Shown piece after piece: positions 1 through 64,000 of a DNA stretch of 64,000 nt (positions are counted from its first letter, which is position 1; each line of letters begins with the position of its first letter). Origin of the DNA: an uncultured Clostridia bacterium (GTDB taxonomy: Bacteria > Bacillota > Clostridia > Lachnospirales > CAG-274); assembly GCA_947630475.1 (NCBI GenBank), contig CANRHR010000004.1, positions 1 to 64,000 on the forward strand, given 5' to 3'. The notes beneath the pieces are model-generated. The model was not told where the DNA came from, did no database searches, and was given only the letters and a program-made list of their open reading frames with translations. The position numbers were made by a program, and so were the translations under genes.

Positions 1-51
1 AACGACCAAGATCATTCTTAGTCGCTTTGCATAAATTTATTTTTATATTTT

Positions 52-71
52 TGTCTAACTTTTTGGGGTCA
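52..71 (-). repeat. Possible IS3-family (IS150-group) terminal inverted repeat
   Basis: On the minus strand this reads TGACCCCAAAAAGTTAGACA, which resembles the ends of IS150-group IS3 elements as I remember them. It lies about 50 bp beyond the purH stop, and any element would extend to the left out of the window. The 50 bases between it and the edge show no convincing transposase start. The rest of 1-119 holds nothing else I recognise. Confidence 0.3.
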
Positions 72-119
72 GATCATCAGTGATGGTTATGATTTCTTGC
101 ACAAAATGTTTCGTTGGCA

Positions 120-1676
120 TTAATGTCTGAAATGACGCATATTTGTAAATACCATTGCTATGCCGTATTTATCACAGGCATCTATGGAGTCTTGATCTCT
201 TACAGATCCTCCGGGCTGAATAATGGCTGTTATGCCTGCCTTTGCCGCCGCTTCCACACAGTCGTCAAATGGGAAAAATGCATCGGAGGCAAGCACGGCG
301 CCTTTAACGGTATCTGCGCCAAGCTGATTAGTGCCATGCTCTATTGCTTGATTGGCTGCCCAAATTCTGTTTACCTGACCCGGCCCTATGCCGACAGACT
401 GTTTATCTTTGCCGATAACTATAGCGTTTGATTTTGCATATTTAACTATTTTCCAAGTAAAGATTAAATCTTCCATTTCTTTTTGAGTAGGCTTGCGCTT
501 TGTAACTACTTTTAAATCATCTTCATTAAGAATCCGGTTGTCAATATCCTGTATAAGCATACCTCCTGAAACCTTTTTTATGTCATAGGCATTTTCCGGC
601 TGCTTCATTTCGAGATTGGAAAGCTTTAAAAGTCTGATATTCTTTTTCTTTGTCAAGATATCCAGAGCTTCTTTGGTGAAGCTTGGAGCAAGAACAATCT
701 CAAGGAAGATTTTACTTATTTCCTGCGCTGTTTTTTCATCAATTTCTCTGTTTGCGCATACAATGCCGCCAAATATTGAAACGGGGTCAGTGTTGTAAGC
801 CTTAACATAAGCGTCATAAATGTTGTTTGCACAGGCAACGCCGCATGGGTTTGAGTGTTTGCAGGCAACTACCGTAGGTTCGCTGTATTCTTTAAGAAGC
901 TCAAGAGCGCCGTGAGTATCATTTATGTTGTTAAAGGAAAGCTCTTTTCCGTGAAGCTGCTCTATTGAGGTTAAAAGACCGCTGCAAGGTCCTATTTCTT
1001 TATAAAAAGCAGCCTTTTGATGAGGATTTTCGCCATATCTCATATCCTGGAGCTTTTCAAAGGTAATGCTTATTGTATCGGGGTATTTTTCAATTCCGGC
1101 TTTATCTCTTAAATAATTTGCTATAACAGTGTCATAATGAGAGGTATGATTAAAAACTTTAGCAGCAAGATAAAAATTTGTTTTAACGCTTACTTTGCCG
1201 TTTTCTTTTATTTCATCTATAACCTTGGAGTAATCGGAAGGATCTGTAATAACAGAAACATCCTGATAATTTTTTGCCGCTGCCCTAAGCATGGCGGGGC
1301 CGCCTATATCTATATTTTCTATGGCATCTTCGAGAGAAACGCCGTCTTTTAATATAGTCTGCTTGAAAGGATAAAGGTTTATAACAAGTATATCGATAGG
1401 ATCGATATTAAGCTCTTTAATTTGTTTCATATGTTCGGGGTTGCTTCTCATAGCAAGAAGACCGGCGTGGATATTTGGGTGAAGAGTTTTAACTCTTCCG
1501 TCGAGGCACTCCGGAAATCCGGTTACGTCGGAAACACTGATAACGGGGATACCTGCCTGATGAAGAGTTTTGTATGTTCCTCCGGTAGATACTATTTCGA
1601 TTTCAAGTTCGGTAAGTTTTTTTGCAAAATCAACGATTCCTGTTTTGTCAGAAACGCTTATTAAAGCTCTTTTCAT
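120..1676 (-). CDS. purH: Bifunctional AICAR formyltransferase / IMP cyclohydrolase PurH
   Basis: PurH catalyses the last two steps of de novo purine synthesis: formylation of AICAR to FAICAR with 10-formyl-THF, then ring closure to IMP. The N-terminal 200 residues form the MGS-like cyclohydrolase domain (start [13 protein letters not shown]). The C-terminal transformylase domain carries YGENPHQ near residue 214 and the catalytic Lys-His pair in KHSNPCG near 273. The length, 518 residues, is normal for the family. I chose the ATG at 1676 rather than the one at 1694 because GGAGA sits just upstream of it, inside the longer frame. It is the last gene of the minus-strand run that begins with secA, separated from the glycosyltransferase by 96 bp. 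No other pur gene is visible; the downstream side leaves the window. Confidence 0.97.
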
Positions 1677-1772
1677 TTGATAATCTCCTTCCATAATACA
1701 AAAAGCCGGTTTAAAAACGGCAAAATCAATTTTGTCAACATAAAATAAAGCTGCCGGGTTATTTCGTATGCT

Positions 1773-2465
1773 TTAATCCGACAAATAATATTTTTTATTT
1801 TTTCTTATATTTAATATTTCTTTAAAAAATGGAATGGAATCCTTTATAAGATTCACTCTGGAATCATCATCATTATTCCATATAACAGGTATTTCTTCTG
1901 TTTTAATATTATACAGCTTGGCTATATAAAGATACTCCACATCAAACGCCCATCTGTTGACCTTTTGCTTAGAAATAATCAGCTCAGCCGCATTTTTTGA
2001 TAAAAGCTTAAATCCGCATTGAGTATCTCTAAATTTTAACCCTGTTAAAACTCTTATAATCAAGTTGGATATAAAGCTTGATAAATTTCTCATAAAGGAT
2101 TTTCCATTTACATCAGATGTATTCATGGTTCTGGAGCCAATTACGATATCTGCATTTTTTTCAAGAGCGGCTTTAATTGCGCAAAGATCGGTAGAAAGAT
2201 CGGCGTCCATAAAAATAATCTTTTCTCCGCAGGCATTTTTTATTCCGGTTTTAACGGCAAAGCCTTTGCCCATATTTTTTTCGTAACCTACAGCTTTTAT
2301 TGAACTTAACTGTTTTAATATTTTCCCCGTATCATCTGATGAACCATCATTTACACAGATTATTTCATATTCAGTGTTTAACTGTTCCATATATTTTTTT
2401 ATTTCAGCTGTATTTTTTATAAGCTTTTTCCCTTCGTTATAGCAGGGAATAACAATAGAAATCAT
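1773..2465 (-). CDS. Family 2 glycosyltransferase (dolichyl-phosphate-mannose synthase-like)
   Basis: This is a 230-residue GT-A fold glycosyltransferase. It begins MISIVIPCYNEGK, followed by the NDGSSDDT nucleotide-sugar motif and a metal-binding DADLSTD near residue 90. The conserved RNLSSFISNLIIRVLTG and DTQCGFKLL segments are typical of DPM1-like and undecaprenyl-phosphate glycosyltransferases, which load a sugar onto a lipid carrier at the inner face of the membrane. There is no C-terminal membrane pair, so it resembles the short, soluble DPM1 type. AAGGAG precedes the ATG. The gene starts 19 bp after the pseudouridine synthase stop, so it is very probably cotranscribed with it. The sugar and acceptor cannot be told from sequence. 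Confidence 0.85.
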   Translation of the reverse strand: MISIVIPCYNEGKKLIKNTAEIKKYMEQLNTEYEIICVNDGSSDDTGKILKQLSSIKAVGYEKNMGKGFAVKTGIKNACGEKIIFMDADLSTDLCAIKAALEKNADIVIGSRTMNTSDVNGKSFMRNLSSFISNLIIRVLTGLKFRDTQCGFKLLSKNAAELIISKQKVNRWAFDVEYLYIAKLYNIKTEEIPVIWNNDDDSRVNLIKDSIPFFKEILNIRKNKKYYLSD

Positions 2466-2484
2466 TTTTTGCTCCTTATTAATA

Positions 2485-3450
2485 TTAATTATAAAATATA
2501 TCGATTATTTTTTTTATAACCGCAGGGGGTTCGGCAAAGAAGCTTTGCCCATACAGATAATCGATAGATGAATTTTTTTGTTTGAAAATTATTTCACAAC
2601 AGTGAAGCAATTGATTTTCAAGTCCAAACCTTTTTTTAAGCATGGCGTTAAAGGCGGCGTCGCCGTATTTTCTGTCACCTGCGACGGGATATCCTGCCTT
2701 TTTAAGGCTTGCTCTTATCTGATGCGATTTGCCTGTTATAAGTTTTAATTTTAAAAGTGTCATACCGTCTTTGCAGGCTATGGCATTATAAAGGGTTTTT
2801 ATTTCCTTTAAGCCATCGGCAGGCGAATCGTATATTTCAACTGTGTTATCGCTGTTTTTTTTGTGATAGCCTTTTATTTCTCCGTTTCCCTCGAGCCTGC
2901 CTTTTACAACGCAGAGATAATATTTATCTATTTCTTTGCCGGCAAATGCTCTGTTTAAATCCTGCACGGAGGCAAGGGTTTTTCCCATAACAACAATTCC
3001 GCTTGTGTTTGTATCAAGACGGTTGCATATGGCAGGCTTAAAGACGGCGGTTTTATCTGTTTTGTATTCGTTTTTTTGGTAAAGATAATATAAAAGCTGA
3101 TCGTTTAGCGTATTTGAAGGATTGTTTTTGTTGGGGTGAACGCAAAGCCCCGAAGGTTTTGAACATATCAAAATATTTTTATCCTCATACACAATTGTAA
3201 AATTTTGATCTGTTTTTTTCACAGCTTTTTCCTGCGCAAATTTATTTATGGTTTCGCATGACAGATACATTGAAACTAAATCGCCGTCTTTTAAAATTTC
3301 GTTTCCCGATGCTTTTTTTGAGTTAAGCTTTATTCTTTTTTTCCTCAGCATTTTATATATAAATGCCTTGGAAACATTATTAAAATATTTAAGCAGATAT
3401 TTGTCAAATCTTTGGTTTTGTTCTTGAGCGGTAATTTTAATTTCATTCAT
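2485..3450 (-). CDS. RluA-family 23S rRNA pseudouridine synthase
   Basis: This 321-residue RNA pseudouridine synthase has an N-terminal S4 RNA-binding domain (about residues 10-75; FDKYLLKYF, KKRIKLNSKKA) and an RluA catalytic domain. The catalytic aspartate lies in NRLDTNTSG, where most members have HRLDxxTSG. KSHQIRASLKKAGYPVAGD is the conserved RluA C-terminal motif. The family isomerises uridines in 23S rRNA; whether this one acts like RluC or RluD cannot be decided here. No clear ribosome-binding site precedes the ATG at 3450, which lies 41 bp after the prfB stop, so coupling with prfB is possible. Confidence 0.9.
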   Translation of the reverse strand: MNEIKITAQEQNQRFDKYLLKYFNNVSKAFIYKMLRKKRIKLNSKKASGNEILKDGDLVSMYLSCETINKFAQEKAVKKTDQNFTIVYEDKNILICSKPSGLCVHPNKNNPSNTLNDQLLYYLYQKNEYKTDKTAVFKPAICNRLDTNTSGIVVMGKTLASVQDLNRAFAGKEIDKYYLCVVKGRLEGNGEIKGYHKKNSDNTVEIYDSPADGLKEIKTLYNAIACKDGMTLLKLKLITGKSHQIRASLKKAGYPVAGDRKYGDAAFNAMLKKRFGLENQLLHCCEIIFKQKNSSIDYLYGQSFFAEPPAVIKKIIDIFYN

Positions 3451-3491
3451 AATTTTTTTATTTTAGATACAACAAAATATATTTTACAACG

Positions 3492-4599
3492 TTATGAATT
3501 GCTCCATTTGAGATAAGCGTTTATAAATCTGTCTATCTCTCCGTCCATAACTGCTTGTGTATTGCCGGTTTCTTCGTTTGTTCGATGATCCTTAACCATA
3601 TTGTAGGGCTGAAAGACATATGAGCGTATTTGACTTCCCCAGCCTATATCCTTAACTTCTCCCCTTATATCGGACAGCATTGCGCTTTGCTCCTGAAGCT
3701 TCAGCTCATAAAGCTTTGCACGAAGCATTTTCATAGCGGCGTCCTTGTTTTGAAACTGTGAACGCTCGTTTTGGCACTGCACAACGGTGTTTGTCGGTAT
3801 ATGGGTAATTCTTATTGCAGATGAGGTTTTGTTTATATGCTGACCTCCCGCTCCGCTTGAACGGTAAGTATCTATCCTCAAATCATCGGGATTTATGTCA
3901 AGCTCTATTGTATCGTCTATTTCAGGCATTACATCACAGGAGGCAAATGAAGTATGGCGCCTGCCTGAGGAATCAAACGGAGATATTCTTACTAATCTGT
4001 GTATGCCTTTTTCGCTTTTAAGATATCCAAAGGCGTTTTCTCCGTTTACCTGCAAAGTAACCGATTTTATGCCTGCTTCATCGCCCTCCAAAAAATCAAG
4101 GGTTTCATAAGTAAAGCCATGCTTTTCGATCCACCTTGTGTACATCCTCAGAAGCATACTTACCCAGTCGCACGCTTCTGTTCCGCCTGCTCCGGAATGA
4201 AGAGTAAATATACAGTTATTTTTGTCGTATTCGCCCGTAAGAAGAGATGAAATTTTTAAATTTTCATAATTTTGCAAAAATTCATCTTTAAGCGGCAAGA
4301 CTTCTTCAAGTATGCTTTCGTCATTTTCTTCTATTCCCATTTCTATGAGGGTCATAAGATCATCATATTTTGCCTTAAGGCTGTCAAAGCCTTCTATTTT
4401 GCTTTTAAGCTGCTTTGTGCGCTGAAGAATCTCCTGAGCTTTATTCATATCGTTCCAAAAATCGGGGTCTCCCGCAAGCTCTTCAAGCTCCTGAACCTTT
4501 TGCGCCGCACCTGCGACGTCAAAGTGAATCCCCCATTTCCTGCAAGTTTTTTTCGTATATCTGCAAATCGGAAGCAAGCTGTTCCAATTCAAGTATCAT
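3492..4599 (-). CDS. prfB: Peptide chain release factor 2 with programmed +1 frameshift
   Basis: RF2 reads UGA and UAA stop codons and triggers peptidyl-tRNA hydrolysis. The gene has two pieces. A 26-codon leader frame starts at the ATG at 4599 (MILELEQL...MGDSL) and ends at an in-frame TGA at 4521-4519. Translation must shift +1 at CTT TGA C and continue as DVAGAAQKV. A GGGGG run five bases upstream of the CTT serves as the internal Shine-Dalgarno stimulator. The shifted product is 368 residues. It contains the SPF anticodon-like tripeptide (RISPFDSSG) and the catalytic GGQ loop (SSGAGGQHINKTSSA). Because RF2 terminates at UGA, low RF2 favours the shift, so the gene is autoregulated as in most bacteria. 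AGGAAGTGA precedes the leader ATG, 31 bp after the secA stop. Confidence 0.96.
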
Positions 4600-4630
4600 T
4601 TATATCACTTCCTGTCTGTATTTTTTTAAA

Positions 4631-7450
4631 TTAAGCTTCTTTGCCGCAGCAGTGTTTGTATTTTTTGCCGCTGCCGCATGGGCATGGATCGTTTCTGCCT
4701 ATTTTGGGTTCACTTCTCTTTTTTGGGGCTTTTACCAATGATACATCAAGGTTTGTAGCGATAGGCTTTGCTACCTGCTCTCTTTCGATTAAAACACTTG
4801 GCCTTATGCTGAAGAGAGCCTTAATGGTATCATTTTGAATGTTTTTGCTTAAATCATCGAACATATCATAACTCACAAATTTATATTCTATTAAAGGATC
4901 TCTTTGTGCATATGCCCTAAGAGAAATACCCTGACGCATATGATCCATTTCATCTATATGATCCATCCATTTTTGATCTACCACTTTAAGCAGGATCGTT
5001 CTTTCAGCCTCACGGATTTCTATTTCATCAAAAGACTCTTCCTTTTTGGAGTAAACTTCCAAAAGCTGAGAATAAATTTTTTGAGCAAGCTCGTCTCTGT
5101 CGATGGCTTTTTTATCTTCATCGTTTATTGACGGCTCATCTATTTTAAAAATTGATGAAACGGCGTTTTTAAGCGCATTTATATCCCATTGTTCGGGTTC
5201 CGCCTCATTGGGGCAGTAGATATTAATTAAGCTTTGAATATCTTTTTCTACCCTTTGTTTTGTACTTTCGGCAAAGTCGGCTTCTTTGCTTTTATAAAAT
5301 TCGGCTGCCTCTTCGTAAATTCTTTCTATGAGGTCCTCTCTTTTAAGGTTTTCCTTGTCATTATCGGAAAGCGTTATATTTTTAATATGGAGCATGGGAA
5401 TAAGCATTTCGTTAAGACCTATAATATCCCATTCTTCGGGGTATGAATTTTCGGGGCAGTATCTTTCAACAAAATTTTGGATTACGGACTTAAGCATATT
5501 AAAAATTTTATCCCTAAGATTAGCGCCCAAAAGCACTTGCTTTCTTTCGGAATATATTATTTCTCTTTGTTCGTTCATAACCTGATCGTAATCAAGCAGC
5601 CTTTTACGAATTGAGAAATTATTGCCCTCAACCTTTTTTTGTGCGTTTTCTATGGATTTTGTAAGCATTTTATGTTCGATAGGCTCATTTTCATCAAGCC
5701 CAAGAGCATCTATAACCTTTGCAACCTTGTCGGAGCCGAAAAGGCGCATAAGATCATCTTCAAGAGAAATAAAGAAGCGGGATTCTCCGGGATCTCCCTG
5801 ACGGCCGGAACGACCTCTTAACTGATTGTCTATTCGTCTTGCCTCGTGTCTTTCGGTGCCTATGATTTTTAAGCCGCCAAGCTCTGCAACTCCCTCTTCA
5901 AGCTGTATATCCGTACCACGTCCCGCCATATTGGTAGCTATTGTTACGGCGCCTTTTCTTCCGGCAAGAGAAACTATTTCAGCTTCTTTTTCATGATATT
6001 TTGCATTTAAGACCTGATGCTTTATTCCTTCGTTTTTAAGCATTTTGCTTAACTGCTCCGATTTATCTATTGTAATTGTGCCGACAAGAACAGGCTGACC
6101 TATTTCATATGATTTTTTAACTTCCTCTACAATGGCCCTGAATTTAGCGGCTTCATTTCTGTAAACAACATCGGAATGATCTTTTCTTATTACGGGCTTG
6201 TTTGTAGGGATACATACAACGTCCATGCCGTATATCTGTCTAAATTCAGCTTCTTCTGTTTGGGCTGTACCTGTCATACCGGATTTTTTGCCGTATTTAT
6301 TGAAAAAATTCTGAAAAGTTATTGTTGCAAGAGTTTTGCTTTCTCTGTTTACAACAACTCCTTCTTTTGCTTCTATTGCCTGATGGAGCCCGTCGGAATA
6401 ACGCCTTCCTTCCATCATACGCCCTGTAAATTCATCAACTATGATTATTTCGTTTTTTGAATTTATAACATAATCTTTATCGAGATGCATATTATTGTTG
6501 GCTTTAAGAGCGTTGTTTATGTGGTGCTGAATATCCATATTTTCGGGATCGGCAAGGTTTTCAAGGCCAAAATAGCTTTCAGCCTTTTTAACGCCCTCCT
6601 GAGTGAGCGTGGATGTTTTGGCTTTTTCATCAACAACAAAATCCCCTTCTTCCTGTATTTCTTCTCTTACAAGGGGATTAAGGGCATCATCTTCATTTAA
6701 GATCCTGCCTTTTTTAAGTGTTTTTACAAATGCATCGGCAGCTTTATAAAGATAGGTTGATTTATCGCTGCTGCCGGAGATTATAAGCGGGGTTCTTGCT
6801 TCGTCTATAAGTATAGAGTCAACCTCGTCTATTATAGCAAAGGCGAGCTCACGCTGAACCATATCTTTTTCATAAACAACCATATTATCTCTAAGATAAT
6901 CAAAACCAAGCTCGTTGTTTGTGGCATAGGTTATATCACAGTTATATGCCTGCTGTCTTTCAAGCTTTTCCATATCATGAAGTATAACGCCAACGCTCAG
7001 GCCAAGGAACTGATGTATTCTGCCCATATTTTCGGCATCTCTTTTTGCAAGGTAATCGTTTACGGTTACTATATGAACGCCTTCGCCTGTAAGGGCGTTT
7101 AAATAAGACGGAAGCGTAGCCACAAGGGTTTTGCCTTCGCCCGTTTTCATCTCTGCTATTCTTCCTTGGTGAAGAACAATGCCGCCTATTAGCTGCACGT
7201 CAAAATGGCGCATTCCGGTAACTCTTACGCTTGCCTCTCTTACAACGGCGAATGCTTCGACAAGCAGATCATCAAGGGATTCACCCTCGGAATATCTTTT
7301 TTTAAATTCGTCTGTTTTAGCCCTTAACTGCTCATCGGAGAGCTTCTGCATATCCGCTTCAAGGCTGTTTATCTTTTCAACAATCGGCTTTATGCGCTTA
7401 ATTTCTTTATCGCTGTAGCTGCCGAATACTTTTTCCATAATACCAAGCAT
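4631..7450 (-). CDS. secA: Preprotein translocase ATPase SecA with duplicated wing segment
   Basis: SecA is the ATPase motor that pushes preproteins through SecYEG. Seen in order: Walker A GEGKT (residues 104-108), the DEVD box near 210, the preprotein-binding insertion, the second helicase motor ([24 protein letters not shown]), the helical scaffold/wing, and a C-terminal zinc-binding SEC-C motif ([13 protein letters not shown]) that docks SecB or ribosomes. At 939 residues it is about 80-100 longer than the usual Firmicutes SecA. The excess is explained by an 81-residue-period tandem repeat in the wing, about 659-727 and 740-808: each copy has YCP, then E-[EQ]-W-D, and ends in a charged YxKKE-type helix. 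AGAGGTG precedes the ATG. It is the first gene of the operon leading through prfB to purH. Confidence 0.98.
5030..5478 (-). repeat. secA: Intragenic tandem duplication in secA (81-codon period)
   Basis: The codons for the Cys of the two YCP motifs lie at 5458-5456 and 5215-5213, exactly 243 bp (81 codons) apart. The two copies span about 5478-5273 and 5233-5030. Their proteins align over about 68 residues ([15 protein letters not shown] versus [15 protein letters not shown], then FYKSKEADF versus VYSKKEESF), but the DNA has clearly diverged, so the event is old and not an assembly artefact. Confidence 0.85.
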
Positions 7451-7506
7451 GGTAACACCTCTTCTGATTCTGTCTATTTCTATCTATAAAATATAACACA
7501 TAGTAT

Positions 7507-7536
7507 AGTGTAACAGAAATATATATATTAATGCAA
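7507..7536 (-). promoter_or_regulatory. Probable sigma-A promoter of secA
   Basis: The minus strand reads TTGCAT (-35, 7536-7531), an 18-bp AT-rich spacer and TACACT (-10, 7512-7507), about 60 bp upstream of the secA start. It lies between the secA start and the repeat element that follows clpC. Confidence 0.6.
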
Positions 7537-7597
7537 GCCTTATTTGCAAATTGAGCCGTGAAATCGATTTTTATCTGATTTTTTGGCAAAGCAAATC

Positions 7598-7827
7598 AAA
7601 ACCACGCCTAAAAGACGTGGTCAGACTGTCAATAAACCCTATTTTAACAAAGTAATTTAAAGCGTCGCAGACTTTTAATCCGCAGCAGGAATTCATTTCT
7701 GCGAGGAAAACAGCGAGTTTCAAGGGATTTTTAATCCCAATGGAATGAGCTGTTTATACATCTGTTCCTTCTCGAAAAAGTCCACTTGGACTTTTTCGAC
7801 ACTAAAACCACGCCTAAAAGACGTGGT
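7598..7827 (+). repeat. Interspersed repeat copy 1 with flanking duplicated hairpins (secA-clpC gap)
   Basis: The core, 7622-7803 (182 bp), starts CAGACTGTCAATAAAC and ends in a perfect hairpin (TCGAAAAAGTCC / GGACTTTTTCGA) followed by CACT. Its ends are an imperfect inverted repeat (ACTGTCAATAA against AGTGTCGAAAA, 8 of 11). It is bounded on both sides by an identical 24-bp sequence containing ACCACGCCTAAAAGACGTGG, at 7598-7621 and 7804-7827. No open reading frame is inside. Related copies lie at 31938, 40592 and 54813. It fills most of the 391-bp gap between secA and clpC. Confidence 0.85.
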
Positions 7828-7830
7828 TTT
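7804..7830 (-). terminator. Hairpin terminator after clpC
   Basis: On the minus strand this reads AAAACCACG, then a short loop, then CGTGGTTTT, 12 bp past the clpC stop codon: a short stem followed by a T run. The same sequence occurs again at 7598-7621 on the far side of the inserted repeat. Confidence 0.65.
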
Positions 7831-7841
7831 AGTTCAATGTA

Positions 7842-10310
7842 TTATTTTTTTGTAAGCTTAAAAGTATCGTCGCAAAAATCAAGAATCACGCTGTCACCGT
7901 TTTTAAATTCTTTTTCAAGAAGCCTTTGAGCAAACAAATCTTCTATTTTGGATTGAATTGCTCTTCTTAAAGGCCTTGCTCCGTAAACGGGGTCATATCC
8001 TTCTTCGGCGATTTTTTCGACAGCGGCATCTGTAAACTCAAGCTCTATATTGAGATTGAGTTTTATTCTGTCTTTGATTTCACCCAGCATTATTGCAGCA
8101 ATCTCTTTTATGCTTTGCTTATCAAGCTGATGGAATACAATTATATCGTCTATTCTGTTTAAAAATTCGGGGCGAAAAAGCTTTTTTACCTCTCCCATAA
8201 CGCTGTTTTTAATTTCATCATAGCTCCTCTGCTCATCATTTCCGCCGCCTGATGAGAAACCGAGCTTTTTGTTTTCGGTTATTGTTCTTGCGCCTGCGTT
8301 TGAGGTCATTATAATAACGGTATTTTTAAAATCTATTTTTCTGCCCTGAGAATCGGTTATGTGTCCGTCATCAAGCACTTGAAGAAGAATGTTGAAAACG
8401 TCTGGATGAGCTTTTTCTATCTCATCAAAAAGGATAACGCAGTAAGGCTTTCTTCGTATTTTTTCGCTAAGCTGCCCGCCTTCGTCAAAGCCTACATAGC
8501 CCGGAGGAGAACCGATTATTTTGGAAACGCTGTGCTTTTCCATATATTCGCTCATATCGACTCTTATCATAGAGTCTTCATCGCCGAAAAGCGTTTCGCT
8601 TAATGCTTTTGAAAGCTCTGTTTTTCCTACGCCCGTTGGGCCTAAGAATAAAAACGAGCCTATAGGACGCTTTGGATCTTTAAGCCCTATTCGTCCTCGT
8701 CTTACTGCCCTTGCCACGGCTTCAACGGCTTCATTTTGACCTACCACTCTTTTATGGAGTATTTCTTCCATATTTTTAAGCCTTTCGCTTTCTTCCTCCT
8801 GAAGCTGCCTTACGGGTATACCGGTCCAGCCGGATACGATATCGGCTATTTCATCTTCGCCCACAACCTGAGCTTCGTTTCCTACCTTGCTCTTCCATTG
8901 GTTTTTGGCGTCGTTAAGCTCTGATCTTATTTCGTCCTGCTTCTTTTTTATTTCGCTTGCCTTTTCGTAATTTTCACCTTTTATTGCTTCTTCTTTTTCT
9001 TTATCTAAGGCTGAAAGCTTTTCTTCCAATTCTTTTATTCCGCTTGGGGCGGTAAAGGTTTTAAGCCTTACCTTTGATGCCGCTTCATCGAGCACGTCAA
9101 TTGCCTTATCCGGCAAGAATCTGTCTGTAATATATCGGCTTGAGAGCTTTACGGCTGCAATGATTGCTTCATCGGTAATTTTAACGCTGTGATGAGCCTC
9201 ATATTTATCCCTAAGGCATTTAAGCATTTTTATTGCATCCTCTTGAGAAGGCTCTTCAACTTTCACAGGCTGGAATCTTCTTTCGAGGGCGGCGTCCTTT
9301 TCGATGTATTTTCTGTATTCGTTTAAAGTTGTTGCCCCTATAACCTGAATTTCGCCCCTTGCAAGAGATGGCTTTAAAATGTTTGATGCATCTATTGCGC
9401 CTTCCGCTCCGCCTGCTCCTATTATCGTGTGAAGCTCATCTATAAACAGTATAACATTTGCAGATGCGACAACTTCATCAAGCACCTTTTTGATTCTTTC
9501 TTCAAATTCTCCTCTGTATTTGCTTCCGGCAACCATAGAGGACAGATCGAGAGAAACCACTCTTTTATCTTTTAATATTTCGGGAACATCTCCGTCAACT
9601 ATTTTTTGTGCAAGACCTTCGGCGATGGCTGTTTTTCCTACGCCGGGATCACCTACAAGGCAGGGATTGTTTTTTGTTCTTCTGGTTAAAATTTGTATAA
9701 CCCTTTCGATTTCGCTTTCTCTGCCCGCTACGGGGTCAAATTTATGCTCAGCCGCCATAGCGTTAAGATCTCTGCTGAATTGATTAAGAGTCGGCGTAGA
9801 GTTGTTTTTATTTTTTGCTTTGGAGCCGTTTTTAACAGGTATGCCGTTTGCCTTTTCTCCCTCGCCAAGCATATTCATTATATCGTTATAAAGCTTTTCG
9901 GGATTTACATTTAATATGGAAAGTATTTTAATTGCATAGCTTTCGCCGTAAATCGAGCTTGCTTCACCTATAAGCGCCAAAAGCAAATGTTCTGTTCCTA
10001 TATAATTTGTATTCATTGCAATTGCTTCCTGATAGCTTCTTTGAATAACTCTGTTTGTCCTTGGCGTTATTGAATTTTCGTTAAGCTCGGAGCTGCTGTG
10101 TCCCATGCCGACAAGCTCTATAAGCTTATTTTTTATATCTTCTTCGCTTACATTCTGCATCTCAAGAGCCTTTGAAGCAACTGAATCCTTAACGTGGCTC
10201 AACGCCAAAAGCAGATGCTCCGTGCCTACATAGTCATGGCCTAAATTCATAGCCGCTTCAAGAGAGCAGTTTAAAACCTGTTCCGCTTTTTTTGTAAATT
10301 TTGGCTGCAT
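7842..10310 (-). CDS. clpC: ATP-dependent Clp protease ATPase subunit ClpC
   Basis: ClpC is the AAA+ unfoldase that feeds substrates, including McsB-marked phospho-arginine proteins, to ClpP. Seen in order: a double N-domain (residues about 1-145, two EHLLLAL repeats), AAA1 with Walker A GDPGVGKT (220-227), a UVR/middle-domain coiled coil (about 425-470, KEEAIKGENYEKASEIKKKQ) that binds adaptors, and AAA2 with GPTGVGKT (557-564) plus a C-terminal D2 small domain. The length, 822 residues, is typical. The ribosome site AAAGGAGG precedes the ATG. It is the third gene of mcsA-mcsB-clpC, 73 bp after mcsB, and shares their CIRCE-controlled promoter. Confidence 0.97.
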   Translation of the reverse strand: MQPKFTKKAEQVLNCSLEAAMNLGHDYVGTEHLLLALSHVKDSVASKALEMQNVSEEDIKNKLIELVGMGHSSSELNENSITPRTNRVIQRSYQEAIAMNTNYIGTEHLLLALIGEASSIYGESYAIKILSILNVNPEKLYNDIMNMLGEGEKANGIPVKNGSKAKNKNNSTPTLNQFSRDLNAMAAEHKFDPVAGRESEIERVIQILTRRTKNNPCLVGDPGVGKTAIAEGLAQKIVDGDVPEILKDKRVVSLDLSSMVAGSKYRGEFEERIKKVLDEVVASANVILFIDELHTIIGAGGAEGAIDASNILKPSLARGEIQVIGATTLNEYRKYIEKDAALERRFQPVKVEEPSQEDAIKMLKCLRDKYEAHHSVKITDEAIIAAVKLSSRYITDRFLPDKAIDVLDEAASKVRLKTFTAPSGIKELEEKLSALDKEKEEAIKGENYEKASEIKKKQDEIRSELNDAKNQWKSKVGNEAQVVGEDEIADIVSGWTGIPVRQLQEEESERLKNMEEILHKRVVGQNEAVEAVARAVRRGRIGLKDPKRPIGSFLFLGPTGVGKTELSKALSETLFGDEDSMIRVDMSEYMEKHSVSKIIGSPPGYVGFDEGGQLSEKIRRKPYCVILFDEIEKAHPDVFNILLQVLDDGHITDSQGRKIDFKNTVIIMTSNAGARTITENKKLGFSSGGGNDEQRSYDEIKNSVMGEVKKLFRPEFLNRIDDIIVFHQLDKQSIKEIAAIMLGEIKDRIKLNLNIELEFTDAAVEKIAEEGYDPVYGARPLRRAIQSKIEDLFAQRLLEKEFKNGDSVILDFCDDTFKLTKK

Positions 10311-10383
10311 TTATGTAACCTCCTTTATATATTTGTTTTTATTTTTAAAAATTTTCGGATAAAACATAAGCCTTTATATTTGC

Positions 10384-11406
10384 TTAAATGACATCGTTTA
10401 AATATTGCGCCCTTTGAATATCTCTTTCGGATTCGTTTAATGTTTTGCCGCATCTTTTTTGAAGATTTCCGCTTTGAATATTCATCATAATATTATATAT
10501 ATTAGCCTTTGGAGATGTTTTTAAAACATCGCTGTTTATGCCAAGCCTTACATCGGATAAAAGCTGCATAGCCTCTTTTGATGATATAAGCTTGCAGTTT
10601 TTAAGTATGCCGTATGAACGGAATATCATATCTTCAAATTCAAGCTTATGATATTTTTTGTATTGTTCGGTTATAGATTTTTCCTGCTCTATAATTTGGG
10701 CGGTAAGGTTTTTAAGGCTGTCTATTATTTCTTCTTCGCTTTTGCCAAGCGTGATTTGGTTTGATATCTGATAAATAGAGCCTAACGGTTCTGAGCCTTC
10801 GCCATATAATCCCCTCATTGTCATGCCGAATTTTGAAAGGCTTTGTGAAATTGAACGTATGCGTCCGGTTTTTTCGAGCATAGGCAGATGAAGCATAAAA
10901 GAAGCCCTAAGTCCTGTTCCGGTGTTTGTGGGGCAGGCGGTTAAATAGCCGTAGTTTTTGTCAAAGGCATATTCAACGCTTTCTTCTATCAAGTCGTCTA
11001 TTTTATCTGCATTTTGCCATGCCTTATCGATATTATAACCGGCGCATATGCTTTGTATTCTTAAATGATCTTCTTCGTTTAAAAGAATGCTTACAGATTC
11101 ATCATTTTGAATAAGAGCCGCACAGGGAGATTTTTTATTTATAAGATCTGCGCTTATAATATGATTTTCAAGCATAGCGGTTTTATCTTCATAGGAAAGA
11201 TTGTTAAGCTCTGTATATTCAAACATTTCAGATAAAAATGTTCTTTCGTTTTTTATTGCGTTTTTAACTTCTTCTATAAGCTGTTTTGATTTTTCCTCTG
11301 AAATAGCCGCAGAAAAAGGATATTTTTTTAGGTTTCTCGCAAGCCTTATTCTTGATGATATAACTGTTTGTTTATCAAGGTCTTTTTCTTCATACCATTT
11401 TGTCAT
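10384..11406 (-). CDS. mcsB: Protein arginine kinase McsB
   Basis: McsB is a phosphagen-kinase-fold enzyme that phosphorylates arginine residues of misfolded proteins, a degradation mark read by ClpC-ClpP. The 340-residue protein has the N-terminal SSRIRLARNL nucleotide-binding motif, the catalytic-cysteine loop ACPTNTGTGLRASFMLHLP, and GEGSEPLGSIYQISNQITLG. The ATG overlaps the mcsA stop by four bases (ATGA), showing translational coupling to its activator McsA. The C-terminal helical region is present (LLSDVRLGINSDVL, ERDIQRAQYLNDVI). Confidence 0.97.
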   Translation of the reverse strand: MTKWYEEKDLDKQTVISSRIRLARNLKKYPFSAAISEEKSKQLIEEVKNAIKNERTFLSEMFEYTELNNLSYEDKTAMLENHIISADLINKKSPCAALIQNDESVSILLNEEDHLRIQSICAGYNIDKAWQNADKIDDLIEESVEYAFDKNYGYLTACPTNTGTGLRASFMLHLPMLEKTGRIRSISQSLSKFGMTMRGLYGEGSEPLGSIYQISNQITLGKSEEEIIDSLKNLTAQIIEQEKSITEQYKKYHKLEFEDMIFRSYGILKNCKLISSKEAMQLLSDVRLGINSDVLKTSPKANIYNIMMNIQSGNLQKRCGKTLNESERDIQRAQYLNDVI

Positions 11407-11897
11407 TGTTTTTCCCTTCCTTCAAGTTCTCTTATTTTATCACGAAGCGCCGCTGCTTTTTCGTATTGCTCATCTTCCACAGCTTTTTTAAGTTTAAATT
11501 TAAGAGATTCAAGCTCGTGCTCGGCTTTAAGCTCAGCCCCTGCCTTTTGAGGAAACTTGCCGTTATGACGGCTGTTGCCCTGTATATTTTTTAAAATGGA
11601 ATCCATCTGTTTTGAAAATGTAGTATAGCATTGGGCGCAGCCAAGTCTTCCGCTTGCCTGTATATCGTTAAAGGTAAATCCGCATTCGGGGCACCTTAAG
11701 GCATGCTCTGCATAAGCGCCTATAGCCGGAGTATTTGTAAATCCGCTTAAAAAGCCCTTGAACATATTGTCGAAGGAGGGCGATAAATTCATTTGATGAG
11801 CGCATTTTTCACATAAATGATATTCGGTTGTTTCACCGTTAATGCTTTGCTGATAATGAACGGTTGCTTTGTTTTGTTTGCATTTTTCACACAACAT
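11403..11897 (-). CDS. mcsA: McsB activator McsA (zinc-finger, UVR protein)
   Basis: McsA is the 164-residue cofactor of McsB. It has four CxxC zinc-binding pairs in two modules (residues 3-6 CEKC with 29-32 CEKC, and CPEC near 70 with CAQC near 87) and a C-terminal UVR motif (LKKAVEDEQYEKAAALRDKIREL). AGGAGG precedes the ATG. In Bacillus and many relatives ctsR lies directly upstream of mcsA; here the next thing upstream is a 430-bp gap with a CIRCE operator and then a divergent gene, so McsA leads the operon. Confidence 0.94.
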   Translation of the reverse strand: MLCEKCKQNKATVHYQQSINGETTEYHLCEKCAHQMNLSPSFDNMFKGFLSGFTNTPAIGAYAEHALRCPECGFTFNDIQASGRLGCAQCYTTFSKQMDSILKNIQGNSRHNGKFPQKAGAELKAEHELESLKFKLKKAVEDEQYEKAAALRDKIRELEGREKQ

Positions 11898-12024
11898 AAT
11901 TATTCCTCCTGTCTTTTTGACAGCCCTGCTGTAGTTTTTTAAGGGTTGTTTTATTATAATTTGATAATATGCTTTAATTATTCATATATTAAGCAGTTAA
12001 ATCTAATATTTTTAGCTTGAATAT

Positions 12025-12053
12025 AATATAGCATTAAAATTGTTAGCCATCAA
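12025..12053 (-). promoter_or_regulatory. Sigma-A promoter of mcsA-mcsB-clpC
   Basis: The minus strand reads TTGATG (-35, 12053-12048), a 17-bp spacer and TATATT (-10, 12030-12025). The -35 hexamer lies inside the CIRCE palindrome at 12043-12069, so a bound HrcA would block polymerase directly. Confidence 0.75.
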
Positions 12054-12069
12054 GTTTGGTGAGTGCTAA
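12043..12069. promoter_or_regulatory. CIRCE element (HrcA operator)
   Basis: TTAGCCATC, nine bases, GAGTGCTAA. The family consensus is TTAGCACTC-N9-GAGTGCTAA; the right half matches 9 of 9 and the left half 7 of 9, with exact spacing. It overlaps the -35 of the mcsA promoter and lies about 150 bp upstream of the mcsA start. HrcA is the heat-shock repressor of groE and dnaK operons; its use here is discussed in the findings. Confidence 0.85.
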
Positions 12070-12154
12070 TTAAAATCGCATAAATCGTATAAATTGGCAC
12101 AAAATATATAATTATCTTTAATTATCTTAAAATTTCATTAAATTTTAAATTTTT

Positions 12155-12231
12155 TTATCGACTGAGTAAGCCTCCGCCTTTTAGGAGGCGGGTACTTAAT
12201 GAGTATATAGCGTAAGCAGAGTAAGAATATC
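12155..12231 (+). repeat. Repeat family 2, copy A
   Basis: It starts TTATCGACTGAGTAAGCC, continues with a hairpin (CTCCGCC, TTTT, AGGAGGCGG), then TGAGTATATAGCGTAAGC and ends near GAATATC. Copy B lies at 57479-57563 in the opposite orientation and a decayed copy C at 52921-52978. It sits between the mcsA promoter and the divergent dehydrogenase gene. The rest of the 430-bp gap holds the two promoters, CIRCE and AT-rich DNA. Confidence 0.75.
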
Positions 12232-12274
12232 ATCTTTAAAAAGATTACAAAATATTAAGCATTTAACGCAATTG

Positions 12275-12283
12275 TGATATAAT
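12275..12283 (+). promoter_or_regulatory. Extended -10 promoter for the dehydrogenase-asnA pair
   Basis: TGATATAAT is a perfect extended -10 (TG-n-TATAAT), 45 bp upstream of the start codon. The hexamer 17 bp further upstream (TTAAGC) is a poor -35, as is usual for extended -10 promoters. Confidence 0.6.
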
Positions 12284-12327
12284 AAAAAAAGATTATGCAT
12301 AAGCTTAAGTAAGGGAGGAAATATATA

Positions 12328-13281
12328 ATGAAAATTTGCGTTCTTGATGCGGCAACGCTTGAGGATACTTCGGTTTTTTCACGCTTTAACGATTTTGGAG
12401 AGGTTACGATTTTTGAAGAAACCAAAAACGAAGATGTAAAGCAAAGAATAAAGGGCTTCGATATAGTTATAGACAATAAAGCTGTAATATCCCAAAATGC
12501 CATAGAGGATAATGACAGCCTTAAGCTGATTGCGCTTCTTTCCACAGGCACAAATGTAATAGATATGGAAAGCGCCAAAAAAAAGGGGATAGCCGTTTGT
12601 AATGTCGCGGGATATTCAACAGCCAGTGTTTTGCAGCATACATTTGCAATTTTATTTGAGCTTTTGCAAAGGCTTAATATCTATGATGATTTTGTAAAAT
12701 CGGGAAAATACAGCGAAAGCTGTATGTTTACAAGTTATTTAAAGCCCTTTGAGGAAATAAACGCAAAAACATGGGGAATTGTAGGCTTGGGAACAATAGG
12801 AACGGCTGTTGCAAAGGCGGCGCAAGCCTTTGGGGCTGATGTCGTTTATTATTCGATAAGCGGTAAAAACTGTCCGGATTTTGAAAAAGTGGAATTTAAC
12901 GATCTTTTAAAAAGAGCCGATATAATTTCTCTGCACTGTGCATTAAGTAAAAAAACCAAAAATTTATTTTCATCTGCTCAGTTTAATATTATGAAAAAGA
13001 ACAGCATTATAATAAATGTTGCCCGAGGCTCCGTTATAAATGAGAATGACCTTGCCGAAGCCATAGACAGCGGCAAAATAGGAGGAGCTTGTTTGGATGT
13101 TTTTGAAAATGAGCCTATAAAAAAAGATAATGCTTTGCTAAAAATAAAAAATCGTGATAAAATAGTGTTGTCGCCGCATATCGCATGGGCATCAATTCAG
13201 TCAAGGCAGCGCCTTGTTGATGAGGTTTATAAAAATGTAAAGGCATTTATATGCGGGGAAAAAAGAAACAGAGTTATTTAA
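12328..13281 (+). CDS. D-isomer specific 2-hydroxyacid dehydrogenase
   Basis: This 317-residue NAD(P)-dependent dehydrogenase has an N-terminal substrate-binding domain (about 1-95) and a central Rossmann domain with GIVGLGTIGTAVA near residue 153. The catalytic Arg lies in INVARGSVINENDLAEAI, Glu in DVFENEP and His in LSPHIAWAS, the order expected for glycerate/hydroxypyruvate reductases. The closest named type is probably glycerate dehydrogenase (HprA-like), but the substrate cannot be fixed from sequence. AAGGGAGGA precedes the ATG. It is followed after 10 bp by asnA, so the two are cotranscribed. Confidence 0.88.
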   Translation: MKICVLDAATLEDTSVFSRFNDFGEVTIFEETKNEDVKQRIKGFDIVIDNKAVISQNAIEDNDSLKLIALLSTGTNVIDMESAKKKGIAVCNVAGYSTASVLQHTFAILFELLQRLNIYDDFVKSGKYSESCMFTSYLKPFEEINAKTWGIVGLGTIGTAVAKAAQAFGADVVYYSISGKNCPDFEKVEFNDLLKRADIISLHCALSKKTKNLFSSAQFNIMKKNSIIINVARGSVINENDLAEAIDSGKIGGACLDVFENEPIKKDNALLKIKNRDKIVLSPHIAWASIQSRQRLVDEVYKNVKAFICGEKRNRVI

Positions 13282-13291
13282 GGAGGCAGTT

Positions 13292-14296
13292 ATGAGCTTA
13301 GAAATACCGCAAAACTATAAATCAAAATTAGGGATAATAGAAACAGAGCTTGCGATAAAGGATATTAAAGATTTTTTTGAAAAAGCTTTGGCAAAAAAAT
13401 TAAATCTTACAAGAGTTTCGGCTCCGCTTTTTGTACTTCCAAATTCGGGAATAAATGACGATCTTAACGGCGTTGAAAGACCTGTTAAATTTGACGTTGC
13501 AGGCATAGGCTGCGAGGTTGAGGTTGTTCATTCGCTCGCAAAATGGAAAAGAGCCGCTCTTAAGCATTACGGATTCTCTAAAGGAGAAGGCCTTTATACC
13601 GATATGGATGCAATAAGACGTGATGAGGAGCTTGATAATTTACATTCCGTTTATGTCGATCAATGGGATTGGGAAATGATAATCGATAAATCCGAAAGAA
13701 ATATCGATACTCTTAAGGCTGTTGTTGAAAATATTTTTGATGTTTTTAAGCAGACCGAAAAATACATATGTGAAAAATACGACAAATTAGAAGCTTTTCT
13801 TCCGGATAAGGTAAACTTTATTTCTTCTCAGGAGCTTGAGGATATGTATCCGGAGCTTACGCCCAGAGAACGTGAAAATAAAATTGCCGAAAAATATAAG
13901 GCAGTATTTATAACACAGATAGGCGCAAAGCTTAAATCGGGAATAAAGCACGACGGAAGGGCGCCCGATTATGATGATTGGAGCTTAAACGGCGATCTTA
14001 TTTTTTATTATCCTGTTTTAGGTCATGCCTTTGAGGTGTCCTCAATGGGAATAAGGGTCGACGAAGAAAGCCTTTTAAGCCAGCTTAAACAGGCAGGCTG
14101 TGAAGAAAGAGCAAAGCTCGATTTTCATAAAGCGGTTTTAAATGCAAAGCTTCCCTATACGATAGGCGGAGGGCTTGGTCAGTCAAGAATATGTATGTTT
14201 TTGCTTGGAAAGGCGCATATAGGCGAGGTTCAGGCGTCTGTTTGGAGCAAAGTCATGATTGAAAGCTGCGCCGAAAAGGGAATAAATCTTCTTTAA
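13292..14296 (+). CDS. asnA: Aspartate--ammonia ligase (asparagine synthetase A)
   Basis: AsnA makes asparagine from aspartate, ammonia and ATP, forming AMP. The class II synthetase-like protein (334 residues, family length about 330) shows the family hallmarks LPNSGINDDLNGVERPV near residue 50, EVVHSLAKWKRAAL near 78, SVYVDQWDWE near 125 and a C-terminal GGGLGQSRICMFLLGKAHIGE. AGGAGG precedes the ATG. A rho-independent terminator follows directly. It supplies free asparagine, whereas charged Asn-tRNA is probably made by the AspRS/GatCAB genes at the right end of the window. Confidence 0.96.
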   Translation: MSLEIPQNYKSKLGIIETELAIKDIKDFFEKALAKKLNLTRVSAPLFVLPNSGINDDLNGVERPVKFDVAGIGCEVEVVHSLAKWKRAALKHYGFSKGEGLYTDMDAIRRDEELDNLHSVYVDQWDWEMIIDKSERNIDTLKAVVENIFDVFKQTEKYICEKYDKLEAFLPDKVNFISSQELEDMYPELTPRERENKIAEKYKAVFITQIGAKLKSGIKHDGRAPDYDDWSLNGDLIFYYPVLGHAFEVSSMGIRVDEESLLSQLKQAGCEERAKLDFHKAVLNAKLPYTIGGGLGQSRICMFLLGKAHIGEVQASVWSKVMIESCAEKGINLL

Positions 14297-14311
14297 AAGA
14301 AAAGACTTTAT

Positions 14312-14347
14312 AAGGCTCTTTTGGCTTAACCGCCGGAGAGCTTTTTT
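14312..14347 (+). terminator. Rho-independent terminator after asnA
   Basis: The stem GCTCT...TTGGC, loop, GCC...AGAGC is followed by TTTTTT, 18 bp past the asnA stop. Confidence 0.8.
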
Positions 14348-14414
14348 AATATACAGATTGTTTGCTAAATTTTACGTTTCTTTCAAAATATTCTTTTAAT
14401 AAAATTTATGATTG

Positions 14415-14443
14415 TTGATGTTGAATTATATTTTTGATATAAT
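14415..14443 (+). promoter_or_regulatory. Sigma-A promoter upstream of coaBC
   Basis: TTGATG (-35), a 17-bp spacer and a consensus TATAAT (-10), 85 bp upstream of the coaBC start. Confidence 0.75.
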
Positions 14444-14527
14444 AAATAAAACGGCTTTTAAGATTTGAAAAAACGCCGCAGACTTTATATACACAGGCGA
14501 AATTTATTTATGAAAGGCAGTGTGTAA

Positions 14528-15733
14528 ATGTTAAAAGGCAAATGTGTTGTTATAGGAGTTACAGGAAGTATTGCCGCATACAAAATAGCATCCCTTGCAA
14601 GTATGCTTAAAAAACAGGGCTGTGAAACGGAAATTATACTTACGGAAAATGCATCAAAATTTATAACTCCCGTCACCTTTGAGGCCCTGACGGGCAGAAG
14701 ATGCATACTTGATACCTTTGAAAGAAATTTTAAATTTGATATATCCCATATTTCTCTTGCAAAAAAGGCCGATCTTTTTATGGTTGCTCCGGCAAGCGCA
14801 AATATAATTGCAAAAATGGCAAACGGAATTGCAGACGATATGATTTCAACAACGATACTTGCGGCAAAATGCCCCAAGATAGCTGCGCCGGCAATGAATA
14901 CAAATATGTATGAAAACAGAATTGTAAGAGATAATATAGAAAAGCTTAAAAATTATGGCTTTGAAATTATAGAGCCCGTAGGCGGAATGCTTGCCTGCGG
15001 AGATATAGGCAAGGGCAAAATGCCTGAGCCTGAGGTTTTGTTTGAATATATATTAAAAAATATAGCCTTTGAAAAAGATCTTAAAGGCAAAAAGGTTTTG
15101 GTAAGCGCAGGCGCAACAAGAGAGGCGATAGACCCCGTAAGATTTATAAGCAATCATTCAAGCGGAAAAATGGGCTGCGCCATAGCTAAAGCGGCTGCCC
15201 TGAGAGGGGCTGAGGTTACGCTTGTGCATGGATATATGGAGGTTAAGCCGCCTATGTTTGTAAATGCAATAAAGGCTCAAAGCGCCGAAGATATGTTTGA
15301 AGCAATGACCGAAAGATTTTATGATTATGATTATATTTTTAAGGCGGCTGCCGTGGCGGATTATACTCCCGAGGTTGTTTTTGAACAAAAGCTTAAAAAA
15401 AATGATGACGATATGTCAATTAAGCTTAAGAGAACAATGGATATTTTAAAATATTTGGGAGAAAATAAAAAAGAGGGACAGGTATTATGCGGCTTTTCTA
15501 TGGAAACAGAAAATATGATAGAAAATTCCATAAAAAAGCTTCATAAAAAGAATTTGGATTTTATTGCCGCAAACAATCTAAAGCTTGATGGGGCCGGTTT
15601 TGGCACAGATACAAACATTATCACTATAGTATCCGAAAATGAAACAATTCAGCTTGAAAAAATGAGCAAAGATGAAGCCGCCCACAAAATAATAGATTAT
15701 GCGCTGAGCATAAGCCGAGGTTTATATGAATAA
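14528..15733 (+). CDS. coaBC: Phosphopantothenoylcysteine synthetase/decarboxylase CoaBC
   Basis: This bifunctional coenzyme A enzyme ligates cysteine to 4'-phosphopantothenate (CoaB) and decarboxylates the product to 4'-phosphopantetheine (CoaC). The N-terminal flavoprotein half has GSIAAYK, PASANIIAKMANGIADD and PAMNTNMYEN. LACGDIGKGKM carries the active-site-lid Cys. The C-terminal CoaB half begins at VSAGATREAIDPVRFISN with SSGKMGCAIA for nucleotide and substrate binding. The length, 401 residues, is normal. The ribosome site is weak (GAAAGGCAGTG). Its last eight bases overlap the start of the YihY gene. Confidence 0.96.
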   Translation: MLKGKCVVIGVTGSIAAYKIASLASMLKKQGCETEIILTENASKFITPVTFEALTGRRCILDTFERNFKFDISHISLAKKADLFMVAPASANIIAKMANGIADDMISTTILAAKCPKIAAPAMNTNMYENRIVRDNIEKLKNYGFEIIEPVGGMLACGDIGKGKMPEPEVLFEYILKNIAFEKDLKGKKVLVSAGATREAIDPVRFISNHSSGKMGCAIAKAAALRGAEVTLVHGYMEVKPPMFVNAIKAQSAEDMFEAMTERFYDYDYIFKAAAVADYTPEVVFEQKLKKNDDDMSIKLKRTMDILKYLGENKKEGQVLCGFSMETENMIENSIKKLHKKNLDFIAANNLKLDGAGFGTDTNIITIVSENETIQLEKMSKDEAAHKIIDYALSISRGLYE

Positions 15734-16544
15734 TGAAATAGTTTTATTTGTTTGCGTTTTGATAAAAAAAATAAAAGATAATGAATTGATACAGATGGCA
15801 AACGCATTAAGCTTTAAAATAATACTTTCCATATTTCCGTTTTTGATATTTTTGATTACGCTCTTAAGCTATGCGGGTATTGATTTTGAATATATTCTGG
15901 ATGTTATGAGCGCTTTTATCCCAAGCAAAAGCAGATATGTTTTGGAAATCTTTTTAAATGAGGCTGTTTACCAAAAGCATTTAAGTATTCTTTCTTCAAG
16001 CTTTTTAATTGCTGTTTTCAGCGCTTCATCAGGCTTTTTTTCGGCTTTAAAGAGCCTTAACCTAGCCTTTGAAATACAGGACAGCCGAAGCTATTTTACA
16101 CAAAGGCTTGTATGTGCGGCTATGGTTTTAATATTTGCCTTTCTTATTTCGGCTTCTCTTGTTATACTTATTTTTAGCGATATGATTGCGGGCTTTTTTA
16201 TTAAAAATAATGCGGCTGTTTTTATTGTTGATATTTTAAGTTCGCTTCCGGCGGCGGCTGTTACGGTTGCGCTTGTTTTTGTTTTGATAACCCTTACTTA
16301 TATAATTGCGGTAAACAGGAAGCTTAAATTAAGAGACGCTGCGCCGGGCAGTGTTTTTACAATGATTTTTTGGCTTGTATTTTCAAAGCTTTTTAATATT
16401 TATATAAATAATTTTTCAAAAATTTCATCGCTTTACGGAAGCATAGGAGGTATATTTATATTTTTTTATTGGATTAATCTTATTTCTGTAATATTTTTGA
16501 TAGGCGGTCAGATCAATGCTGTGCTTTTGGCGCAAAAAAATTGA
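15726..16544 (+). CDS. YihY/BrkB-family inner-membrane protein
   Basis: This 272-residue integral membrane protein has about six hydrophobic segments (for example residues 28-48, 91-110, 130-155, 173-198, 212-228 and 236-262). The conserved N-terminal ANALSFKIILSIFPFLIFL and the glycine-rich YGSIGGIFIFFYWINLISVIFLIGGQINA near the C-terminus define the family. Members were once named ribonuclease BN, an assignment since withdrawn; the true function is unknown. It overlaps coaBC by eight bases and its stop overlaps a TTG that opens the MoxR frame. Confidence 0.88.
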   Translation: MNNEIVLFVCVLIKKIKDNELIQMANALSFKIILSIFPFLIFLITLLSYAGIDFEYILDVMSAFIPSKSRYVLEIFLNEAVYQKHLSILSSSFLIAVFSASSGFFSALKSLNLAFEIQDSRSYFTQRLVCAAMVLIFAFLISASLVILIFSDMIAGFFIKNNAAVFIVDILSSLPAAAVTVALVFVLITLTYIIAVNRKLKLRDAAPGSVFTMIFWLVFSKLFNIYINNFSKISSLYGSIGGIFIFFYWINLISVIFLIGGQINAVLLAQKN

Positions 16545-16588
16545 AAAAGTGCGTTGAATTTACGGCTTGGAAGGAGCTGAGGAAGTAT

Positions 16589-17581
16589 ATGTCAGACGGT
16601 TTGGCTGAAAACAGAGAGGAAATAAAAAATTTTTCAAATGATTTTAATTTGCTTTTTGAAGAAGTTAAAAAGGGAATAATAGGTCAAAAAGATATTATAA
16701 GAGATGTTTTGTGTGCGGTTATATCCGGCGGCAGCGTACTTTTGGAGGGAATGCCGGGGCTTGGAAAAACTCGTATTGTAAAAACAATAGCGAAAACGCT
16801 TAATCTCGGCTTTTCGAGGATACAGTTTACGCCGGATTTAATGCCTTCGGATGTTACGGGAACGGACATACTTGTAAGATCCGCCGATGGAGAAAATATG
16901 CTTAAATTTCAAAAAGGTCCTGTTTTTTCAAATATAGTTTTGGCTGATGAAATAAACAGAGCCACGCCCAAAACGCAAAGCGCTCTCCTAGAAGCCATGC
17001 AGGAGCGTACAGTTACGTTGGGAGGCAATACATATCCTTTGCCTAAACCGTTTTTTGTGCTTGCAACACAAAATCCGCTGGAGCTTGAAGGAACCTATCC
17101 TCTGCCGGAGGCTCAGCTTGACAGGTTTTTGATAAAGCTTGATGTTGTGTTTCCGGCTGCTTCACAACTTATAGATATTGTTAATATGACATCGGCGCAA
17201 GAGATGCCGGTAAAGAGGATATTTGATGGCGAAAAGCTTATAAGAATGAATAAAACAGCTGCTTGCGTACCTATATCCGATGCAGTTTTCAGCTATGCGG
17301 CAAGGCTTGTTGTAAATACTCATCCGGAAACGGCAAATGCTTTGGATATAACCAAAAAATATGTGAAATTCGGCTCAAGCCCCAGAGGTGCGCAGGCGCT
17401 TATTTCTATGGCAAGGCTTTATGCTTTGCTTGATGAAAGATATAATGTAAGCTTTGATGATATTTCAAAAGCGGCTTACCCAAGCTTAAGGCACAGAATA
17501 TTTTTAAATTTTAACGCTTTTTCAGATGGAATATCGGCAGATCACATAATAGAAAGACTTTTGGAGGAAACCGAAAAATGA
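16589..17581 (+). CDS. MoxR-family AAA+ ATPase
   Basis: MoxR ATPases act as chaperones that assemble or activate partner complexes, commonly with DUF58/von Willebrand A proteins encoded next to them. This protein (330 residues) has Walker A GMPGLGKTRIVK, Walker B ADEINRATPKTQSALLEAM and sensor 1 FFVLATQNPLELEGTYPLPEAQLDRF. The frame is open from a TTG at 16541, but that codon lacks a ribosome site; the ATG at 16589 has GAGGAAG upstream and fits the family length. It ends overlapping the DUF58 start (ATGA), so the two are coupled. Confidence 0.92.
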   Translation: MSDGLAENREEIKNFSNDFNLLFEEVKKGIIGQKDIIRDVLCAVISGGSVLLEGMPGLGKTRIVKTIAKTLNLGFSRIQFTPDLMPSDVTGTDILVRSADGENMLKFQKGPVFSNIVLADEINRATPKTQSALLEAMQERTVTLGGNTYPLPKPFFVLATQNPLELEGTYPLPEAQLDRFLIKLDVVFPAASQLIDIVNMTSAQEMPVKRIFDGEKLIRMNKTAACVPISDAVFSYAARLVVNTHPETANALDITKKYVKFGSSPRGAQALISMARLYALLDERYNVSFDDISKAAYPSLRHRIFLNFNAFSDGISADHIIERLLEETEK

Positions 17582-18447
17582 CCCTTGAGCAAATAATTAC
17601 TCCAAAGCTTCTGGAAAATTTGGACAGACTTGTTTTAAGCGTAAAAAATAATTCGATTTCACCGTTTATGGGAGCAAGAAAATCAGCTCAAAAAGGCAGT
17701 TCTTCGGATTTTTCCGATTACAGGGCATATTCTCAAGCCGACGATATAAGAAAAATAGACTGGAAAGGATACGCCAGAAGCGGAAAGGTAAATATAAGGC
17801 TGTATGATGAAGAAAGACAGGCGAACATAAGCTTTGTTATAGATTCTTCCGGCTCTATGGACTACGGTGAGGCGCAGGAAAATAAATTTTTGTATGCAAG
17901 GCTTTTAAGCGCCCTTTTGTGTTATGTATATATAAAAAACGGAGATTGCGTAAATATTTTTTATGCTGATGGCGACAGCTTGACGCCGATTTTTTCCGGC
18001 GCTTGTTCGCAGGCTTCGTTCGGCTCTGTAGTAAAGCGCCTTGATGATTTGGATTTATCCGAAAGCGTAAAGGCAAAATACAGACTGAATGGGCTTAAAA
18101 GAAACGGAATATGTTTTGTGTTGTCTGATTTTTACACTCAAAACGGATTTGAATATATTATAAAACATCTTTCCGAGCTCAGCTTAAGCGTTTTTTTAAT
18201 CCATTTGCTTTCACCGCAGGAGAATAAGCCCGATATGATGGGAAACTGCCTGCTTTCGGATAATGAGAACAACTCTAAAAAAGCCTTGTTTATTGATGAG
18301 AATATAATTTCTGAATATAAAAATTTGCTGGCTGCTCATAAAAAAGAAATAAAAAGCTGTTGTATAAAAAATAATGCCGCTTATTTTGATTTTTCAACTG
18401 ATATGAATGTATTGGACGGTATTTTTAAGATTCTTAATTGGGAGTGA
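17578..18447 (+). CDS. DUF58 protein with von Willebrand A-like fold
   Basis: This 289-residue soluble protein has the DUF58 signature near residues 45-65 (DFSDYRAYSQADDIRKIDWK). A MIDAS motif, DSSGSMDYG, lies near residue 90, so metal-dependent ligand binding is likely. It is the standard partner of the MoxR ATPase just upstream, with which it overlaps by four bases. The usual further partners (BatA-type or transglutaminase proteins) are absent; the next gene is a membrane sensor. Its function is unknown beyond the MoxR pairing. Confidence 0.9.
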   Translation: MTLEQIITPKLLENLDRLVLSVKNNSISPFMGARKSAQKGSSSDFSDYRAYSQADDIRKIDWKGYARSGKVNIRLYDEERQANISFVIDSSGSMDYGEAQENKFLYARLLSALLCYVYIKNGDCVNIFYADGDSLTPIFSGACSQASFGSVVKRLDDLDLSESVKAKYRLNGLKRNGICFVLSDFYTQNGFEYIIKHLSELSLSVFLIHLLSPQENKPDMMGNCLLSDNENNSKKALFIDENIISEYKNLLAAHKKEIKSCCIKNNAAYFDFSTDMNVLDGIFKILNWE

Positions 18448-18452
18448 TTGTT

Positions 18453-20069
18453 ATGAACAGATTTAAGAAGATCAAAATTTTGGTTCTGTTGGTTCTGTTG
18501 TCTGTATTTGTAATAAGCCTTAGCTTTTATTTGATATTTTATATGTATGCACGTCCGGTTGCAATGATTTTGATTATGGCAGGCATATTGCTTATAGATC
18601 TTCCGCTTTATTATCTTTATATTTTTATAGAAAAAACAGAAAATAAGCTCAGAAACGCTATAAAAGCCGTAAGCGGTGAAATCGGCCATATAAATGACGA
18701 AAGCGCCGATAAAATAAGAGAGTTTAAGGGCTTTGAAAATATTGCCCAAAGTCTGGAAGATGCAAATGAAGCATCTAAAAGAGATTTAAAAACAAATGCA
18801 ATTTTAAATGAAATTTTAATATGTGCGGCAAGAAATCTTGAGCTTGATAAATTTATAGACAGTGTTTTGGATAAAATGATGGAAATAATATCAAGTGACT
18901 GGGCTGTTTTTTATCTGCTTAACAGAGTTACAAACAAGCTTGAAATTAAAGCCTCAAAAGGGTTTAGCAAATATATATACAGTGAGTATGACATAACCAT
19001 AGGAGAAGGCTTTATAGGAAATGCGGCGGCAAAAAACGAGGTTAAAATAATAAACGATCTTCCCGATGATACGGTTTTTGTAATAAGCACATTTTTGGGA
19101 AAAATTAAGCCCAAAAGCCTTGCGGTAGTGCCCATATGCGATGAAAATAACGAAATTTTGGGCGTATTTGCCGCAGCCAGCTTATATCAATATTCTCAGG
19201 AACACAGAGAACTTTTGGATAAGATTAAGCTGTATATATCATATGCCATAGAAAACGGAAATTATTATAACAAGGCGCAGAGAGTGGCAAGAGAGCTTAA
19301 GTTTCAAAATCAGCTTATACAAAACCTTAATGATGATCTGGAAGACAGAATAAAAGAAAGAACTCTGTTTCTTAACAGCATTATAAACAGCATAAAAGAT
19401 ACTGCGATTATTTCCGTAGACAGCAGCAATCTTATAACCACTTTCAACAAAACGGCTGAAACTATGCTTGATTTTTCTTATGATGAGGTTAAAGGAAGAA
19501 ACATAAGATATATAGCGGAAAACAAGCCGGAGTTTGAAAGCAGACTTCTTGAAAATATAAATGCCGCATCAAAAAACAGAACATCTTATGATTTTTTTGA
19601 TATTATCAATAAAAAAGGCAGACGCTATTCTGTAAATATGCAGGTTTTTGTTATGAACAATGAGGACGGAAGCAGCGACGGCGCAACAATTGTTATGAAG
19701 GATATATCCGAAATAAACAAAATTATAAATAATGCCACGGCTGATAAACGTCTTATGACTGTTTTGTTTAAAAACAGCGCAACATCACTTATTATAACAA
19801 ACGGAAAAGGTGAGATTACAGATATAAACAAAACGGCGATGAGAAGCTTAAAAGCATCATCATATGATTCGGTTATTTCCAGAGGAATACATATATATTT
19901 TGAGCAGCCGGAAAAAATCGCCGAATTTATAAAAAGAGTTTCCGATTCTGATGCCAAAGAAGAAATAAGAGCAACACTCGCAAAAACTCACATTGAGGTT
20001 GTTGTTTTGGCATATCCTGTAAAAAACGACTTTACCGGAGAAATAAAAATATTAATCAGCATAAAATAA
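18453..20069 (+). CDS. Membrane GAF-PAS-PAS sensor protein without an output domain
   Basis: The 538-residue protein starts with two adjacent membrane helices (about 6-28 and 35-58). A coiled linker follows, then a GAF domain (about 115-265; DWAVFYLLNR, GEGFIGNAAA, SLAVVPICDENNEILGVFAAAS), a coiled coil (280-305) and two PAS domains (about 310-425, IISVDSSNLITTFNKTAE; and about 430-530, LIITNGKGEITDINKTAM). It ends right after the second PAS: there is no histidine kinase, GGDEF, EAL, phosphatase or DNA-binding domain. I chose the ATG at 18453 because GGGAG lies upstream. It follows the DUF58 gene with a 5-bp gap and probably signals through a partner protein. Confidence 0.85.
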   Translation: MNRFKKIKILVLLVLLSVFVISLSFYLIFYMYARPVAMILIMAGILLIDLPLYYLYIFIEKTENKLRNAIKAVSGEIGHINDESADKIREFKGFENIAQSLEDANEASKRDLKTNAILNEILICAARNLELDKFIDSVLDKMMEIISSDWAVFYLLNRVTNKLEIKASKGFSKYIYSEYDITIGEGFIGNAAAKNEVKIINDLPDDTVFVISTFLGKIKPKSLAVVPICDENNEILGVFAAASLYQYSQEHRELLDKIKLYISYAIENGNYYNKAQRVARELKFQNQLIQNLNDDLEDRIKERTLFLNSIINSIKDTAIISVDSSNLITTFNKTAETMLDFSYDEVKGRNIRYIAENKPEFESRLLENINAASKNRTSYDFFDIINKKGRRYSVNMQVFVMNNEDGSSDGATIVMKDISEINKIINNATADKRLMTVLFKNSATSLIITNGKGEITDINKTAMRSLKASSYDSVISRGIHIYFEQPEKIAEFIKRVSDSDAKEEIRATLAKTHIEVVVLAYPVKNDFTGEIKILISIK

Positions 20070-20084
20070 AAGGAGAGAAAAACT

Positions 20085-22148
20085 ATGAAGAGGAAAGTGG
20101 CTATATTTATGGCAGTCGTTGCTATGGCGCTTAGCTTAAATACGGTGTATGCCGAAGATCTTGGCTCTGATGTGAAAAATGCCGTGCTGGCTGCAAAATC
20201 AAAGCTTTATATCGATGAGCAGTATGACGAGTTTCATTATGAAACACAACAGGCATATAACAGAACTCTTTATGAGCTTGTTTGGGAAAATGATGATTAT
20301 CAACAGTATAGGGCGGTTATAGATTCGGATGGAGATGTGCAGTATTACAGTGCTCCGTCTGCATACGGAGATTACGGCATATTATCACAGACAAAAAGCG
20401 ATGACGCACAGATTACGGCTGAAAGCTTTATCAAAAAAGTAATGCCGCAAAGAGCCGACAAGCTTGAGCTGATTGAAAAAAGCGATGACAGCGCTTCGTT
20501 TATATTTAAGTATGCGGAAAAAATTAACGGTATAATTGTTTTGTACGATGATACGGAGGTTAGGGTATCAAAGAAAACGGGCGAGGTAATATCATTTTTA
20601 ACCGAGGGGAAATATTTATCGGGCTTGATAAATTCCAAAGCCGATGATTTGACTGATGAAGAGGGCGCAAAGAATGCTTTTATCGAAAACGGAGGTATTA
20701 AGCTTATATATAAAGCCGATTTTGATTACAAAACAAAAAAGGCTGAAGTTTCTCCTGTTTACAAATGTGAAAATATATCCATAAACGCTCATAATTTGAA
20801 TCCTGTAAAGGTATCTTTATATGCTGACGATTATTTATCGGCAAATAAAATGTTTGCCTCCGGAAGCAGCGCCGATGCAAAATCTGAAGAAGCGGCGGAT
20901 ATAGTAAATTTAAGCGAAAAAGAGCTTGAGATGATTGAAAAGACAGATGGCTTTATAACTGCCGATCAGGCGCTTGCTTCCATAAAAAAATACAATATTT
21001 TAAAGAACGATTTCACATATACCGAAAACGGCTTAAGGACAAGCCCATATAATAAAGATGAATATTTTTGGAACTTCAGCGCAAGCGCATCTGATGAGCT
21101 TAACGCAGATATAAGCGTTGATGCGTTAAGCGGCAAAATAGTAAGCTTCAGCCTATATAAAAGCGGCTCCGAAGAAAATAACAAGGCATTATCCGAAGAT
21201 GAAGCAAAAAATAAAATGAAAGATTATTTAAGGCTGCTTGGAGGAGAATATTTAAACGATGTGGATTATTCCGCAGAGGTTGAATACAGAGATTATTCAA
21301 ACAGATACACGTTAAAATATAACAGAAAGATAAATAATTTAGAGCTTGATTCAAACTATATCCGCATACAGATAGACGCCGAAACGGGAGAGCTTTGCGG
21401 CTTTGAAAAGGTGTGGTACAACGATATAGAGCTAAGCCCAAAGCAAGTTAAGCTTACGCAAAAAGATGCCTTTGATGTGTATGCGAAAAACGCCGATTTT
21501 AGGCTTGGCTATGCGTTTGTAATGAATGACTCAAACGGAAAATTTGATAAAGCCGACGCTGTTTATACAGCAAGAAAGAATTTTAATTATTATATCGATG
21601 CCCAAGGCGGAGAGCTTGTAAATTATTGGAGTTATCGCAAAGACGATGAAAAGCCACAGTCTTATACCGATATAGACGCAAGTAAATATAAAGATATAAT
21701 CAATATACTTTTTGAGAGCGGCTTTTATTTGGAAAGGGAAGAATTTAAGCCGAATGAGCCTATAACTTACGGTGATTTTGTTAAGCTTTTATATTCCGGG
21801 CTTGAAGAAAAGGCTTACCAAAGAAGCATAACCAAAAAAAGCGTTGATGAATACATAGACGAAAACTCATTGACCGATGCCGATATGACCAAAAACGGCT
21901 GCGCAAGGCTTTTAATGCTGATAACAGGCTGCGATTATTTGGCGGATAAAGATGAAATATTTTCCGATATCTATACGGACGTTGATCCGAAAGACAGAGC
22001 CGAAGTAAATTTTGCCGTTTCACAAAAGCTTCTCTCCGCCGAGGAAGATAAATTTTTGGGAAACAGCAAAGTGACAAATGAAGAAGCCGCCAATATTATT
22101 TATAATTTAATTTCCGATTTTTGGCAAAATAAAGCCGAAGTTTGGTAA
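20085..22148 (+). CDS. Secreted YcdB/YcdC-domain protein with C-terminal SLH-like region
   Basis: This 687-residue exported protein has a cleavable signal peptide (MKRKVAIFMAVVAMALSLNTVYA, cut after residue 23). The body holds PepSY-like YcdB/YcdC repeats (about 95-190, 285-360, 380-450; for example ADKLELIEKSDDSASFIFKY, ISVDALSGKIVSFSLY and IDAETGELCGF). The C-terminal 150 residues resemble degenerate S-layer homology repeats (FKPNEPITYGDFVKLLY, FSDIYTDVDPKDRAEVNFAV, KVTNEEAANIIYNLI). It is probably anchored at the cell wall. AAAGGAGAG precedes the ATG and the gap to the sensor gene is 15 bp, so it belongs to the same operon. The family is thought to inhibit or scaffold wall enzymes; its function here is unknown. 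Confidence 0.8.
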   Translation: MKRKVAIFMAVVAMALSLNTVYAEDLGSDVKNAVLAAKSKLYIDEQYDEFHYETQQAYNRTLYELVWENDDYQQYRAVIDSDGDVQYYSAPSAYGDYGILSQTKSDDAQITAESFIKKVMPQRADKLELIEKSDDSASFIFKYAEKINGIIVLYDDTEVRVSKKTGEVISFLTEGKYLSGLINSKADDLTDEEGAKNAFIENGGIKLIYKADFDYKTKKAEVSPVYKCENISINAHNLNPVKVSLYADDYLSANKMFASGSSADAKSEEAADIVNLSEKELEMIEKTDGFITADQALASIKKYNILKNDFTYTENGLRTSPYNKDEYFWNFSASASDELNADISVDALSGKIVSFSLYKSGSEENNKALSEDEAKNKMKDYLRLLGGEYLNDVDYSAEVEYRDYSNRYTLKYNRKINNLELDSNYIRIQIDAETGELCGFEKVWYNDIELSPKQVKLTQKDAFDVYAKNADFRLGYAFVMNDSNGKFDKADAVYTARKNFNYYIDAQGGELVNYWSYRKDDEKPQSYTDIDASKYKDIINILFESGFYLEREEFKPNEPITYGDFVKLLYSGLEEKAYQRSITKKSVDEYIDENSLTDADMTKNGCARLLMLITGCDYLADKDEIFSDIYTDVDPKDRAEVNFAVSQKLLSAEEDKFLGNSKVTNEEAANIIYNLISDFWQNKAEVW

Positions 22149-22163
22149 ATTTTTTGAATTTTG

Positions 22164-22185
22164 AAAAGCCTGATTGGGCTTTTTA
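22164..22185 (+). terminator. Terminator after the YcdB-type gene
   Basis: AAAAGCC, a five-base loop, GGGCTTTTT, 15 bp past the stop codon. Confidence 0.75.
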
Positions 22186-22192
22186 AATATTA

Positions 22193-22224
22193 TTAGGGCT
22201 TAAAATTAATTTTTTAAGCCCTAA
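22193..22224. terminator. Palindrome TTAGGGCTTAAAA...TTTTAAGCCCTAA
   Basis: A near-perfect 13-bp-stem palindrome directly after the first terminator and ending within the -35 box of the flagellar promoter. It could be a second terminator for the upstream operon or a site that modulates the promoter. Confidence 0.6.
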
Positions 22225-22248
22225 ATTATTTATCTTTTGTGCCGATAT
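22222..22248 (+). promoter_or_regulatory. Sigma-28 (SigD/FliA) promoter of the late flagellar operon
   Basis: TAAA, exactly 15 bp, GCCGATAT. This matches the flagellar sigma-28 consensus TAAA-N15-GCCGATAA at 11 of 12 bases. It lies 93 bp upstream of flgM, the anti-sigma-28 factor, which makes biological sense as a feedback loop. Confidence 0.88.
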
Positions 22249-22340
22249 ATATTTAAGAGATTATTATATTCACTATTTAGGATAAATCTTGAATATATCG
22301 TTATAAATAAACGAAATTTCAGAAAAGGCAGGTGTTTATT

Positions 22341-22607
22341 ATGAAAATCTCTAATATCGGAAATGCTTATGGCATTTACAGCAGAAAGCCGGCCGTTTCA
22401 AGGAAGAAAACCTCTGTAAGCGAATCATATGACAATTTTAATGTTTCGGATGAAGCAAGAGACTTCCAGACAGCATTTAAAGCAGTTTCCTCATTGCCGG
22501 AAATCAGGGAAGATAAGGTTAATGAAATAAAAGAAAAGATGAAAAACGGTACCTATAATGTCACGGCCGAAGCCGTTGCCGAGAAAATGTGTTCTTGGCT
22601 TGCTTAA
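22341..22607 (+). CDS. flgM: Anti-sigma-28 factor FlgM
   Basis: FlgM binds and holds the flagellar sigma factor until the hook-basal body is complete and FlgM can be exported. The protein (88 residues) has the disordered N-terminus typical of the family and the conserved C-terminal sigma-binding segment EIREDKVNEIKEKMKNGTYNVTAEAVAEKM. I chose the ATG at 22341 over a GTG at 22332 because GCAGGTG is correctly spaced for the former. It is the first gene behind the sigma-28 promoter. Confidence 0.93.
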   Translation: MKISNIGNAYGIYSRKPAVSRKKTSVSESYDNFNVSDEARDFQTAFKAVSSLPEIREDKVNEIKEKMKNGTYNVTAEAVAEKMCSWLA

Positions 22608-22639
22608 GCCTATTATAATAGATTGGATTGGTGATTTTT

Positions 22640-23143
22640 TTGGCAGGGCTTATAGAGGAACTTATGAATACGGTTGATAAGCAGATTGAAATATATGATG
22701 AGCTGTTGGAGATTGCGGCAAGAAAAAAAACTGCCGTTATCGAAAACAACTTAGAATCTCTTTCTGAAATTACGGCGCTTGAAAATACTCTGTTGGGCAA
22801 GTGTTCGAGGCTTGACAAACAAAGGGAAACTCTTTTTGCCGATATCGCCTTTGTTTTGAACAGAAAAAATGAAACTATAACGCTTTCAAAGCTGGTTGAG
22901 CTTATAAAAGGGCAGCCCGAAGAGCAGCGCCTTATCTCTATTCGCAACAGAGCGATGGATTCTCTTAATAGGCTTAAAAAAATTAACGAGCTTAATAAAA
23001 TACTCATTGAAACCGCTTTGGAGCATATAGATTATTCAATGAATATTTTAAGAAGTACGTTAAATCCTCAGCCGTATTATTGTGATTTGGCGGGCAACGA
23101 GATTAATTTGCCCGGTAAAATGTTTTTTGATGCAAAACAATAA
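22640..23143 (+). CDS. flgN: Flagellar export chaperone FlgN
   Basis: FlgN is the export chaperone of the hook-filament junction proteins FlgK and FlgL, encoded directly downstream here. The protein (about 167 residues) is almost wholly helical, with the N-terminal AGLIEELMNTVDKQIEIYDELLEIAARKK and the middle SLSEITALENTLLGKCSRLDKQR, the usual FlgN pattern. The start is a TTG at 22640 preceded by GGTGA, which gives the family-like N-terminus MAGLIEEL; GTG at 22631 or TTG at 22628 are possible but lack good ribosome sites. Confidence 0.85.
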   Translation: MAGLIEELMNTVDKQIEIYDELLEIAARKKTAVIENNLESLSEITALENTLLGKCSRLDKQRETLFADIAFVLNRKNETITLSKLVELIKGQPEEQRLISIRNRAMDSLNRLKKINELNKILIETALEHIDYSMNILRSTLNPQPYYCDLAGNEINLPGKMFFDAKQ

Positions 23144-23155
23144 AGAGGTGATGAA

Positions 23156-24859
23156 ATGAGCGCAAGTATGTCAAGTCTGACTGTGGCTGTAAGCGGTATG
23201 AGAGCGGCTCAGCTCGGCTTAAGCACAACCGGGCACAATATATCAAACAGCGAGCTTGACGGCTATACAAGGCAGCAGACAATTCAGCAGTTTTCAACTC
23301 ATTTAAGCATCGGAACCTGCGGCAGCGGCAGCGGTTTGCTTCAGCTTGGCTTAGGAACCGATGTTTCGGTTATAAGGCAGATAAGAAATAAATTTCTCGA
23401 TATAAAATACAGAGATGCAAACACAGTTGCAGGTTATTATTCGGCAAAATATCAGACAGGAACCGAGATTGAAACAATAATCGGCGAGCTTGAAAGCGAT
23501 TATAAGGCACAGGATGTTATGAGCGATGTTTGGGATGCAATCAACGATCTTTCAATTTATCCCGATGGCATTGAAACCCGAATGTCTTTTATAGAAACCT
23601 GTGTTACTTTTTTGGATAAATTTAAAAATATAGGAGATAATCTTTATAATTATCAAATCAATTTAAACGAGCAGGTTAAAAATTGCGTAACCCGCATAAA
23701 TACATTGGTTTCACAAATACACGAGCTTAATCAGCAGATAGTGGGAGCAGAGCTTTCCGGCGCAAAGGCGAATGATTTCAGAGATACAAGGAACAATCTT
23801 CTTGATGAGCTTAGCGGATTATGCGATATAACAATAAAAGAATCCGCAACCGGAAGAGTCGATATACTTGTCGGAAACGGCAACGAGCTTCTTGTAAACG
23901 GCTTTCAAACTATTTTAGGCTTGAGATACTGCAATGGCGAATATCCGTTTGTTGAGCCTGTTTTTTCAAAAGAGCAGGAAATACTTCCCGCCGATGATAC
24001 AAGCGCAAAGGCTTTATATCCAAACCTTAGCACGGAAAACCTCGGCGGAGAGGCGGGCAATTCAAACGGCAAGCTTAAAGGGCTTCTTGTTTCAAGGGGC
24101 GAAACGGTTGCAAACTATACCACAGATGATTCATATACGGAAAACTTTTTTATACCTAAGGTGCAAAAAAATATTGATACTCTTTTTCATGCTATAGTTG
24201 TAATGCTTAACGATGCAGTTAAATCAACCGATACAGACCCAAGATATGATTTAACGGGCAAGCTTTCTCAAACCGAAATATTTTCAAGAATAACCGGCCT
24301 TAAAGACGACCCTTATATAGACAGAAATGTTGCGGAGAATGTTAACGATACGGCTACCCTTTACAGCATGTATAACGTTGAAATTAATTCTATGATTCTT
24401 GAAACGGACGGATACAATTATCTTGCCCTTTCAGATACTCCCGATGATTTTGGCGATACGACGGTTATAAACGATTTATCGGCAAAATGGAAAAAAGAAG
24501 CTATTGACAGCGAAGGCAATCTGCTTTTGCCCAGGTTTGATGAAGACGGAAACCTTATTCCAAAATATAATGCTGACGGAAGCAGCAATACAGGCAGTTC
24601 TATAGACAGTTATTACAGAGAGATTATTGCCGACCTTGGCATAGAGGTTGAAGAAGCATATAATTATTCGGAAGCTCAGGAAAGCATACTTAATACAACG
24701 GAAAATGACAGAAAATCAATATCAGGCGTTTCTCTTGATGAAGAGCTTACAAGTATGCTTAAATATCAGCACGCATACAATGCCGCCGCAAGGATGGTAA
24801 ATGTTATAGACTCTCTTATCGATAAGGTAGTAAACGGAACCGGCAGAGTCGGTCTGTAA
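23156..24859 (+). CDS. flgK: Flagellar hook-associated protein FlgK, paralogue 1
   Basis: FlgK (HAP1) joins hook to filament. The 567-residue protein has the N-terminal rod-type motif (AVSGMRAAQLGLSTTGHNISN, with SELDGYTRQQ), the D1 helix with the conserved ELNQQIVGAELSGAKANDFRDTRNNLLDELS, and the C-terminal coiled-coil motif (DEELTSMLKYQHAYNAAARMVNVIDSLIDKVVN). AGAGGTGATG precedes the ATG. It is followed 12 bp later by a second, divergent flgK. Confidence 0.93.
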   Translation: MSASMSSLTVAVSGMRAAQLGLSTTGHNISNSELDGYTRQQTIQQFSTHLSIGTCGSGSGLLQLGLGTDVSVIRQIRNKFLDIKYRDANTVAGYYSAKYQTGTEIETIIGELESDYKAQDVMSDVWDAINDLSIYPDGIETRMSFIETCVTFLDKFKNIGDNLYNYQINLNEQVKNCVTRINTLVSQIHELNQQIVGAELSGAKANDFRDTRNNLLDELSGLCDITIKESATGRVDILVGNGNELLVNGFQTILGLRYCNGEYPFVEPVFSKEQEILPADDTSAKALYPNLSTENLGGEAGNSNGKLKGLLVSRGETVANYTTDDSYTENFFIPKVQKNIDTLFHAIVVMLNDAVKSTDTDPRYDLTGKLSQTEIFSRITGLKDDPYIDRNVAENVNDTATLYSMYNVEINSMILETDGYNYLALSDTPDDFGDTTVINDLSAKWKKEAIDSEGNLLLPRFDEDGNLIPKYNADGSSNTGSSIDSYYREIIADLGIEVEEAYNYSEAQESILNTTENDRKSISGVSLDEELTSMLKYQHAYNAAARMVNVIDSLIDKVVNGTGRVGL

Positions 24860-24871
24860 GGAGGTAATTAA

Positions 24872-26485
24872 ATGAGTTCGGCTTTTTTTGAATTTAATGT
24901 TGCGGTAACCGGAATTTTTGCCTCCAAGGCAGGAATGGAAATTACAGCTCATAATGTTTCAAACAACGCTACCCCGGGTTATTCAAGGCAGATTGCAAAC
25001 CAAAGGGCATCATCTCCGCTTGCTTCGCTTAACGGCGTGGGCATGGTAGGTACCGGTACTGAGGTTTATGATATAAGCAGAATAAGAGATTTTTTTCTTG
25101 ATAAAAAATATTGGACACAGAATGAATACCTCGGCGAGTATTCGGTTAAAAAAGATCAGCTCAATCTTTTGGAAGCTTGCTTTGATTCGCTTGGCGAAAA
25201 CAATCTTTCGGCAGCGTTTAACGACTTTTTTAACGGATTGGAATCCTTAAGCTTTGATTCCGGAGCGGACAACTATCGAACCGGAGTTTTGTCATATGCC
25301 ACAAGCCTTGCGGATAATGTAAATTATCTGGCAAGCCAGCTTATGGAGCAGCAAAGGGATATTAATGACGATGTTTTTGCCGTTGTACAAAAAATAAATG
25401 ATCTGGGAAAACAGATAACAACGCTTAATCAACAGATATATTCATACGAAATAGTCGGAAGAAAGGCAAACGATCTCAGGGATCAAAGAGAAATGCTTGT
25501 AGATGAGCTTTCCGGTTATGTCAATATAGATGTTAAAGAGGTTCAGGGAACCACCGACCATGAAAACGATCTTCAGTTTAAGGTTTTTATAAACGGTCAG
25601 GAATTTGTAAACCATCTCGATCTTACTCTTCTTGATTGTGTAAAAAGAAAAGATGAAGCAAATATGAATCCTGATGATGCCGTTGGTCTTTATGATGTCG
25701 TTTGGCAGTCCGGCCTTAAAATAAATTATAATAATCTTTCGGGAGAGCTTAAGGGTTTGCTTGATATAAGGGATGGCAATGTAGGTATGCCAAATACCAC
25801 AGGAATAAAAGACTATACAAACGTAAATTATAAGGGCATACCATATTATATAAATAAGCTTAACGAAATGACAAGAACAATAGCAAGAGCCTTAAACGAG
25901 GGCAAAAATGCGGCAGGAGAAGCCATAGAGAATTTTAAAGGACATCTTGACGGTTATAATGCTTACGGTGAAAAGGGCGGTTATTTCTTTACCTATAAAG
26001 ATGTAGAGGGAAATGTTGTAGAATATGACGGCACTGCCGTTCCAAGTGATTACTATGATAATATGACAGCCTTTAATTTCTGCGTTTCTCAGGAGCTTAT
26101 AGAGGATCCCAGGCTTTTGGCAGCCTCCGATACCGGTCTTATATCCGATGGTGCAAATGAAGATATAAGCAACAACAATATAATTTTGGGCTTTGCAGCA
26201 TTAAAGGATAACCAAACATTATTTAACGAAGGCTCCGTAAACAGCTTTATTGTTTCGGTAAATTCGGCTTTGGGCATAGATACAAAGCAAGCCAAAAATT
26301 TTACGGAATTTTATACCGATGTTGTAACAAGCGTTGATAATCAGAGGATTCAGGTTTCGGGCGTAAGCATGAATGAGGAAATTGTAAATGTTGTCAAATA
26401 TCAGCAGCTTTACAAGGCGTCATGTCAGATCATCAATGCCATTAATGAAATTTACGATATGACTATTAACCGTATGGGTGTTTAA
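24872..26485 (+). CDS. flgK: Flagellar hook-associated protein FlgK, paralogue 2
   Basis: This second FlgK-type protein, 537 residues, has its own N-terminal motif (AVTGIFASKAGMEITAHNVSNNATPGYSRQ), D1 segment (TLNQQIYSYEIVGRKANDLRDQREMLVDELSGYVNIDVKE) and C-terminal motif (NEEIVNVVKYQQLYKASCQIINAINEIYDMTINRMGV). Both ends are intact, and it is clearly different from paralogue 1 throughout, so it is neither a recent duplication nor a pseudogene. GGAGG precedes the ATG. The two could form a mixed junction ring or serve different filaments; nothing in the sequence decides this. Confidence 0.92.
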   Translation: MSSAFFEFNVAVTGIFASKAGMEITAHNVSNNATPGYSRQIANQRASSPLASLNGVGMVGTGTEVYDISRIRDFFLDKKYWTQNEYLGEYSVKKDQLNLLEACFDSLGENNLSAAFNDFFNGLESLSFDSGADNYRTGVLSYATSLADNVNYLASQLMEQQRDINDDVFAVVQKINDLGKQITTLNQQIYSYEIVGRKANDLRDQREMLVDELSGYVNIDVKEVQGTTDHENDLQFKVFINGQEFVNHLDLTLLDCVKRKDEANMNPDDAVGLYDVVWQSGLKINYNNLSGELKGLLDIRDGNVGMPNTTGIKDYTNVNYKGIPYYINKLNEMTRTIARALNEGKNAAGEAIENFKGHLDGYNAYGEKGGYFFTYKDVEGNVVEYDGTAVPSDYYDNMTAFNFCVSQELIEDPRLLAASDTGLISDGANEDISNNNIILGFAALKDNQTLFNEGSVNSFIVSVNSALGIDTKQAKNFTEFYTDVVTSVDNQRIQVSGVSMNEEIVNVVKYQQLYKASCQIINAINEIYDMTINRMGV

Positions 26486-26498
26486 GGAGGTTAATTAA

Positions 26499-27419
26499 AT
26501 GAGAATTACCAACTCTATGATGACTAACAGGCTTCTTACAAATGTAAACAGAAATATGTCAAGGGTTGATTCATATTATAATCAGCTTGCCTCCGGCAAT
26601 CGTATACAGATGCCGTCTGAAGATCCTATAAGGGCAAGCCGTGCGCTTAAGTTTAGGACTATTGTTTCGGATACGGAGCAGTATTCCGAAAATGTTAAGC
26701 AGGCAACTTCTTGGATGGAAATTACAGAGTCAGCTTTTAATAATATAAATTCAATATTGGAATCTATGAGAGATTTGTGTGTTACAGGCTCAACCGATAC
26801 TATGGAAGAACCTGACAGAGAAAAAAATATAACGGAATTTAAAGATCTTCTTTCACAGCTTGAAAGCGAACTTAATGTAACATATATGGGAAGATATGTT
26901 TTTTCAGGCTACAAGACCGATACTGCTTACATTATAAAAGATGATGACGGAAAAAATATTATAAATCCCGATATACTTGACGGAACAACGAATAAAGTAG
27001 ACGGGCAGAATATTGAAATTGCGATAGGCTCTGACAGTTATATTACGATAAATTCTCTTGGCCCTAATGTATATAACAATGATTTTTATAATAATCTGCA
27101 CGCCCTTGATGATACTTCTGTGTTTGCGGATGATGCCGAATTGAGAGATGCAATAAATGCTATGATAGGAAAAATTGATGAATTTTCTTCTCATGTATCG
27201 GTTTACCATACAGAATGCGGCGTAAGGATGATCCGTCTTGACTTGGTAAGCAACAGGCTTTCTGATGACGACGCAAATTATACAAAGCTTTTGGCAAACA
27301 ACGAAGATGTTAATTATGCAGATGCGGCTATGAATTTAAATCTTTCAAATGCTACTTACAATGCGGCGCTTAAGGTTGGTATGAGCATAACAACGGTTAC
27401 GTTGTCCGATTTTCTTTAA
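26499..27419 (+). CDS. flgL: Flagellar hook-associated protein FlgL
   Basis: FlgL (HAP3) forms the ring between FlgK and flagellin. The 306-residue protein is flagellin-like at both ends: MRITNSMMTNRLLTNVNRNM, then LASGNRIQMPSEDPIRASRALKFR, and the C-terminal MNLNLSNATYNAALKVGMSI. The middle domain (about 130-210) is short and variable. GGAGG precedes the ATG, 13 bp after flgK2. A stem-loop follows. Confidence 0.95.
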   Translation: MRITNSMMTNRLLTNVNRNMSRVDSYYNQLASGNRIQMPSEDPIRASRALKFRTIVSDTEQYSENVKQATSWMEITESAFNNINSILESMRDLCVTGSTDTMEEPDREKNITEFKDLLSQLESELNVTYMGRYVFSGYKTDTAYIIKDDDGKNIINPDILDGTTNKVDGQNIEIAIGSDSYITINSLGPNVYNNDFYNNLHALDDTSVFADDAELRDAINAMIGKIDEFSSHVSVYHTECGVRMIRLDLVSNRLSDDDANYTKLLANNEDVNYADAAMNLNLSNATYNAALKVGMSITTVTLSDFL

Positions 27420-27441
27420 TATAATATTGTGATGTTATAGT

Positions 27442-27478
27442 TATTAAGGCTGTCGATGCTGGCAGCCTTAATATTTTA
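27442..27478 (+). terminator. Stem-loop between flgL and fliW
   Basis: TATTAAGGCTG, a ten-base loop, CAGCCTTAATA, then ATTTTAT. The stem is strong but the T run is weak, so it may attenuate rather than stop transcription into fliW-csrA. Confidence 0.6.
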
Positions 27479-27518
27479 TCGGGCTCTGCCCCAAATTGGA
27501 TTTATTGGAGGAAGTTAT

Positions 27519-27971
27519 ATGATAATAAATACAAAGTTTTTTGGTGATATTAATATAGATGAAGATAAAATTATTTTATTTGAAGACGGTATATTAGGAT
27601 TTCCCGATTATAAAAAATATCTTTTTATGGAATCCGGCGAAGACGGCAGCCCCTTTTTTTGGCTCCAGTCTATAGAAGATGTAGGCATAGTATTCCCTAT
27701 TATCGATGTAACAAAATTTATACCAGATTATTCGCCTGTTGTGGATAGTGCGGAGATTGATTCGCTTGGCAATGCTGATGATGATCTTGCGATTTATAAT
27801 ATTATTATTATACCTAAACATGATGCAAAAGATATGACCGTAAATCTTAAAGCTCCTGTAGTTATTAATCTAAACACAATGAAAGCAAAGCAAATTATTT
27901 CAAGTAATGAAGAATATCCTATTAAGTATTATTTGTATAAGGAACTTAAAAAAATTAAGGCAGGTGAATGA
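27519..27971 (+). CDS. fliW: Flagellar assembly factor FliW
   Basis: FliW binds flagellin and, when free, binds CsrA and relieves its block on flagellin translation. The 150-residue protein has the family start (MIINTKFFGDINIDEDKIILFEDGILGFPDYKKYLF) and the LQSIEDVGIVFPIIDVTKFIPDYSP segment. The ATG at 27519 follows GGAGGA; upstream in-frame codons lie in the terminator region and lack a ribosome site. CsrA starts one base after its TGA, reproducing the known fliW-csrA partner pair. Confidence 0.94.
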   Translation: MIINTKFFGDINIDEDKIILFEDGILGFPDYKKYLFMESGEDGSPFFWLQSIEDVGIVFPIIDVTKFIPDYSPVVDSAEIDSLGNADDDLAIYNIIIIPKHDAKDMTVNLKAPVVINLNTMKAKQIISSNEEYPIKYYLYKELKKIKAGE

Positions 27972-27972
27972 T

Positions 27973-28200
27973 ATGTTGGCATTGACAAGAAAAAAGGGAG
28001 ATTCGATTATTGTAGGCGATAATGTTGAAATATTTGTTTTGGGCATACAAGGCGATCAGGTAAAGCTGGGCATAGAGGCCCCTCGTAATGTTAGCATTTA
28101 CAGAAAAGAAGTGTATGATCAGATTTTGGAGGAAAATAAAGCGGCTGTTCACAATATTAATGTTAACAATCTTAAAGATTTGTTTAAAGAATCTCTTTAA
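27973..28200 (+). CDS. csrA: Carbon storage regulator / translational repressor CsrA
   Basis: CsrA is a small dimeric RNA-binding protein that represses flagellin mRNA translation in Bacillus-type systems and is antagonised by FliW. It is 75 residues: MLALTRKKGDSIIVGDNVEIFVLGIQGDQVKLGIEAPRNVSIYRKEVYDQI, including the RNA-binding first strand (LTRK) and the VSIYR motif. AGGTG precedes the ATG. It is the last gene of the flagellar operon; the valS leader promoter starts 25 bp downstream. Confidence 0.96.
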   Translation: MLALTRKKGDSIIVGDNVEIFVLGIQGDQVKLGIEAPRNVSIYRKEVYDQILEENKAAVHNINVNNLKDLFKESL

Positions 28201-28225
28201 TTTTTAAGTAAATTATAAAAAAATG

Positions 28226-28254
28226 TTGACAAATTTTTTTAGATTTAATAAAAT
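28226..28254 (+). promoter_or_regulatory. Sigma-A promoter of the valS leader
   Basis: A consensus TTGACA, 17-bp spacer and TAAAAT, immediately upstream of the T-box leader. Confidence 0.85.
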
Positions 28255-28261
28255 CTTAAAG

Positions 28262-28498
28262 TAAGACTTGATATAAGGCTGTGATAAAGAGGAGTAGGCT
28301 TTTACAGGTAAAAGAGATAAGCGTCCGCAGGCTGAAAGGCGCTTTTATCCAAGGCAAGCCGAAGGTAGCTTTGGAGCCGCCGGGCTGAAGCAATTTAGGC
28401 TCGGACGTTCGCTGCGTTAAGGCGAATCTGTCTGTTTGGCAGAAATAAAGGTGGTATAGCGAGCTTTCGTCCTTTTTTGGGTGAAGGCTCTTTTTTAT
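28262..28498 (+). promoter_or_regulatory. T-box riboswitch of valS (Val-tRNA sensing)
   Basis: The leader carries T-box landmarks: a stem I part with AGAGGAGTAG and GGCTGAAAGG, a candidate valine specifier GTA at 28365-28367 followed by G and CTTTGGAGC, and the antiterminator T-box AAAGGTGGTATAGCG at 28447-28461. The TGGT there can pair with an ACCA tRNA end. It ends in a 12-bp terminator stem (GAGCTTTCGTCC with GGGTGAAGGCTC) followed by TTTTTT. Uncharged tRNA-Val would stabilise the antiterminator and raise valS expression. The specifier choice is tentative; the identity as a T-box is firm. Confidence 0.9.
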
Positions 28499-28517
28499 TA
28501 AACAGGAGGATAAGAAA

Positions 28518-31500
28518 ATGACAAAAGAACTTGCTAAAAATTATGATCCGTCTATAGAGGAGAGAATCTATAAAAATTGGCTTGAAAAAAAATATTTTCA
28601 CGCTGTTGTGGATAAAAGCAAAACTCCATTTACAATCGTTATACCTCCGCCGAATATAACGGGTAATCTTCATATGGGTCATGCTCTTGACAACACTTTG
28701 CAGGATATATTGATAAGATGGAAAAGAATGCAGGGTTATAATGCGCTTTGGCTGCCCGGAACAGATCATGCAAGCATATCTACGGAAGTAAAAATAGTGG
28801 ATAAAATGACCGAAGAGGGCATAAAAAAGGAAGATATAGGAAGAGAAGCATTTTTAGAGCGTGCTTGGCAGTGGAAAAAGGAATACGGCGGAAATATACT
28901 TAATCAGCTTAAAAAGCTTGGCAGCTCCTGCGATTGGGACAGAGAAAGATTCACTATGGACGAGGGACTTTCAAAGGCTGTTACAGAGGTATTTTTAAGA
29001 TTATACAAAAAAGGGTATATATACAAAGGAGAAAAGCTTATCAACTGGTGCCCTAAGTGCCAAACTACAATTTCCGACGCTGAGGTAAATCACGAGGATA
29101 AGCAGGGAGGATTTTGGCATATAAAATACCCTGTTAAAGACAGCAATGAGTTTCTTGAGTTTGCAACAACAAGGCCGGAAACTATGCTTGGCGATACTGC
29201 TATTGCCGTAAATCCCGATGATGAAAGATATAAGAGCTTTGTAGGCAAAGTTTGCATTGTGCCGTTTGTAAACAGAGAAATTCCGATTATAGCTGACAGC
29301 TATGTTGATATGGAATTTGGTACCGGTGTTGTTAAAATTACGCCGGCGCATGATCCCAATGATTTTGAGATTGGCGAAAGACACGGCCTTAAAAAAATTA
29401 ATATTTTAAACGATGACGGAACAATTAATGAAAACGGAGCAAAATTTGCAGGGCTTGACAGATACGAAGCAAGAAAGCAGATTATAAAAGAGCTTGATGA
29501 AATGGGCCTTTTTATAAGGGCTGAAGAAATTAAGCATGCCGTAGGAGTGCATGAGCGATGCGGCGAGGTTGTAGAGCCGCTTATAAAAAGCCAGTGGTTT
29601 GTTAAGATGGAACAATTGGCAAAGCCTGCAATAAAAGCATATAAAGATAAGGAGCTTAGATTTATTCCCGAAAGATTTGGAAAAATTTATATGCATTGGC
29701 TTGAGAATATTCGTGATTGGTGCATATCAAGGCAGCTTTGGTGGGGACACAGGATTCCGGCTTATTACTGTAAATGCGGCCATATAGAAGTAAGCGCAAA
29801 AAAACCGGAAAAATGCCCTAAATGCGGCTGTGCGGATCTTACTCAGGATGAAGATACGCTGGATACATGGTTCAGCTCTGCTTTGTGGCCGTTTTCAACC
29901 CTCGGCTGGCCTGATAAAACAGAAGAGCTGGAGCATTTTTATCCGACAAACGTTTTGGTTACCGGCTATGATATAATATTTTTCTGGGTTGTAAGAATGG
30001 TTTTCTCGGCGCTTGAGCAAATGGGAGAGGTTCCGTTTAAGGATGTTTTGATTCATGGCCTTGTAAGGGACAGCCAAGGAAGAAAAATGAGCAAATCTCT
30101 TGGCAACGGCATCGATCCGCTGGAGGTCATTAATCAATATGGCGCCGATGCGCTTAGGCTTATGCTTGTTACGGGCAACGCACCGGGAAACGATTTGAGA
30201 TTTTACGAGCAAAGGGTGCAGGCAAGCAGGAATTTCCTTAATAAAGTTTGGAATGCGGCAAGATTTATTATGATGAATCTTGATGAAAATTATAATGAAA
30301 TTGATTTTGATGAGCTTACCGATGCCGATAAGTGGATATTATCAAAGGTTAATACTCTCTCAAAGGAGGCAACGTCAAATCTTGAAAACTATGAGCTGGG
30401 TGTTGCCGTAAATAAGGTTTATGATTTTATTTGGGATGAATTTTGCGATTGGTGTGCGACTTGTTCGGCTGTTGAAAAGACAGCCGCATAAAATGCTTCG
30501 GTATTTTATGAACTCTGTTTGCTGCGGTTCAAATGAGGGAGTAACGCCCCGAAGGGACTGCGCTGATACTCCGAACGGCGCAAAAACGTGTCCTCGTTAA
30601 AGCGTCGGATAGCTACGGTAAAGTCGGCTGAATCCGCCCCTAGCCTTTAAAGCTTGGCTTTAAAGGCGGAAAAGCAAGCCGGAGGCGGCTGCGGCGGAAG
30701 GTCGGGCGGTGGCGAAGAGCCTTTGCTCTTCGGTGTGTAACTATGGTTAGAATTTTGTTTGACAAATGACGAACCTGCGAACGTACATCTCCTTACGCAA
30801 GGGCTGCAGAAATGCAGCGGCTTTGACTTTGGGATGAGTAAGATTATCGGTTATGAAAATCCTGTCTGCTTTACAGGAGCAGTCTTAAGGTCGGGGATAT
30901 AGCAGGAACCTAAGGTTATACATAATCACAGGCAAACAGGGAACAAGGCAAGCCGAAAAGGGAGAAGGCAGGACAGCCGCTGATACCCTTAGTGAATATA
31001 AAGGATAGTTTATCTATTAAATCACTTTTATTTCGGTTGAGCGAAGGGTGAGCGATGACAGCCCTTGTAATGAGGGAAACAGTAAAGCCCTTTAGCAGCG
31101 TCGGCAATTAAAGGCTTGTGTCGATAGCTGTAGAACGCCGTGTGCAGGCAAACCTGCACGCACGGTGTGGAGCGGGGGAAAATTCCGGTATCGATAAGAC
31201 GGATAAGCTCTTATTAACGAGAGAATCTACCTATCGCTATATATTGAGATGGTAAAGCCAAGACTTTATGATAAAGAAAATCCTACAAGAAAAGCGGCGT
31301 TATGGACGCTTAAAGAGGTGCTTATAAAGGCGCTCAAGCTTCTTCATCCGTTTGTGCCGTTTGTTACAGAGGAGATTTTTACAACTCTTCAGGATGAAGA
31401 AGAAACAATTATGCTTTCTAAATGGCCTGTTTTTGAGCAAAAATATAATTTTGAAAAAGAAGAAAAAGCGATTGAGCTTATAAAAACGGCAGTTAAAAAT

Positions 31501-31935
31501 ATCAGAAACATAAGAACGGAAATGAATGTTGCCGTTTCAAAAAGAATCAAAACCTTTGTTGTATCCGATAAAGAAGAGGTAAGAAAAATATTTGAAGAGG
31601 GCAAGGTTTTCTTTGCAAGCCTTGCTCGTGCAAGCGAGGTTATTATTCAAAGCGACAAGAGCGGCATAAGCGAAGATGCCGTTTGTGCGGCTGTTCAAAA
31701 CGGTATGATATATATGCCGTTTGCCGAGCTTGTTGATATAGAAAAAGAAAAGCAAAGGCTTTCAAGGGAGAAGGAAAGGCTTGTTAAAGAGGTTGACAGA
31801 GTTGTTAAAAAGCTCTCTAATCAAGGCTTTGTTTCAAAGGCTCCGGCAAAGGTTATAGATGAAGAAAAAGCAAAAGAGGAAAAATACAGAGCGCTGCTTG
31901 CCCAGGTGCAGCAGCAGCTTGAAAGCCTCGGCTAA
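28518..31935 (+). CDS. valS: Valyl-tRNA synthetase, interrupted by a group II intron
   Basis: ValRS charges tRNA-Val and edits mischarged threonine. Exon 1 is 28518-30453, exon 2 is 31241-31935, and the intron between them is 787 bp. The joined frame is 2631 bp, 876 residues, the normal family length. Exon 1 carries HMGH (residues 52-55), the CP1 editing domain, a zinc-finger-like CPKCQTT and CKCGH...CPKCG set, and KMSKS (523-527). Exon 2 carries the rest of the anticodon-binding domain and the C-terminal coiled coil. The junction splits the Tyr-646 codon (T|AT), restoring the conserved [16 protein letters not shown]. Without splicing, translation would stop at a TAA at 30489-30491. The ribosome site AGGAGG lies downstream of the T-box. 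Confidence 0.95.
30454..31240 (+). mobile_element. ORF-less group II intron in valS
   Basis: It begins with the group II 5' consensus GTGCG and ends ...CTATCGCTAT, fitting the AY 3' rule. Domain V is recognisable at about 31131-31168 (CGCCGTGTG...CAGG, CAAA tetraloop, CCTG...CACGGTGTG), with a CGC-type catalytic triad. Domain VI follows (GATAAG...CCTATC) with a candidate bulged branch-point A a few bases before the end. The GC-rich, highly structured 787 bp contrast with the AT-rich host gene. No reverse transcriptase/maturase frame exists: every frame is broken by many stops, and domain IV would be very short. I did not find an unambiguous EBS1 match to the exon end (ATTGGT), so the class is left open. 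Confidence 0.9.
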
Positions 31936-31937
31936 AC

Positions 31938-32078
31938 AGTGTCGAAAAAGTCCATTCGGACTTTTTCGAGGCTGAAACAGAGGTATTGTTTTCCTAGGCG
32001 GAAGTGAATTCCGCCTGCGGATTAAAAGTCTGCGGCGCTTTAAGTTAGTTAAGCAAAATAGGGTTTATTGACAGTCTG
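31938..32078 (-). repeat. Interspersed repeat copy 2 (short form) after valS
   Basis: The inverted copy starts AGTGTCGAAAAAGTCC two bases past the valS stop and ends TTATTGACAGTCTG. It is about 141 bp and lacks the roughly 45-bp inner module (CAGCGAGTTTCAAGG to GGAATGAGCTG) present in copies 1, 3 and 4. A separate hairpin (GGCAGGAG/CTCCTGCC, 32080-32101) lies next to its far end and may be the valS terminator. Confidence 0.8.
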
Positions 32079-32139
32079 TGGCAGGAGATAAAACTCCTGC
32101 CTGATATTTAACAATGTTTTAAAGTTGGGAGGTTTTTTG

Positions 32140-32889
32140 TTGAAAAAGTTAGTTAATTTTATTTTAGCTTTGTTACCTATCATTATTTATTTTGTTATGC
32201 AGTTTGCGGCACTTATATTTTTTGCTGTTATAGACAGAAACTTTTTTTCCAATTTAGATAAATATGTAAATTATATAAGGCTGATGCAGGCGTTAATGGG
32301 TATTGTTGTATTCGGCCTGTGGTATAAGATTGTTTTTAAGGATATTGAAAGGCAGCCGTTAATGGAGCTTTTCAGCATAAAAAGGCTGTTGGGCGTTTTT
32401 GTTATGGCAGTATGTTTACAGATTGTTGTGACAGTTTTGATAAACGCAGCATCAATTTGGTTTAAGGATCTTATAGAAAATTACAGCGAATTTATGGAAG
32501 ATTTTGTAGGGAAACAAACAGTTTCTTTAGTTTTATATACTGTTTTGTTTGCACCGCTTGCAGAAGAACTTGTCTTTAGAGCGGTTACATTTAACCATCT
32601 GAGAAGAGCGCTGCCGTTTTGGCTTGCCAATATAATACAGGCTGCTCTTTTTGGTATTATGCATATGAATATTGTTCAGGGAACATATGCATTTCTTTTA
32701 GGCTTAGTTTTGGGTATTGTATATAAAAAATACAATTCTCTTTATGCAAACACGGCGCTTCATATGTTTATTAATTTATCGGGCTTTATGATTCCCATAA
32801 TTACAAGCCCTATATTGATGCTGATTTTGGTTTTTGGGTCATTTTTTGGCTCATGTTGTTTTTTGATTATGCTCTTAAAGGACAGGTAA
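32140..32889 (+). CDS. CPBP-family intramembrane metalloprotease (CAAX/Abi type)
   Basis: This 249-residue multi-pass membrane protein has about six to seven helices. It has the CPBP active-site motifs APLAEELVFRAVTFN (EExxxR) near residue 145, FGIMHMN near 178 and ANTALHMFIN near 210, which place the Glu and His residues in the membrane. The family includes type II CAAX prenyl proteases and bacteriocin-immunity-like proteins; the substrate here is unknown. The start is a TTG at 32140, chosen because GGGAGG lies seven bases upstream; TTG at 32125 would precede the ribosome site. A terminator overlaps its stop. Confidence 0.87.
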   Translation: MKKLVNFILALLPIIIYFVMQFAALIFFAVIDRNFFSNLDKYVNYIRLMQALMGIVVFGLWYKIVFKDIERQPLMELFSIKRLLGVFVMAVCLQIVVTVLINAASIWFKDLIENYSEFMEDFVGKQTVSLVLYTVLFAPLAEELVFRAVTFNHLRRALPFWLANIIQAALFGIMHMNIVQGTYAFLLGLVLGIVYKKYNSLYANTALHMFINLSGFMIPIITSPILMLILVFGSFFGSCCFLIMLLKDR

Positions 32890-32914
32890 ATATTTCGGCT
32901 GCCTGTCTTTTTTT
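32880..32914 (+). terminator. Terminator overlapping the CPBP stop codon
   Basis: GGACAGG...GCCTGTC followed by TTTTTTT; the 5' arm lies in the last codons of the gene. Confidence 0.7.
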
Positions 32915-33266
32915 GCCGGCAAGCAAGTCACCTGCTGTTAAGCAAAATATGAATAACTTAACTTATAAATAGTATTTAATATTAAATCAATACAAGAATT
33001 TTTGAAAAAATTCAAAAAAGTTTGAAAAATATATTGAAATTTTTTCTTCTTATTGATAGCATTATACTAAAGCTGTTGCGGCAATTTTGAAAACTTATAG
33101 AGTTTGTGTATTTTGATAAAATGAGTTAAAATATAAATGTAAATTTTAATTAATCTTAAAAATTAAAGAGATAAAATTCTCTGCTTTAAAAAATACGGCT
33201 TCTATTGAAATTTATTTTCTTAAAAGTCAGTGCTGTAATAATATTATGAATACAGAGGTTGAATTA
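32915..33266. other. AT-rich gap before the DUF402 gene
   Basis: About 350 bp, very AT-rich, with runs such as TTTTTGAAAAAATTCAAAAAAG. I see no gene, RNA motif or repeat copy; it probably holds the promoter of the downstream genes, but no hexamer pair stands out. Confidence 0.5.
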
Positions 33267-33740
33267 ATGAATAATATAAAATTGTACAGAAAAAGATATA
33301 TTCCGGATGAAACTGTTTATTTGAAAAATGATGAAATTATCAGCGCTGATGATGAAAAAATAATAACAAAATGGAATGTTTTAAAAAAAAGAGATGACTT
33401 TTCACATGGCGCTTCCTGCTATTTTTTAAAAAAGGGCATAAAGGTAAGCAAATTTATAAATAAAGAAGGAAATATAATATATTGGTACTGCGATATAGTT
33501 GATTATGAATACAACAGAGCTGAAAATTCATATCTGTTTAAGGATCTGCTTATCGATGTTATAGTATATCCCAATGGCTTTGTTAAGGTTTTGGATATGG
33601 ACGAAATAGCCGAAGCAATGGAAATGGGCAAAATAGATGACGAAACCGTTAAAAGTATCCTAAAAAGAACAAGCCTGCTTTTAAATGATATTTATTGTGG
33701 AAATTTTGACATATATGTAAAGTGCATTAAGGATATTTGA
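33267..33740 (+). CDS. DUF402 family protein
   Basis: This 157-residue protein has the DUF402 core NIIYWYCDIVDYEYN...YLFKDLLIDVIVYPNGFVKVLDMDEIAEAMEMGKI. Characterised relatives are FomD (a phosphate-ester hydrolase) and Ntdp (nucleoside tri-/diphosphatase), metal-dependent through the conserved Asp residues seen here. Nucleotide hydrolysis is therefore plausible but not shown. I chose the ATG at 33267 because AGAGGT precedes it; the ATG at 33246 has no ribosome site. The radC-like gene starts directly at its stop. Confidence 0.8.
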   Translation: MNNIKLYRKRYIPDETVYLKNDEIISADDEKIITKWNVLKKRDDFSHGASCYFLKKGIKVSKFINKEGNIIYWYCDIVDYEYNRAENSYLFKDLLIDVIVYPNGFVKVLDMDEIAEAMEMGKIDDETVKSILKRTSLLLNDIYCGNFDIYVKCIKDI

Positions 33741-34484
33741 TTGGAAATGGAAAATAAAAACACAAAAAATATACATAAGGATCATAGAAAAAGAGTCAGA
33801 GCAAGATTTATAAAAGACGGAAGCTTAGACAGCTTTGAATATCATCAGATTTTAGAAATGCTGCTTTTTTATGCCATTCCAAGAAAAGATACGAATGAGC
33901 TTGCTCATATTCTTTTGAATGAATACGGTTCGTTTCATGCGCTTTTAAATGCCGATCCGGAAGAGCTTATGGAAAGATTTAAGCTGACCGAGCCTGCCGC
34001 TGTTTTAATTTCTCTTATGCCGCATATTGCAAGAAAATACCTAAACAGCGCTTGGGTAATAAATAACTCCAGCACTATTTCGAGCCTTGCTTCGGCAAGT
34101 GAATATTTTGATTCCATATTGGCAGGCAAGCCATACGAAAGCTTTTATATGCTTTGCCTCGATGCCAAAAAGAGATTGGAAAAATGTGTTAAAATAAGCG
34201 ACGGCAATTCCAACAGCTCGCCTATTTATATAGATAATATAGTATCATATGCGCTTTTATATAAGGCGTGTTTTGTTATAATAGGGCATAATCATCCGGG
34301 TGGAACTCCTCAGCCGTCCGACGGTGATATAAATGTTACAAAAAAAATAAAATCAGCTTTGGAACCGTTGGGCATAAAGATTTTAGATCATATTATAGTA
34401 TGCGGCAAGGAAAATTTCAGCTTTGCCAAAAAAGGTTTATGTAAGCTTAAGTATAACGAAGAAACGAAGAATAAAACAGACTAA
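33741..34484 (+). CDS. radC: RadC/JAB-domain protein
   Basis: This 247-residue protein combines an N-terminal helix-hairpin-helix-like region (YHQILEMLLFYAIPRKDTNELAHILL, residues about 30-60) with a C-terminal JAMM metalloprotease-like domain (VIIGHNHPGGTPQPSDGDINVTKKI), which has the zinc-binding His and Asp residues. RadC proteins were linked to DNA repair, but their function is unsettled. It opens with a TTG at 33741 preceded by AAGGA, abutting the DUF402 stop; an ATG at 33747 is the alternative start. Confidence 0.9.
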   Translation: MEMENKNTKNIHKDHRKRVRARFIKDGSLDSFEYHQILEMLLFYAIPRKDTNELAHILLNEYGSFHALLNADPEELMERFKLTEPAAVLISLMPHIARKYLNSAWVINNSSTISSLASASEYFDSILAGKPYESFYMLCLDAKKRLEKCVKISDGNSNSSPIYIDNIVSYALLYKACFVIIGHNHPGGTPQPSDGDINVTKKIKSALEPLGIKILDHIIVCGKENFSFAKKGLCKLKYNEETKNKTD

Positions 34485-34511
34485 TTTTAAAAGCTGATGT
34501 ATAATTTTATA

Positions 34512-34545
34512 GATTGCCGAAAAAGTCCTTTTGGTTTTTTTCGAT
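34512..34545 (+). repeat. Remnant of the interspersed repeat (end hairpin only)
   Basis: CCGAAAAAGTCC, TTTT, GGTTTTTTTCG is a decayed form of the hairpin that ends the 180-bp repeat family. Nothing else of the element remains. Confidence 0.55.
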
Positions 34546-34556
34546 TATAATCAAAA

Positions 34557-34588
34557 AAATAAAAAGCTTTATTTATGCTTTTTATTTT
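34557..34588 (+). terminator. Terminator after radC
   Basis: AAATAAAAAGC, an eight- to nine-base loop, GCTTTTTATTT. Confidence 0.65.
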
Positions 34589-34669
34589 GCAAAATATTTG
34601 TAATTATTTAAGGCTCAAAAGGCAAAATAAAAGAAGTATAAAATAAAAACAAAATAAGGAGGAATTTAT

Positions 34670-34894
34670 ATGAAAAAATTATGCAAATCCAAAACAGACA
34701 GAAAAATAGACGGCGTATGCGCAGGAATAGGCAATTATTTTGGTATTGACGCCACAATAGTAAGGCTGCTTTTTGTTGTTACATTATTTTTTGGTCTTAC
34801 AGGCGGAATAATATATATAGTTTGTATGTTTATTATGCCTGTTGAAAGTGATGACATAATAGATGCAGATGAATATGATGACAGACAAAATTAA
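34670..34894 (+). CDS. PspC-domain small membrane protein
   Basis: The 74-residue protein carries a single PspC domain: KLCKSKTDRKIDGVCAGIGNYFGIDATIVRLLFVV, then a membrane helix (about 36-60, LFFGLTGGIIYIVCMFIMP) and an acidic tail. PspC domains occur in phage-shock envelope-stress proteins; stand-alone versions like this are common in Clostridia and of unknown role. AGGAGG precedes the ATG. It stands alone between radC and the hydrolase. Confidence 0.88.
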   Translation: MKKLCKSKTDRKIDGVCAGIGNYFGIDATIVRLLFVVTLFFGLTGGIIYIVCMFIMPVESDDIIDADEYDDRQN

Positions 34895-35025
34895 TTTTGC
34901 CGAAAAATATTATTAATAGCCAGATGATTAATGCACATAAATTTTTTTGAATAGTATTCAGTTTTATTGGAAATTATAAATAAAAAGACTGCTGATAAAA
35001 CTATACGATTTTTTTGAGGTGCATT

Positions 35026-36009
35026 ATGAAGAAAAAGCGTTTTAAATATTATTTTTGGGCTGCGGGAGCGGCTTTTTCAGCTGTGGCGGCAAGAGAGCTT
35101 TACTGTGCTGTAATGTATTTGTATAACATCTCGATTAAAAGGGGCGATAAAACTTTCCTTACAAGGCTTATAGATGTAAGCGGAGAAGCCGAGATTTTAT
35201 GTGACGATCTAAAGCTTGAAGGAGAAAGAATTGCCCGTTGGGTAAGAGAAAATAAAACAGAAGAGATTTATATAAATTCGAAGGGCGGTATAAAGCTTTA
35301 TGCACAGGTATACAAAAACAATTCAAACAAATGGGCCGTTATACTGCATGGTTACGGCGGCGAGGGCATACTTATGGATTATGCCGGAGAAGTGTTTTTT
35401 AAAAATGGCTTTAATGTATTAATACCCGATTTAAGGGGACATGGCAAAAGCGAAGGCTCATATATAGGCATGGGCTGGCATGACAGGCTTGATCTTATCG
35501 GCTGGATAAATGAAATAATAAAAAAAGATGAAAAAAGCGAAATAGTATTGTACGGGGTATCTATGGGAGGAGCTGCCGTTATGATGTGCTCCGGAGAAAG
35601 CCTTCCCTCAAATGTAAAATGTATTGTTGAGGACTGTGGTTATACATCTGTTTATGATGTATTTAAATGCCAGCTTAAAAAGCTTAGGCTTCCTGCTTTT
35701 CCTTTTATCCATCTGACGGCTTTGGTGTGCCGATTTAAAAATAATTACAACATATTTAAAGCATCATCTGTAAAGCAGGTGGAAAAATCACAGCTTCCCA
35801 TGCTTTTTCTGCATGGCGCAAAAGATGAATTTGTCCCATGCGCAATGGCGGAAAAGCTTTATGGCTGTAAAGAAAGCGGTTATAAGGAAAAGTATATTTT
35901 TAAAGATGCGGGGCATGGAGTTTCTGCAATGGTAGGAAAAGAAAATTATTGGAACAAGGTTTTTGATTTTATTAATAAATTTATTCAGCCGGTAAGCGGA
36001 ACAGATTAG
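35026..36009 (+). CDS. Membrane-anchored alpha/beta hydrolase
   Basis: This 327-residue protein has an N-terminal membrane anchor (about 8-32, FWAAGAAFSAVAARELYCAVM) and an alpha/beta hydrolase domain: oxyanion-hole motif LHGYGGEG near 105, DLRGHGKSEG, nucleophile elbow GVSMGGAAV near 182, acid in HGAKDEFVP near 265 and His in DAGHGVSAM near 295. The catalytic triad is complete, so it is probably an active esterase or peptidase of unknown substrate. I chose the ATG at 35026 since GAGGTG is correctly spaced; the frame opens 12 bases earlier. Confidence 0.85.
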   Translation: MKKKRFKYYFWAAGAAFSAVAARELYCAVMYLYNISIKRGDKTFLTRLIDVSGEAEILCDDLKLEGERIARWVRENKTEEIYINSKGGIKLYAQVYKNNSNKWAVILHGYGGEGILMDYAGEVFFKNGFNVLIPDLRGHGKSEGSYIGMGWHDRLDLIGWINEIIKKDEKSEIVLYGVSMGGAAVMMCSGESLPSNVKCIVEDCGYTSVYDVFKCQLKKLRLPAFPFIHLTALVCRFKNNYNIFKASSVKQVEKSQLPMLFLHGAKDEFVPCAMAEKLYGCKESGYKEKYIFKDAGHGVSAMVGKENYWNKVFDFINKFIQPVSGTD

Positions 36010-36076
36010 GATATATTAATTACGATAAGGAATAATATTATTTATAATTTTTTTTGAAAAATTTTCAAAAAAACTG

Positions 36077-36105
36077 TTGACAATCTGTTTTTGATACTGT
36101 ATAAT
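36077..36105 (+). promoter_or_regulatory. Consensus sigma-A promoter of the tRNA cluster
   Basis: TTGACA, 17 bp, TATAAT: a perfect consensus promoter 38 bp upstream of tRNA-Phe, as expected for a stable RNA operon. Confidence 0.92.
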
Positions 36106-36142
36106 AGTTTTTGTCGTTGAGATAATCAACACTTAGACATAA

Positions 36143-36215
<73 letters not shown>

Positions 36216-36221
36216 CTGTCT

Positions 36222-36292
36222 GCGGGTGTGGTTCAATGGTAGAACATCAGCCTTCCAAGCTGAGGACGTGGGTTCGATTCCCATCACCCGCT
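36222..36292 (+). tRNA. tRNA-Gly (TCC)
   Basis: Acceptor GCGGGTG pairs with CACCCGC, discriminator T. The anticodon loop CTTCCAA gives anticodon TCC. CCA is not encoded. It lies six bases after tRNA-Phe. Confidence 0.95.
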
Positions 36293-36295
36293 TAT

Positions 36296-36367
36296 GCGCG
36301 AGTGGCTCAGTGGTAGAGCATCGCCTTGCCAAGGCGAGGGCCGCGGGTTCAAATCCCGTTTCGCGCT
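36296..36367 (+). tRNA. tRNA-Gly (GCC)
   Basis: Acceptor GCGCGAG pairs with TTCGCGC (one G-T pair), discriminator T. The anticodon loop TTGCCAA gives anticodon GCC. CCA is not encoded. Together with the preceding gene it covers all four glycine codons. Confidence 0.94.
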
Positions 36368-36370
36368 TAA

Positions 36371-36410
36371 AAAAAGGACTTAAGCTTTAAGATGCTTAAG
36401 TCCTTTTGTA
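36371..36410 (+). terminator. Terminator of the tRNA cluster
   Basis: AAAAAGGACTTAAGC, an eight-base loop, GCTTAAGTCCTTTT: a long, strong stem with flanking A and T runs. Confidence 0.9.
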
Positions 36411-36424
36411 TTTTTAATAAATAC

Positions 36425-36453
36425 TTGCGGTAAAGATTATTATATAATAAAAT
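36425..36453 (+). promoter_or_regulatory. Sigma-A promoter upstream of the HExxH protein gene
   Basis: TTGCGG, 17-bp spacer, TAAAAT, 27 bp upstream of the start codon. Confidence 0.65.
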
Positions 36454-36479
36454 ATATAACAGTGGGAGGAAAACGGTAA

Positions 36480-37892
36480 ATGAAAACCAATCAAAGACTA
36501 ATTGCTCTTACTGTAGTGTTATTATATTTGAAAAAGATTTTTAATTTAAATATAATAAAGCCTAAGCTGTTCAGGCTTTGTTTGTCGGCTAAATTGATAT
36601 TTACCTGCGTTGTTATTACTTTATTTATTTACGGGCCTGTAAATGCTCAGTATGCAATTTACAGTTCTTGCAGTATACAAGGACTTAAGCTCGTAAGTTA
36701 TTCGTCTGCTTGGGATGAAAATAAGTTAAGAGAGCTTTATGCAGAGCTTTTAAATAATTTTCATGGCGATGAATTAAAGCTTCTTTCGGCAATATACCTT
36801 TATCCCGATTCGCCTTATGGAGTAAACGGATATTATTTTGAAGATATCGCTGTTAAAGACGGAATATTGGAATGTGGGGAAAATTCTTATATAGAGCTTT
36901 ACAATATGGATAAAACAGATACGGTTAAAAAGGCGGCAAAAACTCTTTCTCATGAATACGGACATCATTACAGTATATGTAATATTATACTCAAAGAGGG
37001 AAAGTATTATACTAAATGGGCTGAATCGGAATATGCGGCTATAAGGGGTCTTTCAAATTATGATGTTTTTTATGGACAAAATCCCGATAACTCCTCTTAT
37101 CGCTGGGATGTTTCGGAAATTATAGCCGATGATTATGTCCAGCTTTTAGGCTCTCGCTATGCCAAATTGTCTGTTGATTATCCTGATGTTTATGAAATGC
37201 TTGAAAGCAGTGACAAGCCTGAGCGCAAATATGAAATTGCATTTAATCTTATGCCTCAAGGCAATCCTTATATTCCGCTTGCCGCAGATGTGCCGGGGCT
37301 TTACGAATATATGCTCTCCCTTGGAGGAGGCGTGTCAAATCATACAATAAAATCGGAAAAGCCAAAGATATTGTCTGTTGAAGAGATTGTTAACAAGGCA
37401 GGCGAAAAAGAATATACGGCGAATTGGAATAAAGTATCCGACAATTCCGATTGTGAATACACTCTTGTGATGTATCCTGCCGATAATCCGCTGGTTCCAA
37501 TACCAATAAAAACTGTAAAAGGCGGCGAAATCACATCCGCAAAATTTGGAAGTGCGGCAGCCGAAAATTCAGATGGCTCTTTAAGAGTGTTTTCAAACAG
37601 ATATGAAGGAGATTATGAGCTTTTGCTTTATTATATGGATGCCGATGGCTTTATGCACCGAAGCGAGCCGTATTGCTATAGTTTTGGCTCGGATTATACA
37701 GACTATGATATCGGCTATAATTCGCCTTTAAACGAGCAGAAAACGGCGGTTCAGGAAGCGGCGGAGCAGGAAGAGCCTGATTATGAAAAACTTTTTGCGG
37801 CTTTTTATGAAAATTTTAACAATGAAATATCTTTAACTGATTATTATTATGCTGTAATTAACGGTATATATTCCTTTTTTTCGCAGTTTTGA
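36480..37892 (+). CDS. Membrane-anchored putative zinc metallopeptidase (HExxH)
   Basis: I do not recognise a named family. The 470-residue protein has one N-terminal membrane helix (about 35-55, LIFTCVVITLFIYGP) and an extracellular body. TLSHEYGHHYS near residue 160 is a classic HExxH zinc site, and WDVSEIIADDYVQLLGS near 212 could supply the third ligand (Glu) in gluzincin style. The next stretch (about 300-400, VEEIVNKAGEKEYTANWNKVSDNSDCEYTL) looks like a fibronectin-type beta domain. It is followed by an acidic Ala/Glu-rich segment. GGGAGG precedes the ATG. It is probably a cell-surface peptidase; the substrate is unknown. Confidence 0.7.
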   Translation: MKTNQRLIALTVVLLYLKKIFNLNIIKPKLFRLCLSAKLIFTCVVITLFIYGPVNAQYAIYSSCSIQGLKLVSYSSAWDENKLRELYAELLNNFHGDELKLLSAIYLYPDSPYGVNGYYFEDIAVKDGILECGENSYIELYNMDKTDTVKKAAKTLSHEYGHHYSICNIILKEGKYYTKWAESEYAAIRGLSNYDVFYGQNPDNSSYRWDVSEIIADDYVQLLGSRYAKLSVDYPDVYEMLESSDKPERKYEIAFNLMPQGNPYIPLAADVPGLYEYMLSLGGGVSNHTIKSEKPKILSVEEIVNKAGEKEYTANWNKVSDNSDCEYTLVMYPADNPLVPIPIKTVKGGEITSAKFGSAAAENSDGSLRVFSNRYEGDYELLLYYMDADGFMHRSEPYCYSFGSDYTDYDIGYNSPLNEQKTAVQEAAEQEEPDYEKLFAAFYENFNNEISLTDYYYAVINGIYSFFSQF

Positions 37893-37921
37893 ATATTATA
37901 ATGATTTGGAGGTAGTTTTTT

Positions 37922-38659
37922 ATGTTTAAAGGAAAAAAACCAAAGGATGAAACTTATATCGAGATGAAATCTTTGCCTATTTTGATTTTGGATACAAATT
38001 GGCTTTTCTTTTTTTCTAAGAATAAAAATGAGGAGGTTGAAACGGCTCAGGCGGAGCTTGTTAATCTCCTTAAAGACAGGAGCAGAATTGCAGATGATAT
38101 TAAAAACCTTAACAGTGAAAAAAAACAGCTTCTTTCAAAGATACTTGCGCTTTCAAATGATTTGAGAGACGGAAAAAATTCTGTAAAGGACGAGCTTGAT
38201 CAAAAGCAAAACAGAGTGAATGATATAAATATAGATTTAAATGAGCTTGAGAAGGAGTCGGATTCTCTTCCCGAAAAAATCGATAAAGCTAATAACAGGC
38301 TTTTTCAGACTTGTATTAAGGTGTCTTATAACGATATAAGAAAAAATGACAAAGAATTAAAAAAATGCAAAAATAATATAGATAAATTTAATCAGCAGCT
38401 TTCAGCCGAAAATGAAAAAAAAGTAAGCTTTACTAAAGAGCTTAAGGTTATTGAAAATACTCCAAGGGCTGTTAAGGTTATGAAATGCATAAAAAAATGC
38501 GAAGCCAATCTTGATAAAATTAAAGCGATGCTTGCCGGTGAAACTTCAAAAGTTGAAGATATAAAAGCATCTTTTAAAAAAAGCAAGGATTTTCTTGAAA
38601 TGTATATAGGTGAAGACGGAATAAGGCAATTAAAGCAAAAATACAAAGGAAGTATTTAA
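37922..38659 (+). CDS. Hypothetical coiled-coil protein
   Basis: I do not recognise this 245-residue protein. After a short start containing a hydrophobic patch (MKSLPILILDTNWLFFFS, residues 15-32), nearly all of it is charged heptad-type coiled coil rich in Lys, Glu and Asn (about 38-235). There is no signal peptide. GGAGG precedes the ATG, and the TAA is immediately followed by the ATG of acpS, so the two are translated from one message. Such a position hints at a conserved but unstudied gene; no function is proposed. Confidence 0.7.
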   Translation: MFKGKKPKDETYIEMKSLPILILDTNWLFFFSKNKNEEVETAQAELVNLLKDRSRIADDIKNLNSEKKQLLSKILALSNDLRDGKNSVKDELDQKQNRVNDINIDLNELEKESDSLPEKIDKANNRLFQTCIKVSYNDIRKNDKELKKCKNNIDKFNQQLSAENEKKVSFTKELKVIENTPRAVKVMKCIKKCEANLDKIKAMLAGETSKVEDIKASFKKSKDFLEMYIGEDGIRQLKQKYKGSI

Positions 38660-39019
38660 ATGATATTCTCTGTTGGCGTTGATATTGTAGAGATTGAAAG
38701 AGTAAAAAAAGCAATTCTCAACAGCAGCTTTACAAAAATGGTTTTTACCGAAAATGAACAAAAATTTTTAAAAACAAAAGCACAGAGTTTTGCAGGTAAT
38801 TTTGCCGCTAAGGAGGCTGTTGTAAAAGCATTTGGCACAGGCTTTGGGGCAATTTCTCCAAAAGACGTGGAGATTTTGAGAAATGAAGCCGGTAAGCCAT
38901 ATGTTGTATTTTATAATGCAGCGCTTGATTTTATAAAAACAAATAAAATAACAGCTGTTCATATAAGCATTTCTCACGACAGATCCAGCGCTGTAGCTTT
39001 TGCTGTGGCTGAGGTGTAA
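38660..39019 (+). CDS. acpS: Holo-[acyl-carrier-protein] synthase AcpS
   Basis: AcpS transfers phosphopantetheine from CoA to acyl carrier protein. The 119-residue protein has the magnesium-binding FSVGVDIVEIERV (Asp-8) and the FAGNFAAKEAVVKAFGTG motif (Glu near 52), with the C-terminal HISISHDRSSAVAFAVAE. The start codon directly follows the stop of the coiled-coil gene. It uses CoA, whose synthesis includes the coaBC step encoded at 14.5 kb. nnrD/E follows one base after its stop. Confidence 0.95.
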   Translation: MIFSVGVDIVEIERVKKAILNSSFTKMVFTENEQKFLKTKAQSFAGNFAAKEAVVKAFGTGFGAISPKDVEILRNEAGKPYVVFYNAALDFIKTNKITAVHISISHDRSSAVAFAVAEV

Positions 39020-39020
39020 A

Positions 39021-40571
39021 ATGAAAATTACAACAAGTATTCAAATGAAAACAATAGAAAATAATGCAATGAAAGGACTTGGCATATCTTCGGCTGTGCT
39101 GATGGAAAATGCCGCTGTCGGTGCGGCTGAAATATGCCTTGAATATTTAAAGGATATAAAAAATCCTAATGTTGTGGTTTTTTGCTCTAAGGGCAATAAC
39201 GGCGGCGATGGTTTTGCTGTTTCACGTCATCTTTTCATAGAGGGCGTTAATGTAAACATTGTTTTGTACGGAGATATAGATAAGGCAACGCCGGATTGTC
39301 TTTTAAATTATAATATAGCCAAAAATATGGGTATATCTGTTTTATGCTATTCGCCGGATAAAACACAAAGCGTTAAGAATATGCTTAAAAATTCGGACCT
39401 TTGTATAGATGCGCTGATAGGTACGGGGCTTAAAAATGCATTAAAGCCCGATTTGGACGATATAGCGGAGCTTATCAACAAAAACAGCCGATATACAATT
39501 TCTGTTGATATTCCAACGGGGATAAATTCCGATAATGGCCAAAGGCTGTCAAAAGCTGTCAGGGCGGATGAAACGGTAAGCTTTCATTTGGCTAAGGCAG
39601 GTCATTTTTTGTCAGACGGGGCTATATTAAGCGGAAAATTAAGCGTTGTAAATATTGGCATAGATCATTTTGGAGAGTATGAAAGCAATCTTAAATATAA
39701 CGTTTTGACAAAATCCGAAGCAAAGGCCATTCTTCCTGAGCGCAAAAAAGATGCCCATAAAGGAAATTTTGGCAGAGTGTTTGATTTTGCGGGATCTAAA
39801 GACATGACAGGGGCGGCGGTTTTTAACTGTATGTCGGCTTATGCGGCGGGGGCAGGCATAGTTAAGCTTTTTTCCGTTAAAGAAACTTGCCAAGCTTTGC
39901 GCTGTCTGCTGCCGGAGGCTTTGACACATACGTTTGACGGTGAAAACGGATATCTTTCAAACAAAGATATAGATGATATTTTGCGCTCTGAGCTTAAGAG
40001 GGGCAATGTTTTTATAGTTGGCAGCGGAATGGGGGTAAATAATAGCAGCATAGGCTTTTTGGACAAGCTTATTGAATATTCTCAAGCCCCTATGGTTTTG
40101 GATGCCGATGCGTTGAATATTTTGGCTGATAATAAAAAATGGTTTGAAAGACTTAAGGGTGAATGTATAATTACTCCCCATATAGGAGAGATGAGCAGGC
40201 TGACAGGGCTTTCGCCGAAGGAAATTTCAAATGATATGATAACTTCAGCCGTTGAATTTTCTAAAGAATTTGGCGTTGTGACAATACTTAAGAGCTTTAG
40301 GAGTGTAATAGCAGCCCCAAACGGAGAGGTTTTTATAAACACAACAGGAAGCTGCGCAATGGCAAAGGGCGGATCGGGAGATTGTTTGGCAGGAACTGTC
40401 GCCGCATTTGCAGCACAGGGTCTCAGCAGTTTTAAGGCATCTGTTTTGGGCTGTTATGTAAATGGGTATGCGGGTGAACTTGCACAGGAAAAGCTTGGTG
40501 ATTATTCGGTTAAAGCAAGAGATATTATAGATAACATTTCGATGGCTTTAAAAAGTATTGCTGACAGTTAG
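39021..40571 (+). CDS. nnrD: Bifunctional NAD(P)H-hydrate epimerase / ADP-dependent dehydratase
   Basis: The fused NnrE-NnrD repair enzyme converts damaged NAD(P)HX back to NAD(P)H. The N-terminal epimerase half (about 1-215) has SKGNNGGDGFAVSRHL and VDIPTGINSDNG. The C-terminal ribokinase-like dehydratase half has VGSGMG, DADALNIL, TPHIGEMSRL and the catalytic GGSGDCLAGTVAAFAAQG. The length, 516 residues, is normal. I chose the ATG at 39021 because GAGGTG in the end of acpS serves as its ribosome site. acpS-nnr adjacency is common in Firmicutes. Confidence 0.95.
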   Translation: MKITTSIQMKTIENNAMKGLGISSAVLMENAAVGAAEICLEYLKDIKNPNVVVFCSKGNNGGDGFAVSRHLFIEGVNVNIVLYGDIDKATPDCLLNYNIAKNMGISVLCYSPDKTQSVKNMLKNSDLCIDALIGTGLKNALKPDLDDIAELINKNSRYTISVDIPTGINSDNGQRLSKAVRADETVSFHLAKAGHFLSDGAILSGKLSVVNIGIDHFGEYESNLKYNVLTKSEAKAILPERKKDAHKGNFGRVFDFAGSKDMTGAAVFNCMSAYAAGAGIVKLFSVKETCQALRCLLPEALTHTFDGENGYLSNKDIDDILRSELKRGNVFIVGSGMGVNNSSIGFLDKLIEYSQAPMVLDADALNILADNKKWFERLKGECIITPHIGEMSRLTGLSPKEISNDMITSAVEFSKEFGVVTILKSFRSVIAAPNGEVFINTTGSCAMAKGGSGDCLAGTVAAFAAQGLSSFKASVLGCYVNGYAGELAQEKLGDYSVKARDIIDNISMALKSIADS

Positions 40572-40591
40572 TTTTTAAAACTGCCTTTCAG

Positions 40592-40771
40592 CCTGTCAAA
40601 AAGACCTATTTTAAAGAATTAACTTAAAGCGTCGCAGACTTTTAATCCGCAGGCGGAATTTACTTTCGCCGAGAAAAACAGCGAGTTTCAAGGGATTTTT
40701 AATCCCGATGGAATGAGCTGTTTATACATCTGTTTTCTCTCGAAAAAGTCCAAGTGGACTTTTTCGACACT
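40592..40771 (+). repeat. Interspersed repeat copy 3 (nnr-dacF gap)
   Basis: Starts CTGTCAAAAAGACC, contains AAAGCGTCGCAGACTTTTAA, the nested module CAGCGAGTTTCAAGGG...AATGAGCTG, and ends with the TCGAAAAAGTCC/GGACTTTTTCGA hairpin and CACT. About 180 bp, no reading frame. It lies between convergent genes. Confidence 0.85.
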
Positions 40772-40774
40772 CAG

Positions 40775-40803
40775 AAGTCCTGCTTTTTGGCAGGGCTTTT
40801 TAA
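40775..40803. terminator. Terminator between convergent nnr and dacF-type genes
   Basis: AAG-T-CCTGC, loop TTTTTG, GCAGG-GCTTTTT, directly beside repeat copy 3; it could serve both strands. Confidence 0.65.
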
Positions 40804-40815
40804 TGCTGTTTTATG

Positions 40816-42192
40816 CTATTTTCCGAAAATTCTTCTTCGTCTTTTTTTTCTGAATATTTTTTTTATTATAAGCGCAATAAATATCAGGGCAGCAAGACCT
40901 CCGACAAAACCCAGCGCAATTTTAAGAGCCGATAAGAAGCTTTGTATTATTATTTCTTTCCTTATCTCTTTTTCTATAGTTTCATCAGGAATTGCCTCTA
41001 TGGTTTTGTCGCTTACCAAATCGGCTGAGGCTATTTTTTTTGAGTCATATAAAATATCAAGGCTTCCTATAACATCACTCTTTTTAATAGTAGGCTCTAA
41101 TTCATCTTTAATATTTTCATTTAGCTTAATTTTTGATGTATCTACAAAATTAGGAACATTTACAGATACGGAATCTTCCAAAACAGCGTTGACTTCGCCA
41201 AGTTCATAGCTTCTGTCGTTATATTTTTGCACTACCTTTACGGGCTTTGAAAAATCACCCGGCGAAAGAATCTTTTTGTTTTCATAAAGCGAAAAGCCAT
41301 ATTCAAGCAGAGTCTTTGTGTCGGTATAAGTAGCTGTACCTTGATCTTTCATGACAACGGTTATAAGTTTTATGCCGTCTTTTTCGCCAAAGGTTACAAG
41401 GGTATTTCCAGCTTCGTCTGTAAAGCCTGTCTTTGAGCCTACACAATATTCATAATAAAACGGTGACCAAGGCTGAATCATTTTATTTTTATTGGTAAGA
41501 GGTCTTTTTTCATTTACAATATTTGTTTCGGGAATAGTGTATTCCAATGTGCTTATGAGTTTAACAAAATCTTTATTTTTTATCGCTTCCTGCATAAATA
41601 ACGACATATCATATGCCGTTGTGTAATGATTGTCATCATGAAAGCCGTGAGGATTGTTAAAATGAGTATCCAATGCGCCAAGCTCGGCAGCTTTTTTGTT
41701 CATTCTCTCTACAAATTTGTCCACATCGGAATCTATAAACTCAGCTACAGCCATGCATACTTCATTTGCGGAGGCAAGCATAATTCCGTTAAGAGCCTGC
41801 TCCATGGTTATTTGTTCGCCTTCTCTCATTCCTATGTGACTGCTTCCGGGGCCTATTCCGAAAACGGCGTTATGAGAATGGGTTATAACATCGGTAGGCT
41901 TTGAGTTTTCAAGAGCCAAAAGTGTTGTCATAATTTTTGTTATGCTGGCAGGATACAGCCTTTCATGACATTCTTTATCATAAAGTATAATTCCGGTTTC
42001 GGCATCTATCATTATTGCAGACTGCGCAACGAGATTAAGAGGATCGCTTTCTTCTTCGGAGCTTTGTAAATCCTGCTGTGATGTTTGCGTCTGCTCAGCG
42101 GTTCCACTTTCTTCTTCGGCAAAGATTAGAGTGGAATTATTTATAAAAATGATATATAATATAAGTAAGTTGATTATAATTTTTTTTAACAT
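40816..42192 (-). CDS. D-alanyl-D-alanine carboxypeptidase (DacF/DacB-type penicillin-binding protein)
   Basis: This low-molecular-weight PBP trims the terminal D-Ala from peptidoglycan stem peptides. The 458-residue protein has a signal peptide (about 1-25), the catalytic SITK (83-86), SAN (141-143) and KTG (254-256) motifs of peptidase family S11, a C-terminal beta domain and a final membrane anchor (about 425-445) with a basic RKKRRRR tail. GAGG lies six bases upstream of the ATG at 42192. An acidic, Gln/Ser/Glu-rich linker (residues 26-50) precedes the catalytic domain. Sporulation or vegetative type cannot be told from sequence. Confidence 0.92.
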   Translation of the reverse strand: MLKKIIINLLILYIIFINNSTLIFAEEESGTAEQTQTSQQDLQSSEEESDPLNLVAQSAIMIDAETGIILYDKECHERLYPASITKIMTTLLALENSKPTDVITHSHNAVFGIGPGSSHIGMREGEQITMEQALNGIMLASANEVCMAVAEFIDSDVDKFVERMNKKAAELGALDTHFNNPHGFHDDNHYTTAYDMSLFMQEAIKNKDFVKLISTLEYTIPETNIVNEKRPLTNKNKMIQPWSPFYYEYCVGSKTGFTDEAGNTLVTFGEKDGIKLITVVMKDQGTATYTDTKTLLEYGFSLYENKKILSPGDFSKPVKVVQKYNDRSYELGEVNAVLEDSVSVNVPNFVDTSKIKLNENIKDELEPTIKKSDVIGSLDILYDSKKIASADLVSDKTIEAIPDETIEKEIRKEIIIQSFLSALKIALGFVGGLAALIFIALIIKKIFRKKRRRRIFGK

Positions 42193-42356
42193 GACAGACC
42201 TCATTTGTTTATTTGTGTAAACACAGTAAATTTTTATATATTTTATTTAAAAAATATTATATAATAAAGATATTATTTATACAAGTGAGAAAATATTAAA
42301 AATACTTAAATCGGTTTTAAAAGCTTTTTATTTGGTTATATTTCGGCGGTGGGTCT

Positions 42357-42914
42357 ATGAAACGCAAGTATACTTCTTTGATTATATGCGTGTGTTTTGC
42401 TGTGGCCGGTACATGGTATTTGTCCTTTTTAAAAAATGGGACCATAAAGGTCAGCAGCTCTGAAATGGAAAGAGCTGAATATAATTATGATAATACGAAT
42501 TTAACTGCTGAAATTCATACGAGTACCACAGAAGGAAAAGTATATATATCCGGAGAAGTTAACAATCCGGGCTTATACGAAATAGAGAAAGGCATCAGGA
42601 TTTCGGATGTAATAGAAATGGCGGGAGGAACAACCGACAGCGCCGATTTAAACGGCTTAAATTTATCTCAATACGTTTTTGATGAAGAAAATATAATTAT
42701 ACCTGCCACAGGCTGCGAAGGTTTGCTTATAAATATAAATACGGCGGACAAGCAGACGCTTATGAGCCTTGATGGCATAGGAGACAAGCTTTCGGCAGCC
42801 ATAATAGATTACAGAAACAAAAACGGAAACTTTAAAAGTACGGACGAAATAAAAAATGTCAGCCGCATAGGAGAGTCTACTTATAAAAAAATAAAGGACA
42901 AAATTACTGTTTAG
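42357..42914 (+). CDS. comEA: ComEA-type DNA-binding protein
   Basis: ComEA is the surface DNA receptor of natural transformation. The 185-residue protein has an N-terminal membrane anchor (about 7-27), an SLBB domain (about 60-115; GKVYISGEVNNPGLYEIEKGIRISDVIEMAGG) and a C-terminal helix-hairpin-helix domain (ININTADKQTLMSLDGIGDKLSAAIIDYRNKNG). This is the standard ComEA layout. The comEC gene lies 3.2 kb downstream in the same direction, with a two-component system and a GerMN gene between them. No obvious ribosome site precedes the ATG at 42357 beyond GGTGGG. Confidence 0.9.
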   Translation: MKRKYTSLIICVCFAVAGTWYLSFLKNGTIKVSSSEMERAEYNYDNTNLTAEIHTSTTEGKVYISGEVNNPGLYEIEKGIRISDVIEMAGGTTDSADLNGLNLSQYVFDEENIIIPATGCEGLLININTADKQTLMSLDGIGDKLSAAIIDYRNKNGNFKSTDEIKNVSRIGESTYKKIKDKITV

Positions 42915-42930
42915 CAGGAGGATGATAAAA

Positions 42931-43620
42931 TTGGCTCATAATATACTTGTTGTTGATGATGAAAAGCTTATAGTAAAGGGCATTAAGTTCAGCCTTGAGC
43001 AAGAGGGCATGGAGGTTGACGCCGCATATGACGGAGAAGAAGCCCTTGATCTTGTTAAGAAGAAAGATTACAGTCTTATACTTCTTGATGTAATGCTGCC
43101 TATAATAGACGGGCTTCAGGTCTGTCAGCTAATAAGAGAATTTTCAAATGTGCCTATTATTATGGTTACGGCAAAGGGCGAAGACATGGATAAGATAATG
43201 GGCCTTGAATACGGAGCCGACGATTATATAACAAAGCCTTTTAATATACTTGAGGTTAAGGCAAGGATTAAGGCAATATTGAGAAGAAGCAACAAAAAAG
43301 CAGCCGAACCGGAGATTAAAAAGAGCAGGCTTAAAATAAGAGAGCTTGAAATTGACAAAGAATCCAGAAGAGCGTTTGTAAACGGCGCTGAAACCAACCT
43401 TACGGCTAAAGAGTTTGATATGCTTGAATTATTTATGGAAAACTCCGGAAAGGTATACAGCAGAGAAAATCTTTTAAATACAATATGGGGTTACGACTAC
43501 AAGGGAGATGCCAGGGCGGTTGATGTGCTTGTAAGAAGACTTAGAGAAAAGATAGAGCAGACGCCTAATGAGCCGAAATACATCCATACAAAATGGGGGG
43601 TGGGTTATTATTTTCAGTAA
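42931..43620 (+). CDS. OmpR/PhoB-family response regulator
   Basis: The 229-residue regulator has a receiver domain (phospho-acceptor Asp-53 in LILLDVMLP, acidic pair VVDDEK, Lys in YITKPF) and a C-terminal winged-helix domain (LTAKEFDMLELFMENSGKVYSRENLLNTIWGYDY...VRRLREKIE). It is close in type to WalR/PhoP regulators. The start is a TTG at 42931: AGGAGG at 42916-42921 is nine bases upstream, whereas the ATG at 42922 abuts it and cannot be used. The histidine kinase frame overlaps its 3' end. Confidence 0.93.
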   Translation: MAHNILVVDDEKLIVKGIKFSLEQEGMEVDAAYDGEEALDLVKKKDYSLILLDVMLPIIDGLQVCQLIREFSNVPIIMVTAKGEDMDKIMGLEYGADDYITKPFNILEVKARIKAILRRSNKKAAEPEIKKSRLKIRELEIDKESRRAFVNGAETNLTAKEFDMLELFMENSGKVYSRENLLNTIWGYDYKGDARAVDVLVRRLREKIEQTPNEPKYIHTKWGVGYYFQ

Positions 43621-45049
43621 GATTGAGCATAATTCATATAAATGGTACCAAAGCTTAAGATGGAAGCTTTTTATATCTTATTTTCTTATCAGCCTTATTC
43701 CTCTTTTGGCTTTTTCTTATATTATGAGCGATGCGCTTTTAAATTATTTTATGGAAGTAAATGAAAAAGAGCTTTTATATCAAGCAAATAAGGTTGCGGG
43801 AAGCATAAAAAAAATAGGATACTTAAATGATGAAAAAAACAGAGCGATTTTTGATTATGAGCTTGATGAAAAAAGCAAGGAAGAAAATTACAGGATACTT
43901 GTGCTTGACAGCAAGGGGATAGTGCTTAGCGATACAAACAAAACCGAAACGGGAAAAACATTTCTTGTGCCTGAGGTTATGGTTGCTCTCGACGGAAAGG
44001 ACGAGGCAAATCTTAGGGTTAATGAAAGGGCAATTTATGCCAGCGCCTACATAGAAAACGAAAATTCTGAAAAGATAGGCGCAGTTCTTTTGATATCATC
44101 GTTTAATGAGTTTTATGAGCTCATAGACGATCTTGGAGAAAAATGGCTGATTTTGACAATCGGCATAAGCTTGGCTGTGAGCGTAATAGTATTCCTTACA
44201 TCTCAGATAATTACGGTTCCTCTTAAAAATATACTCAGCATAATAAGAAAGATAACAGCGGGGCAGCTTTTTCAAAGAATAGAGCTTAAGGGACACAACG
44301 AATTTACAGAGCTTGGCGAGGCTGTCAACACCATGACGGAAAGACTTGAGCAGGTGGAAAGCTCAAGACAGGAGTTTGTTTCAAACGTAAGCCATGAGCT
44401 TAAAACCCCTTTAAGCTCGATAAAGGTTTTGAGCGATTCGATACTTCTTCAGGAGGATATGCCCACAGAAATGTATAAAGAGTTTCTTCAGGATATTAAT
44501 TCTGAAATTGACAGAATGACAAATATAATAAACGATCTGTTGTCGCTTGTTAAGCTTGATCATACAGAGGCAGGTCTTAATATAGCCCAAACGGATGTTA
44601 ATGAGCTTGTTAAGGATGTTGTTAAAAGGCTTTATCCTTTGGCGGATCAGAAGCAAATCGAAATTATTTATGAAAGCAATAAAGATATTGTAATTGATGC
44701 GGATGAGATGAAATTAAGCTTAGCTGTTTCAAATCTTATAGAAAATGCCATTAAATATACTCCAAACGGAGGCGTTGTTACAGTTGGGGTTGATGCAGAT
44801 CATCAAAATGCGTTTATAAGCGTTCAGGATACCGGCATAGGCATAAGTGAAGAGGAACAGAGCAAAATTTTCAACAGATTTTACAGAGTTGACAAAACCA
44901 GAGACAGAAAGACAGGAGGAACCGGGCTTGGGCTTGCTATAACACATTCTACCGTTATGCTGCATAACGGCAGCATTAAGGTTGTAAGCAAGGAGAATGA
45001 AGGGGCTTTATTTATAGTTAGGCTCCCGATTAAATACAGTAAACAGTAA
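43568..45049 (+). CDS. Membrane sensor histidine kinase
   Basis: The 493-residue kinase has TM1 (about 34-52), an extracytoplasmic sensor domain (55-190), TM2 (193-213), HAMP, then the H box VSNVSHELKTPLSS (His-276), N box NLIENAIKYTPNGG and G boxes DTGIGI and GGTGLGLAI. It phosphorylates the regulator upstream. The start is uncertain. The ATG at 43568 overlaps the regulator by 53 bases with a weak ribosome site. The very G-rich stretch near 43596-43604 looks like a strong ribosome site, but the only in-frame codons after it are GTT and ATT, so an ATT start is possible. Confidence 0.92.
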   Translation: MSRNTSIQNGGWVIIFSKIEHNSYKWYQSLRWKLFISYFLISLIPLLAFSYIMSDALLNYFMEVNEKELLYQANKVAGSIKKIGYLNDEKNRAIFDYELDEKSKEENYRILVLDSKGIVLSDTNKTETGKTFLVPEVMVALDGKDEANLRVNERAIYASAYIENENSEKIGAVLLISSFNEFYELIDDLGEKWLILTIGISLAVSVIVFLTSQIITVPLKNILSIIRKITAGQLFQRIELKGHNEFTELGEAVNTMTERLEQVESSRQEFVSNVSHELKTPLSSIKVLSDSILLQEDMPTEMYKEFLQDINSEIDRMTNIINDLLSLVKLDHTEAGLNIAQTDVNELVKDVVKRLYPLADQKQIEIIYESNKDIVIDADEMKLSLAVSNLIENAIKYTPNGGVVTVGVDADHQNAFISVQDTGIGISEEEQSKIFNRFYRVDKTRDRKTGGTGLGLAITHSTVMLHNGSIKVVSKENEGALFIVRLPIKYSKQ

Positions 45050-45068
45050 ATAAAAGGAGAAATCGGAT

Positions 45069-46028
45069 ATGAAACATAAAAAAATTTTTCTCTTGGGCTT
45101 TATAATAGTTTTTTTTGTTATTGCCATTATCGTTGTTTTTGCTATGATAAACAGCCAAATGCTGCATGAAAAAAATATCGATTTATATTTTTTAAACCCT
45201 GCTTCAAACACACTGGAGCCGGAAAGAAGAAAGATAGCATCCGGCGATGAAACGGATATGCTGCGCTCTGCGCTGACAGAGCTTAAGGCAGGCCCTAAAA
45301 ATACAACCATGCTTGTTAAGGCAATACCCGATGAGGTTAAAATTTTAAAATGCAGATTTGTTAAAGATGAAAATAATTCGGGTACTGTATATGTGGATCT
45401 TTCTGAAGATTACAACGACCTTAAAGAAAGCCAAGAAATACTTCTAAGAGGCTCTGTGGTTTGGAGTCTTACTGATTTTGATTTTGTGGATAATATTATT
45501 ATCACAATAAACGGTGAGCCTGTAAAAGGCAGCAATAATGAAGAGCTTGGAGCGTTAAACAGAGAAAATTTTGTGGTAAACCCTGTTATATCACCCGATA
45601 AAACAGAGATGAAAGAAGTCACTCTTTATTTCTCTGATGAATCGGCAGCGTGGCTTTGCCCCGAAAAGATAAATATAGAGGTTGTTCAAAGCCAAAGCAT
45701 TGAAAATAAAATTGTGGAGCAGCTTATTGCAGGGCCGAGAGATGACAACCATTATGCTACGGTTCCGCCGGAAACAAAAATAAAAAATATAAAAACCGAG
45801 GACAGTATATGTTATGTTGATTTGAGCGCCGAATTTGTTACAAAGCACAACGGAGGAACAGCGGCGGAGATGCTTACTATTTATTCTATAGTTAATTCTC
45901 TTACAGAGCTTGATAATGTTAAAAAGGTTCAGTTTTTGATAGAAGGTCAGAAGGAGGAGTCCTTTAAAGGTCATCTTGATTTCAGCAAGCCATTTGAGAG
46001 AAACGAAGCAATAATTATGAAAGATTAA
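45069..46028 (+). CDS. GerMN-domain lipoprotein-like membrane protein
   Basis: The 319-residue protein has an N-terminal membrane helix (about 6-28) without a lipobox, then two GerMN domains: about 35-160 (LKAGPKNTTMLVKAIPDEVKI, GTVYVDLSEDYND) and about 185-300 (LIAGPRDDNHYATVPPETKI, SICYVDLSAEFVT). Two GerMN copies are typical of GerM from spore formers, but the domain also occurs with sensor kinases in non-sporulation roles. AAAGGAG precedes the ATG; it follows the kinase by 19 bp and probably belongs to the same signalling unit. The ligand is unknown. Confidence 0.87.
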   Translation: MKHKKIFLLGFIIVFFVIAIIVVFAMINSQMLHEKNIDLYFLNPASNTLEPERRKIASGDETDMLRSALTELKAGPKNTTMLVKAIPDEVKILKCRFVKDENNSGTVYVDLSEDYNDLKESQEILLRGSVVWSLTDFDFVDNIIITINGEPVKGSNNEELGALNRENFVVNPVISPDKTEMKEVTLYFSDESAAWLCPEKINIEVVQSQSIENKIVEQLIAGPRDDNHYATVPPETKIKNIKTEDSICYVDLSAEFVTKHNGGTAAEMLTIYSIVNSLTELDNVKKVQFLIEGQKEESFKGHLDFSKPFERNEAIIMKD

Positions 46029-46105
46029 GTTTTTTTTAAAATCGGATATCGTCTTTGGTATAAGTTAAAAATACTTGGATTATAATATTTTGGCAAAGGA
46101 TAGGT

Positions 46106-48388
46106 ATGGATATGAAAAGAATTATGCTCTATATTTTGGGATTTTTGATATATGGCATAATCATTGCGTATTTTAATATTTCATATCTGTTCGTTTTGCC
46201 TGCCTTTGCTGTGTGCATAATAATTTACAGATGTTTCAAAATAAAATGGATCTTTTGCTTTGTTTTGATATCTGTTTTAGGAATTGCTTTAACAGAGCAC
46301 AGCAAAAGTATAATGAACGTTGATAATGAAATTTTAAGCGCCAATGACGATATTTTGTCTGAAGTAAGAGTAAAGCAGATTGAGAAAACAAAAGCCGGAA
46401 AAAATTATTATATATTATCTTCGGAAAAATTTATAATAAAACAAAAAGAGATTGATAAAAAGTTAAATATGCTTTTTTATACAAATTCTGAGGATAAGCT
46501 TGAGATAGGACAAAAAGCCGAGATAAAAGCAAAAATTTTTGAAATGGAACAAAATACAAATTTTTATGGCTTTGACAGCTATAATTATTATTCGGCAAGA
46601 AAAATTTCACTTTCCTCATACGGCGATATCGTTTTTAAGCGGGAAACAAAAAAGGATTTGTATTTTTATATTTACTCTCTCAGAGACAGAATAAGCAATG
46701 TTTATGACGATATATTGCCCGCCGGATATTCTTCAATAGCAAAGGCTATGGTTTTGGGAGATAAATCAGAAATTGATGCAGAGCTTGCAAACAGATATAC
46801 CATTGCGGGAATTTATCATATTTTGGCGATATCAGGGCTTCATATATGCGCAATATGCTTGTTTCTTGTGTTTTTGACAGACAGGATACATATAAGATAT
46901 GCAAAGCCTATAGCGGTTTTGATTTTGTTTTTGTATGCTCTTATGACAGGCGGAAGCCCTTCAGCTATGAGAGCTGTTATAATGGCGTCTGTAATGCTTT
47001 TAAGATATATATTTTTAAGAAGCGAGGATTTTTTAACCTCGGCGGCGTTTTCCGCCGTTGTTATACTTTGCATAAGCCCGATGATGCTTTTCGATATAGG
47101 CTTTCAATACAGTTTTGGCGCAATTTTTACAATAGGCTTTATAGTCGTGCCGGCTGTTAAATTTATTAAAAAAGGAAGGCTGTTTTCATGGTGCTTTAGC
47201 TGTGTTATTATTTCAACATTCCTAAAAGTAATAACGGCATATTATTTTTATGGAATAAGTAATGTTGATATTTTTTTAAATATTATAATTTTGCCTTTTA
47301 TGAGCTTTATTGTTATATCGGCGCTGCTTGGAGGCGCAGCGGGTGTTTTTTGGCTTGATGCGGGAAGATTTTTTGCGGCTGTTTTTTACATAGGCTGGAG
47401 ATTTATAAATTTTATCAGTGAAAAATTTATAAAAATGCCATTTTCATATATAATAACCGGAAGATTGAATTTTATTGTTGTTATAGGTTTTCTGATATTC
47501 TTCTTTTTGCTTTCATTCAGCCTTTACGAAAATAAAAAGGTTTTTAAAAGAAGATTTGTTTTCTTTATGGCGTCTTTAATTGTTTTGGCATCTTCTATGG
47601 CTGTTGATATTATTCAAAGAATTATATCAGAGCGTGAGCTTGAGATTACATTTATTGATGTAGGGCAGGGCGACAGCGCTTATGGCAGATATAACGGCTT
47701 TAATTTTTTGATAGACGGCGGAGGAACCGGAGGCGGCAGTATAGGAAAAAACAATATAAACGCAAGAGGAAGCTCAAGATTAAACGCTGTTTTTGTAAGC
47801 CATACAGACGAAGACCATGTAAAAGGCATAATTGAAATTATGGATTTAATTTATATAGACAGTATTTATATTTCCGCCGTTAATCCCCAAAATGAATATT
47901 TTGACGAGCTTTTAAAAACAGCGCACAAAAAGAATATTCCTGTTTATAAAATGAAAGATGGAGATTATATCAGTTATAAAGGGCTTAAAATAAGCTGTAT
48001 TTATCCTTTGGGAAATGAAAATGCCGATATAAACAATTCATCTATGGTTTTGAGGGCGGAGCTTGGCGAAAAATCATTTTTATTCACAGGCGATATTGAA
48101 AAACAGGCTGAAGATGAAATTTTAAAAAGTGGTAAAAATATAGACTGTGATGTTATAAAAATAGCGCATCATGGCTCTTCAACTTCAAGCTCCGATGAGT
48201 TTTTGATTAAGGCAAGCCCCGAAGCAGCTATTATTTCTGTCGGTAAAAATAATTTGTATTCTCATCCGGCTAAAGATGTTGTAAAAAGAATAAAAAATAG
48301 CGGCGCAGAGCTTTTAAGCACAGCCGAAAGAGGCGATGTGATTATAAAAACAAACGGCAGAAGCTTAAATATTAAAACCCGGAGGTGA
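46106..48388 (+). CDS. comEC: DNA internalization channel protein ComEC/Rec2
   Basis: ComEC forms the membrane channel for single-stranded DNA in natural transformation. The 760-residue protein has three N-terminal helices, an OB-like DUF4131 region (about 65-190), the competence domain with multiple helices (about 200-500; HILAISGLHICAICLFLVF, GGSPSAMRAVIMA), and a C-terminal metallo-beta-lactamase domain (about 510-760; FIDVGQGDSAY, VSHTDEDHVKG, KIAHHGSSTSSS). All family motifs are intact, so it should be functional. AAGGATAGG precedes the ATG. holA follows directly, the usual neighbour. Confidence 0.94.
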   Translation: MDMKRIMLYILGFLIYGIIIAYFNISYLFVLPAFAVCIIIYRCFKIKWIFCFVLISVLGIALTEHSKSIMNVDNEILSANDDILSEVRVKQIEKTKAGKNYYILSSEKFIIKQKEIDKKLNMLFYTNSEDKLEIGQKAEIKAKIFEMEQNTNFYGFDSYNYYSARKISLSSYGDIVFKRETKKDLYFYIYSLRDRISNVYDDILPAGYSSIAKAMVLGDKSEIDAELANRYTIAGIYHILAISGLHICAICLFLVFLTDRIHIRYAKPIAVLILFLYALMTGGSPSAMRAVIMASVMLLRYIFLRSEDFLTSAAFSAVVILCISPMMLFDIGFQYSFGAIFTIGFIVVPAVKFIKKGRLFSWCFSCVIISTFLKVITAYYFYGISNVDIFLNIIILPFMSFIVISALLGGAAGVFWLDAGRFFAAVFYIGWRFINFISEKFIKMPFSYIITGRLNFIVVIGFLIFFFLLSFSLYENKKVFKRRFVFFMASLIVLASSMAVDIIQRIISERELEITFIDVGQGDSAYGRYNGFNFLIDGGGTGGGSIGKNNINARGSSRLNAVFVSHTDEDHVKGIIEIMDLIYIDSIYISAVNPQNEYFDELLKTAHKKNIPVYKMKDGDYISYKGLKISCIYPLGNENADINNSSMVLRAELGEKSFLFTGDIEKQAEDEILKSGKNIDCDVIKIAHHGSSTSSSDEFLIKASPEAAIISVGKNNLYSHPAKDVVKRIKNSGAELLSTAERGDVIIKTNGRSLNIKTRR

Positions 48389-48394
48389 TAAGCC

Positions 48395-49399
48395 TTGAAG
48401 GAGCTTGACAGAGATTTAAAAAACAGAAGCTTTAAAAATGTTTATCTTTTTTACGGAGAGGAGAGCTATCTTAAAAAGCAGTATAGGCAAAGCTTTTATA
48501 ATGCTGTTGTTTCGGATGCTTCCGCCGCATTTAATTATACATTTTTTGAAGGAAGTTCGGCTGAGCCTTCTTCGATAATAGATGCCTGCGAAACTCTTCC
48601 TTTTATGAATGACAAAAGGCTTGTTGAAGCAAAGGATACAGGGCTTTTTATTCAGGGCAGAAAAGATGCTTCGGAGAGTATGTCAAAATATATTTCAAAT
48701 ATTGCCGAAAGCAGTATTTTGATTTTTACGGAAGAAAAAATAGACAAAAGAAGCAGACTTTATAAAGAGGTTTCAAAAAAAGGCTGCTGCGTTGAGTTTA
48801 AGCGCATGGAAGAAAATGAGCTTATCTCGTTTATACAATCTTTGTTTGAAAACGAGAATACAAAAATAGATACAAGATGCGCATTGTATCTGTTAAGAAG
48901 CGTTGGCTCTGATATGAGCAGCTTAAAAAAGGAAAGCGATAAGCTTATAGCCTATAAAAACGGTGAAGATATCACCAAAGAAGATATAGATTTGATATGC
49001 ACAAAAAGTCTTGAAACGGAAATATTTGATCTCGTTGGGGCTATAGGCAGCAAAAAAGCCGATAAAGCAATAGAAATTTATAACAATCTGCTTTTGCTTA
49101 AGCAATCTCCGTTGATGATTTTAAGCATGAGTGCAAGGCAGTTTAGGCTGATAATACAATGCAAATATTTGTATTCAAAGGGCTTAAGCCCGGATCAAAT
49201 AGGCTCACAAATCGGAATAAGGGGCTTTATGGCAAAAAATTATATAAGGCAAAGTGCAAATTTTACAAATAAGGCCTTGCTTAGCGCCCTTAAAGACTGT
49301 CTTGAATGTGATGTGGGTATAAAGACAGGCAAGATAAGCGACAGGCTTGGCGTTGAAATGATAATATTAAAATATGCTTCGGAAAGGATAAATAATTAA
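48395..49399 (+). CDS. holA: DNA polymerase III subunit delta
   Basis: The delta subunit opens the sliding clamp as part of the clamp loader. The 334-residue protein starts MKELDRDLKNRSFKNVYLFYGEESYLKKQY and shows the family segments ETLPFMNDKRLVEAKD and ARQFRLIIQCKYLYSKGLSPDQI, ending with the collar domain. The start is a TTG at 48395 with GGAGGTGA five bases upstream, six bases after the comEC stop. The comEC-holA order is conserved across Firmicutes. Confidence 0.93.
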   Translation: MKELDRDLKNRSFKNVYLFYGEESYLKKQYRQSFYNAVVSDASAAFNYTFFEGSSAEPSSIIDACETLPFMNDKRLVEAKDTGLFIQGRKDASESMSKYISNIAESSILIFTEEKIDKRSRLYKEVSKKGCCVEFKRMEENELISFIQSLFENENTKIDTRCALYLLRSVGSDMSSLKKESDKLIAYKNGEDITKEDIDLICTKSLETEIFDLVGAIGSKKADKAIEIYNNLLLLKQSPLMILSMSARQFRLIIQCKYLYSKGLSPDQIGSQIGIRGFMAKNYIRQSANFTNKALLSALKDCLECDVGIKTGKISDRLGVEMIILKYASERINN

Positions 49400-49402
49400 A
49401 AT

Positions 49403-50764
49403 ATGAATCTGCCCCAAAATTATATGAAAAAAATGAAAGAGCTTTTAAAAGATGAATTTGAAGATTATATTAAGAGCTTTGATGAAAAAAATTATCAGGC
49501 GATAAGAGCAAATACTTTAAAAATATCCCCGCATAAGCTGAAAGAAAGCTTAAATTTTGAGCTTGAGCCTATAGACTGGTGCGAAGAGGGTTTTTATTAT
49601 AATTCGGATATAAGGCCTGCAAAGCATCCGTATTATTATGCAGGACTTTTTTATATTCAAGAGCCAAGCGCAATGTCAACAGCGGCGGCGCTTGAAATAA
49701 ACGAGGGTGACAGAATTGCTGATCTTTGTGCCGCGCCCGGCGGCAAAAGCACTCATGCGGCGGCAAAGCTTAAAGGAAGCGGAGTTATTTTATCAAACGA
49801 TATAAGTGCGTCAAGATGCAGGGCGTTGGTTAAAAATATTGAGCTTTGCTCAGCAGGAAATGCAGTTATTACAAATGAAAGCCCCGAAAGGCTTGCAGAG
49901 AGATTTGAAGGATTTTTTACAAAGGTAATTGCAGATGCGCCATGCTCCGGCGAGGGTATGTTTAGAAAGGATCCCGATGCGGTTAAAAGCTGGCAGGATC
50001 ATAAGAGTGAACAATGCCAAATTCTTCAGAGGGAAATTTTAAATTCGGCGGCAAGGCTTGTCTGTCCGGGAGGTATTATTGCTTATTCAACCTGCACATT
50101 TGCGCCGGCAGAAAATGAGCAGACAATAAATGATTTTTTGGATACTCACCCTGAATTTAAAATTTTGGATATAAATAAGGCAAAAGGAGTTTGCGACGGA
50201 AGACCGGATTGGATTGAAAATGGGCGCAGCGAGCTTAAAAAATGCGCAAGGCTATGGCCCCACAAAATTAAGGGAGAGGGTCATTTTTTGGCTCTGCTTC
50301 AAAAGGACGGAGAGCTTGAGCCAAGAGATATGCCCAAAATAAGCGCAGCTTACAAAAATAAAATTCCGCAGGATTTATATTCATTTTTCAGAGATTATAT
50401 TAATTTTGAAATAAGCGACGATATTGAAATACATTCAAACAGTGTATTTAAAATTCCGCAGGCATTGGATTTAAGCAGGCTAAGAACCGCAAGAAGCGGA
50501 CTTTATTTGGGTGAGCTTAAGAAAAACAGATTTGAGCCTTCACAGGCTTTTGCAATGACGCTTAAAAAAGAGAACGTAAAAAACAGTGTGGATTTTAAGC
50601 TTGATGACGAAAGAGTTTTAAGATATTTAAAAGGCGAAAGCTTTGAAGCAAATGTTGACGACGGCTGGTGCCTTGTTTTGGTTGACGGCTATGCATTGGG
50701 CTGGGGCAAGGCAAAAAACGGAAGGCTTAAAAATAAATATCCGTCGGGCTGGAGAATGCAGTAA
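49403..50764 (+). CDS. rsmF: RsmB/RsmF-family 16S rRNA (cytosine-C5) methyltransferase
   Basis: This SAM-dependent RNA m5C methyltransferase has 453 residues. The N-terminal recognition part (QAIRANTLKISP) leads into the catalytic domain with ADLCAAPGGKSTHAA (SAM binding), IADAPCSGEGMFRKDP (Cys of motif IV) and the catalytic AYSTCTFAPAENEQ (motif VI). The C-terminal RsmF-type extension (EGHFLALLQKDG, then a PUA-like end FEANVDDGWCLVLVDGYALGWGKAKNGRLKNKYPSGWR) supports RsmF over RsmB. It follows holA by three bases. The exact target cytosines cannot be inferred. Confidence 0.9.
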   Translation: MNLPQNYMKKMKELLKDEFEDYIKSFDEKNYQAIRANTLKISPHKLKESLNFELEPIDWCEEGFYYNSDIRPAKHPYYYAGLFYIQEPSAMSTAAALEINEGDRIADLCAAPGGKSTHAAAKLKGSGVILSNDISASRCRALVKNIELCSAGNAVITNESPERLAERFEGFFTKVIADAPCSGEGMFRKDPDAVKSWQDHKSEQCQILQREILNSAARLVCPGGIIAYSTCTFAPAENEQTINDFLDTHPEFKILDINKAKGVCDGRPDWIENGRSELKKCARLWPHKIKGEGHFLALLQKDGELEPRDMPKISAAYKNKIPQDLYSFFRDYINFEISDDIEIHSNSVFKIPQALDLSRLRTARSGLYLGELKKNRFEPSQAFAMTLKKENVKNSVDFKLDDERVLRYLKGESFEANVDDGWCLVLVDGYALGWGKAKNGRLKNKYPSGWRMQ

Positions 50765-50795
50765 ATATTAACCGTAAAATTAAGGAGGAATTTTA

Positions 50796-52022
50796 ATGCC
50801 GTTTGATATAAAAAACAGAGTAAAAGAAAGATTTTTATCGCTAATAAATATAGATACAACATCAGATGAAAGCTCGGATAGCTTTCCGTCAACACAGGCG
50901 CAGGAATATTTTGCCGAGTTGTTGGCTTCGATATGCGTTGAGATAGGGCTTAAAAATGTGAAAATAGATAAATACTGCTATGTAAGCGCTGAGCTTGAGG
51001 AAAATTGTGACAGTGATGAGCCTGCAATAGGATTTATTTCTCATATGGATACAAGCCCGGATTATTCGGCAAAGGAAATAAAGCCTGTTATAACCGAAAA
51101 CTATAATGGCGGAGAAATAAAGCTTAAAAATGATATCATATTAAGCCCCGCACAGTTTCCGTCATTATTAAAATATAAAAATCAGACTATAATTTCTTCT
51201 GACGGAACAACTCTTTTGGGCGCCGATGATAAGGCAGGTATAGCAGAGATTTTGACGGCTATGCAGTATCTTTTGGAAAATCCGGATATAAAGCATGGCA
51301 AAATAAAAATAGCTTTTACACCCGATGAAGAAATAGGCAGGGGAGTTGATTTTTTTGATGCCGAGAATTTTGGCTGTGATTTTGCCTATACCGTTGACGG
51401 CGGAGAAGCAGGAGAGCTTAGCATTGAAACATTTAACGCCGCTTCGGCAAAGCTCAGCTTTAAGGGCAAAAGCGTTCACCCGGGCGAAGCCAAAGGTATA
51501 ATGATAAATGCTTCTCTTCTTGCCATGGAGTTTAACAATGCCCTGCCAAGTGAAGAAATTCCGGCTAAAAGCGAAGGCAAAGACGGATTTTATCATCTTA
51601 CCGATATTAACGGCTCTGTGGAAAGAGCGCAGGCGGAATATATAATAAGGGATTTTGACAAGAATAACTTTGAAAACAGAAAGAAGATTATGTATGAAGC
51701 GGCTGAAGAAATAAACAAAAAATATAATTTTAAAGCGGTTGAGATATCCATAAAAGATCAATATGAAAATATGTATGAAATACTCAAAGACAGAAAAGAT
51801 ATTTTTGACAGAGCGGAGCAGGCAATTAAAGCGGCGGGAGCGGAGCCTGTCATTAAGCCGATAAGAGGCGGAACGGACGGAGCAAGGCTTTCTTTTATGA
51901 ATCTGCCATGCCCCAATATTTTTACAGGAGGGCACAATTTTCACGGCCCTTATGAATATATTCCGCTGGAATCCATGATTAAGGCTGTTAAGGTTATAGT
52001 AAATATATGCCGATGCCGTTAA
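50796..52022 (+). CDS. pepT: Tripeptide aminopeptidase PepT
   Basis: Peptidase T (family M20B) removes the N-terminal residue of tripeptides. The 408-residue protein has metal-binding FISHMDTSPDYS, GADDKAGIAEIL, the catalytic base in TPDEEIGRGVDFFD, TVDGGEAGEL, and the C-terminal GGTDGARLSFMNLPCPNIFTGGHNFHGPYEYIP. AGGAGG precedes the ATG. It ends the plus-strand run that began with comEA and converges with the EamA transporter gene, four bases away. Confidence 0.95.
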   Translation: MPFDIKNRVKERFLSLINIDTTSDESSDSFPSTQAQEYFAELLASICVEIGLKNVKIDKYCYVSAELEENCDSDEPAIGFISHMDTSPDYSAKEIKPVITENYNGGEIKLKNDIILSPAQFPSLLKYKNQTIISSDGTTLLGADDKAGIAEILTAMQYLLENPDIKHGKIKIAFTPDEEIGRGVDFFDAENFGCDFAYTVDGGEAGELSIETFNAASAKLSFKGKSVHPGEAKGIMINASLLAMEFNNALPSEEIPAKSEGKDGFYHLTDINGSVERAQAEYIIRDFDKNNFENRKKIMYEAAEEINKKYNFKAVEISIKDQYENMYEILKDRKDIFDRAEQAIKAAGAEPVIKPIRGGTDGARLSFMNLPCPNIFTGGHNFHGPYEYIPLESMIKAVKVIVNICRCR

Positions 52023-52026
52023 TATG

Positions 52027-52887
52027 CTAAGCTGCATTTTTGGGATTACGTTTTAAAAACATGGCAACAGAAACGGCAATTATTATTATATAGCCTAATA
52101 TGCTTAATAAATCGGGTATTTGCCCAAAAAGGAAAAAGCCCATAATGGCGGCAAATATAACCTGAGAATAATCGTATACGGATATTTCTTTTGCAGGAGC
52201 GTTTGAGTATGCAGCCGTAACGGAAAACTGCCCTCCCGAAGCGGACAGACCCGCCAAGAGCAAAAAGCCGAGCTGCTTTAGGCTCATCGGATGGAAATTA
52301 AATATTAGATAAGGCAGTGTTATAAGGCAGGAAAATGCCGAGAAAAAGAACACAATAAAAGGTCCCTTTTCGCCCCTTGAAGAAAGAATCCTTACAACAG
52401 TATATGCGCAGCCTGCCCCCATTGCGCCGCCTACGCCTATCAGGGCAGGCTTTATATCCAGGCTGAAGCCGGGCTTTATTATAAACAGACAGCCGATGAA
52501 TGCAATTATAACAGAGAATGTCTGAAATATCGATATTTTTTCTTTAAGCATAAATAAAGAAAATATTATCGCAAAAAATGGAGAAAGCTTGTTAAGCATT
52601 GATGCATCGGAAAGAAGAAGATGATCCACTGCATAATAATTGCCCAATATTCCAATCGTGCCGGTAAGAGAACGAAGTATAAAAAATTTAAGATTTTCTT
52701 TTTTAAATTGAAAGCCTATATCGGCTTTTTTTAATATAAAAACTGCCATAAAAAGCGCTATAAGGTTTCTGAAGAAAGATTTTTGAATTGACGGCAAATC
52801 CCCCGAGAGCTTAACGAAAGTATTCATAAGCGCAAAGCAAAACGCCGCACATATTATAAATATTATTGCTTTGTTCTTTTTTTTCAT
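52027..52887 (-). CDS. EamA-family (DMT superfamily) transporter
   Basis: This 286-residue protein has ten predicted membrane helices in two EamA repeats (about 8-135 and 150-280). Family features are the N-terminal FCFALMNTFVKL, the first-repeat end FSVIIAFIGCLFIIKPG and the second-repeat QVIFAAIMGFFLFGQIPDLLSILGYIIII. Substrates in the family range from amino acids to nucleotide sugars; none can be assigned here. It is transcribed alone on the minus strand, convergent with pepT, and no clear ribosome site is seen (the start follows AAGTGGTATATT). Confidence 0.88.
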   Translation of the reverse strand: MKKKNKAIIFIICAAFCFALMNTFVKLSGDLPSIQKSFFRNLIALFMAVFILKKADIGFQFKKENLKFFILRSLTGTIGILGNYYAVDHLLLSDASMLNKLSPFFAIIFSLFMLKEKISIFQTFSVIIAFIGCLFIIKPGFSLDIKPALIGVGGAMGAGCAYTVVRILSSRGEKGPFIVFFFSAFSCLITLPYLIFNFHPMSLKQLGFLLLAGLSASGGQFSVTAAYSNAPAKEISVYDYSQVIFAAIMGFFLFGQIPDLLSILGYIIIIAVSVAMFLKRNPKNAA

Positions 52888-52920
52888 AATATACCACTTA
52901 CAATTAAAAATTTTGAGATT

Positions 52921-52978
52921 TTATCGATAGGCAAAAACCGTCGTTAGTACACATCATAAGCTGAGTACGAATATCATT
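52921..52978 (+). repeat. Repeat family 2, decayed copy C
   Basis: It starts TTATCGA and ends ATAAGCTGAGTACGAATATC, matching both ends of copies A and B, but the central hairpin is lost. Confidence 0.5.
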
Positions 52979-53068
52979 GACATTAAGCCTAAAACAACTA
53001 ATATAATTTTATTATAAATTTTTATATATGTAAATGTAAAATTTTAAAAATTATCTCAGAATATTTCT

Positions 53069-53108
53069 GAGTGTTTAAAAAGTTTAAGCGGACTTTTTCG
53101 AGAACGAA
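53069..53108 (-). repeat. Remnant of the interspersed repeat (end hairpin)
   Basis: GAGTGTTTAAAAAGTTTAAG continues into CGGACTTTTTCGAGAA: the terminal AGTGTCGAAAAAGTCC hairpin of the 180-bp family with a few changes. The rest of the element is not recognisable. Confidence 0.55.
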
Positions 53109-53125
53109 TATTATTAACCGTAACC

Positions 53126-53163
53126 AACCAAATAAGCCCCTGCGTCATATGCCGGGACTTCTT
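53126..53163 (-). terminator. Terminator after the unknown minus-strand pair
   Basis: The minus strand reads AAGTCCC, a loop of about 13 bases, GGGGCTTATTT, roughly 30 bp past the stop at 53194. Confidence 0.5.
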
Positions 53164-53193
53164 CAGTCGGTTAAAACAGATATAAATATTTTT

Positions 53194-53472
53194 TTAAAAG
53201 CCTTTCTTTATTAATTGAAGAACAGTTGTAAATTTTCTTCTTTCTTCATCATTTAAAAGTGATGAAACAGCTTCAAAAATCGCTTTTTTTTCGGTTTCGT
53301 TTAAAGGCTTTCCCCTGCTTAGCTCTGAGTTAAGCTTTATAAGCTCCGGCAGCAGCTGCTCGGCTTTTTTCCCTTTTGAGTTGTTTATAAATCTTTTTAG
53401 GCTTTCTTTTTTTTCTTCTCCCAGCACATCAAATGCACTGTTTTCAAAAATTTTGTCAAATCTCTGCTCCAT
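53194..53472 (-). CDS. Hypothetical small helical protein
   Basis: I do not recognise this 92-residue charged protein (MEQRFDKIFENSAFDVLGEEKKESLKRF...). It is predicted all-helical, with no signal peptide or membrane segment. Its start overlaps the end of the upstream hypothetical gene by 17 bases, so the two are translationally coupled and probably act together. No function is proposed. Confidence 0.65.
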   Translation of the reverse strand: MEQRFDKIFENSAFDVLGEEKKESLKRFINNSKGKKAEQLLPELIKLNSELSRGKPLNETEKKAIFEAVSSLLNDEERRKFTTVLQLIKKGF

Positions 53473-53998
53473 CAGCCTGCTCCTCCAATCTCAGCTTTGA
53501 TATTATATCCTTGATATCCATAAATCTTACAAGCATATCTATGTAATATTGATTTTTTTTGTCAAGCTCTGTTTTCATAGCTAAAAGCATATCTTTCTGC
53601 CAGCCTTCCTTTTTGCCGGTGTTCATAGCGGCGGCAGTATTTTTATAGCTCTTAATTAAGTTATCAAGCTCAATAATTTTAATCATAATGCCTATATTCT
53701 TTTGATATTCAAAATCAAGATATGGTATGGCGGCTTTAATTGTTCTTATGGCGGGGGTTTGAAGATCCTGTTCAACCTCTTGAGCTGTTTCTTTTTTTTC
53801 TTCCAGAGCGGCAATATTTTTATTTTCAGGCTCAAACTCTTTGTTAAGCTTATTTATTTCGCTCATTATTTTTACAAGTTTAACAATTCGCATTGTTTGA
53901 TCAAAATTATTTAAATCTTCACTTTTGTTTTCAGCCTGAACACTGTCTACCGCTTCCGAAATGGTTTTTGCCTTTTCCAACATCTGCGTAATATCCAT
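53456..53998 (-). CDS. Hypothetical helical protein
   Basis: I do not recognise this 180-residue protein. It is helical and charged, with the pattern MDITQMLEKAKTISEAVDSVQ, an acidic low-complexity stretch (about 55-75) and a second helical part (about 80-175). There are no cysteines, signal peptide or membrane helix. GGAGG lies upstream of the ATG. It is the first gene of a two-gene minus-strand unit with the 92-residue protein. Confidence 0.65.
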   Translation of the reverse strand: MDITQMLEKAKTISEAVDSVQAENKSEDLNNFDQTMRIVKLVKIMSEINKLNKEFEPENKNIAALEEKKETAQEVEQDLQTPAIRTIKAAIPYLDFEYQKNIGIMIKIIELDNLIKSYKNTAAAMNTGKKEGWQKDMLLAMKTELDKKNQYYIDMLVRFMDIKDIISKLRLEEQADGAEI

Positions 53999-54212
53999 TT
54001 TTCCTCCATAAAAATTATTCTAAAAAAAATATATTCAAAAAATTGTATTATATGCTATCCAAAAAATTCTTTAAAAAATATATTTGGCTAAAAGCTCATA
54101 CTGTCAATAAAGCTTGCGTGTAATATATTATGTATGTTAGAATAAAATAAAAATATCCATATTAATATGGCAAAGCTTAATTATAAATTAATTTATGAAA
54201 GGAAGTATTAAA

Positions 54213-54776
54213 ATGTCAAAACAAATTTGGAAGCCGGGTACAATGCTTTATCCGATTCCTGCCGTTATGGTATCATGCGGCAGCCTTGATGCAGAGAAAA
54301 ACATAATAACAATAGCTTGGACCGGCACAATAAATTCCGATCCGCCTATGACTTATATTTCAGTGCGTCCGGAACGTCATTCTTATAAAATAATAAAAGA
54401 AAAAAAGGAATTTGTTATAAATGTGGTTACGGAAGAATTGGCATATGCCACAGATTTCTGCGGAGTACGCTCCGGCAAGGATATTGATAAATTTGAGCTT
54501 ATGAACTTGACAGCCGAAAAAGCAAGCGTTGTCAGTTGTCCGATTATTGCTCAAAGTCCTATTAATATCGAATGTAGGGTTAAAGATATAATACCTCTTG
54601 GCAGCCACGATATGTTTTTGGCAGAAATAGTCGGCGTTATGGCTGATGAAAAATATATGGATGAAAACGGACGTTTTAACTTTGAAAAAAGCCGCCCTGT
54701 ATGCTACTCCCACGGCGAGTATTACGGCCTTGGAAAATATATAGGAAAATTCGGTTATTCCGTTAAGAAAAAATAA
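54213..54776 (+). CDS. Flavin reductase-like (FMN-binding split barrel) protein
   Basis: This 187-residue protein of the flavin reductase/flavoredoxin family has the FMN-binding segment NIITIAWTGTINSDPPMTYISVRPERHSYKIIKEKKEFVINV and the C-terminal YGLGKYIGKFGYSVKKK typical of the clostridial subgroup. Such proteins bind FMN and move electrons in the cytoplasm; the physiological partner is unknown. The ATG at 54213 is preceded by AAAGGAAG; the frame opens 18 bases earlier. A hairpin (54791-54812) and repeat copy 4 follow. Confidence 0.87.
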   Translation: MSKQIWKPGTMLYPIPAVMVSCGSLDAEKNIITIAWTGTINSDPPMTYISVRPERHSYKIIKEKKEFVINVVTEELAYATDFCGVRSGKDIDKFELMNLTAEKASVVSCPIIAQSPINIECRVKDIIPLGSHDMFLAEIVGVMADEKYMDENGRFNFEKSRPVCYSHGEYYGLGKYIGKFGYSVKKK

Positions 54777-54790
54777 GCAGATAAATAAGC

Positions 54791-55021
54791 GCCTAAGATA
54801 TCTTCTAGGCGCAGACTGTTAATAAACCCTATTTTAACGAAGCAACTTAAAGCGTCGCAGACTTTTAATCCGCAGCAGGAATTCATTTCCTGCGAGGAAA
54901 AAGGTGAGTTTCAAGGGATTTTTAATCCCGATGGAACGAACCTTTTATACCTCTGTTTCCCTTCGAAAAAGTCCACTTAGGACTTTTTCGACACTTAAAG
55001 CCTAAGATATCTTCTAGGCGC
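54791..55021 (+). repeat. Interspersed repeat copy 4 with flanking duplicated hairpins
   Basis: The core, 54813-54999, starts AGACTGTTAATAAACC and ends with the TCGAAAAAGTCC-type hairpin and CACTTAAA. It is bounded by identical 22-bp copies of a palindrome containing GCCTAAGATATCTTCTAGGC, at 54791-54812 and 55000-55021. The arrangement equals that of copy 1, but the flanking palindrome is different. The hairpins could serve as terminators for the flavin reductase gene and, on the other strand, for the DUF4026 gene. Confidence 0.85.
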
Positions 55022-55037
55022 TTATTTTTCCGGCGTT

Positions 55038-56327
55038 TTACGGCGCTATATTTATAATGCCCTCAACCAATGTATAACAGCTGTCGGGCGTTATTTCATT
55101 GCCTTTATAAAACATTTTCCAATCCGAAATATCCTCTTTATTAACCTCTATATTATCTCCTGCATGGATACCGGCTATATAAAAAGGCTCTTGGATTAGG
55201 CGGCAAGAGAGCTTTTCGCCGTTAATTTCACTTACATTAAGCCAGATATGCTCATATCTGCCTCCCGCAAGCATAATTTTATTTTCGTCAACCTTTAGCC
55301 TTGCCTTTACCGATGCTTCAACTTCATTGCTTATGTTAAAATATTTTTCCAAAAAATTATATCTTTCGCCTGCCAAAACAGACATTCTTTTGGTTTCTTC
55401 ATTTGTTCTCATAACAAGAGGATTATTAAAAAAATTATCGTCCAAATCCGATATCTTAACGGGAGTATTTTTTTTATAATAGGATTTATTGGGATAATTA
55501 AATATCAATGCAGAGTTTTTATCATGAAAATGTTTTCTGTTTTTGCCGGAACCGAGAATATTTTTTTCATACATTTTAATACCCTTTTTATAGCTGAGCC
55601 ATGTATTTACAATAACTTCGCCGCTAGGAAGAGAGGCTACAAAAATAGGCTCAAGCTCATTGGGAAGGTTATTGTTTGATATAACGGATATTGCCATCTC
55701 GTTTAGCATATCACTGTGAGATATATAATTTTTCTTTGAGCTTGCCAAAATTTCAAGCTCTAAAAAGCCGCATCTTTTAAGGCCATGGGTATGAAGCCAT
55801 ACATTTTTGTTGTCGCTGACCGCCTGTATAGAATATATATAAGTAAGCGAAGGAGCAGCGCTTGATTCACAAGCCATATTTGCCCAAATGGGCGAATATA
55901 TTTTTTCGGCGGAAAAATCTATTATTCCGGCGCTGTCAGGCGCAATGCAGTTTAACACCTTAAGCTGAAGAAAATAGCTTTTGACAGGGCTGCTGCCAAA
56001 AATCATAGAGGTCATTACCCCGAGAGGGGCTTTTCTTAAGGCGTCGATATTTTTTTGTGAAATACAGTGGGTTAAATTAAAAAAATTTTGGTTAATATTA
56101 AAATTTTCAATGCAAAAGCTTATATTGTATTCATCGCCGTCATATTTAATTTTTATGCCGGGCTGCTTTTTTTTCTCATTGAAATAAAAATAAACTTTGT
56201 CAAATTCTTTGGAATTTTTAAGATTATAGTAAATAAATTCGGGATTTATAATATTTTCAACATTTATAGGAACAACCATCATAAGCGAAGGCTGTTTTTT
56301 TATTGTTCCCTTTACAAATTCCGCCAT
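55038..56327 (-). CDS. DUF4026/DUF2314-type protein
   Basis: This 429-residue cytoplasmic protein has an N-terminal region resembling DUF4026 (about 1-330). Its C-terminal part (about 335-425: NFLEKYFN...MLAGGRYEHIWLNVSEINGEKLSCRLIQEPFYIAGIHAGDNIEVNKEDISDWKMF) resembles DUF2314, a small domain seen in YegJ-like proteins. No catalytic motif is evident. GGAGG precedes the ATG. It is followed on the plus side by repeat copy 4. The role is unknown. Confidence 0.75.
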   Translation of the reverse strand: MAEFVKGTIKKQPSLMMVVPINVENIINPEFIYYNLKNSKEFDKVYFYFNEKKKQPGIKIKYDGDEYNISFCIENFNINQNFFNLTHCISQKNIDALRKAPLGVMTSMIFGSSPVKSYFLQLKVLNCIAPDSAGIIDFSAEKIYSPIWANMACESSAAPSLTYIYSIQAVSDNKNVWLHTHGLKRCGFLELEILASSKKNYISHSDMLNEMAISVISNNNLPNELEPIFVASLPSGEVIVNTWLSYKKGIKMYEKNILGSGKNRKHFHDKNSALIFNYPNKSYYKKNTPVKISDLDDNFFNNPLVMRTNEETKRMSVLAGERYNFLEKYFNISNEVEASVKARLKVDENKIMLAGGRYEHIWLNVSEINGEKLSCRLIQEPFYIAGIHAGDNIEVNKEDISDWKMFYKGNEITPDSCYTLVEGIINIAP

Positions 56328-56344
56328 AAAACATTCCTCCGAAG

Positions 56345-56656
56345 CTACATAACTATATCAAAATTCCAATCTATTATTCCGCCAAAGTCAAAAATATTTG
56401 TATAGCCCAGCTTTAAAAGTTTTTTGCAGGCGGCAAGGCTTCTTTTGCCGCTTCTGCAGTAAACAAGAATTTTTTTATCTTTTTCACCGATAACATTTTC
56501 AGCATCTTTTTCTATATCATCCACGGGAATGACAATTGCATTGTCTATATGGCCTTCGTCAAATTCTTCCTGAGTTCTTACATCAAGTATAATTATATCT
56601 TCATGAGAATCCATCATCTTTTTTGCTTCAACACAGCTTATTTTTTTGTAACTCAT
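56345..56656 (-). CDS. Rhodanese-like domain protein
   Basis: This 103-residue single rhodanese domain has the N-terminal IILDVRTQEEFDEGHIDNAIVIP and the active-site loop VYCRSGKRSLAACKKL with the catalytic Cys. It should transfer sulfane sulfur; the acceptor is unknown. GGAGG precedes the ATG. It starts one base after the stop of exonuclease III and lies 17 bp upstream of the DUF4026 gene, so all three may be cotranscribed. Confidence 0.92.
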   Translation of the reverse strand: MSYKKISCVEAKKMMDSHEDIIILDVRTQEEFDEGHIDNAIVIPVDDIEKDAENVIGEKDKKILVYCRSGKRSLAACKKLLKLGYTNIFDFGGIIDWNFDIVM

Positions 56657-56657
56657 A

Positions 56658-57419
56658 TTATTCCTCCAAATTTATTTCAAGCTCTACGGGGCAGTGATCG
56701 GAACCGAAAATATCGGTGTGAATTTTAGCGTCATTAAGCTTGTCCTTAAGAATTTCAGATACTATAAAATAATCTATACGCCAGCCGGCGTTTTTTTCTC
56801 TTGCCTTAAAACGATAGCTCCACCAAGAGTATATCCCTTCTGTATCGGGATAAAAATAACGAAAGGTATCTATAAAGCCATTATTAAGAAGTATAGAAAA
56901 TTTTTCTCTTTCTTCATCCGTAAAGCCTGCGCTTTTATGATTTGTTTTTGGGTTTTTAAGATCTATCTCGTTATGGGCAACGTTTAAATCACCGCATAAT
57001 ATGACCGGCTTTTTAAGCTCAAGCCCCTTAAGATAAGAAAGCATATCGTCTTCCCATCGCATACGATAGGCAAGCCTTGCGCCCTCGCTTTGAGAGTTGG
57101 GTACATATGCCGTAACATGATAAAATGAATCAAATTCAAGAGTTATTACTCTTCCCTCGTGATCATGTTCGTCAACGCCAATGCCATAGAAAATGTTTAA
57201 AGGCTCTTTTTTTGTAAATACGGCTACGCCTGAATAGCCTTTTTTTTCGGCATAATTCCAATATTGTTGATAGCCGTCAAAATTAAGCTCTATCTGTCCT
57301 TTTTGAAGCTTTGTTTCCTGAATGGAAAAAATATCGGCGTCTATTTTTTTGAAAAAATCCTCAAAGCCTTTGCCGACACAGGCTCTAAGACCATTTACAT
57401 TCCAAGATATCATTTTCAT
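56658..57419 (-). CDS. xth: Exodeoxyribonuclease III (Xth/ExoA family AP endonuclease)
   Basis: This repair nuclease acts at abasic sites and on 3' ends. The 253-residue protein has the family motifs SWNVNGLRA (Asn-7), SIQETKLQ (metal-binding Glu), GDLNVAHNEIDL, the GFTDEER and WWSYRF motifs, WRIDYFIVS and SDHCPVELEI with the catalytic Asp-His. The length is normal. Repeat family 2 copy B lies upstream. No clear promoter was found; the ribosome site (AGGGTGATA) is fair. Confidence 0.95.
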   Translation of the reverse strand: MKMISWNVNGLRACVGKGFEDFFKKIDADIFSIQETKLQKGQIELNFDGYQQYWNYAEKKGYSGVAVFTKKEPLNIFYGIGVDEHDHEGRVITLEFDSFYHVTAYVPNSQSEGARLAYRMRWEDDMLSYLKGLELKKPVILCGDLNVAHNEIDLKNPKTNHKSAGFTDEEREKFSILLNNGFIDTFRYFYPDTEGIYSWWSYRFKAREKNAGWRIDYFIVSEILKDKLNDAKIHTDIFGSDHCPVELEINLEE

Positions 57420-57478
57420 ATTATCACCCTAAAATTTATTAAAGCTTGTTTTCACCTTTGGCATATTTTTTTGTCAAG

Positions 57479-57563
57479 GATATTCGTATTCCGCTTACGC
57501 TATATACTCATAAGACGGCTGAAGTATCCGCCGCCTAAGAGGCGGGGTCTTACTCAGTTGATA
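57479..57563 (-). repeat. Repeat family 2, copy B, overlapping the end of ade
   Basis: On the minus strand it reads TTATCAACTGAGTAAGACC, a hairpin CCCCGCC, TCTT, AGGCGGCGG, then TGAGTATATAGCGTAAGC and ends GAATATC. It matches copy A (12155-12231) over its length apart from about ten extra bases. Its first bases form the final codons and the TGA of the adenine deaminase gene. The hairpin could act as its terminator. Confidence 0.78.
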
Positions 57564-59218
57564 AATTCAAATTTAACAACGTCAAATAAGCCGTTATCGG
57601 TTATTCTTATTTCCGGAATAACAGGAAGAGGAAGGAAGGCAAGGCTCATAAACGGATCAAGCTCGCTGTTTATTCCAAGCCCCAGAGCAGCTTTATGAAG
57701 CCTGTCGTGAGATTCGAGCACCTCGGAATAACTTTTATCTGACATAAGGCCGCCTATTTCAAGCTCAAGATATTCTATAAGCTCGGAATTTTTTACAATG
57801 CTTATTCCTCCGTTTTTCCCGAGAGCTTCTACAGCCTTAAGCATATCGGCGTCATTATCGCCTATAACTATTATATTGTGAGAATCATGACCTATTGTTG
57901 AAGCTACAGCGCCATTTTTAATATTATAATTTACAACATAGCCTATGCCGATATTGTTTTTGGCGTTATGCCTTTCAATAACGCAAACCTTTGATGTATC
58001 TTCGCCTATTTCGGCTTTTACTTTTTTGGTTATAAGGCTGTGAGGGATTATTTTTATTGCATCAACAATATCCCCTTTTGAGAAGCTGTCTTTAAAGCTG
58101 TTTATATCAAGCTCTATTCTTTTTACGGAATTTTTAACCGTTTGGCTGACATCTGCATTAATTTCGGCTTTAAATAGGGGCTTTCCGTTTTCAGCTTCAA
58201 TTTTTCCGTTTTTAATTACCGTTTTTATATTCATATCTTCAAAATTATCTATAATGATAATATCGGCAAAATATCCCGGCGCAATTGCCCCAATGCCCTT
58301 AAGATGATAGCAGCGGGCAGGGTTTGTGCTTGCCATCATAACGGCAAATATAGGTTCCAAGCCGTTTTCAACAGCTTTTTTTACACAATGGTCAATTGTG
58401 CCCTCTCTTAGGATATCGCCCAAATATCTGTCATCACTGCAAAACATACATCTGTCATAATTTCTTTCATTAACAAAAGGAAGCAAATCCGAAAGGTTTT
58501 TTGAGCAGGTGCCTTCTCTTAGCTGGATATACATTCCCTTTGAAAGCTTTTCAAGCATCTCTTTTCCGCTGCTGCATTCATGGTCTGTGGATATATTGCC
58601 CATAATATATGCATTTAAACCCTTTGAGCTTAAAAGAGGAGCGTGACCGTCTGCAAAATCTGCGCAGGAAAGCTTTTTAATAACCTCTTCATCACAGCTT
58701 AAAACACCCGGATAATTCATCATCTCGCCAAGGCCTATAGAACCTGTTTTTTCAATAAGCCTTTTTACATCGGCGCTTGTTAATACGGCGCCGGAATTTT
58801 CAAAGCTTGCGGCGGGAACGCATGACGGAATCATAAAATGTATATCCAAAGGAGAAAGTTTGCCGCTTTCTGTCATAAATTCTATCCCGGCTTCGCCGCA
58901 TACGTTTGCAATCTCGTGAGGATCGGCAATAATTGTTGTTATGCCTTTAGGCATGATTAATTTTGCATACTCACAGGGGCTTACCATGCTTGATTCTATG
59001 TGAAGATGAGAATCAATAAAGCCCGGGCATAAATATCCGCCTTTGGCATCAATAGTTTTTTTGGCTTGATATTGCTCGCCTATGCCTATTATTTTATCCT
59101 TAAAAACGGCAACGCTGCCATCGACAAATTTTTTTGAAAAAACATCGGCATATTTACAGTTTTTAATTAAAATATCTGCTTGTATTTCTCCCTTTGCGGC
59201 TTTAATATATTCTTTCAC
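57554..59218 (-). CDS. ade: Adenine deaminase
   Basis: Adenine deaminase converts adenine to hypoxanthine in purine salvage. The 554-residue amidohydrolase has metal-binding DSHLHIESSM, DPHEIANVCG, the FCSDDRYLGDIL segment with the catalytic Asp, and NPARCYHLKGIGAIAPGYFADI. The C-terminal GHDSHNIIVIGDND is typical of the Ade family. The start is a GTG at 59218 preceded by AAAGGAGG; the ATG at 59248 lies upstream of that site and is not used. It stands alone on the minus strand. Its stop codon lies inside repeat family 2 copy B. Confidence 0.95.
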   Translation of the reverse strand: MKEYIKAAKGEIQADILIKNCKYADVFSKKFVDGSVAVFKDKIIGIGEQYQAKKTIDAKGGYLCPGFIDSHLHIESSMVSPCEYAKLIMPKGITTIIADPHEIANVCGEAGIEFMTESGKLSPLDIHFMIPSCVPAASFENSGAVLTSADVKRLIEKTGSIGLGEMMNYPGVLSCDEEVIKKLSCADFADGHAPLLSSKGLNAYIMGNISTDHECSSGKEMLEKLSKGMYIQLREGTCSKNLSDLLPFVNERNYDRCMFCSDDRYLGDILREGTIDHCVKKAVENGLEPIFAVMMASTNPARCYHLKGIGAIAPGYFADIIIIDNFEDMNIKTVIKNGKIEAENGKPLFKAEINADVSQTVKNSVKRIELDINSFKDSFSKGDIVDAIKIIPHSLITKKVKAEIGEDTSKVCVIERHNAKNNIGIGYVVNYNIKNGAVASTIGHDSHNIIVIGDNDADMLKAVEALGKNGGISIVKNSELIEYLELEIGGLMSDKSYSEVLESHDRLHKAALGLGINSELDPFMSLAFLPLPVIPEIRITDNGLFDVVKFEFIN

Positions 59219-59479
59219 GGTTTTATACCTCCTTTGATTTTTAATCACGGATAATTTATAAGAATTTATAAATAAGCAAAATTCCGGTTTTTTATGCGGT
59301 AAAAGCGCTTATAACAGCCGGCGGCTGAGCTTGGCGTTATTTTTATAATATATTATCATAATAATTAAATTTTATCAACTTTAAACAATACAGGCAAAAT
59401 CAATTTATAAAAAATTATTTGAGCCTTTAAGGCGTAAAGACTCATAAAAAGTTTTGGCAATAAAAATATTAAAAATTAC

Positions 59480-59508
59480 TTGATTTTATGTTTTTTTTGT
59501 GATAAAAT
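59480..59508 (+). promoter_or_regulatory. Sigma-A promoter of the aspS2-gatCAB leader
   Basis: TTGATT, 17-bp spacer, TAAAAT, immediately upstream of the T-box. The rest of 59219-59479 is AT-rich and shows no gene. Confidence 0.75.
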
Positions 59509-59519
59509 CCTATTACTTT

Positions 59520-59840
59520 AAAAGCTGAGATAAAGACAAGTAAACAGGAGAAACTTAACAGGGATTTGTATCCGCCCGACTGAGAGATGCAATTTTGACA
59601 CTCCTTTTGAAAGAACACTTTTGAGCTGACTTTTCGAAAAGCTTTTGCGCCGATTAGATTTGTTCCGTTTGGTATGCGTTACTGTACCGGTATTCAGAGA
59701 GGAAACGTATTTTTATTATGCATAATAATGACAATGGGGTCTTTGTATGATTTGTACGTTTCAAATTAGGTGGTACCGCGGATTATAAATAATTTCCGTC
59801 CTATTAAGTTATTTTTAAATAACCTGATAGGGCGTTTTTT
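59520..59840 (+). promoter_or_regulatory. T-box riboswitch upstream of aspS2-gatCAB (Asn-tRNA sensing)
   Basis: It is a full T-box leader: AAGTA and ACTGAGAGATGC of stem I, a candidate asparagine specifier AAC at 59614-59616 followed by A and CTTTTGAGC, and the classic T-box AATTAGGTGGTACCGCG near 59764-59780. It ends in a terminator stem (CCTAT...ATAGG) followed by TTTTTT at about 59840. The same codon-R-CTTT(T/G)GAGC arrangement is seen in the valS leader. An AAC specifier fits the downstream Asp-tRNA(Asn) pathway. A second overlapping specifier, as reported for a clostridial relative, was not assessed. Confidence 0.9.
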
Positions 59841-59882
59841 ATTGTTAAAGACAGTTTATGGCTTCAAAGCCGTTGATAATAG

Positions 59883-61235
59883 ATGAAGGGGGAATATTAT
59901 ATGATTAAAGCAACCGGAGAAAGAACAATAAAGGATCTTTGTATAAGCGAGCTTTTAAAGCTTAATGATGATGAAAAAAAGAATATCACAACTCATGGAA
60001 CAATATACAACATAAGAGATATGGGAGATTTTGTTTTTATTATTTTAAGAAAGGTTAACGGTCTTATACAATGTGTGTATGACAAAACCGGTTCCGAAGA
60101 GGAAAAGCTTGCGTTAAAAGAGGAAAACGCCGTAAGAATAACGGGCGATGTTTATGATGAGCCAAGGGCTGTTAACGGTATAGAAATAAGGGTTAAAGAA
60201 TTAACTCTTATCTCATGCGCAAAAAATGATCTTCCTTTCAGCATAAACAAAAAAAGGCTTAACATAGCCCTTGAAAATGAAATGGCAATACGCCCCGTTG
60301 TATTGAGGAACGAACACAGAAGAAGTATTTTTAAGCTCCAGGAGGGCATTGTCAGAGGGTTTAGAAAATACCTTGAAATGAATGATTTTACAGAGATATT
60401 TACCCCAAAAATCGTTTCAGCCGGAGCGGAGGGAGGAGCAAACATATTTAAGCTTGAATATTTTGGCAAAAAAGCGTTCCTTGCCCAAAGCCCTCAGTTT
60501 TACAAGCAAATGCTTATTCCCATTTATGAAAGGGTATTTGAGATAGGGCCTGTTTTTAGGGCTGAAAAGCACGACACCGCCAGACATCTTAACGAATATA
60601 TAAGCGTTGATTTTGAGATGGGCTTTATAAACGATTTTTATGATATAATAAATATGGAAACAGGAATGCTTAAATATACATTAAATTATCTTAAAGATAA
60701 TTATGAGCCGTTTATTGAAAAAATTAATGCCCAAATACCTGAAATAACAGAAATACCATGTGTAAAATTTAGGGATGCAAAGGAAATGATCTCAAAAAAA
60801 TACAACAGAAAAATAAAGGATCCATATGATCTGGAGCCTGAAGAGGAAAGGCTTATAAGCGAGCTTTTTAAAGAGGAATATGGCAGCGAATTTGTTTTTG
60901 TTACCCATTATCCCGTAAAAAAACGTCCGTTTTATGCTATGGATGATCCGGAAAATGAAAAATTCACTTTAAGCTTTGATCTTTTATTCAGAGGTATGGA
61001 GATTACAACAGGAGGTCAGCGCATACACGATTATGATACTCAGGTTGAAAAAATGAAAGCAAAGGGGCTTAATCCCGATGATTTTACAAGTTATCTTATG
61101 CTCCATAAGCATGGCTGTCCTCCGCACGGCGGCTTAGGCATGGGGCTTGAAAGATTTTTGATGAAGCTGATAGATGAAAAAAATATACGTTCGGCTTCAA
61201 TGTTCCCGAGGGATACATTAAGGCTTGTTCCATAA
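59883..61235 (+). CDS. aspS2: Archaeal-type (non-discriminating) aspartyl-tRNA synthetase
   Basis: This class II synthetase charges aspartate and, in non-discriminating members, also puts it on tRNA-Asn. The 450-residue protein has an N-terminal OB fold (about 1-110) and a catalytic core with AQSPQFYKQMLI, RAEKHDTARHLNEYISVDFEMGFI (motif 2) and GLGMGLERFLMKL (motif 3). It lacks the bacterial GAD insertion, so it is the short archaeal-type AspRS. Its place behind an Asn-type T-box and in front of gatC-gatA-gatB supports the indirect Asn route. An in-frame ATG at 59901 (MIKATGE) is an alternative start; GAAGGGGGA sits between. Confidence 0.93.
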   Translation: MKGEYYMIKATGERTIKDLCISELLKLNDDEKKNITTHGTIYNIRDMGDFVFIILRKVNGLIQCVYDKTGSEEEKLALKEENAVRITGDVYDEPRAVNGIEIRVKELTLISCAKNDLPFSINKKRLNIALENEMAIRPVVLRNEHRRSIFKLQEGIVRGFRKYLEMNDFTEIFTPKIVSAGAEGGANIFKLEYFGKKAFLAQSPQFYKQMLIPIYERVFEIGPVFRAEKHDTARHLNEYISVDFEMGFINDFYDIINMETGMLKYTLNYLKDNYEPFIEKINAQIPEITEIPCVKFRDAKEMISKKYNRKIKDPYDLEPEEERLISELFKEEYGSEFVFVTHYPVKKRPFYAMDDPENEKFTLSFDLLFRGMEITTGGQRIHDYDTQVEKMKAKGLNPDDFTSYLMLHKHGCPPHGGLGMGLERFLMKLIDEKNIRSASMFPRDTLRLVP

Positions 61236-61257
61236 AACAAACAGGAGGAATTTTAAA

Positions 61258-61545
61258 ATGAAAATTGACACGGAATTGATTTCTTATCTTGAGGAGCTTT
61301 CGAGGCTTAAACTTAGCGAAGATGAAAAAAACAAAGCCCAAAGCGACTTAAACAGAATATTAGACTATATTGATAAGCTTGCAGAGCTTGATACGGCGGA
61401 TATCGAGCCGCTTTCTCATCCGTTTGAATTTACAAACAACTTTAGGGAAGATGAAGCAAAGCCTTCCGCAGACAGAGAGCTGATACTTAAAAATGCGCCT
61501 GAAAAAAAGGACGGCTGTTTTAAGGTTCCAAAAACCGTAGAATAA
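61258..61545 (+). CDS. gatC: Asp/Glu-tRNA amidotransferase subunit C
   Basis: The 95-residue GatC clamps GatA and GatB together. It has the family start MKIDTELISYLEELSRLKLSEDEKNKAQSDLNRILDYIDKLAELDT and IEPLSHPFEFTNNFREDEAKPS. AGGAGG precedes the ATG at 61258, 22 bp after the AspRS stop; the frame is open further upstream but without a ribosome site. Confidence 0.95.
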   Translation: MKIDTELISYLEELSRLKLSEDEKNKAQSDLNRILDYIDKLAELDTADIEPLSHPFEFTNNFREDEAKPSADRELILKNAPEKKDGCFKVPKTVE

Positions 61546-61589
61546 AAAACATAGCTTTGATATATAAAATTTATAAAGGAGTGAAAAAA

Positions 61590-63068
61590 ATGGACTTAAG
61601 CACAATGACTGCCCTTGAAATAGGAAAAGAAATAAAACAGCGTCGTCTAAGCTCCGTTGAGGTTACAAAAAATTTTATTGAAAATATAAAAAACAATGAC
61701 AAAACAATTAATGCTTACACTCTTGTTTTGGAGGAAAACGCATTAAAGCAGGCCGAGCAGATCCAAAAAAAAATAGATAATTCTGAAGATCTGCCGCCTC
61801 TTGCGGGAGTTCCTGCCGCTGTTAAGGATAATATCTGCACAAAGGATATATTAACCTGCTGCGGCTCAAAAATGCTTTCAAACTTTAAGCCGCCATATAG
61901 CGCAAGCGCTGTTGAAAGGCTTGAGCAGGCAGGCGCCGTTATATTGGGCAAGCTTAATATGGATGAATTTGCAATGGGCGGCTCAACAGAAACATCTTAT
62001 TTTGGGCCGACTAAAAACCCTTGGGATACACAGAAAGTTCCGGGCGGCTCAAGCGGCGGCTCTGCGGCGGCTGTTGCGGCTGATGAAGCGCCTTATTCAT
62101 TAGGCTCCGATACAGGCGGCTCTATAAGGCAGCCGTGTTCGTTCTGCGGCGTGAGCGGAATTAAGCCGACATATGGCAGCGTTTCAAGATATGGGCTTGT
62201 TGCTTTTGCATCATCTTTGGATCAGATAGGGCCAATAGGAAGAGATATTAAAGATTGTGCTGAAATTTTATCTGTAATTTCAGGTCATGACTTTAGAGAT
62301 TTTACATCTGTAAACCGCCCTGCTATAGATTTTTCGTCATCATTTGACGGCAGCGCAAAGAGCTTAAAAATAGGAATACCCAAAAATTATTTTTCGGCAG
62401 GCCTTGATAAAGATGTAGAAAAGGCTGTGCTTGAAGCCGCCGAGGTTTTTAAAAAAATCGGCGCCCAAATTTATGAATTTGAGCTTCCAACGGTTGAATA
62501 TGCAATTCCGGCTTATTATATTATCGCCTGCGCCGAGGCAAGCTCAAACCTTTCAAGGTATGACGGCGTAAAATACGGATACAGAAGCAAAAATGCAGAA
62601 AATATTTTAGATTTGTTCTGCAGCTCCAGAAGCGAGGGCTTTGGAATGGAAGTGAAGCGCCGTATTATGCTTGGTTCATTTGTTTTAAGCTCGGGCTATT
62701 ATGACGCATATTACAAAAAGGGGCTTCAAGCAAGGGCTCTTATCAAAAAGGGCTTTGACGAAGCATTTGAAAAATATGATATGATATTATCCCCAACCGC
62801 ACCGACAGTCGCATTTAAAATAGGTGAAAATATATCAGATCCACTTAAGATGTATCTTGGCGATATCTATACAGTAAGCGTTAATCTTGCGGGAATACCT
62901 GCCGTTTCTGTTCCTTGCGGCTTTGATAAAGAAGGTATGCCTATAGGGCTCCAGCTTATAGGAAAGGCATTTTCCGAGCCTGTTTTGGTAAAAGCGGCTT
63001 ATGCTTTTCAGTTAAATACAGATTTTCACAAGAAAAAAGCTCAGGCATTTAAAGGAGGCGAGCAATGA
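61590..63068 (+). CDS. gatA: Asp/Glu-tRNA amidotransferase subunit A
   Basis: GatA hydrolyses glutamine and passes ammonia to GatB. The 492-residue amidase has the Ser-cisSer-Lys triad: Lys-79 (AAVKDNICT), Ser-154 ([11 protein letters not shown]) and Ser-178 ([11 protein letters not shown]). The start at 61590 follows AAAGGAGTG. Its stop overlaps the gatB start (ATGATG), so the subunits are translationally coupled. Confidence 0.97.
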
Positions 63069-64000
63069 TGAATTATGAAACTGTATGCGGTCTTGAAGTT
63101 CATGTAGAGCTTTCCACAAAATCAAAAATATTCTGCGGCTGCACAACCGAGTTCGGAGGAGAGCCAAATACTCATGTTTGCCCTGTCTGCTCCGGAATGC
63201 CTGGTACACTTCCGATGTTAAATAAAAGCGTTGTGGATTATGCTATAAGGGTTGGTCTTGCCCTAAACTGCGATATTACAAGATACAATAAATTTGACAG
63301 AAAAAATTATTTTTATCCCGATCTTCCAAAGGCATATCAGATAAGTCAGCTTTATCTTCCTATTTGCCGAGATGGAAAGGTAGAGATTGAAACCGAAGCC
63401 GGCAAAAAATATATAGGCATACATGAAATCCATATGGAAGAAGATGCGGGAAAGCTTGTTCACGACCCTTGGGACGACTGTACCCTTATAGACTATAACC
63501 GCTGCGGAGTTCCGCTTCTTGAAATAGTAAGCGAACCTGATTTTTCAAGCGCTGACGAAGTTATAGCATATTTGGAAAAATTAAGGGATATACTTATTTA
63601 TTTAGGCGTTTCCGACTGCAAAATGCAGGAAGGCTCAATGAGAGCCGATGTTAATGTTTCCGTAAAGCCTTTTGGCTCAAAAGAGCTTGGAACAAGAACG
63701 GAAATGAAAAATATGAACTCCTTTAAAGCAATACACAGAGCGGTAAATTTTGAAACAAAACGACAAATTGAGCTTCTTGAGGAGGGAAAAAGAGTAATAC
63801 AGGAAACAAGAAGATGGGACGAAAACAAAGATGCAAGTTTTGCAATGCGTTCAAAAGAAAATGCTCAGGATTACAGATATTTTCCGGAGCCTGATCTTTT
63901 GCCTGTTGAAATAAGCGACAGTTGGATTAGGCAAATAAAAGAAAATATGCCGGAGCTTCCCGAAGCAAAAAGGAAAAGATATGTTGAAGAATTTTCTTTA
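63065..64000 (+). CDS. gatB: Asp/Glu-tRNA amidotransferase subunit B (cut by window end)
   Basis: GatB activates Asp-tRNA(Asn) or Glu-tRNA(Gln) and amidates it. The first 312 residues are present, of about 475 in the family. They include [21 protein letters not shown], the zinc-site cysteines CGC...CPVCSG, the tRNA-acceptor and kinase-like region ([18 protein letters not shown]), EEDAGKL and [16 protein letters not shown]. The frame is open to base 64000 and there is no sign of damage. GGAGG precedes the ATG, four bases overlapping gatA; an ATG three bases later is possible. Confidence 0.97.

Follow-up and report, generated by a model that had tools for sequence, protein, structure and literature searches.

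Probable Control of an mcsA-mcsB-clpC Operon by HrcA through a Hybrid CIRCE-like Operator in a Clostridial Order in Which CtsR Was Not Found

Introduction

In the genome of an uncultured Clostridia bacterium, the operon of the protein arginine kinase system, mcsA-mcsB-clpC, is preceded by a CIRCE-like inverted repeat that is merged with the promoter, and HrcA has very likely replaced the lost CtsR as the repressor of this operon. The takeover is well supported by sequence comparison, from which we infer the binding of HrcA itself. CtsR is usually regarded as the regulator accompanying the McsA-McsB-ClpC operon, and the arginine kinase was recognised through it.

The Operon and Its Predicted Operator

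The window, i.e., the whole 64-kb stretch of DNA that was analysed, carries mcsA, mcsB and clpC contiguously at 11897–7842. The features discussed here are the following:

7842–10310, minus strand: clpC, Clp protease ATPase, 822 aa (best PDB match ClpC/MecB 3j3t, covering nearly all of the protein)
10384–11406, minus strand: mcsB, protein arginine kinase, 340 aa, overlapping the end of mcsA (NCBIfam NF002194, over cut-off; PDB 8wtb, 6tv6, 6fh1)
11403–11897, minus strand: mcsA, activator of protein arginine kinase, 164 aa (NCBIfam NF053706, E 6.8e-45, under cut-off; PDB 8wtb_B, E 2.2e-31)
12025–12030, minus strand: -10 hexamer TATATT, 17 nt after the -35 (promoter scan; relatives show a TATAA consensus in this position)
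12048–12053, minus strand: -35 hexamer TTGATG, which shares bases with the operator's right arm (9/12 together with the -10; promoter scan)
12043–12069, minus strand: predicted CIRCE-like HrcA operator of hybrid form, reading TTAGCACTC-N9-GATGGCTAA along the mcsA strand (consensus match, window and genome counts, same hybrid in relatives)
12328–13281, plus strand: divergent 2-hydroxyacid dehydrogenase gene, 258 nt from the operator (NCBIfam NF006263, over cut-off)

The identities of McsA, McsB and ClpC, as proposed in an earlier note on this DNA, are borne out by matches to solved structures; among the NCBIfam McsB models, one only scored over its cut-off. The components by which a McsA/McsB system is recognised, a McsB with a phosphagen-kinase domain and a McsA activator, adjoin clpC. 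All residues that are invariant among 19 aligned McsB sequences (that of the window and 18 relatives) are kept in the McsB of the window, so that its sequence gives no sign of a dead kinase. The divergent dehydrogenase gene is probably not a target of the operator; between the two, at 12170–12190, lies a G+C-rich inverted repeat (GCCTCC...GGAGGC).

On the minus strand, the CIRCE-like site is composed of TTAGCACTC (12069–12061), a spacer of nine bases, and GATGGCTAA (12051–12043), and its beginning is 172 nt ahead of the mcsA start. Compared with the CIRCE consensus, TTAGCACTC-N9-GAGTGCTAA as given in PMC3842655, 16 of the 18 arm bases are matched; the inverted repeat of CIRCE is present at mcsA with the reservation that both mismatches fall in the right arm, the left arm being perfect. 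According to a study on Mollicutes, functional CIRCE elements carry two mutations at most (PMC5138195), and the two mismatches of the mcsA site, which stay at this limit, are hence counted in favour of a predicted HrcA operator. As for the placement of CIRCE at the promoter or in the 5' leader of its target, the site overlaps the -35 hexamer, and this layout is conserved. The overlap had already been claimed in the earlier note and is confirmed, with the right arm overlapping TTGATG and the interval 12025–12069 extending exactly from the -10 hexamer to CIRCE. The conserved nature of the imperfect arm had been missed in that note.

The site is the single match to CIRCE within the window, versus 0.02 expected from dinucleotide shuffles, and one of four sites with up to three mismatches in the whole 2.18 Mb genome, where the reversed control pattern yields none. 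A chance match as the origin of the mcsA site is ruled out by this genome-wide count and the shuffles. A search for hrcA and for further CIRCE sites, which had been proposed earlier, returned a single hrcA (TIGR00331 over cut-off, DNA-binding head present), encoded in hrcA-grpE-dnaK-dnaJ, and three sites besides that at mcsA, namely at groES-groEL (no mismatches), at hrcA-grpE-dnaK-dnaJ (one mismatch) and in the gap between htpG and spoIVA (one mismatch). Since the latter two genes are divergent, HrcA might also touch a sporulation gene (L003:1501–1527, contig C9).

Absence of CtsR

With two Pfam models, N-terminal and C-terminal, no CtsR gene was found in the genome of the window; 0 of 116 relatives matched, and likewise 0 of 392 genomes drawn from the order (including 0 of 299 good-quality ones). 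A CtsR box was not found in the 1500 nt upstream of mcsA at up to two mismatches, nor was ctsR found in 70 mcsA loci of relatives. The absence of ctsR, which had been read from the window alone, extends to the genome and to the sampled order, in which CtsR has been lost as far as these genomes go; for the CtsR heptad repeat, likewise not seen earlier, it holds in the stretch upstream of mcsA. Pieces of three members of the order are identical to contigs of Defluviitaleaceae bacterium Mp193P1bin2, Clostridiales bacterium UBA12072 and Clostridiales bacterium MO.7_4, and the order presumably stands near Lachnospirales.

That CtsR is present, was missed, and still controls the operon is suggested by the control set, in which Lactococcus alone of 14 genomes matched. 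Bacillus subtilis, which possesses ctsR, matched neither CtsR model. However, the same model was positive in 282 of the 299 genomes of a phylum sample, which shows that it works despite the B. subtilis result. The 17 CtsR-less genomes of that sample include five of the order of the window (its own genome included) and three more of its class. Considering these 282 positives against none in the order, the lack of a CtsR box and the lack of ctsR in the relatives' loci, a missed CtsR is close to refuted, and a copy hidden elsewhere in the genome is rejected on the same searches. A weak match to the C-terminal model in G103, under cut-off and inside a 421-aa frame, was taken as chance.

Conservation and History of the Site

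McsA was matched in 72 of the 116 relatives, and 70 of these loci were examined (G071 and G110 were left out) for CIRCE with up to four mismatches in the 1500 nt before the gene (or in the shorter stretch available where a contig ended). The site was found at 31 of the 70 loci, versus 0.25 expected from dinucleotide shuffles, with the window's own family contributing 24 (of 25 loci) and all other relatives 7 (of 45). The exception within the family is G032, whose contig holds merely 401 nt before mcsA; a hybrid site is found near the end of another G032 contig (L197), and the mcsA locus may be split between the two.

For comparison, 80 named loci were examined, the 70 of them with ctsR serving as a negative control. 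Upstream CIRCE was found in none of these 70, the four-mismatch matches in L132 and L148 lying inside the mcsB coding sequence. Of the named loci, ten lack ctsR; an upstream CIRCE is found in two of these (L110, L183), and a third, L112, has a four-mismatch match inside mcsB. In 30 further ctsR loci, CIRCE was again not found at up to four mismatches (one strand is enough for this search, given that the consensus equals its own reverse complement), and a perfect CtsR box occurs in 14 of the 30, versus 0 of the 70 relatives' loci.

Neither CIRCE nor CtsR is found at 39 of the 70 relatives' mcsA loci (38 without the contig-split G032), which means that the operon can live without both. Such loci include L017, L020, L022, L034, L041, L050, L065 and L074; in several of them, the gene preceding mcsA seems, from inspection of the DNA by eye, to encode a Cys-rich zinc ribbon at its end. 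The remaining 44 of the 116 relatives (G001, G005, G007–G009 and others), several genera of the window's family included, show no McsA match, from which it appears that the arginine kinase system has probably been lost repeatedly.

On a tree of 69 McsA+McsB rows, 32 of which were labelled site-bearing (L014 by inference; L043, without mcsB, was left out), the gain and loss of the site takes seven changes, versus 23.2 in shuffles, with 0 of 500 shuffles as low. All site-bearing loci fall in one branch of 46 rows, which has modest support, and none in the other 23 rows; the branches starred in the tree force two changes. The mcsA site is thus clustered. With the site confined to one branch, the loss of CtsR is older or wider than the presence of CIRCE at mcsA.

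The Hybrid Right Arm and the Promoter

The right arm GATGGCTAA, in place of GAGTGCTAA, recurs across families, merged with a -35/-10 pair. At up to one mismatch, TTAGCACTC-N9-GATGGCTAA was found at 22 sites in 22 of 116 genomes (the window's own included), and the reversed control gave none. Decay of the right arm is rejected, because the same altered arm is kept in these relatives. Sixteen of the sites, that of the window among them, precede mcsA. Five others precede hsp20 genes, all in genomes without a McsA match, and the last is close to the end of a contig. At the hsp20 sites (L190, L199, L200, L201, L207; site at 1501–1527), TTGACA lies inside the operator. Canonical CIRCE, sampled at 27 loci of the family, one per genome, mostly has other targets: 13 sites are at groES, eight at hrcA, five at htpG and one at mcsA (genus g5). 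Hence, the hybrid stands at mcsA or hsp20 in 21 of 22 cases, and the canonical form at groES, hrcA or htpG in 26 of 27. Outside the order the hybrid is rare: in the phylum sample, it occurs at up to one mismatch in 6 of 299 genomes, one being the window's own and the other five carrying one-mismatch variants, with the reversed control also matching in one genome.

The promoter was aligned over 15 loci, i.e., 14 picked from the 31 site-bearing relatives and the named locus L110. Operator, -35 and -10 stand at constant spacing, with the consensus TTAGCACTCAc.a..CTTGATGGCTAACAA.a...g.g.TATAata, and TTGATG, TTGACG or TTGACT serves as the -35 in 13 of the 15 rows. Conservation amounts to 1.89 bits per base in the arms, a value inflated by the choice of rows; neither the -10 nor the CAA that follows the arm is affected in this way. 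The -10 stretch reaches 1.14 bits, the upstream flank 0.46 and the downstream flank 0.34.

Taken alone, the -35/-10 pair at mcsA is no better than chance, with 12 promoter-like pairs found in 7600–12340 versus 12.2 expected and several others also scoring 9/12; calling it the only good promoter, as had been done earlier, was too strong from the scan alone. Support for the pair comes from the conserved layout in relatives. The same conservation bears on the possibility that transcription of the operon is constitutive or starts mainly at another promoter, with CIRCE as a relic. The 39 relatives' loci without CIRCE and the equally scoring pairs elsewhere in the stretch would suit this; a relic, however, would not keep arms, -35 and -10 at fixed spacing before proteins that are mostly 35–56% identical to those of the window, and we regard it as highly improbable.

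Both in genus g7 and upstream of hsp20, TTGACA, the -35, is situated further left, while TGGCTAA stays put. As the -35 moves by some nucleotides between genera and targets over a fixed TGGCTAA, the arm seems to be retained in its own right, and the explanation that the altered arm serves the -35 alone is weakened. Conservation as such cannot tell HrcA from another protein reading the same half site. The hybrid might be the operator of a second regulator, or might be bound by HrcA and a second protein on the right arm, HrcA alone mattering little; the conservation of GATGGCTAA despite its departure from CIRCE, the occurrence of the hybrid at mcsA and hsp20, and the fixed TGGCTAA all fit with this. 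Against it, nearly all sites have a left arm that matches CIRCE perfectly, the outer TTAGC/GCTAA are still symmetric, and in genus g5, which belongs to the window's family, a perfect or one-mismatch CIRCE begins 47–72 nt before the mcsA start codon, so that the same regulator is the simplest reading. A second regulator is, thus, considered unlikely, and HrcA is preferred.

Proposed Mechanism and Feedback

The earlier proposal that the arginine kinase operon belongs to the GroE/DnaK circuit very probably holds, considering the conserved CIRCE, the absence of ctsR and a site type common to groES and hrcA-grpE-dnaK-dnaJ. In the resting state, HrcA, whose activity free GroEL maintains (for GroEL control of HrcA, see PMC5506225), would occupy the hybrid CIRCE and cover the -35, keeping transcription of the operon low. 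Upon occupation of GroEL by unfolded proteins, HrcA would release, and the chaperones, HtpG and the arginine-tagging protease system would rise together. Through the hybrid right arm, the operator and the -35 would have bases in common, and HrcA affinity is probably lower here than at the perfect sites, in which case the operon would open earlier or leak more.

Together with ctsR, the McsB-CtsR feedback had been supposed lost. CtsR is gone indeed, but the loss of feedback is doubtful, since McsB of B. subtilis is reported to phosphorylate CtsR as well as HrcA, in the DNA-binding part of each (PMC8370763, PMC8957991). By analogy, the loop may run through HrcA: McsB, once produced, would phosphorylate HrcA and keep it off the operator, replacing the old McsB-CtsR loop.

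On the side of dephosphorylation, the only LMWPc match of the genome (L245:1492–2373, contig C10) is fused with ribose-5-phosphate isomerase B (RpiB) and is, judged by its sequence, a candidate arginine phosphatase (a YwlE-like eraser). The fusion gene follows a Sua5-like gene and precedes a upp-like gene; the Sua5-like neighbourhood presumably resembles that of ywlE in B. subtilis.

More broadly, and tentatively, the whole order may have lost CtsR, and in a large part of it HrcA may have taken over via the -35-fused hybrid TTAGCACTC-N9-GATGGCTAA and close variants. These would mark a second target tier, to which the arginine-kinase/ClpC operon and the genes of small heat-shock proteins belong and which is distinct from groE, dnaK and htpG with their perfect CIRCE; McsB would close the loop by phosphorylating HrcA. 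If this is true, a single repressor, HrcA, would sense both chaperone shortage and kinase activity.

Relation to Known Systems and Significance

With the CIRCE/HrcA class I system (groE, dnaK), the window shares the inverted repeat, the nine-base spacer, the promoter overlap and the presence of hrcA, and its genome has sites at groES, hrcA and htpG; it differs in that the target is a Clp/arginine kinase operon and the right arm a conserved variant fused with the -35. With the CtsR class III operon ctsR-mcsA-mcsB-clpC of Bacillus and Clostridium, it shares the order mcsA-mcsB-clpC and the same proteins, but ctsR (none in the order sample) and the CtsR box are missing, the repressor site is another one, and the genes downstream look, by eye, like secA and prfB, not radA-disA.

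Mollicutes are not known to possess CtsR. Their HrcA is described to control clpB and lon, which resembles the window in placing an HrcA site at a Clp/protease gene; the targets are other ones, and arginine kinase is not mentioned in the parts of that paper on which we draw (PMC5138195). CtsR does not occur anywhere in its text. In Clostridium acetobutylicum, HrcA sites are reported at the hrcA operon, groESL and htpG, as in the window's genome, whereas the clpC operon is under CtsR (PMC3828012). In lactic acid bacteria, HrcA and CtsR are reported to share the groE and hrcA promoters (PMC3616900), and these bacteria are said to be without McsA/McsB (PMC3842655).

In the open-licence literature (titles and abstract openings), no report of CIRCE at mcsA in a ctsR-less clade was found. 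As far as this search shows, the combination of a kept kinase operon, a missing CtsR and, in its place, a probable HrcA control with a conserved hybrid operator is new.

A clade with the kinase, without CtsR and under predicted HrcA control separates ClpCP tagging from the part that the kinase plays in the control of its own repressor. Such a clade makes it possible to ask, in nature, whether the feedback can be sustained solely through HrcA phosphorylation, a modification reported in B. subtilis along with that of CtsR; the hybrid operator, in turn, allows graded repression to be tested within one small regulon. In this CtsR-less group, protein repair and disposal are probably switched on by one circuit, that of HrcA.
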